DNA from: Halorientalis sp. LT38
GTDB lineage: Archaea; Halobacteriota; Halobacteria; Halobacteriales; Haloarculaceae
DNA length: 64,000 nucleotides
NCBI RefSeq assembly: GCF_037031225.1
Contig: NZ_JAYEZN010000001.1
Span: forward strand, 2,294,001 to 2,358,000
Direction of reading: 5' to 3'
A program made the position numbers and the translations under genes. Numbering within the stretch: the first letter of the stretch is position 1; each line of letters opens with the position of its first letter. This document shows positions 1-64,000 of the stretch, in pieces. Under the pieces are notes generated by a model that worked only from the letters and a program-made list of their open reading frames with translations, ran no database searches and had not been told where the DNA came from.

Positions 1-1
1 G

Positions 2-1036
2 GCCGCCGCCTGGATCCCGACCCGCGACCTGCCGGTCGACGAGAAGAAACACCGGACCCGGGAGGCAGGGTACGACGACGACCACCAGCGCGACGCGCTG
101 GCCGCCGCCCTCTCCGCCTTCGACGCGCACGAGGACCAGTTCGAGCGCATCGCGGAGAAGGTGCCGCCGCGTCACGACCTCGGGGACGTGCTGGCCCGGG
201 TCGTCGCCGGCGAGGAGTCCGTCGAGGCCGTCCTCAGGGAACTCGAACGCGACCCGGAGGAAGCGTCGGAGTCGACCGAACACATCGCCCGGGAACTCAC
301 CGCCGAGGAGAAGAAGATCAAGCGCCTGGAGGCGCGGGTCGACCGGCTTGAGTCACACAACGAGGACCTGAAAGAGACCATCGCGCGCAAGGACGACCGG
401 ATCGAGGAGTACGAGGAAGAGCTATCCGAGGCCCGTCGGGAGGAGCGCCGCGAGGCCCGGGAGCGCCGGGAGATCACCAGGCTCGAGCGGGAGAACGAGC
501 GCCTGGAGCGCGAAATCGAAGACCGGGACGATCGCCTCGAGGAACTCGAGGGGAAACTCGACCGGCTCAAGTCGCTGTGGAAGCTCGACCACTCGAACTT
601 CGCGGACGTGGCGAGCGAGGACACGGATCTCGTCCCGGTGAAGGTGATCGAGGAGTTCACCACGGGCGCCATCGAGCACGCAGACGAGGCCTACGGGCTC
701 GCCGAGGGGGACGTGATCTACCTGCGGGACGGGAGCGGTGCCGGCCGGTCGACGGCCCAGCGCCTGGCGGACGTGAACCCGCGGGTGGTCGTCCGGGACG
801 GCGGTCGGCTCTCGGAGGTGGCCGACGACCTGCTCTTCGAGCACGACGTGCCGGTCGGACCGGCCGACGACGTCCGGGTCCAGGAGGTCGACGAACTGGC
901 AGTGGCCCGCGAGAGCGAGATCGAGGCCGTGATCGACGACTGGGAGCGCCGCGCGGAGGAACGGGAGAAACAGAACAACGAGCAGATGGTCGACCGGTTG
1001 ATCAGCGAACACCGGGCCGATCGGCCCGAGAGCTGA
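2..1036 (+). CDS. DUF460-family protein, C-terminal part (gene runs off the left edge)
   Basis: The frame is open from base 2, so the gene starts upstream of the window; the first internal ATG (161) is not the start. About 344 residues are visible. The first 55 resemble the end of the RNase H/RuvC-like fold of DUF460 proteins (motif YDDDHQRDALAAA). A long charged coiled coil follows at about bases 280-590, then a globular C-terminal domain. Archaeal DUF460 proteins are annotated as predicted RNase H-like nucleases; no function has been shown, and the catalytic part lies mostly outside the window. The convergent gene 1038-1232 ends one base after this stop. Confidence 0.8.
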   Translation, partial: AAAWIPTRDLPVDEKKHRTREAGYDDDHQRDALAAALSAFDAHEDQFERIAEKVPPRHDLGDVLARVVAGEESVEAVLRELERDPEEASESTEHIARELTAEEKKIKRLEARVDRLESHNEDLKETIARKDDRIEEYEEELSEARREERREARERREITRLERENERLEREIEDRDDRLEELEGKLDRLKSLWKLDHSNFADVASEDTDLVPVKVIEEFTTGAIEHADEAYGLAEGDVIYLRDGSGAGRSTAQRLADVNPRVVVRDGGRLSEVADDLLFEHDVPVGPADDVRVQEVDELAVARESEIEAVIDDWERRAEEREKQNNEQMVDRLISEHRADRPES

Positions 1037-1037
1037 G

Positions 1038-1232
1038 TCAGGTGACGTCCTCGATGCCCATCCCCAGGGCGCCGAGTACCGACGTCACGAACCCGTACGC
1101 CACGAGCAAGAGCCCGGCCACCACGAACGCGATGCCGCTGGCGACGTAGAGGCTCTGCGTCGCCACGACCCCGATGCCGCCGAGCAGGAGCACCAGTCCT
1201 GCGACCCCGGCCGTCCCGATCTTACCACGCAT
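1038..1232 (-). CDS. Small two-helix membrane protein, uncharacterised
   Basis: 64 residues, starting MRGKIGTAGV. It is nearly all hydrophobic: one membrane segment at about residues 6-24 and a second at about 30-56, with a short acidic tail ending EDVT. I chose the ATG at 1230-1232 over an upstream start because the extension has ordinary GC-rich coding-shadow composition and no membrane or domain signal. Small proteins of this shape are common in Halobacteria and have no assigned role. It is convergent with the DUF460 gene. Confidence 0.65.
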   Translation of the reverse strand: MRGKIGTAGVAGLVLLLGGIGVVATQSLYVASGIAFVVAGLLLVAYGFVTSVLGALGMGIEDVT

Positions 1233-1360
1233 AGATCCCTCTCGCCACTCGGGTAGCTTAAACGCGGTGACTCGTCCCGGACCCGCCGACAGCCGCAACC
1301 GGCGCGGGAACTGCACGACGGCAGGGCGATCGGCAATACATCACCAAACCATACAGAAAA

Positions 1361-1368
1361 TTTTTATC
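1361..1368 (+). promoter_or_regulatory. Predicted TATA box of the repeat-rich secreted protein
   Basis: A T-run followed by ATC lies about 30 bases before the ATG at 1394, in an AT-rich island (1340-1387) inside very GC-rich DNA. The spacing fits a leaderless archaeal transcript. Confidence 0.5.
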
Positions 1369-1393
1369 TATATCTAAACGAAATTAATGCGCT

Positions 1394-3157
1394 ATGGGGG
1401 AGAGATGGACGATGACGGTCGTTGCCGTCGTCGCGCTCGGAATCGTGGCCGTGGGGGCCGCGGGGACCGCGGGGGCGGTCGGTGGCCCGACCGTCGACGG
1501 TGATCGCGCGGCGATCGGGGGGGTACAGACGAACGAGACGAACACCACAGGGGGCACCGTCGCGGGGACGGTGACCGACGGCGACGGTTCGCCGGTCGCG
1601 AACGCCACGGTGACCGTCGGGGAGACGGCCACCACGACGAACGCGACGGGCGGCTACGCGGTGGAACTGGCCGAAGGGTCGTACGCGCTCGCCGTGTCCG
1701 TCGACGGCGAGCAGGTCGCGACGCGGTCGGTGAACGTGACCGCAGGCGAGACGACCGTCGTCGACGTCAGCGTCACTGTCACCGCGACGGTCCGCGGGAC
1801 CGTGACGGACGTCGACGGGGAGCCGATCAGTTCGGTGTCCGTCGATCTGCGTGAACCGGGCGGGTTCGAGGACACCGCCGGGTTCCCCGACGAGTACGTG
1901 GCCCGGACGCAGCCGGCCGCCGACGGGAGCTACGAGCTCGCGGTCGAGGCGGGCGAGTACGTCCTCGGCGCCGGGAGCGTCGAGTACGCCCTCTCGGTGA
2001 CGAACGTCTCGCTCTCGCCGGGCGAGACGCTGACCCGGAACCTCACGCTCGAACGGGCCGACGGCGGGATCACCGGCACCGTGACGGACCAGGCGGGGAC
2101 GCCGATCGCGAACGCGACGGTGGGCACGCTGAACGGCACCGCGTCGACCACCACCGGCGCGGACGGGACGTTCGACCTCACACTGGCCGCCGGCGAGTAT
2201 ACGGTCGTCGCCGACGCCGACGGCTACCGGGAGACGACCCATCCGGTGATCGTCCAGTCGGGCGTGACCGTGGCCTTCGACCCGACGCTCACCGCGGTGA
2301 ACGAGTCCCAGTCGCCGCTCACCATCGCCATCGACGGGACCTCCGGTCCGGTGGCGCCCGGCGACACGCTCGCGGTCGACGCGTCGGTGACCAACGTCGA
2401 CAGCGAGTCGGTCGGGCGGACCGTGACCCTCGACGTGGCCGGCGAGGCCGTCGACGACACGTACCTCTCGGTGCCGGGGGGCGAGACCCAGTCGGTCACG
2501 CTCCTCTGGACGACCAGCGCGGACGACGAGGGGAGCTACACCGCGACGGTCCGGAGCGAGGACGCGACCGCGTCGACCCTCGTCAGCGTCGATCCGTCGC
2601 TGAACGGCACCGACGGTGACACCGGTGACGAGAATACCACCGACGGGTCCACCGGCACCGACGACGGGTCCGACGGCACCGACACGGACGACGGGACCGA
2701 CCCGAACTTCGACACGGGTGAGGAGTCCGCCCTCGGCTTCGACACGGGCGGGGCCGAGGACGTCAGCCCGGACTTCGACACGGGCGACGGCTCGGGCGAC
2801 TCGGGGCTGAACTTCGACACGGGAGACGACTCGGGCGACTCGGGGCTGAACTTCGACACGGGAGACGACTCGGGCGACTCGGGGCTGAACTTCGACACGG
2901 GAGACGACTCGGGCGACTCGGGGCTGAACTTCGACACCGGCGAAGGGTCGGATGGCGCGCTGAACTTCGACACCGGCGGGGGGTCGGACACCGGGCTGGA
3001 CTTCGCGACGGGCGGCGACTCGGGCGCCATGACCTTCGACTTCGGGACCGAGACCTCCGGGTTCGGCTTCGAGTTCGAGGGATCGGACTCGACGGACGGG
3101 CTCTCCTTCCCGACCAGCGGCGCTGACCAGTCGCTGGACTTCGAGACTGGGAACTGA
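1394..3157 (+). CDS. Secreted carboxypeptidase-regulatory-like protein with C-terminal FDTG repeats
   Basis: 587 residues. An N-terminal signal peptide (hydrophobic at about 8-31, VVAVVALGIVAVGAAGTAGAVGG) predicts export. Residues about 50-300 hold three beta-rich carboxypeptidase-regulatory-like (transthyretin-type) modules, each with the pattern G-T-V-x-D-x-G-x-P-[IV]-x-[ND]-A. A CARDB/Ig-like module follows at about 305-400, then an Asp/Gly/Thr linker and a repeat tract whose unit ends in NFDTGD. No C-terminal anchor, PGF-CTERM or second membrane helix is visible, so it is probably secreted or held on the S-layer by the domains. Domain classes are recognised by pattern only. The protein's role is unknown. 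Confidence 0.7.
   Translation: MGERWTMTVVAVVALGIVAVGAAGTAGAVGGPTVDGDRAAIGGVQTNETNTTGGTVAGTVTDGDGSPVANATVTVGETATTTNATGGYAVELAEGSYALAVSVDGEQVATRSVNVTAGETTVVDVSVTVTATVRGTVTDVDGEPISSVSVDLREPGGFEDTAGFPDEYVARTQPAADGSYELAVEAGEYVLGAGSVEYALSVTNVSLSPGETLTRNLTLERADGGITGTVTDQAGTPIANATVGTLNGTASTTTGADGTFDLTLAAGEYTVVADADGYRETTHPVIVQSGVTVAFDPTLTAVNESQSPLTIAIDGTSGPVAPGDTLAVDASVTNVDSESVGRTVTLDVAGEAVDDTYLSVPGGETQSVTLLWTTSADDEGSYTATVRSEDATASTLVSVDPSLNGTDGDTGDENTTDGSTGTDDGSDGTDTDDGTDPNFDTGEESALGFDTGGAEDVSPDFDTGDGSGDSGLNFDTGDDSGDSGLNFDTGDDSGDSGLNFDTGDDSGDSGLNFDTGEGSDGALNFDTGGGSDTGLDFATGGDSGAMTFDFGTETSGFGFEFEGSDSTDGLSFPTSGADQSLDFETGN
2791..2946 (+). repeat. Four direct copies of a 39-bp in-frame coding repeat
   Basis: Copies start at 2791, 2830, 2869 and 2908. 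The unit encodes 13 residues (SGDSGLNFDTGDD) and is almost identical at the DNA level, which points to recent slippage or unequal exchange. Degenerate copies continue to the stop codon as variants of NFDTGG and DFATGG, and FDTG also occurs upstream at about 2705-2790. Confidence 0.9.
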
Positions 3158-3202
3158 GAGGGTCGCGGCCCTCTTTCGACGGCGAGAAAACGAACGAACC
3201 GC

Positions 3203-4270
3203 TCAGAACTCGTTGCAGACGGGGATGCCGACGGTCTCGTAGTTGCCCATGTTGCCGATGACCTCCGGGACCTCCTCGAGGGAGACGGTCTCGGTGACGA
3301 TCTGGCCGGGGTCGATCTTGTCGCGGGCCATCATGCGGAAGATCTGGTCGTACTCGTTCGGGGGCATGCCGAACGAGCCGTAGAACTCGCGTTCGTCCAT
3401 GACCATGTTGTCGACGGGCAACTCGACGTTCCCGTTGTTCTCGCCGGTTGTCAGCCCGATCTGGAGGTGCTGGCCGGCCTTCCCGAGGGAGTTGACGGCG
3501 GCCTTGCAGGTCTCGGCGACGCCCAGCGCGTCGACGGCCACGTCGACGCCGCCGGTCCCGTCGACGTGTGCCTTGACCGCCTGGGCGGTGTCCTGCACTT
3601 CCGAGGCGTTGATGATCTCGTCGGCGCCGAGGCCCTCGGCGGCCCAGAGCTGTTCGTCCTTGATGTCGACCGCGATGACGTTGGCGCCGAGCGCGTCGGC
3701 GATGTGGACCGCGGAGAGGCCGACCCCACCGCAGCCGTGGATGGCGACCCAGTCGCCGGGCGTGACGTCGACGCGGCTGACGAGGCCGTGGAACGCGGTC
3801 GCGAACCGACAGCCGAGGCCGGCCACGGAGACCGGGTCGACGTCGTCGGGCAGTTTCACGACGTTGTGGTCGGCCTCGCGGACGGGGAAACGCTCGGCGA
3901 AGGCCCCGGGGGCCATCTGCAGGAAGCCGAGGGGGACCATCCGGTCGCAGATGTTCCCGCGGCCGTCACGGCAGTGCTGACAGGTGCCGTCGGAGAGGTT
4001 GAACGGGACGGTCACCATGTCGCCCTCGCGGAAGCGTTCGACGTTTTCCCCCACCTCGACGACGCGGCCGGCGGGTTCGTGCCCGAAGATCAGCCCCTCC
4101 GTCGGGACGACGCCGATGTGGCCCCAGTCGCCCTTCCAGGCGTGCCAGTCGCTCCGGCAGATCCCACAGGCCTCCGTCTCCACGACCACCTGGTCCTCGT
4201 CAGCTGTCGGTTCCGCCACGTCCTGGATCTCGAGCGGCTCTTCGACCCCCTGAAAGACTGCTGCTTTCAT
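3203..4270 (-). CDS. Zinc-dependent medium-chain alcohol dehydrogenase
   Basis: 355 residues from the ATG at 4268-4270 (MKAAVF, the usual start of this family); a longer open frame upstream lacks family sequence. It should oxidise an alcohol with NAD(P)+ in the cytoplasm. Visible motifs are the catalytic-zinc region CGICRSDWH (35-43), GHEPAGRVVEVG (63-74), a structural-zinc loop DGTCQHCRDGRGNIC and the Rossmann motif GCGGVGLSA. The first of the four expected structural-zinc cysteines appears to be Asp (about residue 94), leaving three. The substrate cannot be told from sequence. It is divergent from eif1A across an AT-rich promoter region at 4271-4476. Confidence 0.85.
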   Translation of the reverse strand: MKAAVFQGVEEPLEIQDVAEPTADEDQVVVETEACGICRSDWHAWKGDWGHIGVVPTEGLIFGHEPAGRVVEVGENVERFREGDMVTVPFNLSDGTCQHCRDGRGNICDRMVPLGFLQMAPGAFAERFPVREADHNVVKLPDDVDPVSVAGLGCRFATAFHGLVSRVDVTPGDWVAIHGCGGVGLSAVHIADALGANVIAVDIKDEQLWAAEGLGADEIINASEVQDTAQAVKAHVDGTGGVDVAVDALGVAETCKAAVNSLGKAGQHLQIGLTTGENNGNVELPVDNMVMDEREFYGSFGMPPNEYDQIFRMMARDKIDPGQIVTETVSLEEVPEVIGNMGNYETVGIPVCNEF

Positions 4271-4476
4271 ACACCACCCTTCTATAGAGACTCCGTAATA
4301 AAACATTGGTAGGCCTTTTCATACCCCGTTCTTTTCAGGGTTAACTGGTTATATACGGGCGTTTTTCTTGCGGTGTGGTAGCGTGTCGGTTCGGCGGGCG
4401 GTCGCCCCGAATCCGGGCGCTCGACCCCGTCCGATTCTTGAAAAACTTAAACCGTCTGCCCGCCCAACTGGCGTCT

Positions 4477-4761
4477 ATGAGCGACAACGAGGGGCGTACG
4501 GACCTCAGGATGCCAGAGGAGGACGAGGTCTTCGCGGTAGTCGTGGAGATGCTCGGTGCGAACCGGGTGCGCGTCAGATGCATGGACGGCGTCGAACGGA
4601 CCGCCCGCATCCCCGGCAAGATGCAGAAACGCATCTGGATCCGGGAGGACGACGTGGTCCTCGTCGAGCCGTGGGACTGGCAGGACGAGAAGGGCGACAT
4701 CTCGTGGCGCTACGAGAAACAGGAGGCCGACCAGCTCCGCCAGGAGGGCCACATCGAGTAG
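4477..4761 (+). CDS. eif1A: Translation initiation factor aIF1A
   Basis: 94 residues, start [13 protein letters not shown] at 4477. It binds the small ribosomal subunit during initiation. The OB-fold region carries the family signatures [23 protein letters not shown] and [17 protein letters not shown]. The longer open frame from 4375 was rejected because the added residues have no family counterpart. An AAAAACTTAAACC box lies about 30 bases before the start. RIO1 kinase follows after 67 bases, so the two form a translation/ribosome-assembly pair. Confidence 0.95.
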
Positions 4762-4828
4762 TGTCCGTGTCACAACGCCGGGCGCGCAGCCGCGACGGGC
4801 CCACGGGACGGCGACGCCGGAGGCAGTC

Positions 4829-5677
4829 GTGACGGCCGAGTTCGACCTCGTCGACGCCGAGGACGTCGACTCACCGGGCGACGAGTGGGAGGAGATCGAC
4901 GTCAGCGACACCGAAGCCGACCGGATCGCCCGCAAGCGCGACCGGGAGTTCAGCGACTTTCGCGAGCGGATCAAGGACGCAGACCAGTTCAAGGTCGAGG
5001 CCTCCGTCTTCGACGACGCCACCTTCGGCGCCCTCTACAAACTCGTTCAGGACGGTCACATCGACGCCTTCGGCGGCCCCATCTCGACCGGCAAGGAAGC
5101 GAACGTCTACTCGGCGCTGGGCGGGGACGACGAAGTCGCGGTCAAGGTCTACCGGATCAACGCCTCCGATTTCCGGGACATGCGGGGCTACCTCGACGGC
5201 GACCCCCGCTTCGAGGGCATCGGCTCGAACAAGAGTGACGTGGTCAAAGCCTGGGTCCGAAAGGAGTACGCCAACCTCAAGCGCGCACAGGCGGCCGGCG
5301 TCCGGGTCCCCGAACCGATCGCCGTCGAGCGCAACGTCCTCGTGATGGAACTGCTCGGGATCGACGAGGGCCGGGCCAAGCGACTCGCGGAGGTCCACGT
5401 CGAGAACCCCGAGACGGCCTTCGAGGTCGTCCGCGAGTACATGCGCCGACTCCACGACGCCGGCCTCGTCCACGGCGACCTCTCCGAGTACAACATCATC
5501 CTCCACGGCGAGGAACTCGTCGTCATCGACCTGGGGCAGGCGGTCACCGTCCACCACCCCAACAGCCGCGACTTTCTCGAACGGGACTGCCACAACGTCG
5601 CCGCGTTCTTCCGCCGGCAGGGCCTCGAGGTCGACGACGACGACTTGCTCGAATTCGTCACCGGCGGCGACGAGTGA
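4829..5677 (+). CDS. rio1: RIO1-type serine/threonine protein kinase
   Basis: 282 residues from a GTG start at 4829, chosen because a GGAGG Shine-Dalgarno sequence sits five bases upstream and the family begins near here. RIO kinases are atypical kinases/ATPases needed for maturation of the small ribosomal subunit. Motifs are the ATP-loop STGKEANVYSA (86-96), the VKVY lysine (106), catalytic HGDLSEYN (His215-Asp217) and metal-binding DLGQ (Asp234). The N-terminus (1-40) is strongly acidic. Together with eif1A upstream and the KH protein at 6831 it fits a ribosome-biogenesis neighbourhood, although a convergent oxidoreductase gene now lies in between. Confidence 0.93.
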   Translation: MTAEFDLVDAEDVDSPGDEWEEIDVSDTEADRIARKRDREFSDFRERIKDADQFKVEASVFDDATFGALYKLVQDGHIDAFGGPISTGKEANVYSALGGDDEVAVKVYRINASDFRDMRGYLDGDPRFEGIGSNKSDVVKAWVRKEYANLKRAQAAGVRVPEPIAVERNVLVMELLGIDEGRAKRLAEVHVENPETAFEVVREYMRRLHDAGLVHGDLSEYNIILHGEELVVIDLGQAVTVHHPNSRDFLERDCHNVAAFFRRQGLEVDDDDLLEFVTGGDE

Positions 5678-5678
5678 G

Positions 5679-6635
5679 CTAGTCGATTTCGGACAAGACC
5701 TCGTCCTCGTAGGTCTGGAGAACGCCCTCGACGTCGGCGCCGACCTGGTGGACGACGACGTGGTCGAACCCCGCCTCGGCGAACGATTCGATTTGCTCGA
5801 CGTGAGTCGACGGGTCCGGGTCGGTGACGGTGCTCCCCTCGGCGATGTCTGCCTTCGAGACCTGCTGGCTGGCCTGTCGGAAGTGGACCGGCGTCCCGAG
5901 TTCCGTCGAGAGATCGCCCGGGAGCGCTGTGTTGGGCCAGCGCTCGTGGGCCTGCTCGACGGCCTCGTCCTCACTGTCGGCGTAGGAGACGGTTAGCTGG
6001 GCGTAGGCGGGCCCCTCGCCGCCTTCGTCGCGGTACCGCTGGAGCGGTTCCTCCTGTGGGCCGACGGTGTAGAAGCCGTCGCCGATCTCGGCGGCCAGGG
6101 TGGCGGCTTTCGGCCCGTAGGCCGAGGCGTAGACCGGCGGGGGCTCCTCGGGGAGGGTGAACAGTTTGGCGTTCTCGACGGTGTAGTGGTCGCCGTGGTG
6201 GGTGATCTCGTCGCCGCGCCAGAGCGCGCGGATCACCCGGACGGCCTCGTCGAGCATCTCCAGGCGGACGGCGGCCGGCGGCCAGTAGTCGCCGACGACG
6301 TGTTCGTTGAGCCGCTCGCCCGTGCCGACGCCGAAGAAGAAGCGCCCGTCGAGCATTTCCGCGGCCGTCGCGGTCGCCTGCGCGAGAAGGGCCGGGTGGT
6401 AGCGCTGGATCGGGCAGGTGACGCCCGTGCCGACCTCGATCTCGTCGGTCGCCTCGGCGACGCCGCCGAGGGTCGTCCAGGCGAAGGGGCTCTCCCCCTG
6501 GTCCGGGATCCAGGGGTGGTAGTGGTCGGAGAGGGCCACGAAGTCGAAGCCGGCCGCCTCTGCACGGGCCGCCTGGTCGACCAGTTCGCCGGGGCCGTAG
6601 AGCTCGCTCGAGAGTGCAAAGCCCACGTCGGTCAT
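5679..6635 (-). CDS. F420-dependent LLM-class oxidoreductase (G6PDH-related family)
   Basis: 318 residues. This is a TIM-barrel luciferase-like monooxygenase-class protein, of the type that uses deazaflavin F420 rather than FMN. Signatures are FDFVALSDHYHPWIPDQGESPFAWTTLGG near the N-terminus, GTGVTCPIQRYHPA, and FFFGVGTGERLNEHVVGDYWPPAAVRLEML, all typical of the subfamily related to F420-dependent glucose-6-phosphate dehydrogenase. The substrate is unknown. Its stop codon is one base from that of RIO1, in a tail-to-tail arrangement. Confidence 0.85.
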   Translation of the reverse strand: MTDVGFALSSELYGPGELVDQAARAEAAGFDFVALSDHYHPWIPDQGESPFAWTTLGGVAEATDEIEVGTGVTCPIQRYHPALLAQATATAAEMLDGRFFFGVGTGERLNEHVVGDYWPPAAVRLEMLDEAVRVIRALWRGDEITHHGDHYTVENAKLFTLPEEPPPVYASAYGPKAATLAAEIGDGFYTVGPQEEPLQRYRDEGGEGPAYAQLTVSYADSEDEAVEQAHERWPNTALPGDLSTELGTPVHFRQASQQVSKADIAEGSTVTDPDPSTHVEQIESFAEAGFDHVVVHQVGADVEGVLQTYEDEVLSEID

Positions 6636-6830
6636 GCCGAATCACCGCTTTCCATAGCGGGCCGACTGTCCACGGCAGCCGCCATAATCACCAGTCTAGG
6701 TGAAAAAACACGAATTCGGGACCCGTGGCGCCGCCACAGCGGGTCCGGCCCGGCGATCGCGGCCCGACGGGACGGGCGGCGAGCCGTGCGAAGGCTTCAA
6801 ACATGGCGGTACCGTATCCCCGCGTATATT

Positions 6831-7379
6831 ATGCAGCACGTGAAGATTCCGCAGGACCGCATCGGCGTGCTCATCGGCGAGGGCGGCGAGACGATGCGCG
6901 AGATCGAAGAGCGCTCGGAGGTCCGCCTCGACATCGATTCAGAGAGCGGGTCGGTTCGCATCGAGAAGGTCGGCGACCCCATCGTCGGGCTCAACGGCCC
7001 GGACATCGTCAAGGCCATCGGCCGCGGGTTCGCCCCCGAGGACGCCCTGGAACTGCTCGCCGACGACCTGATGATGCTCGAGGTGGTCGACCTGAAGGCC
7101 GCCTCCCGGAACAAGAAGGACATGCGCCGGAACAAGGGCCGGCTCATCGGCGAGGACGGGCGCACGCGCGAACTGATGGAAGAGCTGTCCGGCGCGGCGG
7201 TCGTCATCTACGGCTCGACGCTGTCGATCATCGGCCAGCCCGAACAGGTCGACACCGTCCGCGAAGCCGCGGAGATGATCCTCGACGGCGCGCCCCACGG
7301 CTCGGTCTACTCGTTCCTCGAGCGCCGCCACAACGAGATGAAACGCGAGGGCATGGAGTACCACCAGTTCACGGGCTAA
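6831..7379 (+). CDS. KH-domain RNA-binding protein, PNO1/Dim2-like
   Basis: 182 residues. Two KH modules are visible: the first has IGVLIGEGGETMREIEE (GxxG loop at about 15-18), the second GRLIGEDGRTRELMEE. The C-terminus carries HGSVYSFLERRHNEMKRE, typical of archaeal homologues of eukaryotic Pno1/Dim2, which binds pre-16S rRNA and works with RIO kinases in 30S maturation. The ATG at 6831 gives the family length, and a TTCAAA box about 33 bases upstream fits a leaderless transcript. A TATATT directly touching the ATG is too close to act as promoter for this start. Confidence 0.9.
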   Translation: MQHVKIPQDRIGVLIGEGGETMREIEERSEVRLDIDSESGSVRIEKVGDPIVGLNGPDIVKAIGRGFAPEDALELLADDLMMLEVVDLKAASRNKKDMRRNKGRLIGEDGRTRELMEELSGAAVVIYGSTLSIIGQPEQVDTVREAAEMILDGAPHGSVYSFLERRHNEMKREGMEYHQFTG

Positions 7380-7395
7380 CCCGGGCAGCCAGCGT

Positions 7396-7914
7396 CTATC
7401 CGCTCTCGTCCTCTTCTTCGTCTTCCAGCGACACGTCGCCGATCGCCTCTGCGATGTCGTCGTCCGCCGCGGCGTCCTCCGCCTCTTCGTCGACGGGTTC
7501 GCTCCCCGCTTCGAGATCCATCGGTTCCGTCTCGGGTTCGACGTCCGCGTCGAGCGTCGCCGATTCGCTGCCCGACTCGGCGCCGAGGTCGGCCCCGGTG
7601 CCGTCGCCGGAGCCGCCCAGGTCCCCCGACCCGCCCTCGGACGCGGACGGTGCGTCGGTGGTGGTCTCGCCCAGGTCGGCGTCCGGATCGGTCGGCTCCT
7701 CTAGGTCGAGCTGGCGTTCGAGCAGCTTCACCCGCTCTTCGAGTTCCGAGACGCGGCTGGCGACCGCCGGGGCCTGCGTCGTCGCGAGGTCGGACATCGG
7801 TCGGTTGGCGACGATCCAGCGGAGGTACGCGCCGCGGTCGTCGAACCCCTGGAGCCGGGCCTCCTCGTCCAGTTCGGCCACCAGCTCGTCGTCCAGACGT
7901 AGACGGATCTCCAT
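7396..7914 (-). CDS. Ribbon-helix-helix-like protein with coiled coil and acidic tail
   Basis: 172 residues from the ATG at 7912-7914. A TTTAC box about 31 bases upstream on the minus strand supports this start over the longer frame. Residues 1-45 (MEIRLRLDDELVAELDEEARLQGFDDRGAYLRWIV) look like a ribbon-helix-helix or CopG-type DNA-binding segment. A short coiled coil (SELEERVKLLERQLDL) follows, then about 85 highly acidic, low-complexity residues. It may be a small transcription regulator; the target is unknown. It lies between the KH gene and the thermosome gene. Confidence 0.65.
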   Translation of the reverse strand: MEIRLRLDDELVAELDEEARLQGFDDRGAYLRWIVANRPMSDLATTQAPAVASRVSELEERVKLLERQLDLEEPTDPDADLGETTTDAPSASEGGSGDLGGSGDGTGADLGAESGSESATLDADVEPETEPMDLEAGSEPVDEEAEDAAADDDIAEAIGDVSLEDEEEDESG

Positions 7915-8115
7915 CGCGCGAACGTATGTGAACCCATACCGTAAATCCCGGTGTCGTGTCAGGGTCCCGGCCTGCGCTCGTCCCTGCACGGCGGTCCTCG
8001 CCTCCGGCCGCGCCCCTTCCGATCGCCGTCGGGGTGTTTAAACCGGACCGTGACACGCGGTGACACGTCGGCGGTGCCCCCTCTGTTTGGCGGTTTGGGA
8101 TGCGGGTACCACAAC

Positions 8116-8126
8116 AGTTATATAGA
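8116..8126 (+). promoter_or_regulatory. TATA box of the thermosome gene
   Basis: AGTTATATAGA lies about 30-36 bases before the ATG at 8153, in a strongly AT-rich patch. This places transcription start close to the start codon, so there is little or no 5' leader. Confidence 0.65.
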
Positions 8127-8152
8127 ATGGCAATACAATTCTTTGCTTGACT

Positions 8153-9835
8153 ATGGCTCAGCAGATGGGTAACCAGCCCCTCATCGTACTCTCCGAGGAC
8201 AGCCAGCGGACATCGGGGAAGGACGCACAGTCGATGAACATCTCGGCCGGGAAGGCCGTCGCGGAGTCGGTCCGCACGACGCTCGGTCCGAAGGGGATGG
8301 ACAAGATGCTCGTGGGCGACACGGGCAGCGTCGTCGTCACGAACGACGGCGTCACCATCCTCGACGAGATGGACATCGAGCACCCCGCGGCCAACATGAT
8401 CGTCGAGGTCGCCCAGACCCAGGAGGACGAGGTCGGCGACGGCACCACGACCGCCGTCGTCATCTCCGGCGAACTCCTCGCGAAGGCCGAGGACCTCCTC
8501 GACCAGGACATCCACGCCACCATCCTGGCCCAGGGGTACCGCCAGGCCGCCGAGAAGGCGAAGGAGATCCTCGAGGACATGGCCATCGACGTCGCCGAGG
8601 ACGACACCGACATCCTCGAGCAGATCGCCGCCACCGCCATGACCGGCAAGGGCGCCGAGAACGCCAAGGACACCCTCTCCGCGCTCGTCGTCGACGCCGT
8701 CCGCGCCGTCGCAGACGAGGAGGGCATCGACACTGACAACGTCAAGATCGAGAAGGTCGTCGGCGGCTCCATCGACGAGTCCGAACTCGTCGAGGGCGTC
8801 ATCGTCGACAAGGAGCGCGTCCACGACAACATGCCCTACGCCGTCGAGGACGCCGACGTGGCCCTCCTCGACACCGCGATCGAGGTCCCCGAGACCGAAC
8901 TCGACACCGAGGTCAACGTCACCGACCCCGACCAGCTCCAGCAGTTCCTCGACCAGGAGGAAAAACAGCTCAAGGAGATGGTCGACAAGCTCAAAGCAGC
9001 CGGCGCCGACGTCGTCTTCTGCCAGAAGGGCATCGACGACATGGCCCAGCACTACCTGGCCCAGGAGGGCATTCTCGCCGTCCGCCGCGCCAAGAAGTCC
9101 GACATCAAGGCCCTCGCCCGCTCGACGGGCGCTCGCGTCGTCTCCAACATCGACGACATCACCGAGGACGACCTCGGCTTCGCCGGCTCCGTCGCGGAGA
9201 AGGACATCGGCGGCGACCAGCGCATCTTCGTCGAGGACGTCGAGGACGCCCGCGCGGTCACGATGATCCTCCGCGGTGGCACCGACCACGTCGTCGACGA
9301 GGTCGAACGCGCCATCGAGGACTCGCTGGGCGTCGTGCGCGTCACTCTCGAGGACGGCAAGGTCCTCCCCGGTGGCGGCGCACCCGAGACCCAGCTCGCG
9401 CTCGGTCTCCGTGACTACGCCGACTCCGTGGGTGGCCGCGAACAGCTCGCCGTCGAGGCGTTCGCCGACGCCATCGACGTCGTCCCGCGCACGCTCGCCG
9501 AGAACGCCGGGCTCGACCCCATCGACTCGCTGGTCGACCTGCGCAGCCAGCACGCCGACGGGAACACCACCGTCGGGCTGGACGCCTACACCGGCGACGT
9601 CGTCGACATGGAAGCTGACGGCGTCGTCGAGCCGCTCCGCGTCAAGACCCAGGCCGTCGAGTCGGCCACCGAGGCCGCCGTGATGATCCTGCGCATCGAC
9701 GACGTCATCGCGGCCGGCGACCTCAAGGGTGGCCAGAGCGACGACGACGGTGACGAAGGACCACCTGCCGGCGGCCCCGGCGGCGCGCCCGGCGGCATGG
9801 GCGGCATGGGCGGCGGTATGGGCGGCATGATGTAG
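8153..9835 (+). CDS. thsA: Thermosome (group II chaperonin) subunit
   Basis: 560 residues, start [20 protein letters not shown]. It forms double-ring ATP-driven folding cages in the cytoplasm, probably with paralogous subunits encoded elsewhere. Motifs are [13 protein letters not shown] and VTNDGVTIL at the N-terminus, the ATP-binding GDGTTTAVV (about residues 95-103), and a Gly/Met-rich tail of GGMGGM type. A TTG six bases upstream could extend the frame but the ATG fits the family start. Whether it is subunit 1, 2 or 3 cannot be decided by eye. Confidence 0.95.
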
Positions 9836-10121
9836 GAGAGGCGAGCGTAGCGAGTCTCTCCGAACAGCCGAGCGGGGAACGAAGTGACCCGCGAGGCAGA
9901 CCCCACTTTTTGCACGCTCCGTCGCGCTTCGCGCGACTCCGCGGCAAAAAGCTCGGCCAAAAACCGCGGCGTCCTCCCGTTCGTCGGACACCGCGATCCG
10001 CGCGCTCACGGCGCTTCGCGCCGTTCGCGTGCGGTATACTGGCCTGCTGCCCGCCGCACCGCACCCGCATCGTCCGCCAACCGAGCTTTCTATTCTTCTT
10101 CGATCGATTACCCTGGATTGA
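9836..10121 (+). other. Intergenic hairpin-rich tract with T-run, likely thermosome terminator region
   Basis: No convincing gene. GGAGAG at 9835-9840 pairs with CTCTCC at about 9855-9860, directly after the thermosome stop. A T5 run follows at about 9907-9911. GTCGCGC-TTC-GCGCGAC is a further short hairpin at about 9928-9944. The rest is GC-rich with repeated GCG/CGC words, and AT-rich again just before 10121. Confidence 0.4.
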
Positions 10122-10556
10122 TTAGTTTCTGCTCTCGCTCGGGAGTTCCGACTGGACCGACCCACCACTCTCGCTCGCTTCGAGATCGAGGAGTCGGCGC
10201 TTGGTCGCCACGCCGTCGGCCGCCGAGTAGCCCCTGAGGCCACCGTCGCTCCCAATTACTCGGTGGCAAGGGACGATCACCGGCACCGGGTTCGAGCCAC
10301 AGGCCTGCCCCACCGCGACCGGACTGGTGTCGAGTTCCTGTGCGAGGTCGCCGTAGGTCCGCGTCTCGCCGTATGGAATCTCCGTCATGGCCCGATGGAC
10401 TGCGCCGGCGAGGCCGTCCGGGAACTCGACGGTGAGGTCGAATGCGCGGCGGTCGCCGCGCTCGTACTCGCGAACCTGGGTCCGGATTTCTTCGGGCGAC
10501 TCGACGACCGCCGACTCGTCGATCGCGACGGTGCTCTCGAACAGCGGGAGGTGCAT
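10122..10556 (-). CDS. ogt: Methylated-DNA-protein-cysteine methyltransferase
   Basis: 144 residues from the ATG at 10554-10556 (MHLPLFESTV). An in-frame ATG at 10607 would add 17 residues and cannot be excluded. The enzyme removes O6-alkyl groups from guanine onto its own cysteine and is then spent. The active site is VIVPCHRVIGSDGGLRGYS. The upstream helix-turn-helix reads IPYGETRTYGDLAQELDTSPVAVGQACGSNPVP. Single-copy DNA-repair gene with no evident operon. Confidence 0.9.
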   Translation of the reverse strand: MHLPLFESTVAIDESAVVESPEEIRTQVREYERGDRRAFDLTVEFPDGLAGAVHRAMTEIPYGETRTYGDLAQELDTSPVAVGQACGSNPVPVIVPCHRVIGSDGGLRGYSAADGVATKRRLLDLEASESGGSVQSELPSESRN

Positions 10557-10675
10557 GGGAGTCTGGTCGTGGTTTCGGCGGTAGTGTGATAACTGCCGTC
10601 CCTGCATCGGGTGAATCGGGTGGACGAGCGCCCGCTCGCTCGTCCGCGTTCCCGTCGAGGAATGGCGCCGCTCTC

Positions 10676-11794
10676 TTATTTGGTCGCGTCGTATATTTTC
10701 TGAATCTCGCTCTCAGATAGTGCCCGGTTGTAGACGCGGAACTCGTCGAGGTATACGTTCGCGTTGAAATAATCGTAATTACTGCCGTCCCAATCCCAGT
10801 TCCCGATCGTGATGTCCGGACTGTCGCCAGTGAACGTGCCCACGGTGTCGGTGGCCTCCGAGTTCCCGTTGTAGTATATGGTCGTCTCTGCAGTGTCGTG
10901 GTCGTAGGTCACGGCGGCGTGGTGGAAGGTGTCTTCGTTCACCGAGGACGTGGAGTGCAGGTACGTCCCGCTGGCGTAGTCGTAGGTCACTTTGATGGTT
11001 TGGTCTCCGCCATCGGTCTCCATCGAGAAGTTCTCCTCGGCGGTTTGTGATGTGAAAAGGCCGAACAGGAGTTGATCGTCGTTTTCGTCTCCGGGTTTGG
11101 TCCAAATCGAGACGGTGAACGAACTGTTCTTGAAGGTCCCATCGAGGGCCAAGGATTGACCGTAGTCGTCGTTTATGAACTCGCGCGACTGCCCGACTTG
11201 TCCGGTTTTGTGATCCGGCCCGTCGTTGAGCGTCCCGTCGTTGTCGTTCCCACTCTCGTCGAACATGGTGCCCGGATCCTTGTCACTGCTATCCTCGAAG
11301 GGATAGTACCCGAGCAGCCCGTCGATGCCGCCCGTGTCGAAGCTCTCGTCCAGCGTCACCGTCGTATCGCCCGTTTCGCCGCGAATCGTGAAGTTGAACG
11401 TATCTTTGCTGGAGCCGTTCAGGTCCACGTCGATGCTCACCGAGCTATCGGCGGCGACGCTGCTGAACGTGTAGGGTGAACTGACCTCGCCGCCGTCGTA
11501 GAACACGATGCTGTCGCTGGTGTCCTGGTCGACGAAGGTGATGTCGGCCGACGTTGGGAACTGATTCGTCACCGTCGCCAGATCCTGTACATCGCTGGAC
11601 CCGCTCCCGTCGCCGACGACCAGCGGTTGCGCCGACTCGACGTTCGCCTGCAGGAAGGCGTCGCTGTCGCCGACCACGTCCACGTCGCTGGTCCGTTCCG
11701 CCTCGGAACTCGTCAGGGCGTCTGTCCCCACGACGAGGATGCCGCTCCCCAGACAGAGCGTTCCCAGCCCGCTCAACAGTCGCCGTCTGTGCAT
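10676..11794 (-). CDS. Exported LamG (concanavalin-like) domain protein with GALTS-type leader
   Basis: 372 residues. The N-terminus MHRRRLLSGLG has an arginine motif followed by a hydrophobic stretch, then ALTSSEAERTSDVDVVGDSDAFL. The same leader-and-first-strand pattern occurs in the protein at 15053. A beta-rich domain spans about 40-150. A LamG/concanavalin-like lectin domain covers about 165-368 (LLGYYPFED, SFTVSIWTKPG, FHHAAVTYDHDTAETTIYYNG, ANVYLDEFRVYNRALSESEIQKIYD). It probably sits outside the cell, binding glycans or S-layer glycoproteins. It is divergent from the signal peptidase gene at 11995. The GC content looks slightly lower than in neighbouring housekeeping genes. Confidence 0.75.
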   Translation of the reverse strand: MHRRRLLSGLGTLCLGSGILVVGTDALTSSEAERTSDVDVVGDSDAFLQANVESAQPLVVGDGSGSSDVQDLATVTNQFPTSADITFVDQDTSDSIVFYDGGEVSSPYTFSSVAADSSVSIDVDLNGSSKDTFNFTIRGETGDTTVTLDESFDTGGIDGLLGYYPFEDSSDKDPGTMFDESGNDNDGTLNDGPDHKTGQVGQSREFINDDYGQSLALDGTFKNSSFTVSIWTKPGDENDDQLLFGLFTSQTAEENFSMETDGGDQTIKVTYDYASGTYLHSTSSVNEDTFHHAAVTYDHDTAETTIYYNGNSEATDTVGTFTGDSPDITIGNWDWDGSNYDYFNANVYLDEFRVYNRALSESEIQKIYDATK

Positions 11795-11994
11795 CGATGG
11801 CCTCGTGTACTCCCGAGCAGGCGTCCGGCGGGCATAAATCGTTCCGCATAGCTATCAGTTCTGGTAACCGACCGGTCGAGTCGGGTGGCGGGTTACCGCT
11901 CCCGTGTCGGTTCGAAGAATTAAGCCGCCGGAATTCTCATGAGGGGTGTGAACGGGCCGCGGGCGGCGCAGGGGCCACGGAACGGTGATCGTGT

Positions 11995-13113
11995 ATGGCT
12001 CGCCTGACGCTGCTTCTCAAGGTCGCGGGCGTGCTCGCACTGGCGGCGCTCGTCCTCGGGACGGTGCTCGGCCAGCCGCTGCTTCTCAGTTACGTCGAGA
12101 CCGGGAGCATGGAGCCGACGCTCGAAGCGGGCGACGGGTTCGTCGCCGTCCCGACGGCCCTCTCCGGCGAGCCCGAGGTCGGGGACGTGGTCGTGTTCCG
12201 CGCCCAGGAACTTCACGGCGGGGGGCTCGTGACCCACCGGATCGTCGACCGGACCGAGCGCGGATACGTGACGCGGGGCGACGACAACCCCTTCACCGAC
12301 CAGGACGGCGGTGAACCGCCGGTGCCGCGCGAACGGATCCTCGCGACGGCGCTGCAGGTGAACGGCCAGGTCCTCGTCCTGCCGAAGGTCGGACTGGTCT
12401 TCAGTGGGCTCACTGGCGGGCTCGACTGGGGCCAGCGCCGCCTGGCGGCCGCGCTCGGAACCCGGGCGCTGCTGGGGACCTCCGGCGTCGGCTACCTGCT
12501 CGTGGGGATCGGCGCCCTCCTGGTGGGGGCGGCCGGGCTCGGCGGTGAGCGCGCCGTCGAGCGGTCCCGATCCCGATCCCGGCGTCGGGAGGGGGTCTAC
12601 AGCCCGCTGGTCGTGACGCTGCTCCTGTGTGGGATGCTCGTGGTGCCGGCGACCGGGGCGATGGTCCTCGGCGGCGACTCGCACACGGTGACCGTCACCA
12701 CCACGGACCGGACGATCTCGGGGACGGTCTCGGTCCCGCCGGGGGAGTCCCGCCCCGTCGAGTACCGGGTCCCCAACGACACGCCGCTGCCGACGGTCGT
12801 CGCGTTCGAGCCGACCACCGACGGGGTCACGATCGAGCCGTCCCACGGGACGATCGCCCCCGGCGCGGAGCGGCGCGTGGTAGCGACGCTGTCCGGGCCC
12901 GGTTCCGAACCGCGCGTCGAACGGTCCTTCGTCGAGCATCGCTACCTCCCGGTCTTACCGCCCGCCGCCATCGTGGCGCTCCACGAGGTCCATCCCCTGC
13001 TCGCGCTGGCCGCGGTCGACGCGACGCTGCTCGCACTCGTCGCCGCGCTCGCGACCGGGTTGCTCGGGTCCCGCCCGCTCAGGCTGCGGTCCCGGGGGCG
13101 GACGTCCCGCTGA
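11995..13113 (+). CDS. Signal peptidase I (S26B) fused to an extra-cytoplasmic beta domain
   Basis: 372 residues. The N-terminal membrane helix (about 5-27) leads to the catalytic domain: GSMEPT with nucleophile Ser38, VTHRIVD with His81 and TRGDDNP with Asp96/97, the Ser-His-Asp set of archaeal/eukaryotic-type signal peptidases. The family usually ends soon after this. Here two more membrane helices (about 158-181 and 203-226), a beta-rich segment (about 229-312) and a terminal membrane segment (321-357) follow. It lies between genes for GALTS-type exported proteins, suggesting a dedicated peptidase for that cargo, as SipW is for TasA in Bacillus. That link is inference. Confidence 0.8.
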   Translation: MARLTLLLKVAGVLALAALVLGTVLGQPLLLSYVETGSMEPTLEAGDGFVAVPTALSGEPEVGDVVVFRAQELHGGGLVTHRIVDRTERGYVTRGDDNPFTDQDGGEPPVPRERILATALQVNGQVLVLPKVGLVFSGLTGGLDWGQRRLAAALGTRALLGTSGVGYLLVGIGALLVGAAGLGGERAVERSRSRSRRREGVYSPLVVTLLLCGMLVVPATGAMVLGGDSHTVTVTTTDRTISGTVSVPPGESRPVEYRVPNDTPLPTVVAFEPTTDGVTIEPSHGTIAPGAERRVVATLSGPGSEPRVERSFVEHRYLPVLPPAAIVALHEVHPLLALAAVDATLLALVAALATGLLGSRPLRLRSRGRTSR

Positions 13114-13183
13114 GCGGGGGCAGAATCAGGGACGATACTCGCGGCCGAACGCTTTTGCCGTCCGGTGGATCAGGGGTAGCCGA

Positions 13184-14941
13184 ATGGTCGCGTTCGAGAC
13201 GCTGCAGTCGGTCGCCATCGCGGGCTCCATCCTCGTGGGGCTGACCTGTCTGGTGCTCGCGGTGCGGACCGTCCTCGTCTACGACGCGCGCGGCGTCCGG
13301 GCCTTTAGCCTCCTCCTCGCGCTGGTCGGTCTCTGGTCGTTCAACTACGTCGCGAAGGTGTGGCTCCCGGACCTGGGGCCCCAGCTCGTCGTCGCACGGA
13401 TCGACTTCGCGCTGACGCTCTTGATCCCGCTCCTGTGGTTCAAGTTCGCCACCGACTACGTCGGGAAGACGGGTCGGACCTCCCGTCTCGTCACGGAGCT
13501 GGGCGGGGTCGTCGTCTTCGCCGCCACGCTCGCGGTGGTGTACGTGCCGGAGGGTACGATCTGGACGACGGTCCGGCCGGTCGTCGCGCCCTACCCCCAC
13601 TACGTCGCCGTCGCGAGTCCGCTCTACGTCGGCTTCGCGGCCGTCGCCGCCGTACTGTTCCTGATCGGCCTGCTCCGCCTGTTCGAGGCGGTCCTGACGA
13701 CCCGGAAGGGGTCCCTGCCGATCGCGATCCTGTCGATGGGGACCGCCATCCCCCTCTTCTTCAACGCCGAGTACGTCCTGTCGCTGGGGCTGTTCTCGGT
13801 CAACTACACCGCGCTGGGCTACGGTGCCTTCATGATCGTCGCGGCGACGACGGTGTTCTCGAACCTCTTCACCGTCAACCCCATCGCCCGCAAGACGATC
13901 CTGGCGAACGTCACCGACGGCGTGCTCGTCCTCGATCACGACCACCGGGTCGTCGACTACAACGAGCGCTTCGTCGAGACGTTCACGCCGACCGGGACCG
14001 ACCTCGTCGGCACGCCCTTCGCCGAGGCGTTTCCGTCGCTGGCGGAGGACCTCACCCTCTCGGACGGGGTCGAAACCGTGGTCGAACGGTACGACCCGTC
14101 GGGCACCACGTACGTGCGCGCGGCCATCACGCGGATCGACAACGGAGAGACCACCGTCGGCTGGAACGTCGTCACGACGGACGTCACGACGATGAAACGC
14201 CAGCAGGCGGAACTCCGCCGGCAGAACGAACAGCTCGATCAGTTCGCCAGCACCGTGTCACACGACCTCCGCAACCCGCTGAGCGTCATCTCGGGCAACC
14301 AGGAGATCGTCTCGCTCGAACTCGACGACGGCAGGGAGCAGGCGCCGGCGGAGGGGTACGCACAGGTCGACGCCGACGCCGTCGCCGACCGACTCGCGAC
14401 GATCGACAACGCGACCGACCGGATGGAGACGATCATCGAGGACCTCCTGACGCTGGCCCGGGAGGGCCAGACCGTCGAGGAACAGGCGCCGGTGGCGCTC
14501 TCGGCCGTCGCCGCCGACGCCTGGGACGTCGTCGACTCGAAGGACGCGACGCTGTCGCTCGACGCCGACGGCGAGATCGTCGCCAACCGCTCGCGCCTCC
14601 AGACGATCTTCGAGAACCTCTTCCGGAACGCGATCGACCACGTCGGCCCCGACGTCGCCCTCCGCGTGACGCTCGACGAGGACAGCTTCGCCGTCGAAGA
14701 CGACGGCCCCGGGATCCCGCCCGAGGAACGCGACCAGGTGTTCGAGTTCGGCCACACGACGAGCGAGGACGGCTCCGGCCTCGGGTTATCGATCGTGAAA
14801 ACGATGGCAGAAGGCCACGGCTGGGACGTCTCGATCGATTTCTCCTACGAAAACGGGACCCGGATCCTGTTCACCGGGGTCACTCGCGACGACTCGCAGT
14901 CCCCTCCAAAGGCGGTGCCGGAGCCCGAAAACACGGGATAA
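13184..14941 (+). CDS. Membrane sensor histidine kinase (7TM-PAS-HisKA-HATPase)
   Basis: 585 residues. About seven N-terminal membrane helices (1-225) form a histidine-kinase 7TM sensor. A PAS domain (about 235-335) follows, then HisKA with the phosphorylated histidine in VSHDLRNPLSVISGN, and the HATPase domain with N-box ENLFRNAIDH and G-boxes DDGPGIPPEERDQVFEFGHTT and GSGLGLSIV. The signal is unknown and no response regulator is nearby. A GCTTTTG box about 30 bases before the ATG fits leaderless transcription. It resembles the two kinases at 50357-54037 in architecture. Its place inside the surface-protein island may be coincidental. Confidence 0.88.
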   Translation: MVAFETLQSVAIAGSILVGLTCLVLAVRTVLVYDARGVRAFSLLLALVGLWSFNYVAKVWLPDLGPQLVVARIDFALTLLIPLLWFKFATDYVGKTGRTSRLVTELGGVVVFAATLAVVYVPEGTIWTTVRPVVAPYPHYVAVASPLYVGFAAVAAVLFLIGLLRLFEAVLTTRKGSLPIAILSMGTAIPLFFNAEYVLSLGLFSVNYTALGYGAFMIVAATTVFSNLFTVNPIARKTILANVTDGVLVLDHDHRVVDYNERFVETFTPTGTDLVGTPFAEAFPSLAEDLTLSDGVETVVERYDPSGTTYVRAAITRIDNGETTVGWNVVTTDVTTMKRQQAELRRQNEQLDQFASTVSHDLRNPLSVISGNQEIVSLELDDGREQAPAEGYAQVDADAVADRLATIDNATDRMETIIEDLLTLAREGQTVEEQAPVALSAVAADAWDVVDSKDATLSLDADGEIVANRSRLQTIFENLFRNAIDHVGPDVALRVTLDEDSFAVEDDGPGIPPEERDQVFEFGHTTSEDGSGLGLSIVKTMAEGHGWDVSIDFSYENGTRILFTGVTRDDSQSPPKAVPEPENTG

Positions 14942-15052
14942 TCGGGTTGTGGCTGGTGATTTCAGATACCCATATCCACCAGACTAGCGATATACATTCT
15001 GAGAATTGCGCCGAGACTCTTTTCACGGATACTGTCACTATGGTTGGTAGAA

Positions 15053-15751
15053 ATGAAACTGAACAGGCGGCGAACGATACTCGGTCTCGGCGGTCTCTGT
15101 GCCGCCGGCGGTGCGGCAATCGGTACCGGCGCGTTGACGAGCGTCGAGGCGACGCGGACGATCGACATCGACGTGGAAGGCGACGCGAACGCATTTGTCG
15201 GGCTGTCAGCGGGATCATCGTCGTTCGTCGACGACAGCTCGGGTGCACTCCAAATCAAGATGGGTGACGACTCCGGTGGCGGCGGGACCGGTGTCAACCA
15301 CGGCACCACGAACAACGATGTCGCGACGACGACGATAGATCCCGCCTTCACACTCACGAACCAGGGGCCAGACATTCTCTACGTCCGGATGTCCCACAGT
15401 GGCGTCAATGGGTCCGGAAACGACGCTCAGTTCGTAGCGAACGATTCGACGAGCAGCGGAACTGAAGGTGACGTGATCAACAGCACGGATACCAGCTCCC
15501 AGTACGCGTTTATCGAGCGCGCATGGTCAAGCGGGTCGCCGACGGCCGTGATCACGTCCGTCCACAGTGGCGGCTCGACCACAACCATCGACAACGCCGG
15601 ATACCTACAGATGGATCCTGGAGATTCGGTCGACGTGATCCTCCAGATTGCCTCCGACGAGGCGACGGCGGAAAATCTCATCGACACGGCTTCGATCGAG
15701 GCCTATAGCTCGGAAAGCCCATTCTCGTCGCTCTCGCTCATCCCCTCGTAG
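15053..15751 (+). CDS. Exported GALTS-type surface protein (DUF1102/camelysin-like)
   Basis: 232 residues from the ATG at 15053 (MKLNRRRTILGLGG); a TTG three codons upstream is less likely. The RRR motif and hydrophobic segment form an export signal, followed by GTGALTSVEATRTIDIDVEGDANAFVGL, the pattern shared with the LamG protein at 10676. The rest is beta-rich and Ser/Thr/Gly/Asp-rich, ending SSESPFSSLSLIPS, with no anchor. Such proteins are annotated in haloarchaea as DUF1102 or SipW-dependent cargo; this assignment is from pattern memory. It could be a filament or matrix subunit. The next gene starts 65 bases downstream. Confidence 0.65.
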   Translation: MKLNRRRTILGLGGLCAAGGAAIGTGALTSVEATRTIDIDVEGDANAFVGLSAGSSSFVDDSSGALQIKMGDDSGGGGTGVNHGTTNNDVATTTIDPAFTLTNQGPDILYVRMSHSGVNGSGNDAQFVANDSTSSGTEGDVINSTDTSSQYAFIERAWSSGSPTAVITSVHSGGSTTTIDNAGYLQMDPGDSVDVILQIASDEATAENLIDTASIEAYSSESPFSSLSLIPS

Positions 15752-15816
15752 GACCACGTGCATACGGATACTACGGGGGTATGACCCCTGCCCGCCATCG
15801 AGGACCTCTGCAATCA

Positions 15817-17565
15817 ATGAAACCGAAGACCGTTCTCGGGGTGACCGTACTCATCGCGGGTTTCGTCGTTCTCCTCGGGGTCGGCGGGGGCCTGTTCGCG
15901 ACGGACGACGTCGCCGAAAACGTCACCATCGAACCCCACCCGAACAACGGTCAGTACGTCGTCTCGGCCGGCGCCGACCAGGTCGCCATCGACGTGACGG
16001 CGGGCAACGAGAACCTCTCCGCGGCGATCAACGACGAGGCGCTCACCCGCGTCGACGACGTGGTGCTCCTCACGAACGACCGCTCGTCCTCGATCTCCGT
16101 CTGGACCGAGGACGCCGTCGACGACGTGACCTTCTACCGGAGCACGAGCGGTCGCCCCTCCCTCGAGGGCTCGGGCAACGCGGTCACGCTGGCCGCCGGT
16201 GAGACTCTCGCCGTCGGGTTCGAGATCGACACGCGCGGGAGCGACTCGGTCGAGTCGCTGCAGGAAGTCACCTTCAACGTCGCCGACGATACGTCGACGG
16301 CGACGCCCACCGAGACGGCGACGGAAACCGAGACCGCCGACTCGACCCCGGGTCCCTCCGATCCGTACCCCTACGTCCGGGTCGACGACGTGGACGACGG
16401 GCTGTTGAACGCGACCGTCGTCGGGATCGAGGACGGCGAAGCGTTCACGATCGACGCGGACAACACCGGCTACGACCCGCTTACCGGGACCGGCGACCTC
16501 GCGATCGACTCGGTCGCCCTCGAGTCCGATCGGGACGCCGACGTCGAGTTCGATCTCTCGGCGGCATCCGGACTGCCCGACGACCTCGGCCTGTCGGCCG
16601 ATGCGTTCCACAGCGAGACCGGTGCCGAGCCCCTCGGGACCGTCGCCGTGAGCCAGGACAGCCCGGCCGACGGCGTCGCGTGGATGGAGTCCGGGATCAC
16701 CGTCGACGCCGACGTCGCGGACCGCGAGGACCTGCGGCTCTACCGCGTCGAGAACGGGACGCTCTCGTTCGCGGATTCGGTCTACGAGGGCGAAGACGGC
16801 GACCGGCACGCCTACACCGTCCGGTCCTCGAACTCGACGCAGCTGGTCGTCGCCGTCGATCGGCCGTCGATCGCCGTCTCCCGGGCGTCGCTGAACCGGA
16901 CGAGCGTGTCAGTGGGCGGCGCGGTCAACGTCTCCGCGACCCTGCGCAACGACGGCGCCAGGCAGGGCGACTACGTCGCCGACCTGTCGGTCGACGGCCG
17001 GGTGCTGCGCTCGCGAGCGGTCACCGTGCCCGCGGACAGCCGGGAATCCATCCACTTCCAGCAGCGGTTCGGCGCCGAGGGGTCCTACGGGATCCGCGTC
17101 GAATCCGTGACTGCCGGCACCGTCACCGTGACCAACGAGAGCGCGGTCGTCAACGTCACCGCGACCACGGAATCCAGTCCGGGAGCCGGTCCGGGAGCGG
17201 GTCCCGGCGTCGGCCCGGGGCCCGCGGGTCCGGGAGAGCCGTCGGGCGGTCCGTCCGGACCCAGCACGACGACCCCGACGCCCTCGCCCGAGCCGGTGCC
17301 GCTGACGACCGAGTCCGAGGAGTCCGGCGTCTTCGACCTGTCCGACATAACCGGGCCCGCCGCCCTGGCGCTGTCGGGAATGGTCCTGTTCGTAGTGCTC
17401 GGCCTCCTCTACTACGTGAGCCGCCGGCTCCGGGACGACGAGGACGAGCCCGGCGAGGACGTCGGGCAGGTCGACGGGACCGACGAGTCCGTGGCCAGGG
17501 ACGGCGGCGAAGCGGTGGGCGAGGGCGGTGACGGGTCCGATGCGGGACGGGCCGACGACGCCTGA
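15817..17565 (+). CDS. Membrane-anchored surface protein with DUF1102-like and CARDB-like domains
   Basis: 582 residues from MKPKTVLG at 15817; the frame opens at 15781 but the extra residues are not signal-like. The export signal (about 5-28) is followed by a DUF1102-like beta domain (about 30-155: AINDEALTRVDDVVLLTNDRSSSISVW). A Thr/Glu-rich linker, a second beta region (about 185-360), a CARDB-like domain (about 363-460), a Gly/Pro linker and a C-terminal membrane helix (GPAALALSGMVLFVVLGLLYYV) with a basic, then acidic cytoplasmic tail complete it. It looks like a cell-surface anchor or assembly partner for the preceding exported protein. That role is inferred from adjacency. Confidence 0.65.
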   Translation: MKPKTVLGVTVLIAGFVVLLGVGGGLFATDDVAENVTIEPHPNNGQYVVSAGADQVAIDVTAGNENLSAAINDEALTRVDDVVLLTNDRSSSISVWTEDAVDDVTFYRSTSGRPSLEGSGNAVTLAAGETLAVGFEIDTRGSDSVESLQEVTFNVADDTSTATPTETATETETADSTPGPSDPYPYVRVDDVDDGLLNATVVGIEDGEAFTIDADNTGYDPLTGTGDLAIDSVALESDRDADVEFDLSAASGLPDDLGLSADAFHSETGAEPLGTVAVSQDSPADGVAWMESGITVDADVADREDLRLYRVENGTLSFADSVYEGEDGDRHAYTVRSSNSTQLVVAVDRPSIAVSRASLNRTSVSVGGAVNVSATLRNDGARQGDYVADLSVDGRVLRSRAVTVPADSRESIHFQQRFGAEGSYGIRVESVTAGTVTVTNESAVVNVTATTESSPGAGPGAGPGVGPGPAGPGEPSGGPSGPSTTTPTPSPEPVPLTTESEESGVFDLSDITGPAALALSGMVLFVVLGLLYYVSRRLRDDEDEPGEDVGQVDGTDESVARDGGEAVGEGGDGSDAGRADDA

Positions 17566-17596
17566 GGCTTAAGTCCCCTCCGCGACCAGACGTGGT

Positions 17597-18589
17597 ATGG
17601 AGACGCTCCTTCTGGATCCCGATGCCGTCGCGGAGTGTGCGCGGAGTGGGGCGGTCGTCGAGGCCGTCGAGGCCGCCTTCGCCGCCTACGCCCGCGGCGA
17701 CGCCCAGATGCCCGCCAAGTCCTACATCGACCTCCCCCAGTACGACGGCGACTTCCGATCGATGCCCGCCTACATGGAGACCGGCGAGTGGGACGGCGCC
17801 GGCGTCAAGTGGGTCAACTCCCACCCGAACAACCCCGACGCGCACGACCTGCCGACCGTGATGGGGACGATGATCTACTCCGACCCCGAGACGGCCCTCC
17901 CGCTGGCGATCATGGACGGGACGACGCTCACCCGCGAGCGGACCGGCGCGGCCGCCGCCGTCGCCACCGATCACCTCGCGGTCCAGGACGCCGATTCGCT
18001 GGGGCTCATCGGTGTCGGCGCCCAGGCCCACGCCCAGCTCGAGGCCATCGCCACCGTCCGCGACATCGAGACCGTCGTCGTCGCCGACCGCGACCCCGAC
18101 GCCATCGCCGCCTTCTGCGAGGCCTTCGGGGATGCGTACGAGGTTCGGGAGGGGACGATCGCCGAGGCCGCCGGCTGTGACGTGGTCTCGACGACGACAC
18201 CGGTCCGGGAGCCGATCGTTCCCCGCGAGGCCGTCGGCGAGCACACGCACGTCAACGCCATGGGGGCCGACGCCGAGGGCAAACACGAACTCGAAGACGA
18301 GATCTTGCTGGACGCGAAACTCGTCATCGACGACCACGCCCAGTGCACCCACTCGGGCGAGATCAACGTCCCCTACGCCGCCGGGACGCTGACCGACGCG
18401 GACATCCACGCGGAACTGGGCGACGTCGTGATCGGCGAGGAGACGGGCCGGACCGACGCCGACGGGATCACCGTCTTCGACTCGACGGGACTGGCCATCC
18501 AGGACGTCGCCAGCGCGCACGTCGTCTACGAGTACGCAAGCAAGCACGACGTGGGCACGGCGATGGAACTGGTCGGGACCGGGCGCTAG
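17597..18589 (+). CDS. Ornithine cyclodeaminase / archaeal alanine dehydrogenase family enzyme
   Basis: 330 residues. This NAD-dependent mu-crystallin-type family includes ornithine cyclodeaminase and the archaeal alanine dehydrogenase, which reversibly aminates pyruvate. Visible are VKWVNSHPNNP near the substrate site, AIMDGTTLTRERTGAAAAVATDHLA, and the Rossmann motif LGLIGVGAQAHAQLEAI. The C-terminal region includes VFDSTGLAIQDVASAHVVYEYA. The substrate cannot be settled without comparison. A CTTAAG box lies about 24 bases upstream of the ATG. Its stop overlaps the convergent small gene 18586-18810 by four bases. Confidence 0.85.
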   Translation: METLLLDPDAVAECARSGAVVEAVEAAFAAYARGDAQMPAKSYIDLPQYDGDFRSMPAYMETGEWDGAGVKWVNSHPNNPDAHDLPTVMGTMIYSDPETALPLAIMDGTTLTRERTGAAAAVATDHLAVQDADSLGLIGVGAQAHAQLEAIATVRDIETVVVADRDPDAIAAFCEAFGDAYEVREGTIAEAAGCDVVSTTTPVREPIVPREAVGEHTHVNAMGADAEGKHELEDEILLDAKLVIDDHAQCTHSGEINVPYAAGTLTDADIHAELGDVVIGEETGRTDADGITVFDSTGLAIQDVASAHVVYEYASKHDVGTAMELVGTGR

Positions 18590-18810
18590 GGTGACTCCGG
18601 ACCGGTCTGTTCGGTGACGAAGTCGACCGCACGCGTGACGAGCCAGTACAGGAGGACGAGCGGCAGGAGCGGCACGACGACGACGAGCATGCCCAGCATG
18701 ATCATCCAGCCGATGACGTCCATCTCGGCGTTCGGGCCGCTCCCGTAGGGCGCCGTCACCGTGCGGCCCTGGGTCGGCACTGTCGCCTCCTCGGTCTCGG
18801 ACTCGCTCAT
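18586..18810 (-). CDS. Small single-helix membrane protein, uncharacterised
   Basis: 74 residues from the ATG at 18808-18810 (MSESETEEATVP). A polar N-terminus carries RTVTAPYGSGPNAEMDVIGW, followed by one long hydrophobic segment (MIMLGMLVVVVPLLPLVLLYWLV) and a short acidic tail. The pattern matches a family of short haloarchaeal membrane proteins without known role. Its 3' end overlaps the preceding convergent gene by four bases. Confidence 0.65.
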   Translation of the reverse strand: MSESETEEATVPTQGRTVTAPYGSGPNAEMDVIGWMIMLGMLVVVVPLLPLVLLYWLVTRAVDFVTEQTGPESP

Positions 18811-18985
18811 ACCGACCGCTCCACGAACCGACCGATAAAACGGCGTGACCGTTCGCACGCCCCGAGTCCCCGCCAGCGAAGTAAGGCCACCCTACGCCGT
18901 CGGCGACCGCGACCGTCGCCCCTGCCGGTTCATTTCACCGAACCCGGCGATACCGTTTTCACGCAGGAATGCGGTAGAAACGCCC

Positions 18986-19147
18986 ATGCCCTACATGTCG
19001 GGCGAGGACTTCACCGTCCACGCCGACGACTGTCCGGACCGGAGCGACGGGTGGATGCCGCTGTCCGACCTGCCCGACGAGGTGACGTCGCTCGAGGATC
19101 TGGACTGTGACTGCTGGGCGGCCTACGACTCGATCACAGAGGTTTGA
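18986..19147 (+). CDS. Small cysteine-containing protein, uncharacterised
   Basis: 53 residues, MPYMSGEDFTVHADDCPDRS onward. Three cysteines (DDC near the middle and a DCDC pair before the end) and strong acidity suggest a small metal-binding or redox-sensitive protein, but no family is recognised. The ATG at 18986 follows an AT-rich GATACCGTTTTCACGC patch about 30 bases upstream, which supports a real leaderless gene. The longer frame from 18845 includes non-coding sequence. Confidence 0.5.
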   Translation: MPYMSGEDFTVHADDCPDRSDGWMPLSDLPDEVTSLEDLDCDCWAAYDSITEV

Positions 19148-19199
19148 GGTCGCGGGCGGAGGGGATCGGCCGCCGGCACGGGCGCCCGTCGCCCGCGTC

Positions 19200-22160
19200 T
19201 CACTCGATGTGGACGGCCGGGCGGAAGGGGACGGCCCTGTCCGCTTTCCCGTCGGGGTCGACGACGTCGTCCTCGTCCTCGCCGTACACCGCGACGTCGG
19301 CGTCGAACTCCCGCTCCAGGAAGGCCGCGGCCGACTCGTACACCGCCCGCTCGTCGACGTCGGCCATCGCCGCCAGTTCCTCGTCGTCCCGCTCGCGGAC
19401 GACCTCGACCAGGTCCTGCACCAGATCGTTGACCGCGTCGCCTTTCTCCCGGAGGTCGGGGTCCTCCATGACCTGTCCCATCACCGCGCCGACGTCGAGT
19501 CCCTGCTCGCGGCTGTCGCCGCTCGCTCCGTCCGCGGAACTCCGTTCCGCGCGCTCCCGGACCGTCTCGAACACGGAGCGCTTCCAGTCCGCGGCGGCGT
19601 ACACCCGAATCGTCTCCGGATCCGTGCCGGTCACGTCGACGATGTCGTGGACGTCGTCGGTCAGGCCCTCGACCAGCCGCTCGCGGAGTTCGACCGCGTC
19701 GTCCTCGAGTCCTGGATCGGGTTCGGGCCACTCGGCGTCCTCGGCGGGTTCGCCGGTCAACTGCTCGTGCAGTTCGTTCGCCATGAAGGGGACGAAGGGG
19801 GCGAGCAGGCGCAGCCGGGTCCGCAGCACCTCGCGCAGCGTCCACTTCGCGCCCTCGCGGTCGAGGTCGGCCCGCCGGCGGTACCACTTCAGGTCCTCCT
19901 CGAAACTGTAGAAGACCGCCTGGCTCGCCGTCCGCGTCTCGAAGCCGTCCATGGCCGCCGTCGCCTCGCGGATCGTCCCCTGGAGCTTCGAGAGCAGCCA
20001 GCGGTCGACGGGTTCCAGATCCGGGGGGGCGCCCTCGTCGACCGCGACGTCGGTGGTCTCCTCGCCCTCGACTTCGAGGGTGATCTCGACCATCTCCTCG
20101 ACGTCGTAGTCGATGACCTCCTGGGCGCGAGCCCAGAACCGCTCGAGCTGGTCGCGCGTGCTCCCGACGAGGTCGTCGCGCCAGTCGTAGTCCTGCCACG
20201 GCTCCGCGGAGTTCAGCAGGAAAAAGCGCACGGTGTCGGCGCCGTACTCGTCGATGGCCTTCGACGGCAAGACGACGTGGCCCTTCGATGAGGACATCGC
20301 CTCGCCCTCCAGCAGGCCCATGCCCATGATCGTGATCCCCTGGGGCCACTCGTCCTCGGCGAATAGCTCGCCGTGGTGGAACTGGAAGAAGGTGAGGTGG
20401 TTGTTGATCAGGTCGTTGCCCGAACAGCGCCAGTCGACGGGGTACCAGTGCTGCCACTCCTCGCGCAGTTCGAGCGCGCGCTCGTCGGGGTCGTCGACGG
20501 CCGCCTCGCCGTAGAACAGCGCGTCGAAGAAGTCGGGGTCGAGGTCTTCGGCCGGGACGTCGTCCAGCCGGTGGGCGATCGTGTAGTAGGCCATGTAGAT
20601 CGTCGAGTCCGACAGGGGCTCGATGACGAAGTCCTCGTCCCACGGGAGGCGGGTGCCCAGCCCGTAGTTGCGGATGCAGGGCCACTCGTTGAGCCAGCCG
20701 ATAGTGTGGTCGTACTGGTCACGGGTGTTCTCGGGGATCGTCTCGAGCCCGTCGAGGACCTGGCGGGCCTTCTGCTTCCACTCGGCGTCGTTGTAGCGCA
20801 GGAACCAGGTGTCCTGTTTGGCGACCTCCACGTCGCCGCCACAGCGACAGACGACCTCCTCGGTGAACTCGTACATCTCGTCGAACGCCCCCGTCTCCTG
20901 GTAGTGGGCGCGGAACTCCTCGCGGACGTTCTCGACGGTCATGCCGGCGAACTCGCCGTAGTCGTCGTGCATGATCCCCTGGTGGAACTCGGCCTGGTAG
21001 AGGTCGGCCGTCGCGTCCTCCAGGGCGGGGTCCTCGGACGACTCGATGCCGGCCGCCTCGACGGCCGTCTTCGCCGGGATCTCGCCGTACTCCTCGATGT
21101 CCAGGATCGGGATCGGCTCGATGTCGGCCACCTCGGCGGGATCGATCCCGTACTCGCGCATGCGTTCGTCGTCTTCCTTGGCCTCTAGGAGGGCCACGTA
21201 GTCGTCCGGCGAGTGGGCCGGCACGGACATGACGACGCCGGTGGCGTTGTCGGTGTCGACGAAGGTCGCGGGCAGGATCAGGACCTCGTCGCCGGTGATC
21301 GGATTCGTCACCGACTGGCCGATCAGATCCGCGCCCGACAGTTCCTCGTGGATCTCGATGTCGCGTTCCTGCAGTCGCAGTTTCTCGACGGCCTCGCTGG
21401 AGACGATCCACTCCTCACTATCGACCGTGGCTCGCACGTACTCCCCGTCGGGGTGGGCGTAGGCGTTCGTGACGCCCCGGACGGTCTCGGGTCGGAGGGT
21501 GGCCATCGGAAAGACCGTGTCCTCGCGCTCGAACTTCACGAGGGTGTACTCCTGGAACTCGGCGTTCTCGCCCTCCAGGAGGTCGTGGGTGGTGACGGGG
21601 TTCTCCTCGTCGGTGCAGTACTTCACGGGGTGGAGCCCCTTCTCCAGCAGCCCCCGCTCCTTGAGGCGTTCGTACTGCCAGGTGATGAACTTCGAGTAGC
21701 GCTCGTCGTTGGTGGTGAACTCCCGGCGCCAGTCGATCGAGAGCCCGAGTTGCTTCATCCCCGACTTGTAGTGGTTCTCGATGAAGTAGCGGGCGAAGCC
21801 CATCGGCGTCTCTAGGTCCTCGAGCGTGTCCTCGGGGACGTTGTAGGTGTCCCGAAGTACCGAAAGCTGGTCTTCCTCGCCTTTCTTCAGGCGCTCGACG
21901 GCGCCGATGATGGGCGTGCCGGTGACGTGCCAGGCGATGGGAAAGAGGACGTCGTCGCCCTGGAGCCGGCGGTAGCGGGCGTACACGTCGGGGACGGTGT
22001 AGGTGCGGCAGTGCCCGATGTGCATCCCGCCGCTCGGGTACGGGTAGGGGACGGTGATGAAGGTCGGCTCGGCCTCGCCCTCGGGGTCGGCCTCGTACCG
22101 CCCCGCGTCGGCCCAGCGGTCGCGCCACTCCGCCTCCAGTCGTTGTGGCTCGTAATCCAT
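19200..22160 (-). CDS. leuS: Leucyl-tRNA synthetase
   Basis: 986 residues, normal for an archaeal class Ia LeuRS. It charges tRNA-Leu. The HIGH-type motif is PYPSGGMHIGH at about residues 38-48, and the KMSKS-type motif is AMSSSKGH at about 620. The editing domain lies between them. A CCTTTTAGG box 28-33 bases before the ATG on the minus strand implies a leaderless mRNA. Unlike trpS and pheS in this window, there is no room for an upstream peptide ORF: the preceding gene ends about 60 bases away. Confidence 0.96.
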   Translation of the reverse strand: MDYEPQRLEAEWRDRWADAGRYEADPEGEAEPTFITVPYPYPSGGMHIGHCRTYTVPDVYARYRRLQGDDVLFPIAWHVTGTPIIGAVERLKKGEEDQLSVLRDTYNVPEDTLEDLETPMGFARYFIENHYKSGMKQLGLSIDWRREFTTNDERYSKFITWQYERLKERGLLEKGLHPVKYCTDEENPVTTHDLLEGENAEFQEYTLVKFEREDTVFPMATLRPETVRGVTNAYAHPDGEYVRATVDSEEWIVSSEAVEKLRLQERDIEIHEELSGADLIGQSVTNPITGDEVLILPATFVDTDNATGVVMSVPAHSPDDYVALLEAKEDDERMREYGIDPAEVADIEPIPILDIEEYGEIPAKTAVEAAGIESSEDPALEDATADLYQAEFHQGIMHDDYGEFAGMTVENVREEFRAHYQETGAFDEMYEFTEEVVCRCGGDVEVAKQDTWFLRYNDAEWKQKARQVLDGLETIPENTRDQYDHTIGWLNEWPCIRNYGLGTRLPWDEDFVIEPLSDSTIYMAYYTIAHRLDDVPAEDLDPDFFDALFYGEAAVDDPDERALELREEWQHWYPVDWRCSGNDLINNHLTFFQFHHGELFAEDEWPQGITIMGMGLLEGEAMSSSKGHVVLPSKAIDEYGADTVRFFLLNSAEPWQDYDWRDDLVGSTRDQLERFWARAQEVIDYDVEEMVEITLEVEGEETTDVAVDEGAPPDLEPVDRWLLSKLQGTIREATAAMDGFETRTASQAVFYSFEEDLKWYRRRADLDREGAKWTLREVLRTRLRLLAPFVPFMANELHEQLTGEPAEDAEWPEPDPGLEDDAVELRERLVEGLTDDVHDIVDVTGTDPETIRVYAAADWKRSVFETVRERAERSSADGASGDSREQGLDVGAVMGQVMEDPDLREKGDAVNDLVQDLVEVVRERDDEELAAMADVDERAVYESAAAFLEREFDADVAVYGEDEDDVVDPDGKADRAVPFRPAVHIE

Positions 22161-22219
22161 GTGTGACGGTTCAGCCGGGCAGCCTAAAAGGACTCCCTAT
22201 CCGACCGCTCGGCGCCGTC

Positions 22220-22636
22220 TCACTCCCCGGTGTCGGAGCGGTCGCCGGGGTACCACGGGAGCGCCGTGGGCAGGTCCCGGCCCCGGGGCGTCAGGTGGAC
22301 GGCGGCGCGCCGGTCGGGGTCGATCCACTCGAGGAGTCCCGCCTCGATCAGTTTCGGCAGGTGGACGTGATACAGCGCGGCCTCGACGTCCGGCCCCGAG
22401 ACGATCCGTTCCGGGGGCGCCTCGTCCGTCGCGATGCCGTCGGCGATCTGTTCGACCGGGACCGCGCGCCCCTCCTCACGGAGGAAGGCGAGGATCCGAC
22501 GCCGGCGAGGGTGTGCGAGGGCTCTGAACAGGTCGTTCCGGGCGTCCGCGTGCATCGACCGCGAGGCGTGCGACTCTTCGTCTCTCTCTCCCGAGGACCC
22601 GTGGTCGCGCATCGTGTGTATAATTCCGTCCGTCAC
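22220..22636 (-). CDS. Winged-helix transcription regulator (ArsR-like)
   Basis: 138 residues if it starts at 22636; ATGs at 22612 and 22555 are alternatives. The winged helix is NDLFRALAHPRRRRILAFLREEGRAVPVEQIAD, followed by VEAALYHVHLPKLIEAGLLEWIDPDRRAAVHLTPRG, the layout of haloarchaeal ArsR/DUF7344-type regulators. It starts only 23 bases after the stop of the Bat-like gene on the same strand, so the two are probably cotranscribed. Target unknown. Confidence 0.75.
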   Translation of the reverse strand: MTDGIIHTMRDHGSSGERDEESHASRSMHADARNDLFRALAHPRRRRILAFLREEGRAVPVEQIADGIATDEAPPERIVSGPDVEAALYHVHLPKLIEAGLLEWIDPDRRAAVHLTPRGRDLPTALPWYPGDRSDTGE

Positions 22637-22659
22637 CCATCAGTGCGGTGGCTAAAGAA

Positions 22660-24279
22660 TTAGCACCCCTCCTCGGTCGCGAGGACCGCGTCCGCGAGTT
22701 TCCGCTGGGCGTGGCGCAGGTGTTTGTGGAAGGTCGGCGCGGAGACGTCCATCGACGCCGCGATGTCCTCGCCCGTGCGCTCCCGCGGCCACTCGAAGTA
22801 CCCGGCGTGGTGCGCGAGTTCGAGCGCCGTCCGCTGGCGGTCCGACAGCCGGTCCAGAAGCGCCGCACGGAACTGCCGTCTGGTCTCGATCGATCGGGGG
22901 CGATCCCGCTGGGCGGCGAGGGTCACGTACCCGAACTGCGACCGGAGCGCCCACAGCAGCGCTCGCGTGTCGCCGGCGTCGGGCAGTTCCACCGTCACGG
23001 TCGCGTCCCCCGACTCGAACACGAGGTCGCGGACGACAGCGCCGTGCGCCGCGGCCGTCCGGTGGAGCGTCGGCGACGTGGGCGCCACCGCGATCACGCA
23101 GGCGTCGTCGTGCTCGCTGACGACCTCGAACCGCCGGAGGTCAGCCCGCTCGGCCGCGAAGGCCCGGAGCCGATCCGGCGCGCCGCAGTGGACGGTCACG
23201 TAGTGCAGCGGCGCGTCGTCGGTCGCGAACGTGAGTCCCTCGACGGTGACCCGGCAGTCCAGCCGCTCGGACAGCGCCGCCAGGAACAGTCCTTCCTCGC
23301 GGACCAGCAGCGTCACCTCCGTCACCTGACCGGCCATCAGCGCCCGCCGCGCCCGAAGACAGCAGGTCGCGTGCCCCAGGATGGCGCCGAGGTCGGCGAG
23401 TGCGTCCCGCTCGACCGGGCCGAACCCCTCAGGGTCCTGGGCCGTCATCACGAGCAGGCCGTACGTCGTCTCCCGGTGGACGAGCGGCACCGCCGCGACG
23501 GCCGCCGCCGCCGGGAACGCCCCGTCTCCGACCGGGTTTCCGGGACCGGACACCTGGATCTCCCCGGTGTCGACGGCGCGCCCGACGATGCCGTCCCCGT
23601 CGGTCCGCAGCGAGCGGGACCCCTCCTCGACCGGGTCCAGCCCCGCGGACCCCTCGGGTTCGAGCACCGCGTCGCACTCGCGCGGCCGCCCGTACCACAC
23701 GGCGCCGTACCGCGGCAGCGTGGCCAGCCTGTCACAGACCGTAGCCGCGAAGCGTTCGCGTCCCGTGAGGGTCCCGAGTTCGCGACTGAGGCGTCGGATG
23801 GTGGCGTCCAGCGACGCGGGACCGGCCGCCGGGGGCGCGGTCTCGGGCTCGACGGTCGGCGACTCGTCTCCGCCCCCCTCGTCCGGACGGCGGTAGAGTT
23901 CGCCCAGACTCGCCCACGTCCCTTGCTCGCCCCGGAGCGCGGAGACCCTGACCCGACAGGGCAGCGCGGTTCCGTCGGCGGTGTCGACCGTCACGTCGAG
24001 CGTCCCTTCACCGAGGTCGCCCCGCTGTCTGACTCGCTCCAGCGCGCGCAGGTACCCGTCCTCGCCCCCGACGTGCAGCAACGCCTCCACGTGCTCGCCG
24101 ACGACCGCCGACCGGTCGGCCCCGGTGAGCGCTACCAGCCCGTCGTCGGCCGCCACGACCGTCCCGTCGTCGGCCAGTTGGTACCGCCCGATCCGACGCC
24201 TCGTCTTTGCCCTCCGTCCCCTCTCTCGGCCGCCGACGCCGTGCCTGAAAACGTCGACGGACGAACACTCGTCACCCAT
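22660..24279 (-). CDS. Bat-like transcription regulator (PAS-GAF-BAT-HTH)
   Basis: 539 residues. Order of parts: PAS (about 30-135), an Ala/Pro linker, GAF (about 165-315: AVWYGRPRE, AVPLVHRETTYGLLVMTA), a BAT-type domain (about 335-465: VTLLVREEGLFLAALSERLDCRVTVEGLTF) and a C-terminal HTH_10 domain (about 485-535: LSDRQRTALELAHHAGYFEWPRERTGEDIAASMDVSAPTFHKHLRHAQRKL). Bat of Halobacterium activates bacterioopsin genes in response to oxygen and light; this homologue probably responds to a different or unknown signal. No opsin gene is in the window. Confidence 0.85.
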   Translation of the reverse strand: MGDECSSVDVFRHGVGGRERGRRAKTRRRIGRYQLADDGTVVAADDGLVALTGADRSAVVGEHVEALLHVGGEDGYLRALERVRQRGDLGEGTLDVTVDTADGTALPCRVRVSALRGEQGTWASLGELYRRPDEGGGDESPTVEPETAPPAAGPASLDATIRRLSRELGTLTGRERFAATVCDRLATLPRYGAVWYGRPRECDAVLEPEGSAGLDPVEEGSRSLRTDGDGIVGRAVDTGEIQVSGPGNPVGDGAFPAAAAVAAVPLVHRETTYGLLVMTAQDPEGFGPVERDALADLGAILGHATCCLRARRALMAGQVTEVTLLVREEGLFLAALSERLDCRVTVEGLTFATDDAPLHYVTVHCGAPDRLRAFAAERADLRRFEVVSEHDDACVIAVAPTSPTLHRTAAAHGAVVRDLVFESGDATVTVELPDAGDTRALLWALRSQFGYVTLAAQRDRPRSIETRRQFRAALLDRLSDRQRTALELAHHAGYFEWPRERTGEDIAASMDVSAPTFHKHLRHAQRKLADAVLATEEGC

Positions 24280-24367
24280 GAACTATTCGTTCGTTGTCCA
24301 GTGTTAAAAAAACTATCAGCGCAGAAGACGGCCGTCTGCCGCCCGCCCGCCGTACGGGGTCGCCCCC

Positions 24368-24823
24368 TCACTCCAGCGTGACCACGCCGTCGTCGAGCAG
24401 TTCCTGCAGCAGGTCCCGTGCGTGCCCGTCCGGCGCCACGCCCTCGTGGACGCGTTCGACGACGCCGTCGACCAGGACGAACGTCGTCCGGGGGGCCGGC
24501 TCGCCGGGCCCGTCGATTTCCAGGCCGAACGCCGCCGCGACCTCGCCGTCGGGGTCGGCCAGCAGGTCGAACTCGATGCCCGTCTCCGCGGCGAACTCCC
24601 GGTGGGAGTCGACGTCGTCGGTCGAGACGCCGTACACCGTCACGCCCGCCGCGTCGTAGCTCTCGCGCTCGCGCGCGAACTGCTCCGTCTCGGTCGTACA
24701 GCCCGGCGTCCCGTCGCGGGGGTAGAAGTAGACCACCGTCGGCTCGTCGAAGGCCGGCGAGACCGTCTCGCCGCGCTGGTTTGGGGCCCGTACGTCCGGT
24801 GCCGGATCGCCCGATTCGAGCAT
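24368..24823 (-). CDS. Peroxiredoxin, Bcp/PrxQ type, single cysteine
   Basis: 151 residues from MLESGDPAPDVRAPNQ (ATG 24821-24823). It reduces peroxides. The peroxidatic cysteine is in [18 protein letters not shown]. It is the only cysteine in the protein, so the usual resolving cysteine five residues on is missing (1-Cys mechanism). It resembles the peroxiredoxin at 26699 closely, including [14 protein letters not shown] and [17 protein letters not shown], so the two are paralogues flanking hsp20 and a transducer gene. Confidence 0.88.
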   Translation of the reverse strand: MLESGDPAPDVRAPNQRGETVSPAFDEPTVVYFYPRDGTPGCTTETEQFARERESYDAAGVTVYGVSTDDVDSHREFAAETGIEFDLLADPDGEVAAAFGLEIDGPGEPAPRTTFVLVDGVVERVHEGVAPDGHARDLLQELLDDGVVTLE

Positions 24824-24860
24824 ACCCGGCGGTTCGACGGCCGGGCGCAAGTCCTTTGGG

Positions 24861-25283
24861 CTAGTTGACGGGGATGTCCGTTCCCTCCCCGCCCTCGCGC
24901 TTCGGGAGCGTGACCGTCAACACGCCGTTGTCGTAGCTGGCTTCGGCGGCGTCTGTCTCGACCCGGTCGGGCAGCGGGACCGTCCGGCTCGTCGACCGAC
25001 TGGTCCGCTCCTGGCGGACGTATCGCCGCTCCTCGTCGCCCGTCTCCCTCGTCGTCTCCTGGCTGGCGGCGATGCGAACCGTCCGCGGGTCCGGCAGCGT
25101 CACGTCGATGTCGTCGCTGGTGTAGCCCGGCACGTCCGCGGTCACCTCGAAGGCGTCCCCGGTGTCGGCCACGTCCACGGCGATCGTACCGCCCAGTCCC
25201 GTCGCCGGTTCGAACTCCGAGAACTCGCTGCTGATCCGGTCGAACAGGCTCTCGATCTCGTCGAATGGGTTCTGTCGATCCAT
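24861..25283 (-). CDS. Small heat-shock protein Hsp20
   Basis: 140 residues from the ATG at 25281-25283 (MDRQNPFDEI). It is an ATP-independent holdase chaperone. The alpha-crystallin domain (about 35-130) shows DVADTGDAFEVTADVPGYTSDDIDVTL and ASYDNGVLTVTLPKREG. The short tail ends TDIPVN, which contains the I-x-V type motif used for oligomer contacts. It lies 37 bases upstream of the first peroxiredoxin gene on the same strand, so both may be read from one mRNA. Confidence 0.9.
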   Translation of the reverse strand: MDRQNPFDEIESLFDRISSEFSEFEPATGLGGTIAVDVADTGDAFEVTADVPGYTSDDIDVTLPDPRTVRIAASQETTRETGDEERRYVRQERTSRSTSRTVPLPDRVETDAAEASYDNGVLTVTLPKREGGEGTDIPVN

Positions 25284-25316
25284 CGGTGGCACCCCACCGG
25301 GAACTACGGCGTCCCC

Positions 25317-26633
25317 CTAAAACTGTCTGTCGCCGAGGTCCGCCGAGAGATCCTGGACCGCCTCGCGCACCTCTTCGACGATCTCGTCCTGGCGCTCGGT
25401 CAGCTCCGCTGTCTTCGAGACGCTCTCGTGCATCGCCGCGGCCGCCTGGGCGCTCTGCTCGACCGACGCGGTCACCTGCTCGACGTGTGCCGCCTGGTCG
25501 TCGTTGGCCGCCGCGATCTCGTTGGCCCCCTCCGCGGCGTCCGTGACGTGATCGGCGATCTCCTCCAGGGCGTCGAGCGTCTCGTCGACGCGATCGCTGG
25601 CCTCGACGGCGCGCTCGTGTGCCCGCTCGACCTCCGTGACGGTCCGGTCGGTCTCGCCGGTGATGGCGTCGATCTCCGCGCCGATCTCGTCGGTGTACTC
25701 CCGGGTCTGGTCGGCGAGTTCCTTCACCTCGTCGGCGACGACGGCGAAGCCCGCGCCGGACTCGCCGGCCCGCGCCGCCTCGATGTTCGCGTTCAGCGCC
25801 AAAATGTTCGTCTGCTCGGCGATGTCGGCGATGATCTCGGCGACCGCCTCGATGTCGTCCATCCGGTCGGCAAGCCGGTCGACGGTCTCCTCGAGCGCCT
25901 CACTGGTCGCGACGATCTCGTCGGCCGCCGCTGCGGCGTCCGCCCCGGCGTCCTGTCCCCGCTGGGCAGCTTCGCGGGCGCTCGCCGCCGTCTCGGCCAC
26001 CTCGTCCGTGGTCGCGGCGATCTCCTCCATGTTGGCGCTGAGCGACTCCATCTCCGCGCTGACCTCGTCGAGGCGCTCGTCCTGGGTGACCGCCCGCTCC
26101 TCGATGTCGCCCGCGTTGGTCGTCAACTCGTCGGCGACCGTCTCCAGGCGCTCGATCACGCCCGACAGCCGGTCGGCGATCTGCTCCTGGCTCTCCTGCA
26201 GGCGGCGCTCTTTCTCCCGTAACTCCGTGACGTCCTGCAGTCCCGTCACCGACCCGGCGAGGCTCCCGTCGGCGTCGTACATCGGCGTGCTCGTGATGAG
26301 GATCTGCCGGGTCTCGTCGTCGTGGTTCAGGAGTTCGGCCTCGACGCCCCTGATCTGGGTCTCCTCGGCCATCGTCCGCTCGGCCGTCGTCGTCTTCGTC
26401 CCGTGGGTCTCCTCGGTGCGGAACACCTCGTAGCCCTCCATCTCCGGGATCCGCTCGGGTGCGAGTGCGGTCAGCTCCTGCATCGCGGGGTTGAAAAGCA
26501 GAATCTCCCCGTCGGCGTCCGTGACGACGATCGGGATGGGCATGTCCAGAAGCGCCTTGATCCATCGCATCTCGGCGTCGTCGAACTCGGCGTAGATCCC
26601 GGCCGCCTCGCCGCGCCGCCGTTGCTCTGACAT
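25317..26633 (-). CDS. Soluble PAS-containing methyl-accepting taxis transducer
   Basis: 438 residues from the ATG at 26631-26633 ([12 protein letters not shown]); the frame continues upstream into non-coding sequence. No membrane helix is present, so it senses an intracellular signal. A PAS domain (about 18-135: [24 protein letters not shown]) is followed by a long methyl-accepting signalling coiled coil. Its hairpin tip is [40 protein letters not shown]. It would signal through CheA/CheW encoded elsewhere. It sits between hsp20 and a peroxiredoxin gene, which hints at redox or stress sensing; that is inference. Confidence 0.88.
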
Positions 26634-26698
26634 CTCTCCGTAGGAGTTCCCCGACTCCCGACCTGAACGTTTCCCCTGGGTTTTCACGAGCGATAACG

Positions 26699-27136
26699 CT
26701 AGCTGTCCGCGACCCGCTCGCGAACCGCCGCGGCGTGCCCGTCCGGGTTCACGTCGTCCGCGTCCACGACCGCACGAACCTCGCCGTCGGCAAGTACGAA
26801 GGTAATCCGGTTCACGTACCCGCCCTCGGTGTCCAGTCCGAACGCCGCCGCGACCTCGCCGTCGGGGTCGGCCAGCAGGTCGAAGTCGAGCCCCTCCTCG
26901 TCGGCGAACTCGCGATGGGAGTCGACGTCGTCGGTCGAGACGCCATACACGGTTGCCCCGAGGTCGCGGAAGTCGGCCAGTTCCTCCTGGAACTGCCGCG
27001 CCTCCAGCTGACACCCCGGCGTCCCGTCACGGGGATAGAAGTAGACCACCGTCGGGTCCGAAAACGACGGCGCGACCGTCTCGCCGTCCTGGTTCTGCGC
27101 CTCGATCGCCGGTGCCGCGTCGCCTGCTTCGAGCAT
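26699..27136 (-). CDS. Peroxiredoxin, Bcp/PrxQ type, single cysteine (second copy)
   Basis: 145 residues, [20 protein letters not shown]. The peroxidatic cysteine is in [13 protein letters not shown]. As in the paralogue at 24368, no other cysteine is present, so regeneration needs an external thiol partner. It reads in the same direction as the transducer gene, 65 bases upstream of it. Its own 5' side is the hairpin-rich tract 27137-27398. Confidence 0.88.
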
Positions 27137-27398
27137 GGCTCGATGGTCGCGGTCCCGTCTGAAAACGCTGTCCTCCAGACAGTGGGCGCGAGCGGTGAGG
27201 TTCTCCCGTCGGTCGTGTCTCGCTGCTCGCGGGTCACTTCGTTCCCCGTCACCGGGCGGCTACGCCGCCCGGTTGCCTGCGAGACCGTCGGTCTCGCTTC
27301 GCTCGCTTTTACCGAGGCCTCCCTTCGGTCGGCCTCGCTACTCACGGCTCCCTCCGGTCGCCGTTCGTATTTCCGAGGACTCGCTTCGCTCGTCCTCG
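27137..27398. repeat. Array of four inverted repeats between a peroxiredoxin gene and pheA
   Basis: No gene is supported. Four consecutive inverted repeats occur: ACCGGGCGGC/GCCGCCCGGT at 27251-27273 (10 bp, 3-nt loop), GCGAGACC/GGTCTCGC at 27279-27297, CGAGGCC/GGCCTCG at 27313-27337, and CGAGGAC/GTCCTCG at 27374-27398. The last ends exactly at the pheA stop region. They may act as 3' processing or termination structures for pheA. Confidence 0.7.
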
Positions 27399-28211
27399 CT
27401 ATTCCACCACGTGCTCGGTATCGTACGACCCGAGCCGCCGCACCCACCCGTCTTCGGCGATCGCCTCGATCTCCGTCAGCGCGTCCTGCGTCCGGTCCTC
27501 GTAGAGGCCGGCGGCGATGTCGATGTGGAAGACGTAGTCGCCCAGTCGCTCGCCGCTCGGTCGGGACTCGACGCGCGTCATGTTGATGTCCCGGTCGGCG
27601 AAGGGTTCGAGCAGTTCGAGCAGGAGGCCGGGGTAGTCCACGTTGGGGTAGACGATCAGCGAGGTCTTCCCGCCGCCCTCGGTCCGCTCGGCCGCGGGGG
27701 CGACCACCAGAAACCGCGTCGCGTTGGAGGACTGGTCCTGGATGTCCTCGGCGAGCACCTGTAGCTCCGTGCCGTTGGTCGCGTTCTCGGGGTGGCCGAT
27801 GGCGGCCACGCTCGGGTCGTCGCGGGCGCGTTCGACCCCGCGAGCGGTGGAGGCGACGGCCTCGACCGCGGCGTCGGGATACTCCGCGTCGAGGTAGTTG
27901 CGGCACTGGGCCAGCGCCTGGGCGTGGCTGGCCACCAGGTCGAAACTCTCCCCCTGGGCGAGCAGGGCGTGACGGATGGGGGTGATGAGTTCCTTGACGA
28001 CCGCCACGTCGTACTCGGCGAAGGCGTCCAGCGACTCGGTGACGCTGCCCTCGATGCTGTTCTCGACGGGGACGACGCCGCGGTCGTACTCCCCGCCGGC
28101 GACGGCCTCGACGATGGCGGTCACCGACTCGGTGAAGGCCACCTCGTCGGCGACGGACGTGGCGGCCCGGTGTGAGTAGGTCCCCGCCGGACCGAGCGTG
28201 AGTGCCTTCAT
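27399..28211 (-). CDS. pheA: Prephenate dehydratase
   Basis: 270 residues from the ATG at 28209-28211 (MKALTLGPAGTYSHRAA). It converts prephenate to phenylpyruvate in phenylalanine biosynthesis. The N-terminal catalytic domain includes VVPVENSIEGSVTESLDAF and the threonine-containing NATRFLVV. The C-terminal ACT domain carries GLLLELLEPFADRDINMTRVESRPSGERLGDYVFHIDI, whose ESRP motif belongs to the phenylalanine feedback site. A TACTTTT box about 30 bases upstream suggests leaderless transcription. No leader peptide is visible here, in contrast to pheS. Confidence 0.93.
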   Translation of the reverse strand: MKALTLGPAGTYSHRAATSVADEVAFTESVTAIVEAVAGGEYDRGVVPVENSIEGSVTESLDAFAEYDVAVVKELITPIRHALLAQGESFDLVASHAQALAQCRNYLDAEYPDAAVEAVASTARGVERARDDPSVAAIGHPENATNGTELQVLAEDIQDQSSNATRFLVVAPAAERTEGGGKTSLIVYPNVDYPGLLLELLEPFADRDINMTRVESRPSGERLGDYVFHIDIAAGLYEDRTQDALTEIEAIAEDGWVRRLGSYDTEHVVE

Positions 28212-28266
28212 CGGCGCGCTGTTCGCCCCTGGCGGTGAAAAGTACCGCGGTGTCGTCGCCGGTCGG

Positions 28267-28896
28267 TCACTCGTCGACCAGTTCGGCCACGCGACCGGCG
28301 AGGTACCGACGGATCGCAAGCAGGCAGACGGCGGCGAGGAGCGCGCCGACGGCGAACTCGGCGACCGAGAGGCCGAGCCCCGAGGCCGCGAATGGGTTCC
28401 CGCCGTCCATCGCGCTGACGTAGCGCTCGATCGCCGGGCCGCCGCTCAGGCCCAGCAGGAAGTAGCCGAGCGTGAGCCCGATGGTCAGACCGCCGGTCCC
28501 GAACGCCAGGGCGGAGGCGACTTCCTCCACGTCGACCACGGTGCGGGCCTGCGCCGGGTCCAGCGGGTAGTTGCGGACGCGATAGAGCGTCGCCCCGACG
28601 AGCGTGACGGCCGTGATCGACACGACCGTGGCGCCGGCCAGGCCAAGCACGAGCACCTTCGGGGAGGCGACAGCGGGATCCGGCGACCCGATGAACGGGG
28701 TCGCCGTCGCGGGAAAGGACAGGTAGATCGGGAGGAGCAGCGCCAGCCCGCCGAGCAACAGGCTCTGCCAGCCGAGTTTGGTGATCGTCGACTGGGAGAC
28801 GTACGTCCGTCGGCGGAGGCGCACCCGCTCGTAGGTGGACCCCGAACAGATGGTCGCTGCGAACTCGTCGTCGACGCCGTCGTTCTCGTCGCCCAT
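28267..28896 (-). CDS. Four-helix membrane protein, uncharacterised
   Basis: 209 residues from MGDENDGVDDEF (ATG 28894-28896). A basic segment (RVRLRRRTYVSQSTI) is followed by four hydrophobic segments at about 44-65, 80-103, 130-152 and 176-196. No family motif is recognised. The last residues reach YLAGRVAELVDE. It is on the same strand as pheA, 55 bases upstream of it, so cotranscription is possible. Confidence 0.65.
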   Translation of the reverse strand: MGDENDGVDDEFAATICSGSTYERVRLRRRTYVSQSTITKLGWQSLLLGGLALLLPIYLSFPATATPFIGSPDPAVASPKVLVLGLAGATVVSITAVTLVGATLYRVRNYPLDPAQARTVVDVEEVASALAFGTGGLTIGLTLGYFLLGLSGGPAIERYVSAMDGGNPFAASGLGLSVAEFAVGALLAAVCLLAIRRYLAGRVAELVDE

Positions 28897-28974
28897 TCCT
28901 GGCCGGCTCCGTCGCCCGCCAGTTTCGAAATCGCGAGTATAGTTCTTCTGATTCGCCCGACGGCCTGCCCTCAC

Positions 28975-30399
28975 TCAGCGGTTGAGCGTGTGGATCGCCT
29001 GCCCCATCGCGTTCGCGGCCGCCTCCATCACGGCCTCCGACAGGGTGGGGTGGGTGTGGACCGTCGCGGCCAGATCCTCGAGCGTCGCGCCCATCTCGAC
29101 GGCCAGGCTGACCTCCGCGATCAACTCCGAGGCCTCCGGACTGACGATCTGGGCGCCGAGGACGAACCCCTCCGTGCCGTCCGCGACGATCCGGACGAAC
29201 CCCTCCGCATCGTCGTGTGTGAGCGCGCGCCCGGACGCTCGCAGGGGCAGTTCCCCGACGACGGGGTCGAAGCCCGCCTCCTCGGCCTCGCGTTCGGTCA
29301 TCCCGACCGTCCCGATCTCCGGGTCGGTGAACACCGCCGCGGGGATCGCCTGCTGGTCGAGCGCCGCCGGTTCGCCGGCGATGACCTCCGCTGCGACCTC
29401 GCCGGCTTTCATGCCTTCGTGGGCGAGCATCGGCTCGCCGGCCACGTCGCCGACGGCGAAGACGTGCTCGACGTTCGTCCGCGCCCGGTCGTCGGTGGGC
29501 ACGAACCCGTCGTCGTCGGTCTCGACGCCCGCCGCGTCCAGGCCGACGGTGTCGGTCACCGGTTCTCGACCCACGGCGACCAGCGCCTTCGTCGCGTCGT
29601 ACTCCGAGACCGAGCCGTCCTCGCCCTCGGTGACGACGGTCAGCCCCTCGTCGCGTTCGGTCCAGTCCGCGGCGGCCTCGCCGAAGTGGAAGTCGATGCC
29701 GAGTTCCTGGGCGCGTTGCGTGACGACGCGGGTCACGTCCGCCTCGTAGCCGGGGAGGGCCTGATCGAGCGCCTCGACCACCGTCACGTCACTGCCGGCC
29801 TTCGCGTAGACCGTCGCCAGTTCCATGCCGATGTAGCCGGCGCCGACCACGAGCAGGCTGTCCGGCACAGATTGGAGCGCGAGCGCCCCGCGCGAGGAGA
29901 GGATCCGCTCGCCGTCGAAGGGCAGCGACGGAAGTTCGACGGGTCGGCTCCCCGTCGCCACGACGGCGTGTTCGAACTCGACGGACTCGGAGCCCTGGCC
30001 TTCGCCGCCGTGGGCGATCCGCGCCGTGTTCTCGTCGGCGAACTCCGCAGTGCCCTCGATCATGTTGACGCCGTTGCCCTTGCAGAGGCGCTCGACGCCG
30101 GTCGTGAGCTGATCGACCACCTCGTCCTTCCACGCGCTCATCCCGGCCATGTCGATCGCCGGGTCGGCGTGGACGCCCATGTGCTCGGCCTCGCGGGCGT
30201 CGTTGGCCACGTCCGTCGCGGAGATGAGTGCCTTCGAGGGAATACAGCCGTGATTGAGACAGGTGCCCCCGTAGGCGTCTTTCTCGACGAGGGTGACGTC
30301 CAGGTCGAGCTGGGCGGCGCGGATCGCCGCCACGTAGCCTCCTGGGCCCGCGCCGATTACCAGTACGTCGGTGCCAGTCGCGATGTCGCCGACAACCAT
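28975..30399 (-). CDS. lpdA: Dihydrolipoyl dehydrogenase (E3)
   Basis: 474 residues from the ATG at 30397-30399 (MVVGDIATGTDVLVIGAGPGGYVAA). This FAD enzyme re-oxidises the dihydrolipoyl arms of 2-oxoacid dehydrogenase complexes. The FAD motif GAGPGGY and redox-active pair GGTCLNHGCIPSK are clear. The NAD-binding motif VVGAGYIGMELATVYAKAGSDVTVVE is central. The C-terminal interface domain carries HTHPTLSEAVMEAA with the catalytic histidine. It is separated from the E2 gene by an opposite-strand gene (30473-31009), so it needs its own promoter, which must lie in the 73-bp divergent gap. Confidence 0.94.
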   Translation of the reverse strand: MVVGDIATGTDVLVIGAGPGGYVAAIRAAQLDLDVTLVEKDAYGGTCLNHGCIPSKALISATDVANDAREAEHMGVHADPAIDMAGMSAWKDEVVDQLTTGVERLCKGNGVNMIEGTAEFADENTARIAHGGEGQGSESVEFEHAVVATGSRPVELPSLPFDGERILSSRGALALQSVPDSLLVVGAGYIGMELATVYAKAGSDVTVVEALDQALPGYEADVTRVVTQRAQELGIDFHFGEAAADWTERDEGLTVVTEGEDGSVSEYDATKALVAVGREPVTDTVGLDAAGVETDDDGFVPTDDRARTNVEHVFAVGDVAGEPMLAHEGMKAGEVAAEVIAGEPAALDQQAIPAAVFTDPEIGTVGMTEREAEEAGFDPVVGELPLRASGRALTHDDAEGFVRIVADGTEGFVLGAQIVSPEASELIAEVSLAVEMGATLEDLAATVHTHPTLSEAVMEAAANAMGQAIHTLNR

Positions 30400-30472
30400 A
30401 CCCCCGGCAACGCACCCCTGGGGTTTGAGGTTGCGGGTTGGGTTTATCCGCCGCCGGCCCGAAATTTCGCCT

Positions 30473-31009
30473 GTGGAAGACCAACTGTTCTCGCGGACCG
30501 ACCGCCGCGATGCCGCGGAGACCGCGGCCCTGCTCCGCTCGCTCGCCGACGACCTCGAATCCGGGATCGGCTTCGACGCCCTGGCGGGCGAAGACGTCGA
30601 CCTCGGCGTTCCGACCGAGATGACCGTCGAGTTCGAGGTCGACCGGGTGACGACCGAGACGGGCGAGGACGAACGCGAACTGGAAGTGGAACTGACGTGG
30701 GACCCGGCCGACGAGCGCGAGGCCGACGTGGCCCAGACGGCAGGGACCGACGGCCCGCCCACGACGGACGCCGCCGACACGCCCGCGGGCCCGACGAACG
30801 CGCCGGGCGCGGTCGCAGGGATCGACTCGCAGGCCGATTTCGAGGTGTACCGGGACAAGGCCGACGAGTGGCGCTGGCGGCTCCGCCACCGCAACGGCAA
30901 CATCGTCGCCGACAGCGGCGAGGGCTACGCCCGCAAGCGCGGGGCGATAAACGGCCTGGAGAGCGTCCAGCGCAACGCGCCGGGCGCGGACGTGGAGATC
31001 GACGAGTAG
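30473..31009 (+). CDS. Amphi-Trp / DUF1508 (HVO_2922-like) protein
   Basis: 178 residues from a GTG at 30473. The GTG is chosen because a TTTAT box at 30443-30447 lies 30 bases upstream (leaderless spacing) and the protein sequence begins MEDQLFSRTDRRDAAE. The N-terminal part (about 1-80) resembles the amphi-Trp domain. After a Thr/Ala/Pro linker, the C-terminal 55 residues (DFEVYRDKADEWRWRLRHRNGNIVADSGEGYARKRGAINGLESV) form a DUF1508/YegP-like module. Function unknown. It sits on the opposite strand between lpdA and the E2 gene. Confidence 0.78.
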   Translation: MEDQLFSRTDRRDAAETAALLRSLADDLESGIGFDALAGEDVDLGVPTEMTVEFEVDRVTTETGEDERELEVELTWDPADEREADVAQTAGTDGPPTTDAADTPAGPTNAPGAVAGIDSQADFEVYRDKADEWRWRLRHRNGNIVADSGEGYARKRGAINGLESVQRNAPGADVEIDE

Positions 31010-31016
31010 CGCGGCG

Positions 31017-32687
31017 CTACTCTAGCAAGAGTAGCGTCGGGTCGCGCAGGTACTCCTTGAGGGTGTTCGTGAACCGGGCAGCCTCCGCGCCGTCGATGAC
31101 CCGGTGGTCGATCGACAGCGAGAGCGTCATGACGTGGCGCGGGACGACCTCGTCGGTCCCATCCTCTCCAGTTACCACCCACGGCCGCTTCTGCACGGCT
31201 CCGAGGCCGAGAATTGCGGTCTCCGGGTAGTTGATGATCGGCGTGGCGTACTCCCCGCCGATGGCCCCGAAGTTCGTGATCGTGAAGGTCCCGCCCTGCA
31301 TCTCCTCCCTGCTGATCGAGCGGTCACGGGCTTTCCCGACGAGTTCGTTCGCCTCGCCGGCGATGTCGAGGAGGGACTTCTCGCCGGCGCCCTTCACGAC
31401 TGGCACCATCAGCCCCGCGTCGGTGGCGGTGGCGACGCCGACGTTGTACTCGCCGCGGGTGACGATCTCCTCGTTTTCCTCGTCGAGCTGTGAGTTCAGG
31501 ATGGGGTACTCCCGGAGGGCGGCGACGACGGCCTTCACGACGAAGGGGAGGTAGGTGAGCTTGATCCCCCGCTCGGCGGCGCGGTCGGCGAGGTCCTCGC
31601 GGGCCTCGACCAGCCGGGTCACGTCCACCCGGTCGTGGTGGGTGACGTGGGGCGCGGTGAACTTCGAGCGCTCCATCTGCTGGCCGATGGTCCGGCGGAC
31701 GCCGCGGTAGGGGATGCGTTCGTCGGCCTGGACGGCGGTGGGCGAGGCGGCGTCGCTGCCGTTCTCGCCGCCGCCCGCGACGGCCGTCGCGTCGGCTTGC
31801 TGTGCGGCCCGCTGGCGCTCGGCGTACTCCCGGACCGCCTCGGTGGTCACCAGGGCCTCGCCCTCTCGCTCCTCGGTCGCGGGCACGGCGTCGATGTCCA
31901 CGTCGAGTTCCTTCGCGACGCCCCGGGTCGCCGGGGTCGCCAGCGTCCGGTCGCGCGCAGGTGATTCCGGCGAGGCCGCGCCTTCCGTGGTCGGTTGCGT
32001 CCCCTCGGCCACGGTCGGCTGCGCGCCGCCCAGGGGTTCCTCGGCCTCGGCGATGGCGGCTTCGCGGTCGTCGTCGTCGTCGATCTCGCTCGGCTCCGCG
32101 GCGGGTTCGCCCTCGTTCGCCTCGGCCGCGGCCGGTTCCGTCTCGGCCTCGCTGGCCTGCTCGTCGGGTTCGGCCGCGGCGTGAACGTCCATCGTGGTGA
32201 CCCGGCCACCCGGTCCGGACCCGTCGACGGCGGCGAGATCCACGCCGAGTTCGCGGGCCAGGCGGCGAGCGCTGGGTGCGGCGAACACCCGGCCGCCCGT
32301 CGCTCCGTTCGCGCTGGGGCCTGCTTCGGCGCCCGTTTCGGCGGCCTCCGAGGCTGTGGCGTCGGCCGTGGCGTCCGTCGCCGCCTCCGAGTCCTCGCCT
32401 TCCACAGAGTCGGACTCCGTCCGACTTGCTCCCGACTCGCTTCGCTCGTCGGGAACCTCGAAGACGATGATTACCTCTCCGACGGGGACGACCTCGCCGG
32501 CCTCGGCTCGCAGCTCTTTGACCGTCCCGTTCACCGGGGAGGGGACCTCGACGACGGCCTTGTCGGTCTCGACCTCCGCGACGGGCTGGTCCTCGGAGAC
32601 GGGGTCGCCCGGTTCGACCAGCCACTGGACGATCTCGCCCTCGGCGACGCCCTCGCCCACGTCTGGGAGTTTGAACTCGACGGGCAT
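31017..32687 (-). CDS. Dihydrolipoamide acyltransferase (E2) of the 2-oxoacid dehydrogenase complex
   Basis: 556 residues. Order: a lipoyl domain (1-78; lipoylated Lys in VETDKAVVEVPSP), an Ala/Glu linker, a first peripheral-subunit-binding domain (FAAPSARRLARELGVDLAAVDGSGPGGRVTTMDV), another linker, a second and partly degenerate one (LATPATRGVAKELDVDIDAV) and the catalytic domain from about residue 325, with catalytic DHRVIDGAEAARF. Two binding domains are unusual compared with the one found in many archaeal E2 proteins. It overlaps the E1 operon spacing (one base to E1beta). Its lipoyl cofactor is made by lipA at 38557. Confidence 0.92.
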   Translation of the reverse strand: MPVEFKLPDVGEGVAEGEIVQWLVEPGDPVSEDQPVAEVETDKAVVEVPSPVNGTVKELRAEAGEVVPVGEVIIVFEVPDERSESGASRTESDSVEGEDSEAATDATADATASEAAETGAEAGPSANGATGGRVFAAPSARRLARELGVDLAAVDGSGPGGRVTTMDVHAAAEPDEQASEAETEPAAAEANEGEPAAEPSEIDDDDDREAAIAEAEEPLGGAQPTVAEGTQPTTEGAASPESPARDRTLATPATRGVAKELDVDIDAVPATEEREGEALVTTEAVREYAERQRAAQQADATAVAGGGENGSDAASPTAVQADERIPYRGVRRTIGQQMERSKFTAPHVTHHDRVDVTRLVEAREDLADRAAERGIKLTYLPFVVKAVVAALREYPILNSQLDEENEEIVTRGEYNVGVATATDAGLMVPVVKGAGEKSLLDIAGEANELVGKARDRSISREEMQGGTFTITNFGAIGGEYATPIINYPETAILGLGAVQKRPWVVTGEDGTDEVVPRHVMTLSLSIDHRVIDGAEAARFTNTLKEYLRDPTLLLLE

Positions 32688-32688
32688 G

Positions 32689-33696
32689 TCAGAACTCCGC
32701 AGTCTCCCGGATGCCGTCCTCGATGCGGGCGGCCTCGGGCAGGTAGTAGTCCTCCAGCGCGTAGAGCGGGTAGGGCGTGTCGAAGCCCGTCACGCGGTTG
32801 ATCGGGGCCTCCTGGTAGAGGAGGACGTCCTCCTGGATGGTGGCGATGATCTCGCCGGCGAGGCCCCCCGTCTTCGGGGCCTCGTGGACGACGACGGCGC
32901 GGCCGGTCTTCCGGAAGGACTCGAGGATGGCCTCCTCGTCCATCGGCGAGAGCGTCCGGAGGTCGACCACCTCGCAGTCGATACCCTCCTCGGCGAGGTT
33001 CTCGGCGGCCTCCATCGTCGGGCGGGTCATCGCGCCCCAGGTGAACACGGAGACGTCTTCGCCCTCGCGGCGGACGGCGGCCTCGCCGAGTGGGACGGTG
33101 TAAGGCTCGTCGGGCACCTCCTCGCGGAACGCGCGGTAGATGAGCTTCGGTTCGAGGAAGATCACGGGGTCGGGGTCGCGGATAGCCGAGGCCAGCAGCC
33201 CCTTGGTGTCGTAGGGGGTCGAGGGGATCACCACCTTGAGGCCGGGTTCGTGGACGAAGAAGGCCTCCTTGGACTCGGAGTGGTGTTCGGGTGCGCGGAT
33301 GCCGCCGCCGTAGGGCGCCCGGATCACGAGCGGGCAGGTGAAGCGGCCGCGGCTGCGGGTGCGCATCCGGGCGGCGTGGGAGACGATCTGGTCGAAGGCG
33401 GGGTAGATGAACCCCATGAACTGGATCTCGGGCACGGGGCGGAGGCCGTAGGCGGCCATGCCGACGGCAGTGCCGACGATGCCCGACTCCGCCAGGGGCG
33501 TGTCGATCACCCGGTCACCGCCGAACTCGTCGATGAGGCCCTGTGTGGCCCGGAAGACGCCGCCGTTCTCGCCGACGTCCTCGCCCATCACGAGCACGTC
33601 CTCGTCGCGTTGCATCTCGCCGTACAGCCCGTCGCGGACGGCCTGTACGAGCGTCAACTCCTGTGCCTCGGTCTCGGTGTCGGTTGCCTGGCTCAT
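32689..33696 (-). CDS. pdhB: Pyruvate (2-oxoacid) dehydrogenase E1 beta subunit
   Basis: 335 residues. With E1alpha it decarboxylates the 2-oxoacid using thiamine diphosphate and passes the acyl group to E2. Motifs are MGEDVGENGGVFRATQGL, DTPLAESGIVGTAVGMAAYGLRPVPEIQF and SHAARMRTRSRGRFTCPLVIRAPYGGGIRAPEHHSES. The genes E1alpha-E1beta-E2 are adjacent with one-base gaps, clearly one operon. Whether the substrate is pyruvate or a branched-chain acid cannot be told from motifs alone; in several haloarchaea the in vivo substrate of such complexes is unproven. Confidence 0.92.
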   Translation of the reverse strand: MSQATDTETEAQELTLVQAVRDGLYGEMQRDEDVLVMGEDVGENGGVFRATQGLIDEFGGDRVIDTPLAESGIVGTAVGMAAYGLRPVPEIQFMGFIYPAFDQIVSHAARMRTRSRGRFTCPLVIRAPYGGGIRAPEHHSESKEAFFVHEPGLKVVIPSTPYDTKGLLASAIRDPDPVIFLEPKLIYRAFREEVPDEPYTVPLGEAAVRREGEDVSVFTWGAMTRPTMEAAENLAEEGIDCEVVDLRTLSPMDEEAILESFRKTGRAVVVHEAPKTGGLAGEIIATIQEDVLLYQEAPINRVTGFDTPYPLYALEDYYLPEAARIEDGIRETAEF

Positions 33697-33697
33697 G

Positions 33698-34804
33698 TTA
33701 TTCGAGGAGGGCGTCGTCGCCGTGGGTCTCTCTGATGCGCTCGAAGTACTCCAGCTGCTGCTGTAAGCGTTTGGGCATGTCCGCGTAGACGTGTGCGAAC
33801 AACTCCGTCGGTTCCGGTCGCGTGACGGATTCGGCGGCCTCGATGGCCTCGGCCACGCGGTCCTCGTTCTCGCGCTCGATGGCGTCGATCCGCTCGTCGT
33901 CGAGCAACCCTCGCTCGACGAGGAAGTTCTCCAGTCGCGGGATCGGGTCCTTGCGCTTCCACTCCTCGACCTCCGCGTCGTCGCGGTACACCGAGGGGTC
34001 GTCGGCCGTCGTGTGCGCGCCGAAGCGGTACTGGACCGCCTCGATCATTGTCGGCCGCAACTCCTCCTCCGGCGGGTCTCTGGCCTTCTCGACGGCTTCA
34101 CGGGTCACCTGGTAGACGGCGAGGGGGTCCATGCCGTCCACCTGGACGCCCTCGAAGCCGTAGGCGTGGGCCTTCTGGGCTAGCGTCGCGCTCGCGGTCT
34201 GGCGCTCCCGGGGCACCGAGATGGCCCACTGGTTGTTGTTGCAGAAGAAGACCGTGGGCGTGTCGAACACGCCGGCGAAGTTGAGCCCCTCGTGGAAGTC
34301 GCCCTCGCTGGTCGCGCCGTCCCCGAAGTAACAGAGGAAAGCTTTGTGCTCGCCCTTGAGTTTCGAGGCCCAGGCCGCCCCCGTCGCGTGGGGGATCTGG
34401 GTCGCGATGGGGACCGCCATCGTGAACATCGCCACGTCCTCCGGGATCGCGTTCCCGGCCTCGTGGCCCATCCAGAACAGGAGGACCTGTTTTAGCGGAA
34501 CCCCACGCACGAGCGCCGCGCCGGCCTCCCGGTAGCTCGGAAAGAGCCAGTCCTCGTCGGCCAGTGCGTGGGCGCTCCCGACCTGCGAGGCCTCCTGGCC
34601 GGAGAGTGGCGGATAGGTGCCCATGCGGCCCTGCCGCTGGAGCGACACCGCCCGCCGGTCGAAGTGGCGGGCTAACCTGATCTCTCGGTACATCTCGACG
34701 AGGACGTCGTCGTCGATCTCGGGAACCGTCGCGCCCTCCCTGACCTGGCCCGTCTCGTCGAGGATCTCGACCCGTTCGCCCGGGTCACGCTGCAGGGTGC
34801 TCAT
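33698..34804 (-). CDS. pdhA: Pyruvate (2-oxoacid) dehydrogenase E1 alpha subunit
   Basis: 368 residues from the ATG at 34802-34804 ([15 protein letters not shown]), the first gene of the operon. The thiamine-diphosphate motif is [36 protein letters not shown]. The regulatory-loop region reads [16 protein letters not shown]. The longer frame to 35014 has no family counterpart and would run through an AT-rich promoter patch. An AAAAACCTATTACC box on the minus strand about 45 bases upstream of the start is a promoter candidate for the operon. Confidence 0.93.
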
Positions 34805-35088
34805 ATCGCCCTCCGACAACACATACCACACACGTCGCGTCCCTCGGTAATAGGTTTTTGGCAAATAGCTTTCGTTACCATCTAATCTTGCCCGGTGGAC
34901 TGGACGCGACCGCAGACCGATCCGCCCAAAATACGAAATTCGGCGCTCAGATGCCGGAAGAACTGAATGCGCGTGGAATTCCCTCGTCCGGGCCGGTCGC
35001 TGTCCGGAAACCACCGACGGGGCGGCGCTGGTGCTGGTTCGAGCCGAGGAGAATCGAAAACGCGTTACAGGCTAGTGTCGGCCTCGGG
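34805..35088. other. Intergenic region with the pdh operon promoter
   Basis: 284 bases without a gene. AT-rich patches at about 34845-34890 (AATAGGTTTTTGGCAAATAG) provide the minus-strand promoter of the pdh operon. The remainder holds the 3' side of the secreted-protein gene that ends at 35089. No repeats or RNA genes are seen. Confidence 0.45.
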
Positions 35089-37158
35089 TCACTCCACCGG
35101 TTCGCTATCGAACTCGATGTGGAGCTCCAGCACCATCTCGTTCACCCCGGCGCCGGCGGGCAGTCCGACGTCGCCGTCGACGGTGGAGTCGAGGACCCCA
35201 CAACCCCGCGCACTCGGAACGCTGAACTCGTTGTCGACCAGCGTCGCGTTGGTCGTCCCGGTCGTGATGACCGACCTGGTACTCCCGTTGGTGCCGGCCA
35301 GGCTGCCGCTGTCACCGGTCGTGCCGTTCACGACCACGGGCATCCCGCAGTCCTCGCCCTGGCCGAGCCCGAGGGTCGCGAAGGTGGCTGCCTCGAACGT
35401 ACTGGATCCGGTCGCGGTGTCGAGCGACCCGGTGACCGTCTCCGTCGCCGAGATATTCGTCGGCACGTCGCCGAGCGTCTGGGAACTGAAGGGGATCTCC
35501 GGGAATCGGAAGTTCTCGGGCGTGACCGTGTACTCGCCGGAGACCTGGTCGAAGTTCGCGGTGAACTGCGCACAGCCCAGTGACTCGTTCGCCGGGTTCC
35601 CGTTCGGACAGTCCGGGACGTCGCCGCGGCTGTCGTTGTGGCCGACTTCGAGGTACCCCTCCTCGACGTAGGCCGTGAACGACTTGTACTCGGGCAGCGA
35701 GTCGTCCGTCGAGCCGTCCGCCGACACGACCGAGACCTCCTGGGTGACGGTGTCGTTGTCGGTGTACACGCCGAACGTGATCGTCCCGCCGGGCAGCGAC
35801 TCCGCTAGCGGGAGCGTCAGGTTCTCCGTCGTTCGCTCGCCGGGACCGAGCGTGACCGTGCGCTCCTCCAGCGTCTCGATGGTGCCGTCGCCGTCGACGT
35901 CCACCCCGAACCCGCCGGTCTGGGTCCCCTCCCTGCCGCCGGTGTTCTCGATGTCGATCGACCCCTCGATCGTCTCACCGGCCTGGACGGATTCGGGCGC
36001 CTGCAGGTTCGACAGCTGGAAGTTCGGCGCCGAGTCGGCGCTGTTGACCTGCACGCTCGCGCTCAGGGAGTCGTTCTCCGTCTGGACCGTCGCCGAGGAA
36101 GAGCCGGCGTCACCGGTCTGGGTGGGCACCGACAGCGTGACTTCCTGGCTCGCGCCGCCGGCCAGGGTCACGTCGGAACTGTCGCTCTCGTCGAGCACCG
36201 ACAGCGTGACCGTCTGCGTGCCCTCCAGGTCGCCGGTGTTCTGGACCGTCGCGTCGAGAGTCAGCGTCTCGCCTTCCGTCACCGGCGAGTTCGTGTCGAT
36301 GTTCGAGACCTGGAAGTTCGCCGGCTGATCGGGCTGCTGGGACTCCAGCGTGATCTGCGCGGTCGCTGAGTCGTTGGCCGTTGAGACGCCGTGCGTGTAG
36401 GTACCGGCCGATAGCGAACTCGTGTCGACGTCGAAGGTCACCGTGGTGCTCCCAGCGCTGGCCAGGCTCTCGTCCTGGCTCGCGAGCTCCTCGAGTGTGC
36501 CGTCGCCGTCCGTGTCGACGCCGAAGGAGACCGTCTGCGTGCCTTCGGACTCGCCGACGTTCTCGACGGTCGCCGAGACGGTGATCGTATCACCGACCGT
36601 CGCCGTGCCCGGTGCCTGCAGGTTCGAGACCTGGAAGTCCGCGGGTCCGGCCGGGTCGGTGTCGTTCCCGTCGTCACCGTCGCCGCCGTCGTCACCGTCG
36701 CCGCCGTCACCGATACCGCCGAAGTCGGGTGCTTCACCGTCACCGATGCCGGAGAAGTCGGGGCCCTCACCGGCACCCGATCCGATGCCACCGAAATCCG
36801 GTCCGTCGCCGTCGCCACCGATGCCGCCGAAGTCCGGCCCGTCGCCGTTGCCGATGCCGGTGAAGTCGGGGGCGTCGCCGCTCCCGCTCCCGATGCCGGA
36901 GAAGTCCGGCGCGTCATCCGAATCGCCGAAGCTAAAGCCCGGCGAGTCCCGGATCCCGCTGAAATCGAAGACCGGGCCGTTGCTGTCTCCACTGAACTGG
37001 AATTCGCCTCCGCTCTCGTTGCCGTCGAGTTCGAAGTCGAATTCCTCGGTGTCCTCTGACTGTGCGGCTGCCGTCGTCGCGGCCGCGAGCGTCCCCGTCA
37101 CCGCGAGGAGCGCGATCAATCCCCCCACGAGCAACGCTCGTCTGATCCCGGATACCAT
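35089..37158 (-). CDS. Secreted protein with PDF-GIG repeats and three CARDB-like domains
   Basis: 689 residues. The signal peptide is at about 1-33 (ALLVGGLIALLAVTGTLAAATTAAAQ). Residues 35-165 are Gly/Asp-rich with six units of PDF[SGT]GIG. Three CARDB/Ig-like domains follow (about 173-265, 275-365, 375-460), each opening F-x-[VL]-S-N and containing GTQTV or similar. The C-terminal part (about 465-689) is beta-rich with several cysteines (PDCPNGNPANESLGC, GEDCGMP, GCGVLD) that may form disulfides outside the cell. There is no anchor. An AT-rich promoter patch lies at about 37176-37202. Together with the protein at 1394 it suggests a class of modular exported proteins with short D-F-x-x-G repeats. 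Confidence 0.7.
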   Translation of the reverse strand: MVSGIRRALLVGGLIALLAVTGTLAAATTAAAQSEDTEEFDFELDGNESGGEFQFSGDSNGPVFDFSGIRDSPGFSFGDSDDAPDFSGIGSGSGDAPDFTGIGNGDGPDFGGIGGDGDGPDFGGIGSGAGEGPDFSGIGDGEAPDFGGIGDGGDGDDGGDGDDGNDTDPAGPADFQVSNLQAPGTATVGDTITVSATVENVGESEGTQTVSFGVDTDGDGTLEELASQDESLASAGSTTVTFDVDTSSLSAGTYTHGVSTANDSATAQITLESQQPDQPANFQVSNIDTNSPVTEGETLTLDATVQNTGDLEGTQTVTLSVLDESDSSDVTLAGGASQEVTLSVPTQTGDAGSSSATVQTENDSLSASVQVNSADSAPNFQLSNLQAPESVQAGETIEGSIDIENTGGREGTQTGGFGVDVDGDGTIETLEERTVTLGPGERTTENLTLPLAESLPGGTITFGVYTDNDTVTQEVSVVSADGSTDDSLPEYKSFTAYVEEGYLEVGHNDSRGDVPDCPNGNPANESLGCAQFTANFDQVSGEYTVTPENFRFPEIPFSSQTLGDVPTNISATETVTGSLDTATGSSTFEAATFATLGLGQGEDCGMPVVVNGTTGDSGSLAGTNGSTRSVITTGTTNATLVDNEFSVPSARGCGVLDSTVDGDVGLPAGAGVNEMVLELHIEFDSEPVE
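36709..36912 (-). repeat. Six in-frame PDF[SGT]GIG coding repeats
   Basis: Residues 83-150 of the secreted protein repeat the heptad PDF-x-GIG with variable Gly/Asp/Ser spacers of 3-7 residues. A related FDFSGIR occurs just upstream. DNA copies are diverged at third positions, so the array is older than the 39-bp array at 2791. Confidence 0.85.
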
Positions 37159-37401
37159 GATTTCCCTTAGGATAGCATGGGGACAGCGGATAATAATTTT
37201 ACTGCAAGCAATTCGAAACGAACCCGAAGCACGGAGACGGCCGACGACTGCGAAGGTGGGCGTCCGGATCGGGCAGGTGACAATTGTCGTCGGGAGCGTT
37301 TCCGTCGAGCGTCGTCGGACCGGACCTGCTGGAGAGGGCCGTCGTCGCGGCGACCGCGCGCTCCCGGAAGGTTTATAGTCTGAATGACTTCTCTCGGAGA
37401 C

Positions 37402-38556
37402 GTGTCAGCGAGTCACTTGGTCGAGCGAGACGATTCATTTCGGTTACTCTTCCAGTATTCCGTCGCCACGACGGCGCTGCTGCTCGCGGCCCGCCTCGGG
37501 GTATTCCCCGGATCGCTGGCACCACTGATCCGATTCGGGATGTTCGAGATACTGGTCGTGCCGATACAGTGGGCCATGTACTTCGTGGGGGTTCTCGTCG
37601 TCGTTGCGAGTACTTCCGGGCCGGGAGCGTTCGCCGCGCCACTGAACGGCGGCCCGGATCCGGACGAGGTCGATAGCGTCGGGTATGGGTCGGCCCTGGA
37701 CCGGGTTACCCTGCCCTCCCTTGGCGCGACGGCCATCGGTGCCGTCATCGGGGGGTGGCTGGTCGTCGCCGTCCCCGACTGGCTCTCAGCGCTGCTTCCG
37801 AGGGTGGCGCTGTCGGCCGCGGCCGTCGCGTTCGTCCTCGCCGGCGTTGCCGTCCCGGTGCGGGGCGTCGACACGGCGCTCTCGACCGCCGGTGGGACCG
37901 TCTTCCTGCTCCTGGTGCCGATGCTCACCTACCCCGTTCTGGGATTCTTCGGCCTCGCCCTCGCGGCCGTGGTCGCGCTCCCCGCGCTCGTCGTCGTCCG
38001 TGGCTGGTCGCGCGGCGGCGCACCGGTCGGTGGTCGTCTCGCGCTGTCGATGGCCGTCGGGCTGTCGCTGGTCGCTGGCGGCGCGATGGCCTACGACCTG
38101 TCGGGACCACGACCGACCGAGTCGCTCGACACCGACGAGACGGTGAACCTCTCGACCGCAGAGAACAGGACGTACGCGCGCACTGACGAAGCCGAGGACC
38201 GCCCGATGGTCCGGGTCGGGAGCCTCAGAGTCCATAACGAGTTCCGTTTCACGCGGACCGCGACCCTCCCTTCGTACGACGCCTGTCTCTACGGTGAGAA
38301 CGGAACTCGCCCCGTCGAGCGACGGGCCTTCGCCCCAGTCGCCGAGACCGACGGCTGGGTTCACCCCGTCGACGACGTGCGACTCGCTGGCGGCGAGCAC
38401 CGTCAGTTCGGTGTCGTGGTTCTCCTCGATAACGTCGAGGGCCGTTCGCTGGCAGAGGTCCGAGAACTGGGAACCGTCCCGGTCCGCCTTGCAGATAGCC
38501 GTCCCGAGACGACCGACGGCCCGGCGCTTGTGCTGGTTCCAGACGACGAAAACTGA
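37402..38556 (+). CDS. Polytopic membrane protein with extracellular C-terminal domain, uncharacterised
   Basis: 384 residues if translation starts at the GTG at 37402, which lies about 27-30 bases after a TTTATA box (37372-37377). The in-frame ATG at 37384 is too close to that box for a leaderless start but cannot be excluded. About six hydrophobic segments span residues 15-220. A soluble C-terminal domain of about 150 residues follows (RVGSLRVHNEFRFTRTATLPSYDACLYGENGTRPVERRAF, WVHPVDDVRLAGGEHRQFGVVVLLD), probably outside. No family is recognised. Confidence 0.65.
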   Translation: MSASHLVERDDSFRLLFQYSVATTALLLAARLGVFPGSLAPLIRFGMFEILVVPIQWAMYFVGVLVVVASTSGPGAFAAPLNGGPDPDEVDSVGYGSALDRVTLPSLGATAIGAVIGGWLVVAVPDWLSALLPRVALSAAAVAFVLAGVAVPVRGVDTALSTAGGTVFLLLVPMLTYPVLGFFGLALAAVVALPALVVVRGWSRGGAPVGGRLALSMAVGLSLVAGGAMAYDLSGPRPTESLDTDETVNLSTAENRTYARTDEAEDRPMVRVGSLRVHNEFRFTRTATLPSYDACLYGENGTRPVERRAFAPVAETDGWVHPVDDVRLAGGEHRQFGVVVLLDNVEGRSLAEVRELGTVPVRLADSRPETTDGPALVLVPDDEN

Positions 38557-39483
38557 CTACTCGCCCGCCCGCGCCTGTTCGCGAGCCACTGCCGGGTCCG
38601 TACCGTCCTGCACGGCCTCGACGAACAGTTCGCCGGCCCGATACGAGGAGCGGACCATCGGGCCGGAGGCACAGTAGAGGAATCCTAACTCCTCTTCGGC
38701 CACGCGACGCCAGGTGTCGAAGGCGTCGGGGTGGACGTACTCGGAGACCTCCAGATGCGAGCGCGAGGGCTGGAGGTACTGCCCCAGCGTCACCACGTCG
38801 ACGCCCACCGTTTTGAGGTCTCGCAGCGTCTGGTAGATCTCGTGGTCGTACTCGCCGACGCCGAGCATCAGGCTGGTCTTGGTGTAGAGCTCCGACTCCC
38901 GATCGACCTGTCGGAGCACCGAGAGGGACTGCTCGTAGCCGGCTCTCCGATCCCGGACCGGCCACTGGAGCCGATCCACCGTCTCGATATTGTGCGCGAT
39001 CACGTCCGGTTCGGCGTCGACGATTTTCTGGACGAGTTCGGGGTCACCCCGGAAGTCGGGGATCAGACACTCGACCAGAATGCCGGGGTGGCGCTCCTTG
39101 ATCGCCCGGATCGTCTCGGCGAAGTGGCCCGCGCCCTGGTCGGGCAGGTCGTCGCGGTCGACGCTCGTCAGGACGACGTAGTCGAGGCCGATCTCCGCCA
39201 CGGCGTCGGCGACCTGCTGGGGCTCCTCGGGGTCGAGGGGGTCCATCCCGCCGGTCTCGACGTCGCAGAAGTTACAGCCCCGCGAGCAGCGCTCGCCCAT
39301 GAGCATGAACGTCGCCGTTCCGGGACCGTCTCTGCCGCTCCAGCACTCTCCGAGGTTGGGGCAGTTGGCCTCCTCGCAGACGGTGTTGAGGTCGTGCTCG
39401 CGCAGGATGCCCTTGATGTCCGCGAATCGCTCGCCCGACGGCGGGCGGGTCTTGAGCCAGTCGGGCTTGCGGGCGCGACTCAT
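38557..39483 (-). CDS. lipA: Lipoyl synthase
   Basis: 308 residues from the ATG at 39481-39483 ([20 protein letters not shown]). This radical-SAM enzyme inserts sulfur at C6 and C8 of octanoyl groups on lipoyl domains. The auxiliary cluster motif is [13 protein letters not shown] and the radical-SAM motif [10 protein letters not shown]. It is downstream of the pdh genes, whose E2 carries the lipoyl domain that would be the substrate. It ends one base after the membrane-protein gene (convergent). Confidence 0.95.
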
Positions 39484-39592
39484 TGCCGGGTAGTTGGCGC
39501 GGTCGCGCAAAAGACGTTGGGTTCTCGGGGCCCGAGACCACTTTCGCTCCGCGACGGAAACGCCTATACTGCCGGCACTCCCGGATCCGGTA

Positions 39593-41989
39593 GTGGCAGG
39601 CAGCGCAGATCACGAGCCGCAGGTGGCCGTCGACGAGATCCTCCCTGCGTACGCCGACGCCTTCCCGTTCGAGTCGTTCAACCGGATGCAGTCGGCCGCC
39701 GTGCCGGCGATCCTCGAGGGCGACGACAACGTGGTCGTCAGCGCGCCGACCGCCAGCGGCAAGACCGCCCTCGCCGAGGTCGCCATCTGTCGGGTGCTGG
39801 AGGCGGGCGGCACCGCCCTCTTCCTGGCCCCGCTCCGGGCGCTGACCAACGAGAAGGAGAGCGAGTGGGAACGCTTCGAGGACATGGGCTACTCGGTGTA
39901 CGTCGTCACCGGCGAGCGCGACCTCAACCCCCGCCGGGCCGAGCGGGCCGACATCCTCGTGATGACCCCCGAGAAGGCCGACTCGGCCACGCGGAAACAC
40001 GACTCTCCCCGGTACGGGTTCGTCACCGACGTGGACTGCTGCATCATCGACGAGGTCCACCTGCTCGACTCCGATCGGAGAGGCTCGGTGCTGGAAGTCA
40101 CCGTCTCCCGGCTCCGCCGGCTCTGTGACCCGCGAATCGTCGCGCTCTCGGCGACCATGCCGAACGTCGACGACGTGGCCGAGTGGCTCGACGCCCCCGA
40201 CGCGACCACCTTCGCCTTCGGCGAGGAGTACCGCCCGGTACCCCTCGAGGCCGGCGTCAAGACCTACACCCACGGCGAGAACGCCTTCGCCGACAAGTAC
40301 CGCCGGCTCTATCGCGCACTCGATCTGGTCGAACCGCACCTCCGCGAGGACGGGCAGGCGCTCGTGTTCGTCTCCTCCCGGCAGGACACCGTCCAGGCGG
40401 CCAAGAAGGCTCGCGACGAGATCGCCGAGCGGGACGTGCCGATGGGCGCACGCGGCGACTACGACTTCCACCAGGACGCCGAACAGCTGAACAACCAGAC
40501 GCTCCGCAAGTCCGTGCTCGACGGGGTGGGCTTCCACCACGCCGGCCTCTCGAAGGGCGACAAGAACCTCGTCGAGGAGTGGTTCAAGGAGGGGACCCTC
40601 GAACTGCTGTTCTCGACCTCGACGCTGGCGTGGGGGGTCAACCTCCCCGCGCGCTGCGTCGTCATCCGGGACACGAAGCTCCACGACCCGCTCGAAGGGG
40701 AGGTGGACATGAGCCCGCTCGACGTCCTGCAGATGCTCGGGCGGGCGGGCCGGCCCGGCTACGACGACCGGGGGTACGCCTGGGTCGTCTGCGACGGCGC
40801 GGACGCCGACAAGTACCGCCAGTTGCTCCGCGACGGCAAGGACATCGAGTCCCGCCTCGCCGCCGACCTCGACGCCCACCTCAACGCCGAGATCGTCCTC
40901 GGCACAGTGCGGGACCTGGAGGACGTGATGGAGTGGATCGAGACGACGTTCTACGCCGTCCGGGCCCGTTCGGCACCGGACCGGTACGAGTCCGACGGCC
41001 AGATGCGCGACCGCGTTAGCGACACGCTAGAGAGCCTGGTCGACCGGGGCTTCGTCGAGATGGACGAGGAGTTGCGGCTCTCGCCCACCAGACTGGGACG
41101 GCTGGCCTCGAAGTTCTACCTCCGGCTGGACACGGCCAAGGAGTTCGCCGATCTGGCGGCCAGGGCCGACGGCGGCGAGGACGGGACGGCGACCACGCTG
41201 ACCACCGACGACGTGCTCCGGGCGGTCGCGACGGCCGCCGAGTTCGACAGCGCGAGCGCCCGCAAGGACGAACGCGACGCCGTCCGGGCGGTGCTCGGCG
41301 ACCGCGCCCGCGACCTCGATCCCGGCCCGCGGAAGGTGCTGGCCATCCTCGACTCCAGCATGGACGGCGCGACGCCGACCGAACTCCGGAGCGACGCGTG
41401 GGTGATCCGCCAGAACGCGCTGCGCCTTCTGGCCGCCCTTCGATCGTTCCTCGATCACCTCGGGACGGCGGCCGCGGCCAACCTCGCCGCGCGCGCCGAG
41501 GCCCGGATCGAACACGGCGTCAGCGAGGACGCCGTCGGGCTGACCGCCCTCGACGGCGTCGGCTCCGGCCGGGCCTCCCGGCTTGCGTCCGAGGGACTCC
41601 GGACCCCGGCCGACGTTCGAGCCGCGGGCGTCTCCGGGCTGGTCGATGCGGGCCTCGCAGAAGGCGTCGCCGAACAGGTTCACGAGAGCGCGCGTTCGAT
41701 GCCCGACGTCCGCTTCGACTGGGGTGCGTTCCCCGACGCCGTCGCGAGCGGCGCCAACGAGATGTGCGAGGTCACCGTGACGAACGACGGGGACGGCGCC
41801 CGCGCGGGCGTCCGCGTCACGGTGAACGACCACGAGATGACGACGACCGACTCCTACCTCGGGACCGCGACGCTCCCGGTGGGGGTCTTCGGCGGCGACG
41901 CCGCCGCGCTGACCTACGCCGTCGAGGTCCACTTTCCCGACCTGCCGCTCCCGCCCGTTACCGACTCGCGGACGGTCGACGTCGAGTGA
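39593..41989 (+). CDS. Ski2-like superfamily 2 helicase (Hel308/Brr2-related)
   Basis: 798 residues from a GTG at 39593; a CTATAC box about 30 bases upstream supports this leaderless start over the open-frame ATG at 39494. Motifs are [20 protein letters not shown] ([14 protein letters not shown]), III SATMPN and [15 protein letters not shown] winged helix and ratchet-like region follow, with a helix-hairpin-helix ([28 protein letters not shown]). The last about 100 residues form a Sec63/Ig-like beta domain, as in Brr2-type helicases. It may unwind DNA or RNA during repair or RNA processing. It is divergent from lipA. Confidence 0.85.
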
Positions 41990-42176
41990 GCGGGAAACGG
42001 GGCCAGATCGGTTTTTGAAACTTCTAAACGATTCTAGGACGATCGTAAAACGACGCGACGCCCGGTAAAATGTGGTTGGGGTGCGCTGAATTCGCAAAAA
42101 CGAGATGAATTCTCGGGAACCATCTTCCACCTATATGGAGCAATCCGTCCAAGGGGTGAGTGCAGGGAGACCCACG

Positions 42177-42419
42177 ATGTCCACGCAACCCTCCACCCAC
42201 GACGCTCGCCCCGACTGGATCGGCCGCTTCGATCAGCCCCGCCGACGGTTCCTGGCCCCGCTGCAGGCCGTGGGCTTCTGGAGCGCGATCGTGCTCCCGC
42301 TCGTGTTGTTCCCCATGATGGTCTCTGGACTGGCCGGCGAGTCCCTCCCGCTGTTCGCCGCCCTCGTGGGCGCGAACCTCGCCGGCGCGGTCCTGGGCCG
42401 GGATTACAACCGAGACTGA
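42177..42419 (+). CDS. Small membrane protein, uncharacterised
   Basis: 80 residues from the ATG at 42177 (MSTQPSTHDARPDW); an in-frame ATG at 42135 is an alternative. A CTATAT box lies at about 42130-42136. Two hydrophobic segments (about 30-50 and 55-72) flank a short loop; the protein begins with a soluble stretch ending WIGRFDQPRRRFLAPLQ and ends GRDYNRD. No known family. Confidence 0.55.
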   Translation: MSTQPSTHDARPDWIGRFDQPRRRFLAPLQAVGFWSAIVLPLVLFPMMVSGLAGESLPLFAALVGANLAGAVLGRDYNRD

Positions 42420-42656
42420 CGTCGTGGACAGTGGGCTCCCCTGCCCTGCGTCCCCGCCCCGTCTCCACTCGACCCCGTCCCCACACGGCGCCGCCCGCTG
42501 CCCGTCCCCGCGACCCGACACAGTTCCCCACCCCATCACCCCGGATCGGCTCGCTCCCGTGCCGATCCGTTCCCACCCCGACCCCGTTCCACGCACTCTC
42601 TCCCACTCGGACTTTCGCCCGGAGATTTATGTACCGAACCGGGACCAGCCCCGGCC
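42420..42656. other. Gene-free, strongly C-biased intergenic tract
   Basis: No gene is supported between the small membrane protein and 42657. The plus strand is dominated by CCCC/CCCG words from about 42432 to 42600, so G is rare on this strand. A GATTTATG box near 42625-42632 is the likely promoter of the downstream gene (30 bases before its ATG). Confidence 0.5.
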
Positions 42657-43391
42657 ATGCACGAGGGAACGCGCGTGCTGGCCGGCCAGTGTACGACCAC
42701 GACCGACGCCGACCCTGCGACCCGGAAACGGGGCGACGTCGTCGTCGTCTGCAAACCCGACAACACCGTCCTGGTCCACGACGCCGAGGGCTACCGCCCG
42801 GTCGAGTGGCTCACCCGCGCCGAGACGGTTCGGGTCGTCGACGGCGTGCTCACCGCGACCGACGGCGACGAGCACCTCCGCGTCGAGGTCCACGAGGAGT
42901 ACGGCAGTTCGAGTTATCCGACCTCCGCCGCTGGCACGCCGATCGGGGACTGCCCGATCTGCGACGGCCGACTCGTGCGGGACGAGGGGACGGTGACCTG
43001 TCTCGGCTGTCGGGACGTCTACGGCCTGCCGCGCGACGCGACTCTGCTGACGGACGCGGGGAACTGCGAGTGCGGGCGCCCGCGGATGCGCGTCGAGCGC
43101 GGGCGCGCGTTCGAGGTCTGTCTCGACCGCGACTGCGAGTCGCTGGACGAGCGGGTAAAGGAAGCCTTCGACCGCGAGTGGGACTGTCCGGACTGTGACG
43201 GTGACCTGCGCGTGCTCAGGCGAGGAGGCCTGCTCGCCGGCTGTGAGAACTACCCCGACTGCGACACCGGGTGGGGGATTCCCACGGGAACGGTCGCGGG
43301 CGAGTGCGACTGCGGGCTGCCGCTGTTCGATACCGGGAACGGTCCCCGGTGTCTGGATACGGGGTGTCTCGCACTGGAGAATCAGGCGTGA
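42657..43391 (+). CDS. NucS N-terminal-like domain fused to topoisomerase-type zinc fingers
   Basis: 244 residues, start MHEGTRVLAGQC. The N-terminal about 85 residues (KRGDVVVVCKPDNTVLVHDAEGYRPVEWLTRAETV) resemble the DNA-binding domain of archaeal endonuclease NucS. The RecB-like nuclease domain of NucS is absent. Instead there are CxxC elements: CPICDG...CLGC, CECG...CLDRDC, CPDCDGDLRVLRRGGLLAGCENYPDC and CDCG...CLDTGC, several like the C-terminal zinc ribbons of topoisomerase I. A nucleic-acid-binding role is likely; no catalytic site is visible. The next gene (endA) follows 87 bases downstream. Confidence 0.75.
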   Translation: MHEGTRVLAGQCTTTTDADPATRKRGDVVVVCKPDNTVLVHDAEGYRPVEWLTRAETVRVVDGVLTATDGDEHLRVEVHEEYGSSSYPTSAAGTPIGDCPICDGRLVRDEGTVTCLGCRDVYGLPRDATLLTDAGNCECGRPRMRVERGRAFEVCLDRDCESLDERVKEAFDREWDCPDCDGDLRVLRRGGLLAGCENYPDCDTGWGIPTGTVAGECDCGLPLFDTGNGPRCLDTGCLALENQA

Positions 43392-43478
43392 GTCGGCCAA
43401 TCACCTCCTCGGTGGACCCCCTGTCCACCGTCCGGCCAGACCGTGGGGGCTTTGTCCACGCGCGGGCGAGACGATGGC

Positions 43479-44504
43479 ATGGACGCGACGCTGTCCGGTG
43501 GCGTGGTCCGGGCCGGTCGACAGGCACGCGAGCAGTTCCACGACGCCCGCGGCTACGGCCACCCCGACGGCCAGGACCTGCTGCTTTCGCCCGTCGAGGC
43601 CGCACACCTGCTCTATCGCGGCGACCTGGACGCGGTCGACGGCATGGGCTTCCGCGACTTCCTGGTCTCGGCCGCCTGTCCGGACCTGCACTTCCTGGTG
43701 TACAAGGATCTGCGGGATCGGGGCTTTTACCTCTCGCCGACGAGCGCCGACTGGGTCGACGACGAGAGCGGCGCGGACCTGGTGGTCTACCCCCGCGGCA
43801 AGGGCCCCTGGGACGACGAGGTCGCCTACCGGATACGGATCGTCAGCGAGCGCGCGACGGTGCCGGCCGCCGATCTGGGCGACGTGGTGCTGGCGGTCGT
43901 CGACGAGGAGAGCGAGATCACCTATCTCGAGACCGACCGCCCCGAGATCGAGGGGTCGACCGACTACGACCCGCCGGCCGACGTGCCCGGCTCCCTCCTG
44001 GAGGACCGGGTGCTGGTCTGGGAGCCCCCCGAAGAACTCTACGAGCGGGGGTTCTACGGCCAGCCGCTGGACCGGGACGGCGAGTCGGTCGAGACGCTAC
44101 AGCTCTCCCTCGTGGAGGCCGCCCACCTCGTTCGCCAGGGGGCACTCGCGCTGGGTACCGACGGGGACGACGAGACGGCGGTCGTCGAGCGCGGCCAGCG
44201 CGTCGAGGGCGACCGCTTCGACCGCCGGCTCCGGGTTTACGCCGCGCTCCGGGAGGCCGGGGTGGTTCCCAAGACCGGCTACAAGTTCGGTGCGGACTTC
44301 CGGACCTACGCGGACGTGGAGTCCGTCTCCGAACTGAGTCACTCCGAGTTGCTGGTGCGAGTGGTGCCCGAGGCGCACGGATTCGCGCCGCGGGACCTCG
44401 CGCTGGACGTGCGACTGGCCGGCGGCGTCCGCAAGCGGATGGTGTTCGCGCTCACTGGCCCGGACGGGATCGCGTGGCTCTCGGCCGAGCGGCTGACGCC
44501 GTGA
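43479..44504 (+). CDS. endA: tRNA-splicing endonuclease EndA
   Basis: 341 residues from the ATG at 43479; a CTTTG box lies 30 bases upstream. This is the tandem-repeat form: two endonuclease repeats fused in one chain. The C-terminal repeat holds the catalytic set Tyr277 (GADFRTY), His288 (ELSHSELLV) and Lys319 (VRKRMVFAL). The N-terminal repeat keeps the fold (GADLVVYPRGKGPWDDEVAYRIRI) but has Glu in place of the histidine, so it is structural. It cuts bulge-helix-bulge RNA, as in tRNA introns and the rRNA processing stems found at 58672 and 61740. Confidence 0.92.
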   Translation: MDATLSGGVVRAGRQAREQFHDARGYGHPDGQDLLLSPVEAAHLLYRGDLDAVDGMGFRDFLVSAACPDLHFLVYKDLRDRGFYLSPTSADWVDDESGADLVVYPRGKGPWDDEVAYRIRIVSERATVPAADLGDVVLAVVDEESEITYLETDRPEIEGSTDYDPPADVPGSLLEDRVLVWEPPEELYERGFYGQPLDRDGESVETLQLSLVEAAHLVRQGALALGTDGDDETAVVERGQRVEGDRFDRRLRVYAALREAGVVPKTGYKFGADFRTYADVESVSELSHSELLVRVVPEAHGFAPRDLALDVRLAGGVRKRMVFALTGPDGIAWLSAERLTP

Positions 44505-44535
44505 AACTCGGGCGTCGGGCGCCGGGATTGGAAAC

Positions 44536-44543
44536 CGTTAAAC
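44536..44543 (+). promoter_or_regulatory. Promoter box of the trpS leader ORF
   Basis: CCGTTAAA lies about 31 bases before the ATG at 44571, the usual distance for a leaderless haloarchaeal transcript. It is preceded by GGAAA, a purine-rich BRE-like stretch. It is far (185 bases) from the trpS start codon. Confidence 0.6.
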
Positions 44544-44570
44544 GACTGCTGGGGGTTACCTTCTTCCAAG

Positions 44571-44645
44571 ATGGCCGCTCCCTGGCGATGGCGCTGGCGC
44601 GACGCGACGGGAGCGGACAGTCTCGCGACCCGGTCCGTGCGATGA
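44571..44645 (+). CDS. Tryptophan-rich leader peptide upstream of trpS
   Basis: A 24-residue ORF beginning MAAP and continuing WRWRWRD: three TGG codons alternate with Arg codons at positions 5, 7 and 9. It starts about 31 bases downstream of a CCGTTAAA promoter box, so its ATG is probably the first codon of the mRNA. It ends in TGA at 44643-44645, 78 bases before trpS. The chance of three near-adjacent Trp codons directly before the tryptophanyl-tRNA synthetase gene is low, and a similar Phe-rich ORF precedes pheS. The role as a sensor of charged tRNA-Trp is inferred by analogy with bacterial leader peptides; translation is not shown. Confidence 0.7.
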   Translation: MAAPWRWRWRDATGADSLATRSVR

Positions 44646-44653
44646 CCACGGGC
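44633..44653 (+). promoter_or_regulatory. Hairpin enclosing the leader stop codon
   Basis: GTCCGTG at 44633-44639 pairs with CACGGGC at 44647-44653 (seven pairs including one G-U). The seven-base loop contains the TGA stop. A ribosome at the stop codon would melt it, and one stalled at the Trp codons would not. A competing pairing of CCGGTC (44630-44635) with GACCGG (44683-44688) is possible. Confidence 0.45.
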
Positions 44654-44681
44654 GCGGGCCGCGACGCTCACTCCGCTTTTT
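44654..44681 (+). terminator. Possible attenuator: short GC stem followed by T5
   Basis: GCGG at 44654-44657 can pair with CCGC at 44673-44676, directly followed by TTTTT at 44677-44681, between the leader stop and trpS. The stem is only four pairs, so the call rests mainly on the T-run. The same T-run could instead be a second promoter box, since it lies 43-47 bases before the trpS ATG. Confidence 0.35.
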
Positions 44682-44723
44682 CGACCGGTCCCGGCGAGAA
44701 ACGACACCCCTGATTCGACACAG

Positions 44724-46334
44724 ATGACACGCGAACCCGACACCGACGCTGACGAACCGACTCCGGACGACCGACCAGCGGCCGATGCCGACCGTGCAGT
44801 GACGGACGGCGGGGCTGCGGGCGCCGACGACGTGACCCTCGACCCGTGGGGCTCCTCGACGGTCTCCGACTACCGCAAACTGTTCGAGGAGTTCGGCATC
44901 GAGGGGTTCGACGACGTGCTGGACGAGGTGCCCGACCCCCACTACCTGATGCGCCGGGGGGTCATCTTCGGCCACCGGGACTACCGCCCCGTCGCGCGAG
45001 CGATGCGCGACGACGAGCCCTGGGCCGCCCTCTCGGGGTTCATGCCAACCGGCGACCCCCACATCGGGCACAAGATGGTCTTCGACGAGATCATCTGGCA
45101 CCAGCAGCAGGGCGGGGATGCCTACGCCCTGATCGCGGATCTGGAGGCCCACAGCGCCCGCGGGCTCTCGTGGGACGAGATCGACGAGCACACCCGGAAC
45201 TACGTCCTGAGTTTGCTCGCGCTGGGGTTCGACCCCAAGGAGGGCGACCTCTACCGCCAGTCTACCAACCGCGAGGTGCAGGATCTGGCCTTCGAACTGG
45301 GTATCGAGGCGAACTTCTCGGAGTTCCAGGCCATCTACGGCTTCGACGGGGAGACGGACGTCTCGCACATGCAGTCGGTCGTCACGCAGATGGCCGACAT
45401 CCTCTATCCCCAGCTCGACGAGCCCAAACCCACGGTGATCCCCGTCGGGCCGGACCAGGACCCGCACATGCGCTTCGCCCGGGACCTGTCGACCCGGATG
45501 CGCTTCTTCAAGGTGACCGACGCGTTCGCGAGCTTCGAGCTGACCGACGCCGAGCGGGAACTCGTGGCGATCGCCTACGACCACCGCGAGGAGTTCGCGG
45601 CGGACCCGGACACGCCCCGGTGTGGCGAGGCCGCCGCGTGGCTGGCCGACTACGAGACGAACGCGACCGACGCCCGCGACGCCGCCGTCGAGAAACTCGA
45701 CAACGCGGGGAAGGAACCGCTCCGGCCCAGGGTGCGCTTCCTCGACCGCAACGCGACCGACGCGGCGTTCGACGCCCTGATCGAGGCCATCGACGGCGAG
45801 AAGCGCCGGTACGAGGGCCACGTCGACGCCTTCGACCTCGATCACGACGTGGCCGAGGAACTGGCCCGCGACGTCGAGGTCGACAACGGGGGATACGGAT
45901 TCCAGCCGCCGTCCTCGATCTACCACCGGTTCATGACCGGCCTGACCGGTGGCAAGATGTCATCCTCGATCCCGGCGAGTCACATCAGCCTGCTCGACGA
46001 CCCCGAGGAGGGCTACGACAAGGTGAAATCCGCGACGACGGGCGGCCGCGAGACCGCCGAGGAACAGCGCGAGAAGGGTGGAAGGGCCGACGAGTGTCCG
46101 GTGTACGAACTGTACGCCTACCTGCTCTCCGGTGACGACGACGAGTTCGCGAAGGAGGTCTACGACGAGTGTGTCGGCGGCGAGCGCCTCTGTGGCGGCT
46201 GCAAGGAACAGGCCGCCGAGCTGATGGAAGAGTTCCTCGAGGACCACCAGGAGAAACGCGCGGAGTGGGAGGCGAAGCTCGAGGAACTGGACTTCGAGAT
46301 CGACTCCGACCGCAAGCGGGCCGGCGGCGACTGA
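44724..46334 (+). CDS. trpS: Tryptophanyl-tRNA synthetase
   Basis: 536 residues. It charges tRNA-Trp. An acidic extension of about 40 residues precedes the class Ic catalytic core. The HIGH-type motif is PTGDPHIGH (108-116) and the KMSKS-type motif KMSSS (411-415). TrpRS-typical QMADILYPQLDEPKPTVIPVGPDQDPHMRFARDL is present. The C-terminus has a CGGCKEQAAELMEEF element seen in archaeal/eukaryotic TrpRS. No Shine-Dalgarno sequence precedes the ATG. The 24-codon Trp-rich ORF upstream suggests regulation by tryptophan supply. Confidence 0.95.
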   Translation: MTREPDTDADEPTPDDRPAADADRAVTDGGAAGADDVTLDPWGSSTVSDYRKLFEEFGIEGFDDVLDEVPDPHYLMRRGVIFGHRDYRPVARAMRDDEPWAALSGFMPTGDPHIGHKMVFDEIIWHQQQGGDAYALIADLEAHSARGLSWDEIDEHTRNYVLSLLALGFDPKEGDLYRQSTNREVQDLAFELGIEANFSEFQAIYGFDGETDVSHMQSVVTQMADILYPQLDEPKPTVIPVGPDQDPHMRFARDLSTRMRFFKVTDAFASFELTDAERELVAIAYDHREEFAADPDTPRCGEAAAWLADYETNATDARDAAVEKLDNAGKEPLRPRVRFLDRNATDAAFDALIEAIDGEKRRYEGHVDAFDLDHDVAEELARDVEVDNGGYGFQPPSSIYHRFMTGLTGGKMSSSIPASHISLLDDPEEGYDKVKSATTGGRETAEEQREKGGRADECPVYELYAYLLSGDDDEFAKEVYDECVGGERLCGGCKEQAAELMEEFLEDHQEKRAEWEAKLEELDFEIDSDRKRAGGD

Positions 46335-46346
46335 CTCTCGGGTTCT

Positions 46347-46772
46347 TCAGAGTCCTTCAAGCGCGGCGACGAGCACCTCGGCGGTCGCCTCCGTCGCGGC
46401 CTCGCCCCCGTCGGTCGTGACCTCGATCACGTCGCCGCCCGCGTCGACAAGGACGGAGGCCGTCTCGCCGCTGCCCTGGATCGCCACGTCGACGGCATCC
46501 CCGTCGGCGTCGACGACGGTGTCGGGCTCGACGCCGTCGAGGATCCCGTCCGGGCGCACGGCGGTCTCCACGTCGAGTTCGCCCGCGTCCGGAACAGCGA
46601 CGCCGTCGAGCGTCTCCTCGACGATCCCCGGGTCCAGCCCGAACCGTTCGAGCCCGTTTCCCAGTTCCATCGCCACGTCCCCGAGCGGCGTCGGTCCGAG
46701 CGCCGATAATCCATCGAGAAGGCCGAAGACGTCGGTGCTCCCCCGCGACCGCTCGTCGCGTCTGTCGGTCAT
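46347..46772 (-). CDS. Acidic protein of unknown function
   Basis: 141 residues, MTDRRDERSRGSTDVFGLLDGL. A TATAAT box about 28-30 bases upstream on the minus strand supports a leaderless start at 46770-46772. The protein is acidic, with two beta-rich halves (LDVETAVRPDGILDGVEPDTVVDADGDAVDVAIQG, SVLVDAGGDVIEVTTDGGE). No known family is recognised. It is divergent from the pheS leader; their promoters lie about 30 bases apart. Confidence 0.65.
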   Translation of the reverse strand: MTDRRDERSRGSTDVFGLLDGLSALGPTPLGDVAMELGNGLERFGLDPGIVEETLDGVAVPDAGELDVETAVRPDGILDGVEPDTVVDADGDAVDVAIQGSGETASVLVDAGGDVIEVTTDGGEAATEATAEVLVAALEGL

Positions 46773-46829
46773 CTGTACCTGTAGCTACACGTTCGGGGGT
46801 ATAATTCTTCCGTCGCCGTGCCAGGGCGG

Positions 46830-46839
46830 TACGCTTTTG
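46830..46839 (+). promoter_or_regulatory. Promoter box of the pheS leader ORF
   Basis: TACGCTTTTG lies 30 bases before the ATG at 46864. The same GCTTTTG word precedes the histidine kinase gene at 13184 by about 30 bases. The spacing predicts a leaderless transcript starting at the leader ORF. Confidence 0.55.
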
Positions 46840-46863
46840 CCGACACCTGCCCATCGCTCGCAC

Positions 46864-46944
46864 ATGGCATCCGAACCCCAGTGCCGGTGCGTCGCTCGCC
46901 AGGGAGTCCCGAGAGCGGGGTTCGGCTTCTTCTTCGCCGCCTGA
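46864..46944 (+). CDS. Phenylalanine-rich leader peptide upstream of pheS
   Basis: A 26-residue ORF beginning MASEPQCRC and ending AGFGFFFAA: four Phe codons (TTC) in five positions (20, 22, 23, 24) just before the TGA at 46942-46944. It starts 30 bases after a T-rich promoter box and ends 145 bases before pheS. The Phe cluster before the phenylalanyl-tRNA synthetase genes mirrors the E. coli pheM leader of pheST, and the Trp-rich ORF before trpS in this same window. Function as an attenuator or stalling peptide is inference; the ORF is too short for statistical gene finding. Confidence 0.7.
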   Translation: MASEPQCRCVARQGVPRAGFGFFFAA

Positions 46945-46952
46945 GTCGGCGG
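46937..46952 (+). promoter_or_regulatory. Hairpin enclosing the pheS leader stop codon
   Basis: CCGCC at 46937-46941 pairs with GGCGG at 46948-46952. The six-base loop TGAGTC contains the stop codon, the same placement as in the trpS leader. The remaining 137 bases to pheS are GC-rich without a T-run. A CCGTTAAC box at 47043-47050 may be a second promoter 40-45 bases before pheS. Confidence 0.45.
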
Positions 46953-47089
46953 AGTTCCACCGGGGGGAGACGCCACGGGGAACGAAATCGGCTCGAGGGG
47001 GCACCGACGGGAGAGCGGCGGGACCCGAACCGCGAGTGAGAACCGTTAACTGACCGACCCGCGCGGTACGTACCAACGACTATCCACGC

Positions 47090-48601
47090 ATGAAACTGCC
47101 ACAGGCACAGGTCGCGGTCCTCGAGGCCGCGAGCGCAGACGACGAACGGACGATCGATCGGGTCGCCGACCAGGCGGGCCTCAAGCCCGAGACGGCGACG
47201 GGGGCGGCCTTCGAACTCGAGGCGGCCGGCCTGCTCACCGTCACCGAGCGCACGACCAGCGACGTCGAACTGACCGAGGAGGCAGAGACCTACGTCGAGC
47301 ACGGCCTGCCGGAACTGCGGCTCTACGAGGCGGCCGTCGACGCGGGGGCCGACGAGGGGCCCGTGCAGATGGGGCAGGTCATCGGTGCCTCCGGGCTGGA
47401 GGGCGACGCCGTCGACATCGCGCTGTCGAACTACGCCCGGAAGGGCTACGGCGAGATCGACAGCGGCGAGATCACGGCCGACCCCAACGCTGACCCCGAG
47501 GCCGACGACGAGGCGACGACGCTCGACGCGCTGGCCGAGGGCGCGGGCGCGTACGCGCGAGAAACCGCCCTGAAAGATCTGGACAACCGCGGGCTGATCG
47601 AGCAGACCGAGACGGTGATCCGCTCGGTGACGCTGACCGACGACGGCGTCACGGCGATGATGGAGGGGGTCGAGACCGCCGAGACGGTGGGCCAGCTCAC
47701 CTCGGAGATGCTCACCAGCGGCGAGTGGGCCGAGGCCGACTTCGCGGAGTACAACGTCGAGGCCGACGCCGAACGGGTCGTCCCCGGGCGCAAGCATGCG
47801 CTGCGGGAGATGGCCGAACGGGTGAAAGACGTGCTCGTCGGGATGGGCTTTCAGGAGATGCAGGGGCCACACGTCGACGCGGACTTCTGGATCAACGACT
47901 GCCTGTTCATGCCCCAGGACCACCCGGCGCGGAACCACTGGGATCGCTTCGCCCTCGACGAACCCGAGCGGATCGACGAGTTGCCAGCGGACCTGGTCGA
48001 GCGGGTCGAGCGCGCCCACCGCGAGGGCGTCGGTCCTGACGGGGAGGGCTATCACTCCCCCTGGGACCTGGACTTCGCGAAGGCGCTGGCACTGCGCGGG
48101 CACACCACGTCGCTGACGGCTCGCCACCTCTCGGGGGAGGCCGTGGGCGAACTGGAACCGCCCCAGCGCTTCTTCTCCATCGAGAAGGCCTACCGCAACG
48201 ACACGCTGGACGCGACCCACCTGCTCGAGTTCTTCCAGATCGAGGGCTGGGTGATGGCCGAGGACCTCTCGGTGCGTGACCTGATGGGGACGTTCACCGA
48301 GTTCTACGAGCAGTTCGGGATCACGGACGTCGAGTTCAAGCCACACTACAACCCCTACACGGAGCCGAGCTTCGAGCTGTTCGGCCGCCATCCCGAGACG
48401 GGCGAGTTGATCGAGATCGGCAACTCCGGGATCTTCCGCCCGGAGATGCTGGAACCGCTGGGCGTCGACTGCGACGTGATGGCGTGGGGGCTGGCGCTCG
48501 AACGTCTGTTCATGCTCGCGACCGGCGCCGAGGACATCCGCGACGTCCACGGGACGCTCGTGGATCTCGAGTTCCTGCGCGAGGAGGAGGTGACCTACTG
48601 A
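47090..48601 (+). CDS. pheS: Phenylalanyl-tRNA synthetase alpha subunit
   Basis: 503 residues, typical of the longer archaeal/eukaryotic alpha subunit. The N-terminal about 200 residues contain winged-helix modules (KLPQAQVAVLEAASAD, ALKDLDNRGLIEQTETVIRSVTLTDDG). The class II catalytic core carries MGFQEMQGPHVDADFWINDCLFMPQDHPAR, FQIEGWVM, EIGNSGIFRPEMLEPLG and WGLALERLFML. With PheT it forms an alpha2-beta2 enzyme that charges tRNA-Phe. Its TGA overlaps the pheT ATG by one base, so the two are translationally coupled. Confidence 0.95.
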   Translation: MKLPQAQVAVLEAASADDERTIDRVADQAGLKPETATGAAFELEAAGLLTVTERTTSDVELTEEAETYVEHGLPELRLYEAAVDAGADEGPVQMGQVIGASGLEGDAVDIALSNYARKGYGEIDSGEITADPNADPEADDEATTLDALAEGAGAYARETALKDLDNRGLIEQTETVIRSVTLTDDGVTAMMEGVETAETVGQLTSEMLTSGEWAEADFAEYNVEADAERVVPGRKHALREMAERVKDVLVGMGFQEMQGPHVDADFWINDCLFMPQDHPARNHWDRFALDEPERIDELPADLVERVERAHREGVGPDGEGYHSPWDLDFAKALALRGHTTSLTARHLSGEAVGELEPPQRFFSIEKAYRNDTLDATHLLEFFQIEGWVMAEDLSVRDLMGTFTEFYEQFGITDVEFKPHYNPYTEPSFELFGRHPETGELIEIGNSGIFRPEMLEPLGVDCDVMAWGLALERLFMLATGAEDIRDVHGTLVDLEFLREEEVTY

Positions 48602-50346
48602 TGCCGACCGTCGAGATCGACCCCGACGAACTGCGCCACCTGACCGGCCACGACGAGAAAGACGACGAGGAACTGAAGGAGGATCTGTTCGGCCTGGGCC
48701 TCGAGTTCGAGGGCGAGACCGACGACGGCGAGTTCGAACTGGAGTTCGCCCCCGACCGGCTCGATCGCCTCTCCGTCGAGGGCGTGGCGCGCTCGCTGCG
48801 CTACCAGTACGGCGACGACCGCGGCGTCTACGTGCCGAACGTCAACGACGCCGAGTGGACGATCCGGGTCGAGGACGTGCCCGAGGACCGCCCGTACGTC
48901 ACCGGTGCCATCGTCCGCGGGCTGGACATGGACGAAGAGTCGCTCGACTCGCTGATCCAGCTCCAGGAGAAACTCCACGCGACGATGGGCCGCCAGCGCG
49001 TGAAGGGGGCCATCGGCGTCCACGACCTGACGATGCTGAAAGGGGAGACGCTGGACCCCGACGACGACGCCGCGAAGTCGGTCACCTACACCGGCGTCGA
49101 CGGCGACGAAGAGACGATGGTCCCCCTCGAGGGCGACCAGGAACTCACCCTGAACGAGGTGCTCGACGTCCACCACATCGGCCAGGAGTACGCGGACCTG
49201 GTCGAAGAGTACGAATCGATGCCGGCCATCTACGACGAGGTCGGGCTGTTCTCGTTCCCGCCGGTTGTCAACGGCCGCCGGACCGAGGTCGACGAGGGCT
49301 CCCGTGACCTCTTCGTCGAGATGACGGGGACCGACCAGTGGACGGTCGACAAGATGCTGGCGATCGTCTGCTACGCCCTGGACGCCCGGGGCGGCCGGAT
49401 CGAAGAGATACGCGTCGAGTACACCGACGACGCGCCCGAGACTCCAGCGGCCGGGAGCGAACTCGTCCGGCCGGACCTGGCGACGAAGGCGAAAACCGTC
49501 GAACACGACGCGGTCGAGACGATGCTGGGCGTCGACCTCGGCGAGCGCGACGTGGTCGACCTGATCGAGCGTGCGGGCATGGACGCCGAGACCACGGAGA
49601 CAGACGACGGCGCGGCGGCCTACCGGGTCGACGTGCCGCCCTACCGGGTCGACGTCCTCCACCCGGTCGACCTGATCGACGACGTGGGTCGGGCCTACGG
49701 GTTCAACGAACTCGAACCCCGGTATCCGGACGTCTCGACGGTCGGCGGTCGCCACGAGCGCTCGCGGCTGGAAAACGCCGTCCGCGAGGCGCTGGTCGGG
49801 CAGGGGTTCGAGGACCTGCTGAACTTCCACCTGATCGACGAGGAACAGAACTACGAACGGCTCGAAATCGAACCGGGCTCGGACGCGTTCGGCGGCGGCG
49901 AGGCCGTCACGATCGAACAGCCCTACAGCGAGGACTTCACGATGGTCCGCTCGTGGGCGCTGCCCTCGATCATGATGGTTCTGGAGAACAACACGCACCG
50001 CGCGTACCCGCAGGACCTCGCGGAGGTGGGCTTCTCGGCCCACGTGGACGAATCCGAGAACACGAAGGTTGCGGAACGGCGGACCGTCGCGGCGGCGCTG
50101 TGTCACGCCGGCGCTTCCTACGAGGACGCCAAGGCGGCGCTGTCGGCGCTGGTCGAGGCCTTCGACGCGGACCTCGAGACGCCGGCGACCGACCACCCGT
50201 CGTTCATCGACGGGCGGACCGCGAGCGTCGTCATCGACGGCGAGGCCGTCGGGGTCGTCGGCGAGATCCACCCCGAGGTCATCGTCGAACACGACGTCGA
50301 ACTGCCGATCGCGGCGTTCGAGTTCGAACTGGCGGCGCTGCGGTAG
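48601..50346 (+). CDS. pheT: Phenylalanyl-tRNA synthetase beta subunit
   Basis: 581 residues from the ATG at 48601, which shares one base with the pheS stop; the upstream frame extension is pheS sequence in another frame. Visible parts are the N-terminal LFGLGLEFEGETDDGEFELEFAPDRLDRLSVEGVARSL, the B3/B4 core, a B5 domain (about 300-370) and a catalytic-like class II fold (YGFNELEPRYPDVSTVGG, EQPYSEDFTMVRSWALPSIMMVLENN). The beta subunit binds tRNA and edits Tyr-tRNA-Phe. It converges on the histidine kinase gene ten bases downstream. Confidence 0.95.
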   Translation: MPTVEIDPDELRHLTGHDEKDDEELKEDLFGLGLEFEGETDDGEFELEFAPDRLDRLSVEGVARSLRYQYGDDRGVYVPNVNDAEWTIRVEDVPEDRPYVTGAIVRGLDMDEESLDSLIQLQEKLHATMGRQRVKGAIGVHDLTMLKGETLDPDDDAAKSVTYTGVDGDEETMVPLEGDQELTLNEVLDVHHIGQEYADLVEEYESMPAIYDEVGLFSFPPVVNGRRTEVDEGSRDLFVEMTGTDQWTVDKMLAIVCYALDARGGRIEEIRVEYTDDAPETPAAGSELVRPDLATKAKTVEHDAVETMLGVDLGERDVVDLIERAGMDAETTETDDGAAAYRVDVPPYRVDVLHPVDLIDDVGRAYGFNELEPRYPDVSTVGGRHERSRLENAVREALVGQGFEDLLNFHLIDEEQNYERLEIEPGSDAFGGGEAVTIEQPYSEDFTMVRSWALPSIMMVLENNTHRAYPQDLAEVGFSAHVDESENTKVAERRTVAAALCHAGASYEDAKAALSALVEAFDADLETPATDHPSFIDGRTASVVIDGEAVGVVGEIHPEVIVEHDVELPIAAFEFELAALR

Positions 50347-50356
50347 GCCGGAGCGG

Positions 50357-52180
50357 CTAGCGGTCACTCGGGTTCGGCCCGGTATCCCGCTCGCCGGGGC
50401 GGATTTCGCCGGTGATCTCGAACCTTGCACCACCGGAAGAGGACCGCTGGTCGTCTTCCGAGCCCCCATCGCTCTCTGTGACGGTGATCTCCCAGCCGTG
50501 GGCTTCGACGATGGTGCGGACGATCGCGAGGCCGAAGCCCGTGCCCTCGGGTCTCGAACTGAATCCCTGTTCGAGGACTCGCTCCCGGTCGTCCGGGCTG
50601 ATGCCGGGGCCGTCGTCGGCGACGTAGAAGCCGCCGTCGAACGTCCCGACGGTGACGGTCACGTCCGGACCGGCGTGCTCGATCGCATTGCGAAAGAGGT
50701 TCTCGAACACCTGCAGGAGCCGACCGTGGGACGCCTCGACGGTCACGTCGGCCTCGACGTCGAGCGTGGCGTCTCTCGTGTCGACGTTCCCCCAGGCGTC
50801 CCTGGCGAGCGTCGCGAGGTCGAGGGGTTCGGTGTCGTCGATGGTCTTGCCCAGACGGGCGAAGGTCAACACGTCGTCGACGATCGCTTCCATCCGGGCG
50901 AGCGCCTGCTCGGCCTCGTCGAGGTGTTCCTGGTCGTCGCCGGCGTCGACGATCTGGAGTCGGCCGCCGATGACGTTCATCGGGTTGCGGAGGTCGTGGG
51001 AGACGATGCCGGCGAAGTCCTCGAGCTGGTCGTTCTGCCGTTCGAGTTCGTCGGTGCGTCGTTCGAGCACGCGCTTGCGGCGCTCGCGTTCGGTCACGTC
51101 GTGGATCAACGCGACGTACCCGTGCATCTCGCCGTCCTCGGTGAGCGCGCTCACGAGCACGTCGAAACAGCGAGGATCGCCGTCGTCGGGTTCGATCCAG
51201 AGGCCCGTGTACCGCCCGTTGACCACCTCGCCGGGGGCGACGGTCATGAACTCCGGGATCCCGTCCACGAAGAGATCCGGTGGGATCACGGTCTCGAGGT
51301 CCTTCCCGACGACGCGGCTGTCGCTCCGCCCGAGCATCCGCTTGCCGAGCGGGTTGGTATCGACGATCCGACCCTGGTGGTCGACGACGAGGAAGCCGGT
51401 GCCCATCTCCTCGATGGCCTGATCCCGCGCCAGCGGCGCGAGAGTCTTGGAGTGGCCGCCGAACAGCGCCATGACCCGCTGGAGCGGCAGGAAGGAGAGC
51501 GTCCGGTAGCTGACCGTCACCACGAGCGAGAGGGTCCCGAACAGCAGGAAGCCAAGCGGGGTGAGCGTGTAGTACGGCGTCGGGCTCAGCCCGAGTACGG
51601 TCACGAGATGGGAGACGTGCAAGACGACGAGCAGGGCGAGCAGGAAGAAGGTGCGCTTGCGGAAGACGTTCCGGGAGCGCAGGAACATCTTGTAGAGGAA
51701 GTACTCGTTGACGAACAGCAGGGCGTTGCCGAACGCGTAGTGGGCGGTCATGAGGTCGTACCCGAAGGCACCGAACGCTTCGCCCCGGCCCAGGGCGAGC
51801 GTCACCTCCGGGGAGACGAGGTCGTGGCCGACGAGGACGAGGGCGATCACGACGAGCGGTTCGAGGACGATCAGTGCCCGCAGGGACCCGCTCGTCTCCT
51901 CGGCCCGGCCCGTGTAGGCGAGGGTAAAGAGCAGGAACAACGACGGGATGGCGATGGCACCGGTCATGGTGAGACGGTTGCCGAGCAGGCGCGGTTCGAC
52001 TGCCGTCGTCGAGACGACGACCACCTGCCCGGCCGCCCAGAGCGTGATCGCGAACGCCGTCGCCGAGAGCCAGGTCGTCCCACGCTTCGGGCGCTCCCGC
52101 CAGACGACGGCCGTGACCGCGACCCCGAGCAGCGTCGACAGCGACAACAGGACGGTGTACGGCGTGACCTGCCAGGGCAT
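50357..52180 (-). CDS. Membrane sensor histidine kinase (7TM-PAS-HisKA-HATPase), copy 1
   Basis: 607 residues. N-terminal 7TM sensor (MPWQVTPYTVLLSLSTLLGVAVTAVVWRERPK), PAS (about 275-390: ATGFLVVDHQGRIVDTNPLG type), HisKA with VSHDLRNPMNVIGG and HATPase with ENLFRNAIEHAGPD, DDGPGISPDDRERVLEQGFSS and GTGFGLAIVRTIVEAHGW. It is closely similar along its whole length to the next gene. No response regulator is adjacent, so the partner is elsewhere or it acts through another kinase-linked protein. It converges with pheT. Confidence 0.88.
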   Translation of the reverse strand: MPWQVTPYTVLLSLSTLLGVAVTAVVWRERPKRGTTWLSATAFAITLWAAGQVVVVSTTAVEPRLLGNRLTMTGAIAIPSLFLLFTLAYTGRAEETSGSLRALIVLEPLVVIALVLVGHDLVSPEVTLALGRGEAFGAFGYDLMTAHYAFGNALLFVNEYFLYKMFLRSRNVFRKRTFFLLALLVVLHVSHLVTVLGLSPTPYYTLTPLGFLLFGTLSLVVTVSYRTLSFLPLQRVMALFGGHSKTLAPLARDQAIEEMGTGFLVVDHQGRIVDTNPLGKRMLGRSDSRVVGKDLETVIPPDLFVDGIPEFMTVAPGEVVNGRYTGLWIEPDDGDPRCFDVLVSALTEDGEMHGYVALIHDVTERERRKRVLERRTDELERQNDQLEDFAGIVSHDLRNPMNVIGGRLQIVDAGDDQEHLDEAEQALARMEAIVDDVLTFARLGKTIDDTEPLDLATLARDAWGNVDTRDATLDVEADVTVEASHGRLLQVFENLFRNAIEHAGPDVTVTVGTFDGGFYVADDGPGISPDDRERVLEQGFSSRPEGTGFGLAIVRTIVEAHGWEITVTESDGGSEDDQRSSSGGARFEITGEIRPGERDTGPNPSDR

Positions 52181-52243
52181 ACGAATTCACCTGTCTGATC
52201 GGTGGGGATAAACCTCTCCCGTGTTCTCTCGGCTGATACCGGT

Positions 52244-54037
52244 TCAGTCGGCGACCGCGGCCACGTCCTGTTCGGTGCGGAAGGCCTCGCCGGTGATCTC
52301 GAAGCGCGCGCCGCCCGCCTCGCTTTCGGTGACGGTGATCTCCCAGCCGTGGGCCTCGACGATGGTCTGGATGATCGTGAGGCCGAAGCCGGTGCCGTCC
52401 TCGCTCGTCGTGAACCCCTCTTCGAGCGCCCGGTCGCGCTGCTCCGGGGGGATGCCGGGGCCGTCGTCGGCGACGTAGAAGCCGTCGTCGAGTTCGCCGA
52501 CGGTGACGGTCACGCGTGGGTCGGCGTGTTCCACCGCGTTGCGGAAGAAGTTCTCGAACATCTGCAGGAGGCGGCCGTGATCGCCCTCGACGACGCGGTC
52601 GATCGCGACGGTGAGCGAGCCCTCTTTCGTCGCGACGGTCTCCCAGGCTTCCCTGGCCGTGTCGCCGAGTTCGACGGGATCGGTCTCGCTGACGGACTGG
52701 CCGCTGCGGGCCAGCGTCAACACGTCGTCGACGATCTCGCGCATCCGGTCGAGGGCGTTCTTGGCGGGCGCGACGTGCTCGCTGTCGGTGTCGCGTTCGA
52801 TCAGGTCGAGGCGACCGTCGGCGACCGTCATCGGGTTGCGGAGGTCGTGGGAGACGATGCTGGCGAAGTTGTCGAGCTGTTCGTTCTGGCGTTTCAGCTC
52901 CCGGTTCTGTTCGCGGAGCCGGCGCTTGCGGCGTTCCCGTTCGGTGACGTCGTGGATGAGCGCCACGGTGCCCGAGGCCTCGTCGTCGCCGAGTCGCGTC
53001 ACCAGCACGTCGAAACAGCGCTGCTCGCCCGCGGGCGTTTCGACCCAGATGCCGGTGTGGCGGCCGCTGCCGTCGGCCGATCCGTCCCCCGCGGCCTCGA
53101 AGAAGCCCGGCGTGCCGTCGACGAAGATCTCCGGGGGGATGACAGACGCGATCCGCTTGCCGACGACGCGGTCGTCCTCCCGCGCGAGGATGCGCTTGCC
53201 CATCGGGTTGATGTCGACGATCCGGCCCGCGTGGTCGATCACCATGAAGCCAGTCGCCATCTCCTCGATGGCGCGCTCTCGGGCGATGGGGGTGAGGCTC
53301 TTGGAGTGGCGGCCGGCCAGTCGCATGAGTCGCTCGAGCGGCAGGAACTCGTAACTCCGGTAGCTCACCAGCGCCAGCAGTGAGAGCGCGCCGAACAGCA
53401 GGAAGCCGAGGGGAGTGAGCGTCTGGTAGGGCGTCGGACTCAGCCCGGCGACGCTGAGGAACTGACAGGCGTGGAGGGCGACGATCAGCGAGAGGAGGAA
53501 GAAGGTGCGCTTGCGGAAGACGTTCCGGGACCGCAAGAACATCGCGACCAGCAGCGCCTCGCTGACGAACAGGAGCCCGTACCCCCACGCGTGCTGGGCG
53601 ATCAGGAGCGGTCCGTACGTCACGAACAGCGACGCGCCGGCTGCGCCCGCCTCGAGCGACCCGGGGGCGAACATGAGTTCGGAGCCGACCAGCGCGAGCG
53701 CGCTCAGTACCGTCGGCTCGAGCAGGAGGAGGACGATGAGCAGGGGCCCGGCCCGATCGCCGCGGCCGGTGTACTGGAGGGAGAAAAACAGCCAGAGCGG
53801 CGGCGTGAACACCATCCCGGCCACGGTCAGGCCGCTTCCCAGCAGGCGCACCGCCTGGTCGGTGTGGGAGACGACGATCACCTGCCCGAACGCCCAGAGG
53901 GTGACGGCCAGGGCGGCGAAGGACAGCCAGGTCGAGCCGGCTTTGGGTCGCTCCCGCCAGACCAGCGCCGCGACGGCCAGCCCGAGCGCTCCCGAGAGCG
54001 CGAGCGGGACCGACAGCGGCGCGATCTGCCATCCCAT
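52244..54037 (-). CDS. Membrane sensor histidine kinase (7TM-PAS-HisKA-HATPase), copy 2
   Basis: 597 residues from MGWQIAPLSVPLALSG (ATG 54035-54037), chosen because it aligns with the start of copy 1; the open frame reaches seven codons further. Same architecture: 7TM, PAS (ATGFMVIDHAGRIVDINPMGKR), HisKA (VSHDLRNPMTVADGR), HATPase (ENFFRNAVEHADPR, DDGPGIPPEQRDRALEEGFTT, GTGFGLTIIQTIVEAHGW). It is a tandem duplicate of 50357-52180, separated by 63 bases. Both keep all catalytic motifs, and the divergence is highest in the linker and 7TM loops. Confidence 0.88.
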   Translation of the reverse strand: MGWQIAPLSVPLALSGALGLAVAALVWRERPKAGSTWLSFAALAVTLWAFGQVIVVSHTDQAVRLLGSGLTVAGMVFTPPLWLFFSLQYTGRGDRAGPLLIVLLLLEPTVLSALALVGSELMFAPGSLEAGAAGASLFVTYGPLLIAQHAWGYGLLFVSEALLVAMFLRSRNVFRKRTFFLLSLIVALHACQFLSVAGLSPTPYQTLTPLGFLLFGALSLLALVSYRSYEFLPLERLMRLAGRHSKSLTPIARERAIEEMATGFMVIDHAGRIVDINPMGKRILAREDDRVVGKRIASVIPPEIFVDGTPGFFEAAGDGSADGSGRHTGIWVETPAGEQRCFDVLVTRLGDDEASGTVALIHDVTERERRKRRLREQNRELKRQNEQLDNFASIVSHDLRNPMTVADGRLDLIERDTDSEHVAPAKNALDRMREIVDDVLTLARSGQSVSETDPVELGDTAREAWETVATKEGSLTVAIDRVVEGDHGRLLQMFENFFRNAVEHADPRVTVTVGELDDGFYVADDGPGIPPEQRDRALEEGFTTSEDGTGFGLTIIQTIVEAHGWEITVTESEAGGARFEITGEAFRTEQDVAAVAD

Positions 54038-54160
54038 CTGATTGTGACAGCATCCCACTGAACCGGTAAAACTCCCTGCCCAGTTCTAGCGGGTGATACG
54101 CACACGGGACCCGGACCGGGCAGTCCAACCGTCGGCCCGCTGGCCCTGTCCGGGCGCCGG

Positions 54161-55213
54161 TCAGTCGAGGTCGGCGCCGACGGCCTCGCTCACGTGGTCG
54201 AACCCGTCCCGGTCCAGCAGGTCGAGCAGGCCCCGGTTGATCTCCCGGGCGATCGACGGCCCGCGGTAGACGAGGCCGGTGTACAACTGGACCACGCTCG
54301 CGCCCGCGCGAATCTTCCGGTAGGCGTCTTCGGCGCTGGTGACGCCACCGACGCCGACGACCGGGACGTCCGTGCGCTCGGCGACGAACCTGACCATCTC
54401 GGTGGCCCGTTGCTCGATGGGCTTGCCCGAGAGGCCGCCCGTCTCCGCGCGGTTCGGACTCCGCAGGGAGGCCGGGCGGTCGGTGGTCGTGTTCGTGGCG
54501 ACGACGCCGTCGAGGTCCAGTTCGTCGACCAGATCGAGGGCGTCCTCGACGGCCGGATCCGGGAGGTCCGGCGAGAGTTTGACCAGGAGCGGGGCCGCAC
54601 CCGCGTCCTGCAGTTCGCCCAGGATCGCTTCCATCGAATCGCGGTTCTGGAGCTCGGCGAACCCCTGGGAGTTCGGGCAGGAGACGTTGACGACGAAGAA
54701 GTCACCCCCCTCGGCCACCCGTTCGTAGGTCTCGCGGTAGTCCGCCGGCGCGTCGTCCGGATCCACGTGTTCGGACTTAGCGATGTTCACCCCGACGGGG
54801 ACCGGGGCGTCCGTGGCGGCGAGTCGCTCCCCGACGACGGCGGCCCCGTCGTTGTTGAGGCCCATGCGGTTGATCAGGGCCTCGTCCTCGCGGAGGCGAA
54901 ACATCCGGGGTCGGGGGTTGCCGTCCTGGGGCACGGCGGTGACGCCGCCGACCTCGACGAACCCGAAGCCGAGGGCGGCGAGCGCGCCGGGGATTTCGGC
55001 GTTCTTGTCGAACCCGGCGGCGACGCCGACCGGATTGGCGAACGCCTGGCCGAAGGCCTCGACGGCGAGTCGGTCGTCGTGGACGGCGTATCGCTTCTCC
55101 AGCGCGCGTGCGATGGGGGTCCCGTCCGCGAGTCCGAGCAGTCGGTGGACGCTCCGGTGGGCGGTCTCCGCGGGCAGTCTGAACAACAGGGGTCTGGCTA
55201 GTCCGTAGATCAC
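54161..55213 (-). CDS. pyrD: Dihydroorotate dehydrogenase (quinone), class 2
   Basis: 350 residues, MIYGLARPLLFRLPAETAHRSVHRLLGL. This FMN enzyme oxidises dihydroorotate to orotate in pyrimidine synthesis and passes electrons to quinone. The N-terminal amphipathic helix for membrane contact is present. FMN-barrel motifs are GFGFVEVGGVT, the catalytic serine region FFVVNVSCPNSQGFAELQ, VATNTTTDRP and VQLYTGLVYRGP. The serine base marks class 2. It is preceded on the same strand by a small AbrB-like gene 51 bases upstream. Confidence 0.93.
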   Translation of the reverse strand: MIYGLARPLLFRLPAETAHRSVHRLLGLADGTPIARALEKRYAVHDDRLAVEAFGQAFANPVGVAAGFDKNAEIPGALAALGFGFVEVGGVTAVPQDGNPRPRMFRLREDEALINRMGLNNDGAAVVGERLAATDAPVPVGVNIAKSEHVDPDDAPADYRETYERVAEGGDFFVVNVSCPNSQGFAELQNRDSMEAILGELQDAGAAPLLVKLSPDLPDPAVEDALDLVDELDLDGVVATNTTTDRPASLRSPNRAETGGLSGKPIEQRATEMVRFVAERTDVPVVGVGGVTSAEDAYRKIRAGASVVQLYTGLVYRGPSIAREINRGLLDLLDRDGFDHVSEAVGADLD

Positions 55214-55264
55214 GGGTACTCCTTGTAGGGGATGGACGGGCGATGGAACGGGCCGGAGGACCGC

Positions 55265-55462
55265 TCAGAACTCGTGTTCGACGTCCTCCGGGTCGGCCTT
55301 CTGGATGATGATCTTGTTGTCACGGACTCGAACGAACACCTCGTCGCCGATCTCCATGCCGGCGACGGCCAACTCGTCCTCGTGCAGGTTGATGTGGACG
55401 TTGTGGTACTCGCCATCTTCGTCCTTGGCGCCACTCGGACTCAGCTTCTTTTTTCGCACCAT
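55265..55462 (-). CDS. Small AbrB/SpoVT-like protein
   Basis: 65 residues, MVRKKKLSPSGAKDEDGEYHNVHINLHEDEL. The central stretch HINLHEDELAVAGMEIGDEVFVRVRDNKIIIQKA looks like a swapped-hairpin AbrB-type beta fold: alternate strands with GDEV and NKIIIQK. Such small proteins bind DNA as dimers or act as antitoxins, but no toxin gene is adjacent. A TTACTTAAG box lies about 30-35 bases upstream. It is probably cotranscribed with pyrD. Confidence 0.7.
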   Translation of the reverse strand: MVRKKKLSPSGAKDEDGEYHNVHINLHEDELAVAGMEIGDEVFVRVRDNKIIIQKADPEDVEHEF

Positions 55463-55804
55463 CGCGCTATCGTAGTCGTGGTTCGCCGGAGGAATTACTT
55501 AAGCTTACCGTGCCGGAGTCCGTCTCGTCCCCCGTTCCTCGCTCGCGCGGTCGAGCCGGTCGAATCGTACGCTAATTGCACCGGGTTCACTCGCGATCGC
55601 GACTGCCAGCCAGGCCGGATCGACCGCGAACCGATCGCGCCCGCGCGCCGGAGGGGCGTGAATTCGCCCGATATCGCCCGAATCGGGGCTAAACTTCTCG
55701 ACGGTTTATGAATTTGTATATAAATGTACCGCCAGACGGCGGCCGGGTGCGGGGGTATATTTATGGTGGGTCATGTGCTGAATTGACACGGAGAGGCGAA
55801 AACC
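55463..55804. other. Intergenic region with promoters of the AbrB-like gene and MC1
   Basis: 342 bases without a gene. A TTACTTAAG box near 55496 serves the minus-strand AbrB-like gene. Two AT-rich clusters follow: TTTATGAATTTGTATATAAATG at about 55704-55725 and GGTATATTTATGG at about 55752-55764. Either may drive MC1, whose start codon has a GGAG sequence about ten bases upstream. Nothing else is recognised. Confidence 0.45.
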
Positions 55805-56116
55805 ATGGCACGTGACCAAGACAAGCGCAACTTCGCGCTGCGAGAAACGAACGGAGACGAGTCTAGCGTCTTCTCCGGCGGCACACCACGGCAGGCGGCA
55901 CTGAAGGCCGCCCGACGACTCGATCCGGCCGACAGCGAGTCGGCCGCCGATCGAACGGAGCTCAAACTCCGCGAGAAGGGCACCCACAAGGTCCACATCT
56001 ACGAAGGGTGGGCCTGGGAAGAGGAAGCCCCCGACGACAAGCCGGACTGGATGCCGACCGAGATCACCAAAGGTAACGTGGAGAAACAGGGCGTCGAACA
56101 CCTGGAAGAGATCTGA
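55805..56116 (+). CDS. Non-histone chromosomal protein MC1
   Basis: 103 residues, MARDQDKRNFALRETNGDES. It is a small DNA-bending architectural protein of methanogens and haloarchaea. The family sequence FSGGTPRQAALKAARRL, LREKGTHKVHIYEGWAWEEEAPDDKPDWMP (Trp-rich DNA contact) and ITKGNVEKQGVEHLEEI is present. A GGAG Shine-Dalgarno-like sequence precedes the ATG. Haloarchaeal copies are more acidic than methanogen MC1. It is the gene immediately upstream of the rRNA promoter region. Confidence 0.92.
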   Translation: MARDQDKRNFALRETNGDESSVFSGGTPRQAALKAARRLDPADSESAADRTELKLREKGTHKVHIYEGWAWEEEAPDDKPDWMPTEITKGNVEKQGVEHLEEI

Positions 56117-56398
56117 GAGCGCCGCATCGGGGGACATTTTCGGCGTACCATCGCGTACACGCACACGGGCGCGTACCCACAAACGTAAACCGGACTCCCG
56201 CCTAGCTCCAGCTGCGTGGAAACACCCGACCAGACCGGACGCACCACGCGCGGGATGACCGGTCGGCCTCCGCCCACGCGACAGTTTCTACGTCGCGGAC
56301 ACCCCATTTACCAGATCGAACACACATACGAGATCAATCAGGTAGTCGATCGCGCGCGAGCGTCTCCCACGTGACCGACTGCCGAAGCGCCTCCGCTT

Positions 56399-56690
56399 CG
56401 ACGGCCTTAAGTAAAACACCCCCTTCTGAAGAAATACGAAGGCGGGGCGGTGGGTCGACGCCCACTGCCCGCCAGTCTGCATCGATCCCCTTAAGTGTAT
56501 CAAGGGGATTCAGGCAAACGCGCACGGCCGTTCCGGGATGCGATTTCCCGGACGACCGATCCGATGCCCTTAAGTGTAACAGGGCATTTGGGTTGATGTA
56601 GACGAGGCCGGCTCGGGGCCGACATCGCCCGGGCCGCGGTCCGAACGAACACCGAAGCCCTTATGGGCTCACCCGGTGTACAATTAGGTC
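56399..56690 (+). promoter_or_regulatory. Multiple rRNA operon promoters
   Basis: At least three repeats of a C/T-rich box before TTAAG: CCCCTTAAGTGTAT at 56487-56500, GCCCTTAAGTGTAAC at 56566-56580, and GCCCTTATGGGC at 56657-56668; a weaker one (CCTTAAGTAAAAC) is at 56405-56417. Spacings are about 80-90 bases. Haloarchaeal rRNA operons are known to have several tandem promoters of this kind. Confidence 0.75.
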
Positions 56691-56767
56691 CGCGAAACAT
56701 GAGGATTCCACCCCTGCGGTCCGCCGTATAGATGGGATCTGATGTTAGCCCTGGCAGTTCGGTGACA

Positions 56768-56803
56768 CTCGGTCGGTCCGTGTGTCGTCGAACGTGTTAT
56801 ACC
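56768..56803 (+). other. 16S pre-rRNA processing helix, 5' strand
   Basis: CTCGGTCGGT at 56768-56777 and GAACGTGTTATACC at 56790-56803 pair with the 3' strand at 58376-58408. One mismatch occurs in the inner part, and unpaired bases at 56778-56789 give a bulge-like site. It is the expected processing stem around 16S. Confidence 0.7.
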
Positions 56804-56812
56804 TTCGATAGA

Positions 56813-56865
56813 GCACACCCCATCCGGGGTGTGTCCCGCCTATCCCTCCTGGCTTCGGCCAGGAG
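56813..56865 (+). other. Two leader hairpins just before 16S
   Basis: CACACCCC/GGGGTGTG (about 56813-56832) and CTCCTGGC-TTCG-GCCAGGAG (56846-56865). The second has the very stable UUCG tetraloop and ends three bases before the 16S 5' end. Confidence 0.6.
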
Positions 56866-56867
56866 AC

Positions 56868-58339
<1,472 letters not shown>

Positions 58340-58375
58340 CTGATCGGGACTGAGGTTCGCCTCAGCCCACCTTTC

Positions 58376-58408
58376 GGTATCACACGTTCGCGCCACGAAC
58401 CGACCGAG
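58376..58408 (+). other. 16S pre-rRNA processing helix, 3' strand
   Basis: GGTATCACACGTTC at 58376-58389 and ACCGACCGAG at 58399-58408 pair with the 5' strand at 56768-56803. Confidence 0.7.
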
Positions 58409-58448
58409 CACCTATGAACTGCCAGGGCTAACATTCGTCCGCAGGGAC

Positions 58449-58520
58449 GGGCCCATAGCTCAGCGGCAGAGCGCCGCCTTTGCAAGGCGGAGGCCCTGGG
58501 TTCAAATCCCAGTGGGTCCA
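58449..58520 (+). tRNA. tRNA-Ala (anticodon TGC)
   Basis: 72 bases in the 16S-23S spacer. Acceptor GGGCCCA pairs with TGGGTCC (one G-U), discriminator A, CCA not encoded. The anticodon arm CCGCCTT-TGC-AAGGCGG and the T arm CTGGGTTCAAATCCCAG are clear. No intron. This position is standard in haloarchaeal rRNA operons. Confidence 0.97.
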
Positions 58521-58671
58521 TACCCCGTCCCCGACTCGAACCGTGCCCCTTAAGTGGGGCACACCACTCGACTCGGGTACGGAAGACCGATGCACCACCC
58601 CGTGTGAACGCGGGTGGGAAGGGTTGATGCACGCACCGGCTACCACCGGGCGTTGCAGATGACACTGTGTG

Positions 58672-58720
58672 TACGTGCGATCCAGGCGTCCACTGGACTC
58701 GTGTGCAGTTTATCGAGTCT
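58672..58720 (+). other. 23S processing helix 5' strand with bulge-helix-bulge
   Basis: TACGTGCGATCCAG (58672-58685), central helix GCGT (58686-58689), three-base bulge CCA (58690-58692), then CTGGACTCGTGTG (58693-58705) and TCGAGTCT (58713-58720). It pairs with 61740-61784 and forms an exact BHB motif: two 3-nt bulges on opposite strands separated by four base pairs. Confidence 0.85.
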
Positions 58721-58729
58721 TAACGACGC

Positions 58730-58806
58730 GACTCGGAATTATTCCGAGTCACTACACGACCCGGACCTAGTCCGGGTCACCAACGAGATCCGGATCAGTC
58801 CGGATC
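58730..58806 (+). repeat. Three tandem perfect hairpins in the 23S leader
   Basis: GACTCGGAA/TTCCGAGTC (58730-58750), GACCCGGAC/GTCCGGGTC (58758-58778) and GATCCGGA/TCCGGATC (58787-58806), at 28- and 29-base intervals. Loops are three to four bases. Differences between copies are matched by compensating changes in the partner arm. Confidence 0.9.
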
Positions 58807-58810
58807 ATCA

Positions 58811-61727
<2,917 letters not shown>

Positions 61728-61739
61728 CATACCGCATTG

Positions 61740-61784
61740 AGACTCGATTCCACACGAGTCCAGGCGCTAACTGGATCGCACGTA
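61740..61784 (+). other. 23S processing helix 3' strand with bulge-helix-bulge
   Basis: AGACTCGA (61740-61747), CACACGAGTCCAG (61751-61763), central GCGC (61764-61767), bulge TAA (61768-61770) and CTGGATCGCACGTA (61771-61784). It pairs with 58672-58720. Confidence 0.85.
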
Positions 61785-61883
61785 CCACACAGGTTGTAAG
61801 ATTAGCCTTACACGCCTCGAACTCGGAGACGAGTTCGAGACACCGACACTGGCACTGTCGCGGTTCGATTCCGCGAGTCGGCG

Positions 61884-62005
61884 TTAAGGCGGCCACAGCG
61901 GCGGGGTTACACCCGTACCCATCCCGAACACGGAAGTTAAGCCCGCCAGCGTTCCGGGGCCTACTGGAGTGCGCGAGCCTCTGGGAGACCCGGTTCGCCG
62001 CCTCC
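61884..62005 (+). rRNA. rrf: 5S ribosomal RNA
   Basis: About 122 bases, from TTAAGGCGGCCACAGCGG to GGTTCGCCGCCTCC. The 5' GGCGG and 3' CCGCC ends pair, and the loop ACCCGTACCCATCCCGAACACGG is typical of 5S. Confidence 0.95.
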
Positions 62006-62014
62006 ATTCATATT

Positions 62015-62115
62015 CGACCCTCGCACGGCATCCGCCGTGTGGGGGTCGTTTCATTTCGAACCCCCGTAACCGGGGGTTCGTATCTTTCGAACGACCGGCA
62101 ACCGACCGGTCGTTC
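62015..62115 (+). terminator. Three consecutive hairpins after 5S, likely end of the rRNA operon
   Basis: CACGGC/GCCGTG nested in CGACCC/GGGTCG (62015-62048), followed by a TTTCATTTC stretch; CGAACCCCC/GGGGGTTCG (62057-62080); and GAACGACCGG/CCGGTCGTTC (62089-62115, 10 perfect pairs). The T-rich stretches between them fit archaeal termination. Confidence 0.6.
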
Positions 62116-62157
62116 ATAGTTCATACCTTTATCCCGTGGTAGCCCCACGTACTGTGC

Positions 62158-63354
62158 ATGTCATTCACAGACGGGTTCGCGGAGTCGGAGACGCATCGGA
62201 TGATGCGCGAGACGGCGCGTGAAGTGGCGAGCGACTACGACGACACGTACTGGCGGCAGGTGTCGGAGGGGATGGCACCGACGGAGTTCTGGCAGGACTG
62301 TGCGGACGCGGGGTTTCTCGGCGTCACGGTGCCGGAGGAGTACGGCGGCGAGGGGATGGGGATCTCGGAGCTGACGACGATCGTGGAGGAACTGGTCGCC
62401 CACGGGAGCATGGGCGCGGAGATGCTGTTCGTGGTCAACGTGGTCTTCGGGGCGGTGACGCTGACCGAACACGGGACCGAGGAGCAAAAGGAGGAACTGC
62501 TCGAGCCGCTGGTGAACGGTGACCTCAACTTCTGTATGGCGCTGACCGAGCCGAACGCGGGGCACAACGCGCCGAACCTGGACACGGTCGCGGCGGAGCA
62601 GGAAGATGGGACCTTCCTGATCGACGGGTCGAAACAGTGGATCAGCGGCGTCGACGAGGCCGATCGGATGCTGCTGGTGGCGCGGACGACGCCCAAGGAC
62701 GCGGTGGCGAAGCGGACGCAGGGGATTACGCTCTTTTTGGTCGACCCGCAGGACGAGAACGTCGAGCGGCGGGAACTCGACGTGGGCATCCCGACGCCGG
62801 AGAAGCAGTTCGAGCTGTCATTCGACGGCTACGAGGCGAGCGCGGACGACATCATCGGCACGCGAGACATGGGGCTGTACCAGCTGTTCGACACCGTGAA
62901 CCCGGAACGGCTGGTCGGGGCGGCCGGCGCCATCGGTGTGGGACGCAACGCGATCGAGCGGGCGGTCGACTACGCCAGCGATCGGGTGGTGTTCGACGAG
63001 CCGATCGGGGCCCACCAGGCGATCCAGCATCCACTGGCGGACTCGTACTCGAAGATCCAGGCGGCGAAGTTACTGGTGCAGAAGGCGGCCTGGATGCTGG
63101 ACGAGACCGACGGGACCGAGGGCATGAAGAAGACGGCGGAGATCTCGAACATGGCGAAACTGCGCGCGACGGAGGCGGGCCACGAGGCGACGGACGTCAC
63201 GCTCCAGACCCACGGCGGCAACGGATTCAGCCGCGATTACATGATCGTCGAGATGTGGAAGGGGAGTCGGCTGGGGACGGTCGCGCCGGGCTCCTCGCAG
63301 ATGATGCGCAACCACATCGCCGAACACACGCTGGGGCTGCCCAGGTCCTACTGA
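62158..63354 (+). CDS. Acyl-CoA dehydrogenase
   Basis: 398 residues. It introduces a C2-C3 double bond in an acyl-CoA with FAD, in fatty-acid or branched-chain acid degradation. Family marks are CMALTEPNAGHNAPN, FLIDGSKQWISG, DTVNPERLVGAAGAIGVGRNAIERAVDYASDRVVFDEPIGAHQAIQHPLAD and THGGNGFSRDYMIVEMWKGSRLGTVAPGSSQMMRNHIAEHTLGL. The substrate is unknown. A CCTTTATC box 30 bases before the ATG makes it independent of the rRNA operon. It stands between 5S and tRNA-Cys. Confidence 0.93.
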   Translation: MSFTDGFAESETHRMMRETAREVASDYDDTYWRQVSEGMAPTEFWQDCADAGFLGVTVPEEYGGEGMGISELTTIVEELVAHGSMGAEMLFVVNVVFGAVTLTEHGTEEQKEELLEPLVNGDLNFCMALTEPNAGHNAPNLDTVAAEQEDGTFLIDGSKQWISGVDEADRMLLVARTTPKDAVAKRTQGITLFLVDPQDENVERRELDVGIPTPEKQFELSFDGYEASADDIIGTRDMGLYQLFDTVNPERLVGAAGAIGVGRNAIERAVDYASDRVVFDEPIGAHQAIQHPLADSYSKIQAAKLLVQKAAWMLDETDGTEGMKKTAEISNMAKLRATEAGHEATDVTLQTHGGNGFSRDYMIVEMWKGSRLGTVAPGSSQMMRNHIAEHTLGLPRSY

Positions 63355-63400
63355 CCGAGACCGCTACGCTTAAACGCGATTCTCGACTAGGTTCGAGTGC

Positions 63401-63476
63401 GCCAAGGTGGCAGAGTCCGGCCGAACGCGTCCGCCTGCAGAGCGGATCATCGCCGGTTCAAATCCGGCCCTTGGCT
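63401..63476 (+). tRNA. tRNA-Cys (anticodon GCA)
   Basis: 76 bases. Acceptor GCCAAGG pairs with CCTTGGC. The anticodon stem TCCGC/GCGGA encloses the loop CTGCAGA with anticodon GCA, and the T arm is GCCGGTTCAAATCCGGC. The discriminator base is T, the known identity element of tRNA-Cys. CCA is not encoded. A CTTAAAC box about 30 bases upstream is a promoter candidate. Confidence 0.96.
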
Positions 63477-63598
63477 TCTGTGTCGCGAACGACTCGTGAG
63501 CAACAGGGCACGAAACCGGCACACCGGTCGGACGCGTTAGCAACGTGGATGGGACCCGTACGAACGCTTTTTCACGTGCGGGCCGTCCGTTCGGTGCT

Positions 63599-64000
63599 AT
63601 GGCCGACAGGGACACGGGGACGAACCGGGACGAGTTCGACCGGGACGTGCAGGGCAGGACCGCCCAGCCGGACTTCGATCACCTGACGGGGATCGTCACG
63701 GACGGGATCATCGGCGCCCTCGGGGGACTCGTCGGCACCGCGGCGATGAGCGTCGGGCTCTTCGTGGCGGCGGCGCTGGGCGTGTTCGACACGGCCGCGT
63801 TCGGGACGCTCTCGGACCTGACGGGGCTCGGCGTGGTCTTCCCCGGCCAGGCAGTGACGGTCGGCTACCTCATCTTCGTGGCCGGCGGGATGGTGATCTG
63901 GCCGCTGTTGTTCGTCTCGACTGCGGGCTATCTCCCAGGGGAGACGTTCGCGACGAAGGGGCTCTCCTTCGGATTCGTCCTCTGGACGGGGTTCGTCCTG
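63599..64000 (+). CDS. Multi-helix membrane protein, truncated by the right edge
   Basis: 134 residues visible from the ATG at 63599 (MADRDTGTNRDEFDRDVQGR); no stop before base 64000. After a polar N-terminus come hydrophobic segments at about 34-56 (IIGALGGLVGTAAMSVGLFVAAALGVF), 75-105 and 118 to the edge. A CTTTTTC box about 30 bases upstream supports the start. Small haloarchaeal membrane families (such as DUF6789) look similar, but I cannot assign it firmly. Confidence 0.65.
   Translation, partial: MADRDTGTNRDEFDRDVQGRTAQPDFDHLTGIVTDGIIGALGGLVGTAAMSVGLFVAAALGVFDTAAFGTLSDLTGLGVVFPGQAVTVGYLIFVAGGMVIWPLLFVSTAGYLPGETFATKGLSFGFVLWTGFVL

Follow-up and report, generated by a model that had tools for sequence, protein, structure and literature searches.

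A phenylalanine-rich leader peptide and a conserved RNA stem-loop upstream of pheST in haloarchaea, a probable sensor of phenylalanine supply

The pheST locus and its leader ORF

The sequence analysed here, referred to as the window, is a 64,000 nt stretch of the Halorientalis sp. LT38 genome that encodes trpS followed by pheS and pheT, the genes for the two subunits of phenylalanyl-tRNA synthetase (Table 1). A short ORF with Phe codons at 46921-46923, 46927-46929, 46930-46932, and 46933-46935 lies upstream of pheS, and 145 nt separate its stop codon from the pheS ATG at 47090. An earlier note made from the sequence had pointed to this ORF as a Phe-rich leader; its description, with GFGFFF just before the stop, is exact, and the identities of pheS and pheT were confirmed by NCBIfam. 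Between trpS and the leader there is also an ORF of 141 residues on the minus strand (46347-46772), divergent from pheS, for which searches of Pfam and NCBIfam gave no match. The leader is the sole ATG-initiated ORF with at least four Phe among its last eight residues on either strand of the 64 kb, and no such ORF arose when the upstream stretch was shuffled 3000 times with dinucleotides preserved. Because it is also conserved across the class Halobacteria, we conclude that the leader ORF is not a product of chance.

Table 1. Features of the trpS-pheST region, in positions of the window
Feature	Position	Strand	Description
Trp leader ORF before trpS	44571-44645	+	MAAPWRWRWRDATGADSLATRSVR; W-rich (WRWRW), leaderless; GTTAAA at 44537-44542
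Conserved trpS leader hairpin	44609-44682	+	GGAGCGGACAGT...GCTCACTCCGCTTTTT; terminator-like, stop codon near tip, U-run at end
trpS	44724-46334	+	Upstream of pheST
P1, TATA-like box of the leaderless promoter for the leader ORF	46830-46839	+	TACGCTTTTG; from box-ATG spacing and consensus
Phe leader peptide ORF	46864-46944	+	MASEPQCRCVARQGVPRAGFGFFFAA; 26 codons, ATG at 46864, TGA at 46942-46944
Phe codon cluster GFGFFF, predicted stall site	46921-46935	+	Conserved; TTT-enriched across leaders, TTC only in the window
Possible hairpin 1:2 across the stop codon	46937-46952	+	CCGCC-TGAGTC-GGCGG; overlaps 5' arm of stem A
Conserved RNA stem-loop	46941-46996	+	Stem A, internal loop GGA (46951-46953)/GAAA (46984-46987), stem B; from covariation
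P2, promoter of pheS itself	47040-47079	+	GAACCGTTAACTGACCGACC; box 47040-47059, predicted start CAACGA at ~47074; near-leaderless
pheS, phenylalanyl-tRNA synthetase alpha subunit	47090-48601	+	NCBIfam NF003210, E=8.8e-179
pheT, phenylalanyl-tRNA synthetase beta subunit	48601-50346	+	NCBIfam TIGR00471, E=3.3e-123

The earlier note had named a lack of Phe-rich ORFs upstream of pheS in close relatives as the result that would speak against a leader. With the pheS product as query, we fetched 80 named haloarchaeal pheS loci, and in 70 of them the corresponding position is occupied by a leader ORF of 24-48 residues that follows the pattern M-A-x-E-[PS]-variable-G-F-[GD]-F-[FV]-F. Among 51 aligned leaders, M1, G19, and F20 do not vary, and E4 and F22 are conserved at 90% or more. 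Genera with a leader include Halorientalis, Haloarcula, Natrinema, Natrialba, Haladaptatus, Halorussus, Halobacterium, and Halosimplex. A profile of the 51 leaders matched 168 of 292 genomes of the class, belonging to 51 of 76 genera, at E<=0.05, the weakest of these matches being uncertain. One family (f4) had weak profile scores, yet its pheS regions contain clear leaders on reading. The leader is spread over most of the sampled families of the class Halobacteria. Within the genome of LT38 it occurs as a single copy (E 1.4e-12, the next match having E=1.04), and no similar leaders were seen at other synthetase genes of the tRNA-synt_1 and tRNA-synt_2b families, the starts of which were set crudely. 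Elsewhere in the phylum, in 29 regions upstream of pheS from other classes, we found neither a convincing Phe leader nor the stem-loop described below; two of them have weak F-containing frames that lack the motif. No Pfam match was obtained for the window leader, and no NCBIfam match for it or for any of the 51 aligned leaders.

Codon changes across the leaders, counted over 32 independent pairs, comprise 74 synonymous and 146 nonsynonymous changes, and the middle of the peptide evolves freely. Changes in the GFxFFF core are mostly at the third position (31 vs. 14 and 12). A free middle together with third-position changes in the core is what is predicted for a leader whose codons are read. 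The leader has also been lost several times, twice within Halorientalis, and is therefore dispensable. Two of the eight Halorientalis genomes (L086 and L088) have lost both the Phe leader and the stem-loop while keeping the pheS promoter. At two other loci the leader ORF is damaged, by loss of start and stop codons in L006 and by a frameshift in L078, and the stem-loop is retained; this state represents either decay in progress, an assembly error, or an alternative use.

A conserved stem-loop and two promoters

At nearly every locus the same irregular hairpin directly follows the leader stop codon. Stem A has the form GGYCGG...CCGRCC, and stem B varies in both sequence and length. Across 50 aligned sequences, the internal loop is invariant at GAAA and at two of its three GGA positions, and 12 of 13 base pairs show compensatory changes in which both sides are altered. 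The same alignment has 88.9% of its cells paired, compared with 70.4% in shuffles, and a covariation score of 0.528, compared with 0.213; none of 500 shuffles reached the real alignment on any measure. Sliding the two strands by one base reduced pairing to 39-44%. The minimum free energy (MFE) of the whole window leader taken alone is no better than that of shuffles (z 0.29), and in DNA this rich in GC only comparative evidence is informative on structure.

A covariance model matched the window stem-loop with 33.8 bits and identified the stem-loop in most leader-bearing loci as well as in the damaged-leader loci L006 and L078. Leader and stem-loop are both gone in L007, L013, L017, L044, L066, L067, L075, L086, L088, L133, L139, L143, and L147, and L069 has a covariance-model match at chance level only. 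The two elements are mostly kept and lost together, with the exception of L175 and L176, which have a leader without a stem-loop. We also searched the LT38 genome for further copies of the stem-loop; the next matches inspected scored at most 28.5 bits, seemingly lie inside long open frames, and were read as chance.

No match to Rfam 15, including its T-box, riboswitch, and attenuator leader families, was found up to E=1 for positions 46700-47200, and on the comparative evidence the GGA/GAAA stem-loop appears to be a new conserved RNA motif. G.A pairs may form within its internal loop. A K-turn, the target of L7Ae, consists of a 3-nt bulge beside tandem sheared G.A pairs. We rejected this reading of the GGA/GAAA element, as the loop is symmetric, mostly 4x4 or 5x5, and most sequences lack a 3-nt bulge on one side. 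We also considered, and set aside, pairing between the Gly-Phe codons (GGNTTC) and GAAACC, which is imperfect in most species.

The earlier note had placed a promoter-like box at leaderless spacing before the ORF, and this bears out: in the window TTTTG begins at 46835, 29 nt before the ATG, a spacing shared by relatives. A T-rich box begins 29-30 nt before the ATG in approximately 87 of 94 unique leaders, and the P1 consensus CAACG[CT]TTTTNG is visible in most families. Because of this fixed distance, the leader mRNA is expected to be leaderless. A second promoter, P2, is represented by the element GAACCGNTAACTGACC. Its TAAC box and CAA triplet are always 27 nt apart, while the distance to the pheS ATG ranges between 29 and 47 nt (101 loci), a combination that marks a TATA box and a start site. 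The CAA triplet has an A in 97 of 97 cases at one position. P2 is also present in most loci that lack a leader. With a promoter of its own before pheS, the leader is an added input; P2 could leave the leader irrelevant to most pheST expression. The pheS promoter element GGAACCGNTAACTGACC, with its CAACGA start, is conserved far beyond what a TATA box needs, and it is possible that a putative regulator binds at 47040-47079.

The Phe leaders of L175 (MLAESTSGAQHAGDQSICPGFGFFFGA) and L176 end only 35-37 nt before pheS, and both loci lack the stem-loop and the P2 box. These loci represent a minimal form of the leader system. Since the leader adjoins pheS and there is no second promoter, the transcript from P1 must carry pheS as well, and L175 and L176 thus provide the strongest sequence evidence for a leader and pheS on one transcript.

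A tryptophan-rich leader before trpS

The window contains a second candidate leader before trpS (Table 1). W-rich ORFs stand before trpS in all eight Halorientalis genomes and in further genera, and an HMM of the Trp leader matched 48 of 194 genomes at E<=0.05, with the weakest matches being uncertain. In Halobacterium-like genomes this type of leader precedes a second trpS paralogue and has a CAACGTTTTTCG box upstream. A second trpS paralogue preceded by the Trp leader type was also observed in other haloarchaeal families (L270, L272, L273, L275, and L279). RNAalifold predicted the trpS leader hairpin at -17.4 kcal/mol for 14 sequences and -10.2 kcal/mol for 18 sequences. Judging by these features, the region 44571-44682 is probably a Trp-sensing leader of trpS. 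It shares with the pheST leader a leaderless P1, a cluster of cognate codons, a conserved hairpin, and a downstream synthetase gene, but its hairpin has a U-run and a stop codon near the tip, and no GGA/GAAA loop. The presence of a Phe leader at pheS and a Trp leader at trpS makes coincidence very unlikely and suggests a general haloarchaeal device.

A proposed translational sensor of charged tRNA-Phe

We consider it likely that the region 46830-47090 acts in cis as a regulatory leader of pheST, using translation to sense charged tRNA-Phe. Support is good for the sensing step, and we infer that the leader is translated, that ribosomes stall on it, the direction of the response, and an output step of attenuation, processing, or protein binding. 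The last Phe codon ends, at the median, 18 nt (sd 2.3) upstream of the loop anchor and approximately 12 nt upstream of stem A. This is about as far as a ribosome holding that codon in its A site would reach, going by general ribosome footprints. As the median distance to stem A is 12 nt, a ribosome stalled there would leave stem A free. In hairpin 1:2 the final leader codons would pair, over the stop codon, with the 5' arm of stem A and so compete for that arm; the hairpin can be drawn in many but not all lineages (for example, GCCCGG-TGAT-CCGGGC). Its mean energy is -7.3, compared with -6.5 when region 1 is swapped among species (control sd 0.32) and -6.2 when it is shuffled, which is only modestly better than the controls. 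Across 106 loci, T-runs between the leader stop and pheS reach no more than 1-3 nt, and because the spacer has no U-tract after the stem-loop, a classical intrinsic terminator is missing.

This layout is consistent with an attenuator that tips towards stem A on starvation. Transcription from P1 would give a leaderless mRNA with the leader peptide as its first codons, so that a ribosome would reach GFGFFF just before the stop. With ample Phe-tRNA, the ribosome would run to the stop codon, where its footprint would cover the 5' arm of stem A, and once it had left the stop, hairpin 1:2 could take that arm. With scarce Phe-tRNA, the ribosome would stall on the Phe codons and cover region 1, leaving stem A free. 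The stem-loop with its GGA/GAAA loop could then form and would raise transcription into the pheST message, or its survival or translation, adding to constitutive expression from P2. Stem A may act through another form of termination, through processing of the RNA, or through a protein that recognises the GGA/GAAA loop, and we favour the protein; a putative factor that reads the invariant loop is likely.

Several other explanations of the same features have to be weighed. The stem-loop could be the primary element, with phenylalanyl-tRNA synthetase or another RNA-binding protein binding GGA/GAAA to autoregulate pheST and the ORF only setting ribosome access. An invariant internal loop between freely variable stems is typical of a protein-binding site, and the stem-loop outlives an intact ORF in L006 and L078, but the Phe cluster at the end of the ORF and the leaders of L175 and L176, which have no stem-loop, would be left unexplained, so we regard this account as rather unlikely. 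Still less probable is that the ORF encodes a microprotein that acts itself, for instance in trans or as an arrest peptide in the nascent chain, with GFGFFF being read as peptide rather than as codons. The variable middle and length of the peptide, the lack of a protein family, its occurrence strictly with pheS, and the matching Trp leader of trpS all weigh against this, even though conservation of G-F-[GD]-F-[FV]-F extends past the number of Phe residues and the N-terminus MAxE[PS] is conserved as well.

Codon choice raises a further alternative, namely that the Phe codons mainly supply a T-rich tract, a U-run terminator or pause site in the leader DNA or RNA, with the peptide as a by-product. 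TTT accounts for 30% of Phe codons in the cluster (75/248) compared with 5% in pheS (93/1959), in sequences that are related and not independent. In addition, the Val of GFxFVF is encoded by GTT in 13 of 13 cases, and 71 of 106 leaders have T-runs of at least four. The remaining 35, however, have runs of just 2-3, the window among them with a Phe cluster composed of TTC only, and the reading frame and the GFxF amino acids are conserved regardless. We find this explanation very improbable. A preference for TTT may make decoding slower or provide a T-rich tract for pausing, but it does not replace the cognate-codon explanation, as the window cluster has only TTC. We retain the sensing of charged tRNA-Phe by translation as our preferred reading.

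Leader peptides of this kind have counterparts in bacteria, and E. coli pheM, the leader of the pheST operon, likewise contains Phe codons. The earlier note had drawn this parallel, and it stands in the sense that both leaders may work alike, with Phe codons placed before pheST. It fails as a claim of homology or identical machinery because there is no shared sequence family, no downstream U-tract terminator, a different conserved stem-loop, and a second promoter for pheS. With pheM and the enterobacterial pheL, trpL, and hisL, the haloarchaeal leader shares a short cognate-codon ORF directly before the operon and RNA structures beside the stop codon that could be switched when a ribosome stalls; it differs from all of them in its leaderless promoter, its GGA/GAAA stem-loop, and the second promoter before pheS, as well as in the features that set it apart from pheM. 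E. coli thrS is autoregulated in another way, the synthetase binding a tRNA-like structure in its own mRNA. Here, too, a structured leader precedes a synthetase gene, and the haloarchaeal GAAA resembles part of the tRNA-Phe anticodon loop, but it faces GGA in an internal loop rather than standing in a hairpin loop and lies downstream of a cognate-codon ORF. By analogy, the haloarchaeal pheST leader would work like a bacterial attenuator leader, although it has no such terminator and fits no known family. Regulatory uORFs also stand before other biosynthetic or stress operons, as with a conserved uORF in the Corynebacterium ilvBNC mRNA (PMC10272879) and a uORF that is reported to sense ribosome-targeting antibiotics via ribosome stalling at specific codons (PMC12121999). 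Both are bacterial and involve other genes and structures.

None of the open-access papers searched reports a leader peptide upstream of archaeal pheS or trpS, and the main texts of the haloarchaeal transcriptome and translatome papers that we searched do not mention pheS. To our knowledge, the control of operons by cognate-codon leader peptides is established in bacteria and not in archaea. As the Phe-rich peptide and the RNA stem-loop are conserved together before pheST, haloarchaea probably gauge their phenylalanine supply by ribosome stalling, a strategy known until now from bacteria. We lean towards the broader view that haloarchaeal aminoacyl-tRNA synthetase genes, at least pheST and trpS, carry ribosome-sensing leader peptides on leaderless mRNAs, that these are the first in Archaea, and that the GGA/GAAA motif at pheST is read by some factor. 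With the new RNA motif defined, its binding partner can be sought. A class-wide pheST leader and stem-loop, together with the trpS leader, would show that the coupling of ribosome and RNA polymerase in archaea is tight enough to serve as an amino-acid sensor, and the question of coupling is directly testable in genetically tractable haloarchaea.
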